NCBI GenBank assembly: GCA_015485995.1
Contig: WFSP01000073.1
Coordinates: forward strand, 1-11,245
DNA: 11,245 nucleotides
DNA from: Caldisericales bacterium
GTDB lineage: Bacteria > Caldisericota > Caldisericia > Caldisericales > Caldisericaceae
Direction of reading: 5' to 3'
Shown here piece by piece: positions 1 through 11,245 of this stretch (position 1 is its first letter; each line of letters begins with the position of its first letter). A program made the position numbers and the translations under genes. The notes under the pieces are model-generated. The model saw only the letters and a list, made by a program, of their open reading frames with translations, did no database searches and was not told the origin of the DNA.

Positions 1-299
1 GTTTGTAGCTAACCTATAAGGAATTGAAACACGTAAAATAACGTGCCTTCTGCTAAAAATATGGTGGTTTGTAGCTAACCTATAAGGAATTGAAACTAAG
101 ACCGTACCCTTCTTTTTGCATTTGTTCTACTATGTTTGTAGCTAACCTATAAGGAATTGAAACACAAGAATTCCTTTTACTTTAACCATAGTAGGGCTTT
201 CGTTTGTAGCTAACCTATAAGGAATTGAAACAGAACATCAGAAACTAATTTAGCCCCGTCTATATCTGTGTTTGTAGCTAACCTATAAGGAATTGAAAC
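1..299 (+). CRISPR. CRISPR array end: 5 identical 30-bp repeats, 4 spacers
   Basis: Five identical 30-bp repeats lie at 1-30, 67-96, 134-163, 202-231 and 270-299. Each begins GTTTGTAGC and ends AAGGAATTGAAAC. The four spacers are 36, 37, 38 and 38 bp and are unrelated to each other. The array starts at the window edge, so more units probably lie to the left. Repeats of this length ending in ATTGAAAC are known from type I-B and type III systems, where transcription runs toward the GAAAC end and the last eight bases form the crRNA 5' tag. By that rule the array is read on the plus strand and 299 is the leader-distal end. However, the last repeat is not degenerate, as the oldest repeat often is, so the orientation is inferred and not proven. 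No cas gene is in the window. Confidence 0.98.
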
Positions 300-451
300 G
301 AAAATTTGACCTTCATAAATAAAGGATTTGTTAAATTATAATTATTCAGGTAATGTTATTATAATGGGATAAAGGTAAAAAACCTTTTATTAATCTTATT
401 TTTCAATATGCCATTTACTTACATTTTAAGCAATTATGAGGTAATTTATAC

Positions 452-476
452 TTGCAAAATACGTTTTGCAATTTTT
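452..476 (+). terminator. Candidate intrinsic terminator after the CRISPR array
   Basis: TTGCAAAA (452-459) and TTTTGCAA (464-471) form a perfect 8-bp stem around a TACG loop, followed by TTTTT at 472-476. The position fits termination of the CRISPR transcript. The stem has only two G-C pairs, so it is weak, and a palindromic protein-binding site is the alternative. Confidence 0.45.
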
Positions 477-531
477 GGGGCACTTTATGCAATAATTTTA
501 TAATAAACAGATTATAACAAGCTTTTATGCT

Positions 532-563
532 TATTTTTTGGTTTTATTTATTTCCAAAAAATA
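532..563. repeat. 10-bp AT-rich inverted repeat
   Basis: TATTTTTTGG (532-541) is the exact reverse complement of CCAAAAAATA (554-563), with a 12-base T/A loop. No T-run follows on the plus strand, so it is not a standard terminator in that direction. A role as a binding site or bidirectional hairpin is possible but not shown. Confidence 0.5.
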
Positions 564-662
564 GGTGTCCCGTTTCACGTACAATTCCCCGGCGGAAGTT
601 CGGCCCTAAACTGCTTATTCATGTAAACTTTTTGTACATTCCTTTTGTTTCGTCTTTCCGTG

Positions 663-690
663 TTGCAAACTTTCCTGTAAGAATTAAAAT
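663..690 (+). promoter_or_regulatory. Putative promoter of the PPC-domain gene
   Basis: TTGCAA (663-668) and TAAAAT (685-690) are separated by 16 bases and lie just before the ribosome binding site of the gene at 710. The same pair of hexamers occurs with a 17-base spacer before the permease gene (7189-7217), which supports this as a housekeeping-type promoter form here. The inferred 5' leader is very short. Confidence 0.4.
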
Positions 691-709
691 GTAAAAAATG
701 GGGGTGAAG

Positions 710-1159
710 ATGAAACGATATGAATTTGCTAAAGGAAAAACGGGTAAAATCTTATTTATCAGAGTTATGGCCGGAGGGGATTTACTGCAATCTATCAAGG
801 AAGTTTTTGAGCAGTCAGGCATTGTAACAGCTCGCATTGCTTCTGCAATAGGAAGCTTGAGAAAAGTGCACTACACATTTGTAAACAAAAACGGCAAATA
901 TAACCAACCAGTTATTAAAGAAGGAATGTTTGAGCTTGTTACAGCAAGCGGGTTTATATCACGAGCAAAAGGCACAACGGAAATGCATATACATTCTGCA
1001 ATGGCAGATAGCGACGGGAATATCTTCGGAGGGCATCTATTGGAAGAAGGTAACATAGTATACGCAACCTCAGAGATCTGTATCGAGGAATTATCCGGAA
1101 TTCGTATTTCGAAAAGACCTGATACTGAAACAGGATTTACAATTTTCAAGATTGTTTAG
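710..1159 (+). CDS. PPC (DUF296) domain protein
   Basis: A 149-aa protein made almost entirely of one PPC/DUF296 domain. The family mark is the HIH pair (His93, His95) followed by a Gly-rich turn and GGHL (His109). In the family these three histidines cluster and can bind a metal. Members include stand-alone bacterial and archaeal proteins, usually trimers, and the plant AT-hook proteins that carry the same domain. The bacterial role is poorly known, and the frequent label 'DNA-binding protein' rests on the plant relatives. No AT-hook, signal peptide or membrane segment is visible. I place the start at ATG 710 because GGGGTGA lies directly before it; an in-frame ATG at 698 would overlap that site and has no ribosome binding site of its own. 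It appears to be a single-gene unit, with 213 non-coding bases before nrdD. Confidence 0.85.
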   Translation: MKRYEFAKGKTGKILFIRVMAGGDLLQSIKEVFEQSGIVTARIASAIGSLRKVHYTFVNKNGKYNQPVIKEGMFELVTASGFISRAKGTTEMHIHSAMADSDGNIFGGHLLEEGNIVYATSEICIEELSGIRISKRPDTETGFTIFKIV

Positions 1160-1372
1160 TTTCCGTGGTTAAGTTTATAAAATTTCAGGTAGCTGCAACG
1201 CACTTAAGATAAAATTAAATAGGTACCGGCAAGGCAAAATCTTAAATACTTCTATTAAAGATCTGCAAATATCGTAAATTTATATTTTACCATTCGTTAA
1301 ACCTTGCCACATTTGGAGTTTGGATTTTTAGCAGAAGCTTGCTACAATTTTCTAAAGAGGAGGGTGAGCATA

Positions 1373-4300
1373 ATGATTCGGAAAGTGATAAAAAGAGACG
1401 GCAGAATAGTTGAGTTTGACAAAAATAAAATCACCACAGCCATTTTTAAAGCAGGAAAAGAAACAGGAGAGTTTGGAGCTGATACGGCAGAATTTCTCAC
1501 TGGAATTATAACAACGGAACTTGAGTTTGAACACGACAGCGTTCCTTTCAGCATAGAAGTAATACAAAACAAAATAGAACGAGTACTTATGCGCAAGGGA
1601 TTTTACGCCACCTCAAAAGCATTTATCCTTTATAGAGAACACAGGAGAGAACTCAGAGAAATAAAAAATCATATTACTCCCGACCTCGTCGAGGACTATC
1701 TAAACCAGGGCACATGGGAAGTCCACGAGAATGCAAATATAAACTACTCCATACAAGGATTAAAAGCATTTATCGCGGGAAAAGCAGAGGAACACTACTG
1801 GCTTGACAGAGTATATCCCAAAAAAATCGCTGACTTACACAAAAACGGTTGGGTGCATATTCATAACCTTTCAATGCTATCCGCCTATTGCTGCGGATGG
1901 GACCTTGAGGATTTAATAAGAAGGGGGTTCGGAGGGCCACCCGGCAAGCCATATTCAAAACCTGCAAAGCATCTTTCCTCTATTTTAGGGCAGATGATGA
2001 ACTTCCTATTCACACTGCAGAATGAAGTAGCCGGAGCAGTTGCTTTCAGCTCGTTTGATACCTACCTTGCCCCGTTTGTTTACTTCGATAAACTGAATTA
2101 CAAAGAAGTAAAACAACAGATACAGGAATTCGTTTACAATATGAACCAAACAATGAGAACAGGAGGGCAAAGCCCGTTTTCCAACATTACCCTTGATATA
2201 CACCCGCATCCGCTGCTTAAAGACCGCCCCGTAATTGTAGGGGGAAAAGAGCACCCCGACGTTCTATACAGGGATATGCAAAAAGAAATGGATATGGTGA
2301 ACAGGGCTTTCTGGGAAACAATGATTGAAGGCGACGGAAACAGCCGGCCTTTTACATTCCCCATCCCCACAATTAACATAGATAAGGATTTTGAGTGGAA
2401 TAATCCTGACCTTGAGCCAATGTGGGAAGCAACAAGAAAATACGGAACACCTTATTTTGCAAACTTTGTAAACTCAGATCTAAGCCCGGAAGATGCCCGC
2501 AGTATGTGCTTGGAAGAAAACGAAGAGGTTATTATTAAAAACCGTGATGGAGTTATAGAAAAACGCAGAATTAGTGGTATAGTAAATGATTACGAGACAG
2601 GTACATTTGATGAAGATGGTTGGGCAAATGCAAAAAATGGTTTACAAGCCCTATCGCTGGATTTTGTTTCTGGGAATGTCGAGTGGGCTAATATAATTAA
2701 CTTTTTGCGAATTAAGAGCAAAGAATTAGTGGAAATAACAACTGATGATGGGAAAATAATCAGGACTTCTTTGAAACATATTGTACCTGTTTTTGGGGTA
2801 AATGGACTTGAAAATAAGTTTGCCGAAGATGTTGAAGAGGGCGATTACCTACTATCCCTAAAAAGTGCAAAACACAGCTTAAGAAATACATATCAACATA
2901 TAGATGATCTTGTCCTTGATGAGGATCTGGCAAAAATTTTAGGTTATTTTGTAGCGAATGGCAATTATTTGTTTGAGAGCAGAAAGGGATATACATATTT
3001 TGGACAGCCCAGAGGTATCCAGTTTATGTTTAACAGTATTACTAAAGAAAATTTGAATGAACTAAGGTATCTTGTAAAAAAGGTATTTAATGTTGAACCT
3101 AAAGAAAAGAAGGATCCGAGGTATAATTCTTATTATCTCTATATTTATAGCACTTCAATAAGCAGGAAACTGTATAATGCTGGGTTCAAGAAATATGGTA
3201 AGTTACCAACTGTATTGTTTAACTCTCCACCTTCTGTGATAGAAGCCTTTTTAGAATATCATTTTAAAGGAGACGGATATAAAAAAAAGCAGGAAATCCA
3301 CATAAATGACCCTGAATTAGCAAAAGATTTGGTAATATTATATAATTTTATTGGAGTTCCGGTAACATATAGGGAGAGTAGTAATAATCAAGTGATCTAT
3401 ATTCAACACAAAAAGTCAGAGACTATGATTGATGGTAGAATGAATAACCCGTTGCTTTTTGAGAGAGTTCCAGGATTTCTTGCAGAGTCTACATATAAAG
3501 TACCTGGTTTAGTTAAAAGCAGGATGGTGGGTGTCAGAACATTAGAAAAGCACGATGCAGAAACAGAAGAATCACGTTTCATAAAGAACAGCGATTTTTA
3601 CTTAGTAAGAGTAAAAAATCTAAAAGTTGTGAAATTAGACAAGCCTAAGTATTTCTACGACTTTGAGCTCGACAAAAATCACCTATTTGTTCACTCAATG
3701 GGCACTATTACTCATAATTGCTGCAGGCTTCGTCTAAACGTAAAAGAACTGCGTAAAAAAGGCGGAGGCTTGTTTGGCGCTGACCCTCTAACTGGTTGTT
3801 ATGATGAGAAAACAGAAATTTTAACAACGGACGGCTGGAAATTTTTTAGAGATTTAACTTTAGATGATGAGGTTTTCACTTTAACCAAAGACAACAAAAT
3901 AGAAGTTCATAAACCAATAAGGCTTTTTGCTTATGATTGGAATGGAAACTTGTATAGATTTAAAGCAAAGTCATTAGATCTGTTGGTTACGCCTAATCAT
4001 AAAATGGTTGTTGACAAAGTAAGAACAGGAAAAAGAGAACTTGTCCCTGCAGAAGAATTTAATGTAAATAATCACAGAATTCCAAAACAGGGTATATGGA
4101 GCGGTAAAAAGGTAAAATATTTTATATTGCCAGCCATAGAAAATAATTGGTTATCCGGAAATCATCAAAGCCATCATCATTATGAGAAAGAAGAGTTAAA
4201 AATCCCAATGGATGATTGGTTAAAATTCTTCGGAATCTGGATTGCCAAGGGAAGCTTTGATAATGATAATATTGCTCAATCCCATGGATATAGAGTTTTC

Positions 4301-5710
4301 ATAACTCAGGTCAATAAGACGACAAAAAAAGAAATCAAGAATGCTTTAGACAATCTCCCATTCCATTACCGAGAAATCGATGAAGGCTTTGTCATTACTA
4401 ACAAACAATTATGGAATTATTTAAAACAATTTGGCCACTGCTATGATAAGTTTATCCCTAAAGAACTTAAAAGGCTATCAAAAGAACAGTTAGAAATATT
4501 ATTTGAATGGTTGATAAAAGGAGACGGCCATATTCGGCCGTTAAGAGGGATAGCTAAAAAGAGACAGATTACTTATTATACGGTTTCTAAAAAATTAGCT
4601 GATGATATTCAGGAGATTGTAATGAAACTTGGTTGGGCAGCAACAATTATTCGGAGAAAGGAAAGAAAAAGTTCTATTAAGGGAAGAGAAATTGATTCAA
4701 AAAAGCAATACATCGTTGGAATTCAACAATCTACTCACTATCGTCTTCGTAAAAATAATATAAGTCTTGAAAATTATCAAGGGAAAGTATATTCTTGCGA
4801 AGTTCCTAATCATACATTATTTGTGAGGAGAAATGGAAAAGTTACTTGGTCAGGAAATTCTATCGGAGTCATAACAATCAATATGCCACGCATTGGTTAT
4901 ATTTCAAAAACAAAGGAAGAATTTTTCGATAAAGTTGCCGAAATAATGGACGCGGCTAAAAACGGGCTCACGGTAAAGAGGAAAACAGTGGAGCAATTTA
5001 CTGAAGGAGGATTATACCCATACTCAAAAGTTTATTTGAACCCTATCAAAGAAAGTGGCGGAAGCTACTGGGGAAACCATTTCTCTACAATCGGCATTGT
5101 GGGGATGAATGAAGCGCTTATGAACTTTATGGGAGAAAATATCGGAACGGAAAAAGGGATTCAATTCACTACGGAACTAATGGAATTTATGCGGAAAAGG
5201 ATGCAAGATTACCAGGAAGAAACTGGCACTTTATTTAATTTGGAGGCAACACCCAGTGAATCCACCGCATATTCGCTTGCGTTAATGGATAAAAAGAAAT
5301 ATCCTGATATTATTGTTGCGAACGAAGAAGAAGTGGAAAAATACGAGGTAGCCCCATTCTACACGAACTCCGCACAGCTTCCCGTAGATTATACCGACGA
5401 CCCGTTTGAGGTAGCGGAAAAACAAAATAACATCCAATCCTTATGGACCGGAGGGACAGTTGTTCACTTCTTTCTGGGCGAATCCCTGCATTCGGGAAAC
5501 GAAGCAAAGTTATTCGTTAAAAGGGTTATTGGAAATTACAAGCTTCCTTATATTACTATCACCCCCACTTTTTCTGTATGCCCAAAACATGGATACATCC
5601 CCGGAGAACATAAATATTGCCCATACTGCGATGCGGAGCTTGTAGAGAGATACGAGCGTGGGGAAAAAGAAGAAAAACCCGGCGGAATAAAATTGGACAT
5701 AGACGTATAA
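1373..5710 (+). CDS. nrdD: Anaerobic ribonucleoside-triphosphate reductase large part, with two inteins
   Basis: Class III ribonucleotide reductase, which reduces ribonucleotides to deoxyribonucleotides in the cytoplasm without oxygen. The precursor is 1445 aa. An ATP-cone regulatory domain fills about residues 1-95, starting IRKVIKRDG. The catalytic barrel follows, with conserved SAYCCGW (Cys173, Cys174). The finger-loop pair CCRLRL (Cys783, Cys784) lies after intein 1, and SIGVITINMPRIGY lies after intein 2. A zinc ribbon at 1403-1419 reads CPKH...CPYC, with His in place of the usual second Cys. Inteins occupy residues 379-782 and 809-1162; without them the protein is 687 aa. The C-terminus stops 26 residues after the ribbon and lacks the glycyl-radical motif (RVxGY...W), which is encoded separately at 6348-6739. 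ATG 1373 is chosen because AGGAGGGTGA (1358-1367) precedes it; an upstream in-frame TTG at 1304 has no such site and gives a poor N-terminus. The stop overlaps the thyX start (TAATG). The activase gene nrdG is not in view. Confidence 0.96.
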   Translation: MIRKVIKRDGRIVEFDKNKITTAIFKAGKETGEFGADTAEFLTGIITTELEFEHDSVPFSIEVIQNKIERVLMRKGFYATSKAFILYREHRRELREIKNHITPDLVEDYLNQGTWEVHENANINYSIQGLKAFIAGKAEEHYWLDRVYPKKIADLHKNGWVHIHNLSMLSAYCCGWDLEDLIRRGFGGPPGKPYSKPAKHLSSILGQMMNFLFTLQNEVAGAVAFSSFDTYLAPFVYFDKLNYKEVKQQIQEFVYNMNQTMRTGGQSPFSNITLDIHPHPLLKDRPVIVGGKEHPDVLYRDMQKEMDMVNRAFWETMIEGDGNSRPFTFPIPTINIDKDFEWNNPDLEPMWEATRKYGTPYFANFVNSDLSPEDARSMCLEENEEVIIKNRDGVIEKRRISGIVNDYETGTFDEDGWANAKNGLQALSLDFVSGNVEWANIINFLRIKSKELVEITTDDGKIIRTSLKHIVPVFGVNGLENKFAEDVEEGDYLLSLKSAKHSLRNTYQHIDDLVLDEDLAKILGYFVANGNYLFESRKGYTYFGQPRGIQFMFNSITKENLNELRYLVKKVFNVEPKEKKDPRYNSYYLYIYSTSISRKLYNAGFKKYGKLPTVLFNSPPSVIEAFLEYHFKGDGYKKKQEIHINDPELAKDLVILYNFIGVPVTYRESSNNQVIYIQHKKSETMIDGRMNNPLLFERVPGFLAESTYKVPGLVKSRMVGVRTLEKHDAETEESRFIKNSDFYLVRVKNLKVVKLDKPKYFYDFELDKNHLFVHSMGTITHNCCRLRLNVKELRKKGGGLFGADPLTGCYDEKTEILTTDGWKFFRDLTLDDEVFTLTKDNKIEVHKPIRLFAYDWNGNLYRFKAKSLDLLVTPNHKMVVDKVRTGKRELVPAEEFNVNNHRIPKQGIWSGKKVKYFILPAIENNWLSGNHQSHHHYEKEELKIPMDDWLKFFGIWIAKGSFDNDNIAQSHGYRVFITQVNKTTKKEIKNALDNLPFHYREIDEGFVITNKQLWNYLKQFGHCYDKFIPKELKRLSKEQLEILFEWLIKGDGHIRPLRGIAKKRQITYYTVSKKLADDIQEIVMKLGWAATIIRRKERKSSIKGREIDSKKQYIVGIQQSTHYRLRKNNISLENYQGKVYSCEVPNHTLFVRRNGKVTWSGNSIGVITINMPRIGYISKTKEEFFDKVAEIMDAAKNGLTVKRKTVEQFTEGGLYPYSKVYLNPIKESGGSYWGNHFSTIGIVGMNEALMNFMGENIGTEKGIQFTTELMEFMRKRMQDYQEETGTLFNLEATPSESTAYSLALMDKKKYPDIIVANEEEVEKYEVAPFYTNSAQLPVDYTDDPFEVAEKQNNIQSLWTGGTVVHFFLGESLHSGNEAKLFVKRVIGNYKLPYITITPTFSVCPKHGYIPGEHKYCPYCDAELVERYERGEKEEKPGGIKLDIDV
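2507..3718 (+). mobile_element. Intein 1 in NrdD (404 aa), LAGLIDADG type
   Basis: In-frame intein, precursor residues 379-782. It starts with Cys379 (CLEENEE) and ends THN, followed by Cys783 as the +1 nucleophile. Removal joins ARSM to CCRLRL, the normal NrdD finger loop. Splicing blocks are visible: block B TSLKH with His469, and the block F / C-terminal part YDFELDKNHLF...ITHN. A LAGLIDADG homing endonuclease is inserted in the middle. Block C reads LGYFVANG (residues 523-530) and block E reads LEYHFKGDG with Asp634. The acidic residue expected in block C is Asn529, so DNA cleavage is probably lost or reduced while the splicing residues look intact. The intein is visibly more AT-rich than the flanking host codons, consistent with acquisition. 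Boundaries are firm because both flanks rejoin a conserved motif. Confidence 0.95.
3797..4858 (+). mobile_element. Intein 2 in NrdD (354 aa), LAGLIDADG type
   Basis: Second in-frame intein, precursor residues 809-1162, only 26 host residues after intein 1. It starts Cys809 (CYDEKTEILTTDGW) and ends WSGN, followed by Ser1163 as the +1 nucleophile. Removal joins GADPLTG to SIGVITINMPRIGY, a conserved NrdD stretch. Block B is TPNH with His876, and block F is VPNHTLFVRRNG. The penultimate residue is Gly1161 where most inteins have His; such variants exist and can still splice. The central endonuclease has block C FFGIWIAKG with Lys959 in the acidic position, and block E FEWLIKGDG with Asp1051. 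The endonuclease is therefore probably impaired. Intein 2 differs from intein 1 in its N- and C-terminal blocks and in its +1 residue, so it looks like a separate acquisition and not a duplicate. Confidence 0.94.
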
Positions 5711-6336
5711 TGGAAAGAGAAAAGACGGCTTCAGTAAAACTTATTACATACACGCCTGAACCTGAAAAAGTTGTTGCAACGGCAATGAGGCAAAGCAGGT
5801 TCAAAGGTGGCGTTGCAACACTTGATATGGAAGAGGATAAAATAAAACACCTCATTGAGCTTGCATTAAAGCTCGGCCATCTGTCTGTTTTCGAGCATAT
5901 TTCTTTTACTTTTGCAATTGAGGGAATTTCACGCGCCTGCTCGCACCAATTCGTAAGGCACAGACTGTTTTCATTTACCCAGCAAAGCCAGAGGTACGTA
6001 AAAGAATCCGATTTTCCGTATATTGTGCCACAAACAATTAAACAGGATAAAGGAGCATATCTAAAATTTATTAACGCAATTAACATAATAAGTGAAACTT
6101 ACAAGGAACTTGCAAAAACTGTGCCATTTGAAGATGCTCGTTTCATACTGCCTAATGCCACGGAAACTAAAATGGTTGCAACTGCCAATGCGCGCGAACT
6201 GATGCATTTCTTTAAGTTGAGGTTGGACCAGGCTGCCCAATGGGAAATTCGTAACGTAGCAGAACTTATGTTTAAAGAAGTTTCAGAAATAGCGCCTATT
6301 ATTTTTTCAAAAGATAATTTAAATGGATTTCAATGA
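5710..6336 (+). CDS. thyX: Flavin-dependent thymidylate synthase
   Basis: A 208-aa ThyX. It methylates dUMP to dTMP using methylene-tetrahydrofolate, NAD(P)H and bound FAD, and acts as a homotetramer in the cytoplasm. The signature RHRxxSxxxxSxR is complete at 83-95 (RHRLFSFTQQSQR). The conserved stretch HFFKLRLDQAAQWEIR near 165-181 supplies the dUMP-binding and active-site arginine region. Length is normal for the family. The start ATG shares its A with the nrdD stop codon (TAATG), and there is no good ribosome binding site, so translation is probably coupled to nrdD. It sits between the two coding parts of the class III reductase, so the operon makes dNTPs and then dTMP. No thyA is in the window. 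Longer in-frame starts upstream would run into the zinc-ribbon codons of nrdD and are unlikely. Confidence 0.97.
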   Translation: MEREKTASVKLITYTPEPEKVVATAMRQSRFKGGVATLDMEEDKIKHLIELALKLGHLSVFEHISFTFAIEGISRACSHQFVRHRLFSFTQQSQRYVKESDFPYIVPQTIKQDKGAYLKFINAINIISETYKELAKTVPFEDARFILPNATETKMVATANARELMHFFKLRLDQAAQWEIRNVAELMFKEVSEIAPIIFSKDNLNGFQ

Positions 6337-6347
6337 GGAGGTGAAAG

Positions 6348-6739
6348 ATGAAGTACAAGGAAGATGAACAGGGAAACCTTATCCTTGAAGACGGAACCGT
6401 GATTCCGAAAGAGAAACGGCAGAAAGCGGAAGTTTACAGCCGCGTCGTTGGGTAAAGCAATGCTCAACTAAAATCCATTCTAATTGACTCGGAACTCCCT
6501 ATGGGACAACGAGGCGGAAGGGCAGAAGCCCGCCGTGAGAGACTGAACGAATGGACACTTGCAGAAGGTGAAGCAACAGTCCGAACTGCATGGTAACATG
6601 CAGAGTGCTAAAGAAATTTAGCACCGCTTCCTCAAAAAGGGAGTCATAAAAGCAACAGATTGATTTAAGGCCCGTTTCACAATGGAACAATGGAAAGAAA
6701 CAGGAATTTAAGAAGAGAAAGACATTCAAAGAAAAATAA
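6348..6739 (+). CDS. nrdD: Stand-alone glycyl-radical domain of NrdD, split by a group I intron (6348-6453 joined to 6663-6739)
   Basis: Two exons, 6348-6453 and 6663-6739, give a 60-aa protein after splicing. It ends in the class III glycyl-radical motif: EVYSRVVG from exon 1 and YLRPVSQWNNGKKQEF from exon 2. Gly35, the last complete codon of exon 1 (GGG), matches the glycine that carries the radical after activation by NrdG. The large NrdD at 1373-5710 lacks exactly this part, so the two proteins presumably assemble into one enzyme. A perfect GAGGAGGTGA (6335-6344), overlapping the thyX stop, sets the ATG start. The first T of the Tyr36 codon plus the first two intron bases make a TAA stop, so unspliced RNA would yield a 35-aa peptide ending at the glycine. 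The first 26 or so residues, charged and beginning MKYKEDEQGN, are not part of the motif and may help docking. A programmed or accidental pseudogene is unlikely given the precise intron. Confidence 0.88.
6454..6662 (+). ncRNA. Group I self-splicing intron, 209 nt, no ORF
   Basis: Helices readable directly are as follows. P1: exon GUUGGGU (6447-6453) with GCUCAAC (6462-6468), ending in the required U-G pair at the 5' splice site. P3: UCCAUUC (6474-6480) with GAAUGGA (6549-6555). P4: CUCG (6488-6491) with CGAG (6510-6513). P5: UCCC/GGGA (6496-6506). P6/P6a: the GC-rich hairpin at 6513-6534. P7: GACUG (6541-6545) with CAGUC (6577-6581), inside R- and S-like cores AGAGACUG and CAGUCC. P8: CACUU/AGGUG (6556-6570). 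P9: a perfect 7-bp hairpin with GUAA loop (6586-6603). P9.1: a perfect 8-bp hairpin with GAAA loop (6605-6624). P9.2: CUUCCU/AGGGAG (6627-6643). The intron ends in G6662, and exon 2 AUU can pair with AAU (6459-6461) as P10. There is no room for P2. Splicing restores the conserved glycyl-radical frame, which fixes both ends. Confidence 0.93.
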
Positions 6740-6746
6740 GTATGAG

Positions 6747-6773
6747 GGGGACATAATAATTGTCCCCTTTTTT
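6747..6773 (+). terminator. Intrinsic terminator of the nrdD operon
   Basis: GGGGACA (6747-6753) pairs with TGTCCCC (6761-6767) around a 7-base loop, followed by TTTTTT. It starts eight bases after the last stop codon of the operon. It also lies at the 3' end of the convergent minus-strand gene, but read in that direction it lacks a T-run directly after the stem. Confidence 0.93.
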
Positions 6774-6774
6774 C

Positions 6775-7077
6775 TTAATCTTTCAAATAGTTTGAAATAA
6801 ACGGAGCTATAATTAGAATTAAACCCAGGATAATGCTAATTACTATATGTGTTGCTCCGTATTGCGTAATCTGGCCTACAAACCCGAAAATTAAGAGTTC
6901 TAATCCTACAAGCATTGCTACTACCCCGCCAATTTTGTTTTGGCCAAACAGCTTAAAGCCAAAATACAGAGATGCAATGCCGACAATTATAAAAACAACC
7001 GCATTAAAAACGCCCTTCCTAACAAAAGCATCAAGTAAAGCAGCCGCTCCTGCCATAACAATTACAGTTTTATTCAT
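6775..7077 (-). CDS. Small membrane protein of unknown function (100 aa)
   Basis: A 100-aa hydrophobic protein with three clear membrane segments at about residues 24-41, 50-68 and 77-93, and a weaker hydrophobic start at 4-17. I do not recognise a family. A QNKIGG turn lies between the first two segments and the C-terminus is ISNYLKD. The start is well supported: on the minus strand GGGAGGTG (7082-7089) lies four bases before the ATG, with a consensus TATAAT further upstream. Hydrophobic helices separated by short polar turns fit a real membrane protein and not a chance frame. The gene is transcribed alone, divergent from the permease gene and convergent with the nrdD operon. Nothing in the context points to a specific role. 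Confidence 0.8.
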   Translation of the reverse strand: MNKTVIVMAGAAALLDAFVRKGVFNAVVFIIVGIASLYFGFKLFGQNKIGGVVAMLVGLELLIFGFVGQITQYGATHIVISIILGLILIIAPFISNYLKD

Positions 7078-7101
7078 AATACACCTCCCTATTTCTACAA
7101 T

Positions 7102-7107
7102 ATTATA
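7102..7107 (-). promoter_or_regulatory. Putative -10 box for the small membrane protein gene
   Basis: The minus strand reads ACTATAATATTG here, giving a perfect TATAAT that lies 13 bases before the ribosome binding site on the minus strand. No good -35 is present at the usual distance, so only the -10 is called. Confidence 0.4.
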
Positions 7108-7188
7108 GTATCTTTAATCAATTTTCTAATCCGACTGCTATATTTTTTTGTGGAACTAAAATTTCTCAAAAATTCTCAGCAACATCTA

Positions 7189-7217
7189 TTGCAAATTTTT
7201 AAAGGCAGTGCTAAAAT
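7189..7217 (+). promoter_or_regulatory. Promoter of the permease / glycerate kinase operon
   Basis: TTGCAA (7189-7194) and TAAAAT (7212-7217) have a 17-base spacer and lie 17 bases before the ribosome binding site AAGGAGGTG (7235-7243). The same hexamers, with a 16-base spacer, precede the gene at 710. I see no operator-like palindrome beside it. Confidence 0.55.
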
Positions 7218-7248
7218 TTAATACAAATAAAAATAAGGAGGTGCAATT

Positions 7249-8598
7249 ATGCCAGGATGGTGGTTACTTGTTGTATTGCTTTTTGCAATTATTTTTATTG
7301 TTTATGCAACAGGCAAACTAAAACTTAATGCATTCCTTGCTTTGCTTCTTGCAGCATATTTTACGGGACTGCTTGTAGGAATGCCTGGTGACAAAATCTT
7401 GTCCGCAATCACGGGTGGATTTGGTAAAACTTTGGGCTACATAGGTATTGTAATTGCGGCAGGAACAATTATGGGAACTTATTTGGAAAAATCCGGTGGT
7501 GCGCTCTCTATGGCAGAGGCAGTTCTAAAATGGGTAGGCAAGAAACGTGCAGCTCTTGCAATGTCTATAACAGGATTCTTTGTATCAATCCCGGTATTTT
7601 GTGATTCGGGATTTGTTATTCTTTCACCCCTTAACAACGCACTTGCTGCAGCAGTAGGGGAAAGTGCAGCCGTATTTGAAGTTGCTCTAAGCACAGGCTT
7701 ATATGCAACACACTGCCTTGTGCCTCCGACCCCTGGCCCAATTGCGGCAGCAGGTATTCTGAATGCTGATCTCGGTACTGTCATAGGGCTTGGATTAATA
7801 GCTTCTATCCCGGCAATGCTTGCAGGTTACTGGTATGCAGTGAAAGTCGCAAAGAGATGGTATATAAAACCCAACGTTACGGAAAGCTACGAAGATCTGA
7901 AAAAGCGTTACGGAAAGCTTCCTGAAGCATGGAGAGCATTTACTCCTATATTTGTCCCAATTATACTAATCCTTTTAAAATCGTTTGCGGATTTTCCTTC
8001 TCACTTTTTTGGAACAGGTGCTATAAAAAGCACAATAGATTTTATAGGTAATCCTAACTCTGCCCTTATTATAGCAGTATTCTTGGCAATGTGGCTACTC
8101 ATAAAAAAGAGCGATACAAAATTTGTCCCGGAATGGACAAATACAGGGCTTGCAAATGCGGCAATCATTATTTTAATTACAGGGGCAGGAGGGGCCTTTG
8201 GCTCAGTCTTGAAGGCAAGCGGAATTGGCAATTATCTTGGAACTTCTCTTTCTCACGCACACCTTGGAATACTATTACCCTTTATAATTTCTGCAGCACT
8301 AAAAACAGCACAAGGTTCATCCACAGTTGCCTTAATTACAACTCCTGCACTTGTTGCGCCAATCTTGCCATCTTTAGGGCTTGCATCCCCCGTAGGCCTT
8401 GCACTTACAGTTCTATCCATAGGTGCAGGCTCAATGGTAGTTTCACACGTAAATGACAGTTATTTCTGGGTAGTGAACCTCTTCTCCGGGAATAAAGATG
8501 TTACCTTAGGATACAAAACTCAAACCGCAGCAACCTTTGTGGAAGGCATTGCTGCAGTAATTACAGTTTTAGTATTAGCAGTGTTCTTTGTGCATTGA
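7249..8598 (+). CDS. GntP-family sugar-acid permease
   Basis: A 449-aa integral membrane protein of the gluconate permease (GntP) family, which imports gluconate and related sugar acids with protons. About a dozen hydrophobic segments span the whole length, beginning with LLVVLLFAIIFIVYATG. Family stretches visible are FVSIPVFCDSGFVIL near 110-125, the loop HCLVPPTPGPIAAAG near 158-172, GGAFGSVLKASGIG near 310-325 and the late ALKTAQGSSTVALITTP. Length is normal. AAGGAGGTG five bases before ATG 7249 supports the start. The glycerate 2-kinase gene begins one base after its stop, so the natural substrate is more likely glycerate (or a sugar acid degraded to it) than gluconate. This is inferred from context, as substrate cannot be read from the sequence. 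No gluconate kinase or regulator gene is adjacent. Confidence 0.93.
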   Translation: MPGWWLLVVLLFAIIFIVYATGKLKLNAFLALLLAAYFTGLLVGMPGDKILSAITGGFGKTLGYIGIVIAAGTIMGTYLEKSGGALSMAEAVLKWVGKKRAALAMSITGFFVSIPVFCDSGFVILSPLNNALAAAVGESAAVFEVALSTGLYATHCLVPPTPGPIAAAGILNADLGTVIGLGLIASIPAMLAGYWYAVKVAKRWYIKPNVTESYEDLKKRYGKLPEAWRAFTPIFVPIILILLKSFADFPSHFFGTGAIKSTIDFIGNPNSALIIAVFLAMWLLIKKSDTKFVPEWTNTGLANAAIIILITGAGGAFGSVLKASGIGNYLGTSLSHAHLGILLPFIISAALKTAQGSSTVALITTPALVAPILPSLGLASPVGLALTVLSIGAGSMVVSHVNDSYFWVVNLFSGNKDVTLGYKTQTAATFVEGIAAVITVLVLAVFFVH

Positions 8599-8599
8599 T

Positions 8600-9958
8600 A
8601 TGATTAAAAATATTGATCAGCTTGTAAAAGGCCGTTTTTCAAGGGAGAGGGCAAATGCCCTCTCCGCATTAGAAAGCGCGTTAAAAAGAATAGACCCCAA
8701 AGTATGCATAAACCGAACTTTAAGAATATATGGTGACGAATTTACTTATGACGACCATAAATACCATTTAAACGATTTTGAGCACATCCATCTTATCGCA
8801 TTTGGCAAAGCTGCAGAAACGATGGCATTATCTATCTTTAAAATATTTTCCGAAATCCCAGGGCTTAAAATATCGGATGCTGTTGTGGTGACCAAAGAGT
8901 TTAAAAAGAACCTGCCTGAATATGTTAAAAAAATTAAGGGAGGGCACCCTCTGCCCGACGAGAATAGTGTAAAAGCAGGCAATGAAGTATTAAATATTGC
9001 AAAAAAAACAGCAGATAATGATTTTACAATTGTTCTAATCTCCGGTGGAGGCTCGGCAATGGTAGAAAGCCCGCTTGTACCTCTCGGAGATTTGCAAAAA
9101 ACGACAAAGCTCCTTATGGAAGCCGGGGCAAACATTGAAGAACTAAACACCATCAGAAAACATCTCTCAAATATAAAAGGAGGTAAATTGTTAACACACC
9201 TGAAAGGGCAGGTTGTGTCGTTTATAATATCAGATGTCATAGGTGATAAGTTAAGCACAATTGCTTCCGGCCCTACTTATTTTGACGATACCACATTTCA
9301 AAAGGGTTTAAAAATAATTGAGAAATACTCCCTAAAAAATAGAATTCCAAAAACAGTGATGGATATATTAAAGGAAGGCGTAAAAGGAAAAATCGAAGAA
9401 ACGCTTAAAAATAACGCGCCTGACATGCAAAGAGTCCAAAACATTCTTGTTGCCACAAATTTTGATGCTTGCCGTGCAGCATCGGCATACCTCAGAAGCA
9501 GCGGATACACTGTTATTTATCTGGGGTCTTCCATTCAGGGGGAAGCAAGAGAAGTAGCCAAAGTTATCGGTGGCATTGCATACGACGGGGGAAAGAGGAG
9601 GCTTAGCACGTCTCTTCCCATTGCAGTAGTCTTCGGGGGAGAAACAACCGTTACCGTTAAAGGAAACGGAAAAGGCGGAAGGAATGAAGAGCTCGTCCTT
9701 GCATCGTTGCCACTCCTTTCCGAGACACAAGCAGTATTTGTATCGATAGGTACCGACGGCATAGATGGAAAAAGTAGCGCAGCAGGTGCAATAGGCGATA
9801 CGGATACATTGGCAGAGGCTAAAAATAAAGGTATGGATTTTTCCTATTTTCTTGTTAACAACAACGCACATAATTTCTTTAATCCCTTAGGCGGGCTTGT
9901 TATCACAGGAAACACCGGGACAAACGTTGCAGACATCGGTATCCTTATAATAAAATAG
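8600..9958 (+). CDS. Glycerate 2-kinase (GckA/TtuD type, MOFRL family)
   Basis: A 452-aa cytoplasmic kinase of the two-domain GckA/TtuD family. It phosphorylates D-glycerate with ATP, usually to 2-phosphoglycerate, feeding lower glycolysis. The N-terminal domain shows FGKAAETMA with the conserved Lys70, GGHPLPDEN (114-122), ISGGGSAM (147-154), NTIRKHLS (183-190) and ISDVIGDKLSTIASGPT (210-226). The C-terminal MOFRL domain shows FGGETTVTV followed by GGRNEEL (359-365) and GTDGIDGKSSAAGA (384-397). All family hallmarks are present and the length is normal. The start ATG lies one base after the permease stop and has no clear ribosome binding site, so translation is probably coupled. A TTG at 8588 inside the permease gene is a poorer alternative. 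Together the pair would take up and activate glycerate. The product isomer (2- or 3-phosphoglycerate) is inferred from the family. Confidence 0.95.
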   Translation: MIKNIDQLVKGRFSRERANALSALESALKRIDPKVCINRTLRIYGDEFTYDDHKYHLNDFEHIHLIAFGKAAETMALSIFKIFSEIPGLKISDAVVVTKEFKKNLPEYVKKIKGGHPLPDENSVKAGNEVLNIAKKTADNDFTIVLISGGGSAMVESPLVPLGDLQKTTKLLMEAGANIEELNTIRKHLSNIKGGKLLTHLKGQVVSFIISDVIGDKLSTIASGPTYFDDTTFQKGLKIIEKYSLKNRIPKTVMDILKEGVKGKIEETLKNNAPDMQRVQNILVATNFDACRAASAYLRSSGYTVIYLGSSIQGEAREVAKVIGGIAYDGGKRRLSTSLPIAVVFGGETTVTVKGNGKGGRNEELVLASLPLLSETQAVFVSIGTDGIDGKSSAAGAIGDTDTLAEAKNKGMDFSYFLVNNNAHNFFNPLGGLVITGNTGTNVADIGILIIK

Positions 9959-9960
9959 TA

Positions 9961-9991
9961 TTTTTAGCTTTTCCGAAACAAAAGCAAAAAA
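9961..9991. terminator. Weak hairpin after the glycerate kinase gene
   Basis: GCTTTT (9967-9972) pairs with AAAAGC (9980-9985) around CCGAAAC, and flanking T and A runs extend the stem with one A-A mismatch. It starts just after the stop codon. No T-run follows on the plus strand, so termination efficiency is doubtful. The next gene has its own promoter, which suggests a transcript boundary here. Confidence 0.35.
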
Positions 9992-10048
9992 GTCTCCATA
10001 GTAAATCGCAAGTATGGTTAAATCTTAGTTAACTTTACATAAGTAAGC

Positions 10049-10076
10049 TTGACAAATTATCTTTCAGTGTTATAAA
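10049..10076 (+). promoter_or_regulatory. Strong promoter of the NERD-like gene
   Basis: A perfect -35 TTGACA (10049-10054) and a near-consensus -10 TATAAA (10071-10076) are separated by 16 bases. This is the best match to a housekeeping promoter in the window. Transcription would begin near 10083, shortly before the ribosome binding site at 10113-10120. Confidence 0.7.
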
Positions 10077-10124
10077 CTTAACAAGGGGATGTTTATGAAT
10101 ACAAAAAATGAAAAGGAGGTAGCT

Positions 10125-10748
10125 ATGTGGGCAGGAATATCGCTTATAATTGTCGGTGCAGCTTTGTTGCTTCTGATTTTATGGAAACCTACCAAAGTTT
10201 CCTCACCTGAAGAAGAGGCAAAATTTAAAAAAGAAAGGAACAGCGACGCTTCTGAAATAGCAATGGCAATAAAACAAGCTGTTGCCCAAACAAATTTAAA
10301 TGCAAAATTATTCAGCAACACAAAAGTAAAGGGATGGACAAAGCATTCCACAACTATTGATTATTTACTCTTATCTGCGCAGGGGATTATCCTATTCAGA
10401 AAAGAAACGTTACCCGCAAAGAGCGTTGAAACAAACGGCAAACGGTGGTTTTTTGAAACAGGTAACGGCAAAAAAGAGATAAAAAATCCGGTAAATATGA
10501 ATAATTATGCAATAAATATTCTGCGGAATTTACTGAAAAACAAATGCAAAAACTCATACGATAAAATTAACTTTACATCCGTTATTTTGTTTAACAATGA
10601 TACGGAGATAAAATTGCCGAAAAAGGAAAAAGAGGGTGTAGTAATAATCAAACAAAATAAGATCGCCGACCTTATAGAAATGACAGCAGAGAATCCGCCT
10701 ACACTGTCAAGCGATGATTTGAACTGTATTGATAATGCAATAGGTTAG
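10125..10748 (+). CDS. Membrane-anchored NERD-like domain protein
   Basis: A 207-aa protein with an N-terminal membrane anchor (residues 2-20, GISLIIVGAALLLLILW), a charged linker (about 26-45), and a region resembling the NERD (nuclease-related) domain at about 60-140. NERD-like marks are the IDYLLLSAQGIILF strand pattern (Asp79), the aromatic pair RWFF after a short loop, and NPVNMNNYAINILRNLL, where the family has a conserved N-P-x-x-Q-like helix. The family's E-x-K signature after the second strand is not preserved (LFRKETL), so nuclease activity is doubtful. ATG 10125 is chosen because AAGGAGGT (10113-10120) lies four bases before it and it starts directly at the anchor. In-frame ATGs at 10089 and 10095 are possible, with weaker AGGGGA-type sites. 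The 3' end overlaps the convergent peroxiredoxin gene by 42 bases. Function is unknown and the family call is moderate. Confidence 0.65.
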   Translation: MWAGISLIIVGAALLLLILWKPTKVSSPEEEAKFKKERNSDASEIAMAIKQAVAQTNLNAKLFSNTKVKGWTKHSTTIDYLLLSAQGIILFRKETLPAKSVETNGKRWFFETGNGKKEIKNPVNMNNYAINILRNLLKNKCKNSYDKINFTSVILFNNDTEIKLPKKEKEGVVIIKQNKIADLIEMTAENPPTLSSDDLNCIDNAIG

Positions 10749-11186
10749 CTGTTCTTTAAGGCTGTTTAGCACCTCTTCTATGTGCCCTTTTACTCTTACT
10801 TTCCTCCATATATGCTTTATTTTCCTTTTTGGGGAAATGAGAAATGTAGTTCTAACAACACCCATATACTCCCTCCCGTATAACTTCTTTTTCTGCCACA
10901 CTCCGTATTTTCCAAGCACTTTATGTGCAGGGTCGCTTAATAAAAGGACGTTAAGATTATGCTTTTCAATAAATAATCCGTGAGATTTAGGCGAATTGGG
11001 GCTTATCCCGATTATCACAGCGCCAAGCTTTTCAAACTCTTCCTTCTTTTCAGTAAACCCTATGGCCTCTTTTGTACACCCTGAAGTATTGTCCTTCGGG
11101 TAAAAATACAGCACTACCCATTTGCCTTCGAAATCATTAAGCTCCAGTTTGACACTTGCAATGTCAAAAAAAGTTAAAAACAGCAA
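10707..11186 (-). CDS. bcp: Bcp/PrxQ-type peroxiredoxin, N-terminus apparently short
   Basis: A thiol peroxidase of the Bcp/PrxQ branch, which reduces hydrogen peroxide and organic hydroperoxides in the cytoplasm. The active-site strand WVVLYFYPKDNTSGCTKEA holds the peroxidatic cysteine (TSGCT where most members have TPGCT). The resolving cysteine found five residues later in the E. coli type is Ile here, so a 1-Cys or alternative mechanism is likely. Later family parts are visible: GISPNSPKSHGLFIEKHNLN, LLSDPAHKVLGKYGV and VRTTFLISP. The N-terminus is odd. Members normally begin with a stretch containing GDxAPDF before the KLxDFxGKW strand; here the frame opens at a TTG at 11186, has no ribosome binding site, and a TAA lies two codons upstream. 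No missing APDF-like piece is found in any frame up to the window edge. Truncation, a frameshift at the A7 run 11166-11172, or a divergent N-terminus are the options. The C-terminus runs 42 bases into the NERD-like gene. Confidence 0.82.
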   Translation of the reverse strand: MLFLTFFDIASVKLELNDFEGKWVVLYFYPKDNTSGCTKEAIGFTEKKEEFEKLGAVIIGISPNSPKSHGLFIEKHNLNVLLLSDPAHKVLGKYGVWQKKKLYGREYMGVVRTTFLISPKRKIKHIWRKVRVKGHIEEVLNSLKEQLTYCIINTVQIIA

Positions 11187-11245
11187 GTATTAATGGGCAT
11201 TTATTAAGGATAGCAAAAAGTGGTGGTGTGTATCTATGAACCTTA

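Follow-up and report, generated by a model that had tools for sequence, protein, structure and literature searches.

Organization of the locus

The window, i.e., the whole 11,245-nucleotide stretch of DNA analysed here, looks like bacterial chromosome and contains CRISPR repeats, a PCC-domain gene, nrdD, thyX, a small gene, a GntP permease gene and a DUF4147/MOFRL gene. Five CRISPR repeats are located at 1-299 on the minus strand (Rfam CRISPR-DR2). The closest named locus, L001 of an 'uncultured Caldiserica bacterium', is 78% identical in the C-terminal part of NrdD. The phylum to which L001 belongs, represented by 54 whole genomes, formed the set for the comparisons given below as phylum counts. 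The features relevant here are:

1373 to 5710, plus strand: nrdD main subunit with ATP cone, NRDD barrel and zinc-ribbon end, without the glycyl-radical tail, containing two inteins
2507 to 3718, within nrdD: intein 1 (404 aa), directly before the CCR motif
3797 to 4858, within nrdD: intein 2 (354 aa), before SIGVITIN, 26 residues after CCR
5710 to 6336, plus strand: thyX, between nrdD and the glycyl-radical gene
6348 to 6453, plus strand: first exon of the small gene for the glycyl-radical (C-terminal) part of NrdD, encoding MKYK...RVVG and contributing base 1 of the Tyr codon, recognised from uninterrupted homologues
6454 to 6662, plus strand: predicted group I intron of 209 nt without an endonuclease gene, ending in G6662, recognised from its helices and same-site homologues
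6663 to 6739, plus strand: exon 2, (Y)LRPVSQWNNGKKQEFKKRKTFKEK followed by a stop; PF13597 545-562 at E 0.0076, below the curated cut-off

The intein-free NrdD of a relative, G017, aligns with Thermotoga maritima NrdD up to residue 616, and this end point falls just before Gly621, which is given as the radical site of the T. maritima enzyme (PMC4493059). Matches to the small gene were found in 36 of the 54 phylum genomes, as uninterrupted stand-alone genes (30), interrupted genes (2) or parts of a long NrdD frame (4), and the remaining 18 gave no match. A detached glycyl-radical gene is common in the phylum; the earlier note had regarded this intron site in a cellular gene of 60 aa as unusual, but the gene itself is not, as shown by the 30 uninterrupted cases and by the 328 homologues described below. 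A class III ribonucleotide reductase (RNR) with a detached tail of ~60 aa is present in 32 of the 54 genomes, the two interrupted ones included. A search of the open literature for a split NrdD tail found nothing. The order nrdD-thyX-small gene is common to the three intron carriers (the window, G016 and G017), and we infer that these genes are co-transcribed.

The glycyl-radical gene is interrupted one base past the glycine codon

The frame at 6348-6452 encodes MKYKEDEQGNLILEDGTVIPKEKRQKAEVYSRVVG and meets a TAA stop at 6453-6455, composed of the exon base T6453 and the first two intron bases, AA. In G016 and G017 the exon T and the intron start form a TAG in the same way. The frame restarts at 6663 (T/AT TTA AGG CCC) and reads (Y)LRPVSQWNNGKKQEFKKRKTFKEK through 6739. 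The gap at 6454-6662 is 209 nt long, exactly as the earlier note had read it: a frame running to RVVG, a TAA, and resumption 209 bases later. Exon 1 terminates in ...GTC GTT GGG T (6453) and exon 2 starts with AT TTA AGG (6663), i.e., the insertion is in phase 1, between bases 1 and 2 of the tyrosine codon. The intron had been placed directly after the radical-glycine codon; it is indeed adjacent to it, with the exact point lying one base past.

Both splice ends follow from ribozyme rules alone (the U.G pair in P1, the terminal G and a P10 that extends the guide), and with these ends the frame is restored. Removal of the intron would yield a 60-aa protein in frame that contains RVVGYLRPVSQWNNGKKQEF, in agreement with P0001, an uninterrupted homologue. 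When the spliced 60-aa sequence was used as a query, 328 of 330 candidates, limited to 33-105 aa in length, matched at E <= 0.001. The top match, P0001, showed 92% identity over 98% of the length, with a junction that is ungapped by eye, and P0005 showed 93% over 97%. Among the matches listed (120 of the 328) identity reached up to 93%, and the named ones were from Caldisericum exile, Caldiserica, Acetothermia and Bipolaricaulis. The joined exons thus match uninterrupted homologues, in agreement with the claim that precise removal restores a conserved NrdD motif. P0001 has the RVxGY glycyl-radical tail and matches PF13597 (531-562, E 2.8e-10, above the cut-off). Exon 1 alone had no Pfam match, a PDB search with a 60-aa homologue gave no match at E 0.1, and blastn against plasmids gave no match.

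Introns at the identical base were found in 2 of the 54 phylum genomes, G016 (215 nt, locus L103) and G017 (870 nt, locus L104). A further copy of the same RNA lies at 2563-2820 of L113 (IMGVR_UViG_3300031952_001124), a viral contig, with P1 recoded to the host gene; neither half of that gene had a Pfam match. Exact core patterns gave no matches in viral contigs, and a further pattern search matched only the contig of L113.

Predicted ribozyme structure and its conservation

The helices predicted for the window RNA are given below; in P3, P4, P5, P6/P6a, P7 and P8 the pairing and changes refer to the alignment of four RNAs.

6447-6453 with 6462-6468, plus strand: P1, 5' exon GUUGGGU with guide GCUCAAC, U.G at the 5' splice site
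6459-6461 with 6663-6665, plus strand: P10, AAU with 3' exon AUU
6474-6480 with 6549-6555, plus strand: P3, pseudoknotted with P7; all cells paired (100%), both-sided changes in 2 of 7 pairs
6486-6491 with 6510-6515, plus strand: P4, one A.G mismatch; one both-sided change
6496-6499 with 6503-6506, plus strand: P5, both-sided change present
6516-6517 with 6533-6534, plus strand: P6; and 6520-6523 with 6528-6531: P6a; four both-sided changes in P6/P6a
6541-6545 with 6577-6581, plus strand: P7, GACUG with CAGUC; 100% paired, invariant
6556-6560 with 6566-6570, plus strand: P8, 2 of 5 pairs changed on both sides
within 6541-6581, plus strand: J8/7, AAGCAA
6586-6592 with 6597-6603, plus strand: P9, GUAA loop
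6605-6612 with 6617-6624, plus strand: P9.1, GAAA loop
6627-6632 with 6638-6643, plus strand: P9.2

The elements that had been listed for the gap (P1 with U-G, P3 to P9, two GNRA loops and a terminal G) were all present in the sequence, together with P10. The wobble pair is formed by U6453 with G6462 and occurs also in G016, G017 and, in the corrected register, L113; the terminal G is common to all four aligned RNAs. All cells of the three P10 pairs are paired (100%), with a both-sided change in one. Helices P7.1/P7.2 between P7 and P3 are a feature of subgroup IA, to which the T4 nrdD intron belongs. Assignment of the window RNA to this T4-type subgroup was rejected, as the spacer from P7 to P3 is only 3 nt (6545 to 6549) and leaves no room for P7.1/P7.2.

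The folding energy of 6440-6685 corresponds to z = -4.05, and none of 200 shuffles was as low. In the minimum-energy fold of this segment P9, P9.1 and P9.2 were formed and P1, P3 and P7 were absent; such folds can miss helices in pseudoknotted ribozymes.

For the analysis of covariation we aligned the RNAs of the window, G016, G017 (endonuclease gene removed) and L113, with the structure drawn on the window. Pairing is seen in 95.2% of the 252 cells, and among the 63 pairs there are 18 with both-sided changes. Controls with partners slid by 1-3 columns had 36-43% of cells paired and 0-4 both-sided changes, a comparison in which drawing the structure on the window favours the drawn structure; none of 500 shuffles reached the observed values of pairing or covariation. 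Both-sided changes were seen in P1, P10, P3, P4, P5, P6/P6a, P8, P9, P9.1 and P9.2, and covariation is neutral on P7, which is invariant in the four rows. L113 accounts for 15 of the 18 changes, G017 for two and the window for one; three of the four RNAs are close relatives, and L113 itself was found via its core-like sequence. P1 of L113 is one base out of register in the alignment (85.7% of P1 cells paired), and in register all seven pairs form. Taken as a comparison of predicted structures, the four RNAs support the drawn group I fold, including P3 of the P3/P7 pseudoknot.

Detection by covariance models

An Rfam group I covariance search, proposed in the earlier note as a check, returned no match on the window (RF00028, E up to 10, 421 nt). 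The introns of G016, G017 and L113 were not matched either, in the same search that scores the T4 nrdD intron at 105.3 bits. RF00028 is a detection model and not a defining feature of group I introns. A model built from the four RNAs (R1, the E-values of which are rough) matched the T4 nrdD intron with 31.4 bits and phage T2P with 29.8 bits, where RF00028 gives 80.4 bits. Within the phylum, RF00028 identified nine places in 6 of the 54 genomes, with 2 of the 54 genomes above the cut-off, and by coordinate comparison R1 overlaps six of the nine, missing those in L076, L077 and L082. RF00028 matches lie inside 23S rRNA genes at L074, L076, L077 and L079, where the rRNA was confirmed in all four, and ORFs beside such matches resemble LAGLIDADG proteins by eye.

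In the phylum to which G055, a bin of Falkowbacteria (Patescibacteria), belongs, R1 also matched 47 of 379 genomes. Of the 59 places listed for Patescibacteria two were tested, and RF00028 matches each of them, one at 32.3 bits (below the gathering score, E 1.8e-6, inside 23S rRNA) and one at 68.6 bits. Since R1 matches introns that are positive with RF00028, a search in the opposite direction links the intron family to recognised group I introns.

Same-site introns, an endonuclease gene and probable homing

The intron of G017 encodes a 249-aa LAGLIDADG protein (PF14528, E 1.2e-8), placed between the strands of P6a. Its C-terminus is translated from the ribozyme core (RERLNEW...KQQSEL). Of the 10 best endonuclease homologues, with the query itself (P0121) included, 7 likewise run into this ribozyme core at the C-terminus, as judged by the first of these motifs, which was present in 8 of the 120 homologues listed (of 247); further endonuclease-bearing introns of this kind are probably present in metagenomes. 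In the intron of the window no endonuclease gene was seen, and an endonuclease search in five Patescibacteria or archaeal genomes, run with no positive control, gave none in any of the five. The predicted ribosome-binding site of the G017 endonuclease gene (GGAAGGAG, L104:1549-1563) coincides with the 5' strand of P6/P6a, and folding of the ribozyme could hide this putative site.

An in-frame stop followed by a resumed frame fits, superficially, a gap that is bypassed at translation by a ribosome hop or readthrough, with no splicing. The 209-nt insert with covarying group I helices is unlike a bypass element, the insert of G017 extends to 870 nt with a gene of its own, and uninterrupted relatives exist; on these grounds we rejected a bypass, which we consider extremely improbable. 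The proposal of a group I intron in NrdD is in turn upheld by the exact junction, the both-sided helix changes, the same-site homologues, the LAGLIDADG gene and the link through R1. The segment 6454-6662 is almost certainly a group I intron in the glycyl-radical tail gene of a split class III RNR from a Caldiserica-like bacterium.

Once transcribed, the ribozyme would fold with its P3-P9 core, guanosine would attack at U6453 and the freed 5' exon would then attack after G6662. This would join ...GTT GGG T to AT TTA AGG... and restore RVVGYLRPV. The splice-site stop would end translation of the unspliced RNA at 35 aa and keep ribosomes off the ribozyme. Stop codons of this sort have been reported at many group I introns and have been viewed as helping the RNA to fold and splice (PMC3984707).

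The intron DNA of the window and G016 is 93.3% identical (194/208). The same pair of loci shows 71.3% in thyX (437/613), 76.8% in the N part of nrdD (869/1131) and 67.8% in its C part, where third positions are 39% identical; third-position identity in the nrdD and thyX comparisons is 38-48%. For the exons the values are 70.8% of 106 (exon 1) and 83.1% of 77 (exon 2), and for intein 1 83.1% of 1210. All three carriers have the same 23 exon bases flanking the site, and 28 uninterrupted loci match 13-20 of the 23 (L044, in which the motif was not found by pattern, and L072, the interrupted gene of G017, were left out). Such identity among carriers is what an endonuclease target or co-conversion would lead one to expect.

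The excess of the intron (93%) over nrdD and thyX (68-77%) suggests homing, and identity above the flanks together with patchy distribution (2 of the 54 genomes) is a trait of mobile introns. Vertical descent under strong RNA constraint would instead explain the three same-site copies by common origin. The carriers belong to the same phylum and share their gene order, group I cores are constrained so that high intron identity could in part reflect this constraint, and intein 1 and exon 2 also exceed nrdD and thyX. G016 and G017 are moreover close (91-96% in thyX and nrdD), so that the three carriers amount to two lineages. Against descent stand the gap between the intron and the nrdD/thyX values, third positions included, the 23 exon bases shared by carriers as opposed to uninterrupted loci, and the endonuclease gene of G017. 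We regard vertical descent as rather unlikely; judging from these identities, the intron most likely spread by horizontal homing into the conserved glycine-tyrosine codons.

Possible dependence of the reductase on splicing

The nrdD gene has two inteins in the window, one in G016 (the first) and none in G017 or L001. Cysteines C329 and C330 of the CCR motif are reported as essential in T. maritima NrdD (PMC4493059); the CCR match was made by eye, and the HMMER alignment places the motifs a few residues apart. With the intron next to the glycine codon, a single enzyme thus has splicing elements at three of its conserved motifs.

The RNR search covered PF02867, nrdD and the glycyl tail. The large subunit of class I/II RNR (PF02867) was found in none of the four genomes searched, G016 and G017 among them. 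Both of these draft bins contain a single nrdD, and a second glycyl-radical tail was found in neither; a PF13597 search detected an intact tail in all six other genomes. Profile matches to NrdG, the activase, were obtained in 53 of the 54 phylum genomes, in 1 of the 54 above the cut-off. A search of phage sequences for the glycyl tail matched 11 of 50,697 records, all in one piece, with half-exons being below detection.

These searches bear also on whether the element is a group I intron that has decayed and no longer splices, so that the gene is broken and another glycyl tail or RNR serves the cell. The window copy has no endonuclease gene, RF00028 is blind to its RNA, and the search for a replacement was confined to the relatives G016 and G017. 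The core helices, the U.G pair, the terminal G and P10 are nevertheless all in place, both exons retain their frame and conserved residues, and no replacement was found in the two draft bins. We judge decay very unlikely; the intron is predicted to splice. If the lack of a replacement RNR or tail holds, intron-bearing cells would need intron removal to make DNA precursors.

Splicing could conceivably gate the enzyme, with GTP level, temperature or redox state setting the amount of activatable reductase, though we hold this to be improbable. GTP, temperature or redox would then act on RNA and protein splicing, with intein 1 at the essential cysteine motif, intein 2 at a conserved motif and the intron at the radical glycine. 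The RNR so interrupted would be the sole one detected in G016 and G017, with its glycine on a separate subunit of 60 residues.

Comparison with known systems

Group I introns in RNR genes are already well known: more than 100 are reported in the RNRdb paper (PMC2795772), and a phage survey gives nrdD as the phage RNR gene most often split, with six cases (PMC3653736). Bacterial hosts named in a review are nrdE, nrdF, recA and flagellin genes (PMC3984707). The intron described here is set apart by its glycine-adjacent site and by a core beyond the reach of Rfam. Our search of the open literature, with subscription papers outside its scope, found no nrdD intron at the glycine and nothing on group I introns of Caldisericota. 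As Rfam misses the intron even at E 10, a plain gene call yields a 35-aa stub or nothing.

The T4 nrdD (sunY) intron, which had been named as the precedent, likewise belongs to group I and interrupts a class III RNR gene; blastn matches it to window 6566-6603 over 38 bases with 84% identity, at an E of 0.1 that is not significant by itself. The precedent holds for the gene and not for the site: the T4 frame stays open for 181 residues and is interrupted ~400 residues before the T4 radical glycine. The endonuclease differs as well, since T4 has the GIY-YIG enzyme I-TevII 3' of the core, in contrast to the LAGLIDADG gene in P6a of G017. The introns in nrdE, nrdF and nrdA of Bacillus, cyanobacteria, Salinibacter and phage Twort are also group I introns in conserved RNR genes (PMC3984707, PMC3653736, PMC3019208), but occur in another RNR class and at other sites, and the accounts of RNR introns in these papers name no bacterial nrdD intron. 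The 23S rRNA introns of the same phylum and of Patescibacteria are linked to the window through R1 and its overlap with RF00028 places, yet where tested they interrupt rRNA rather than an enzyme gene. The viral intron of L113 shares the helix set, J8/7 and the P9 region (R1 198 bits, L113 being in the R1 training set) and differs in its host gene.

For a phylum that has received little study, the window adds a predicted group I intron position in the gene of an anaerobic reductase, a single base away from the codon for the catalytic glycine. A 2014 review saw little evidence for intron homing between bacteria (PMC3984707); the same-site copies, of which some have the endonuclease gene and others lack it, make up a natural series for its study together with the 30 genomes in which the site is empty. 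The intron and the two inteins in NrdD present a sharp case of mobile elements in the least changeable codons.
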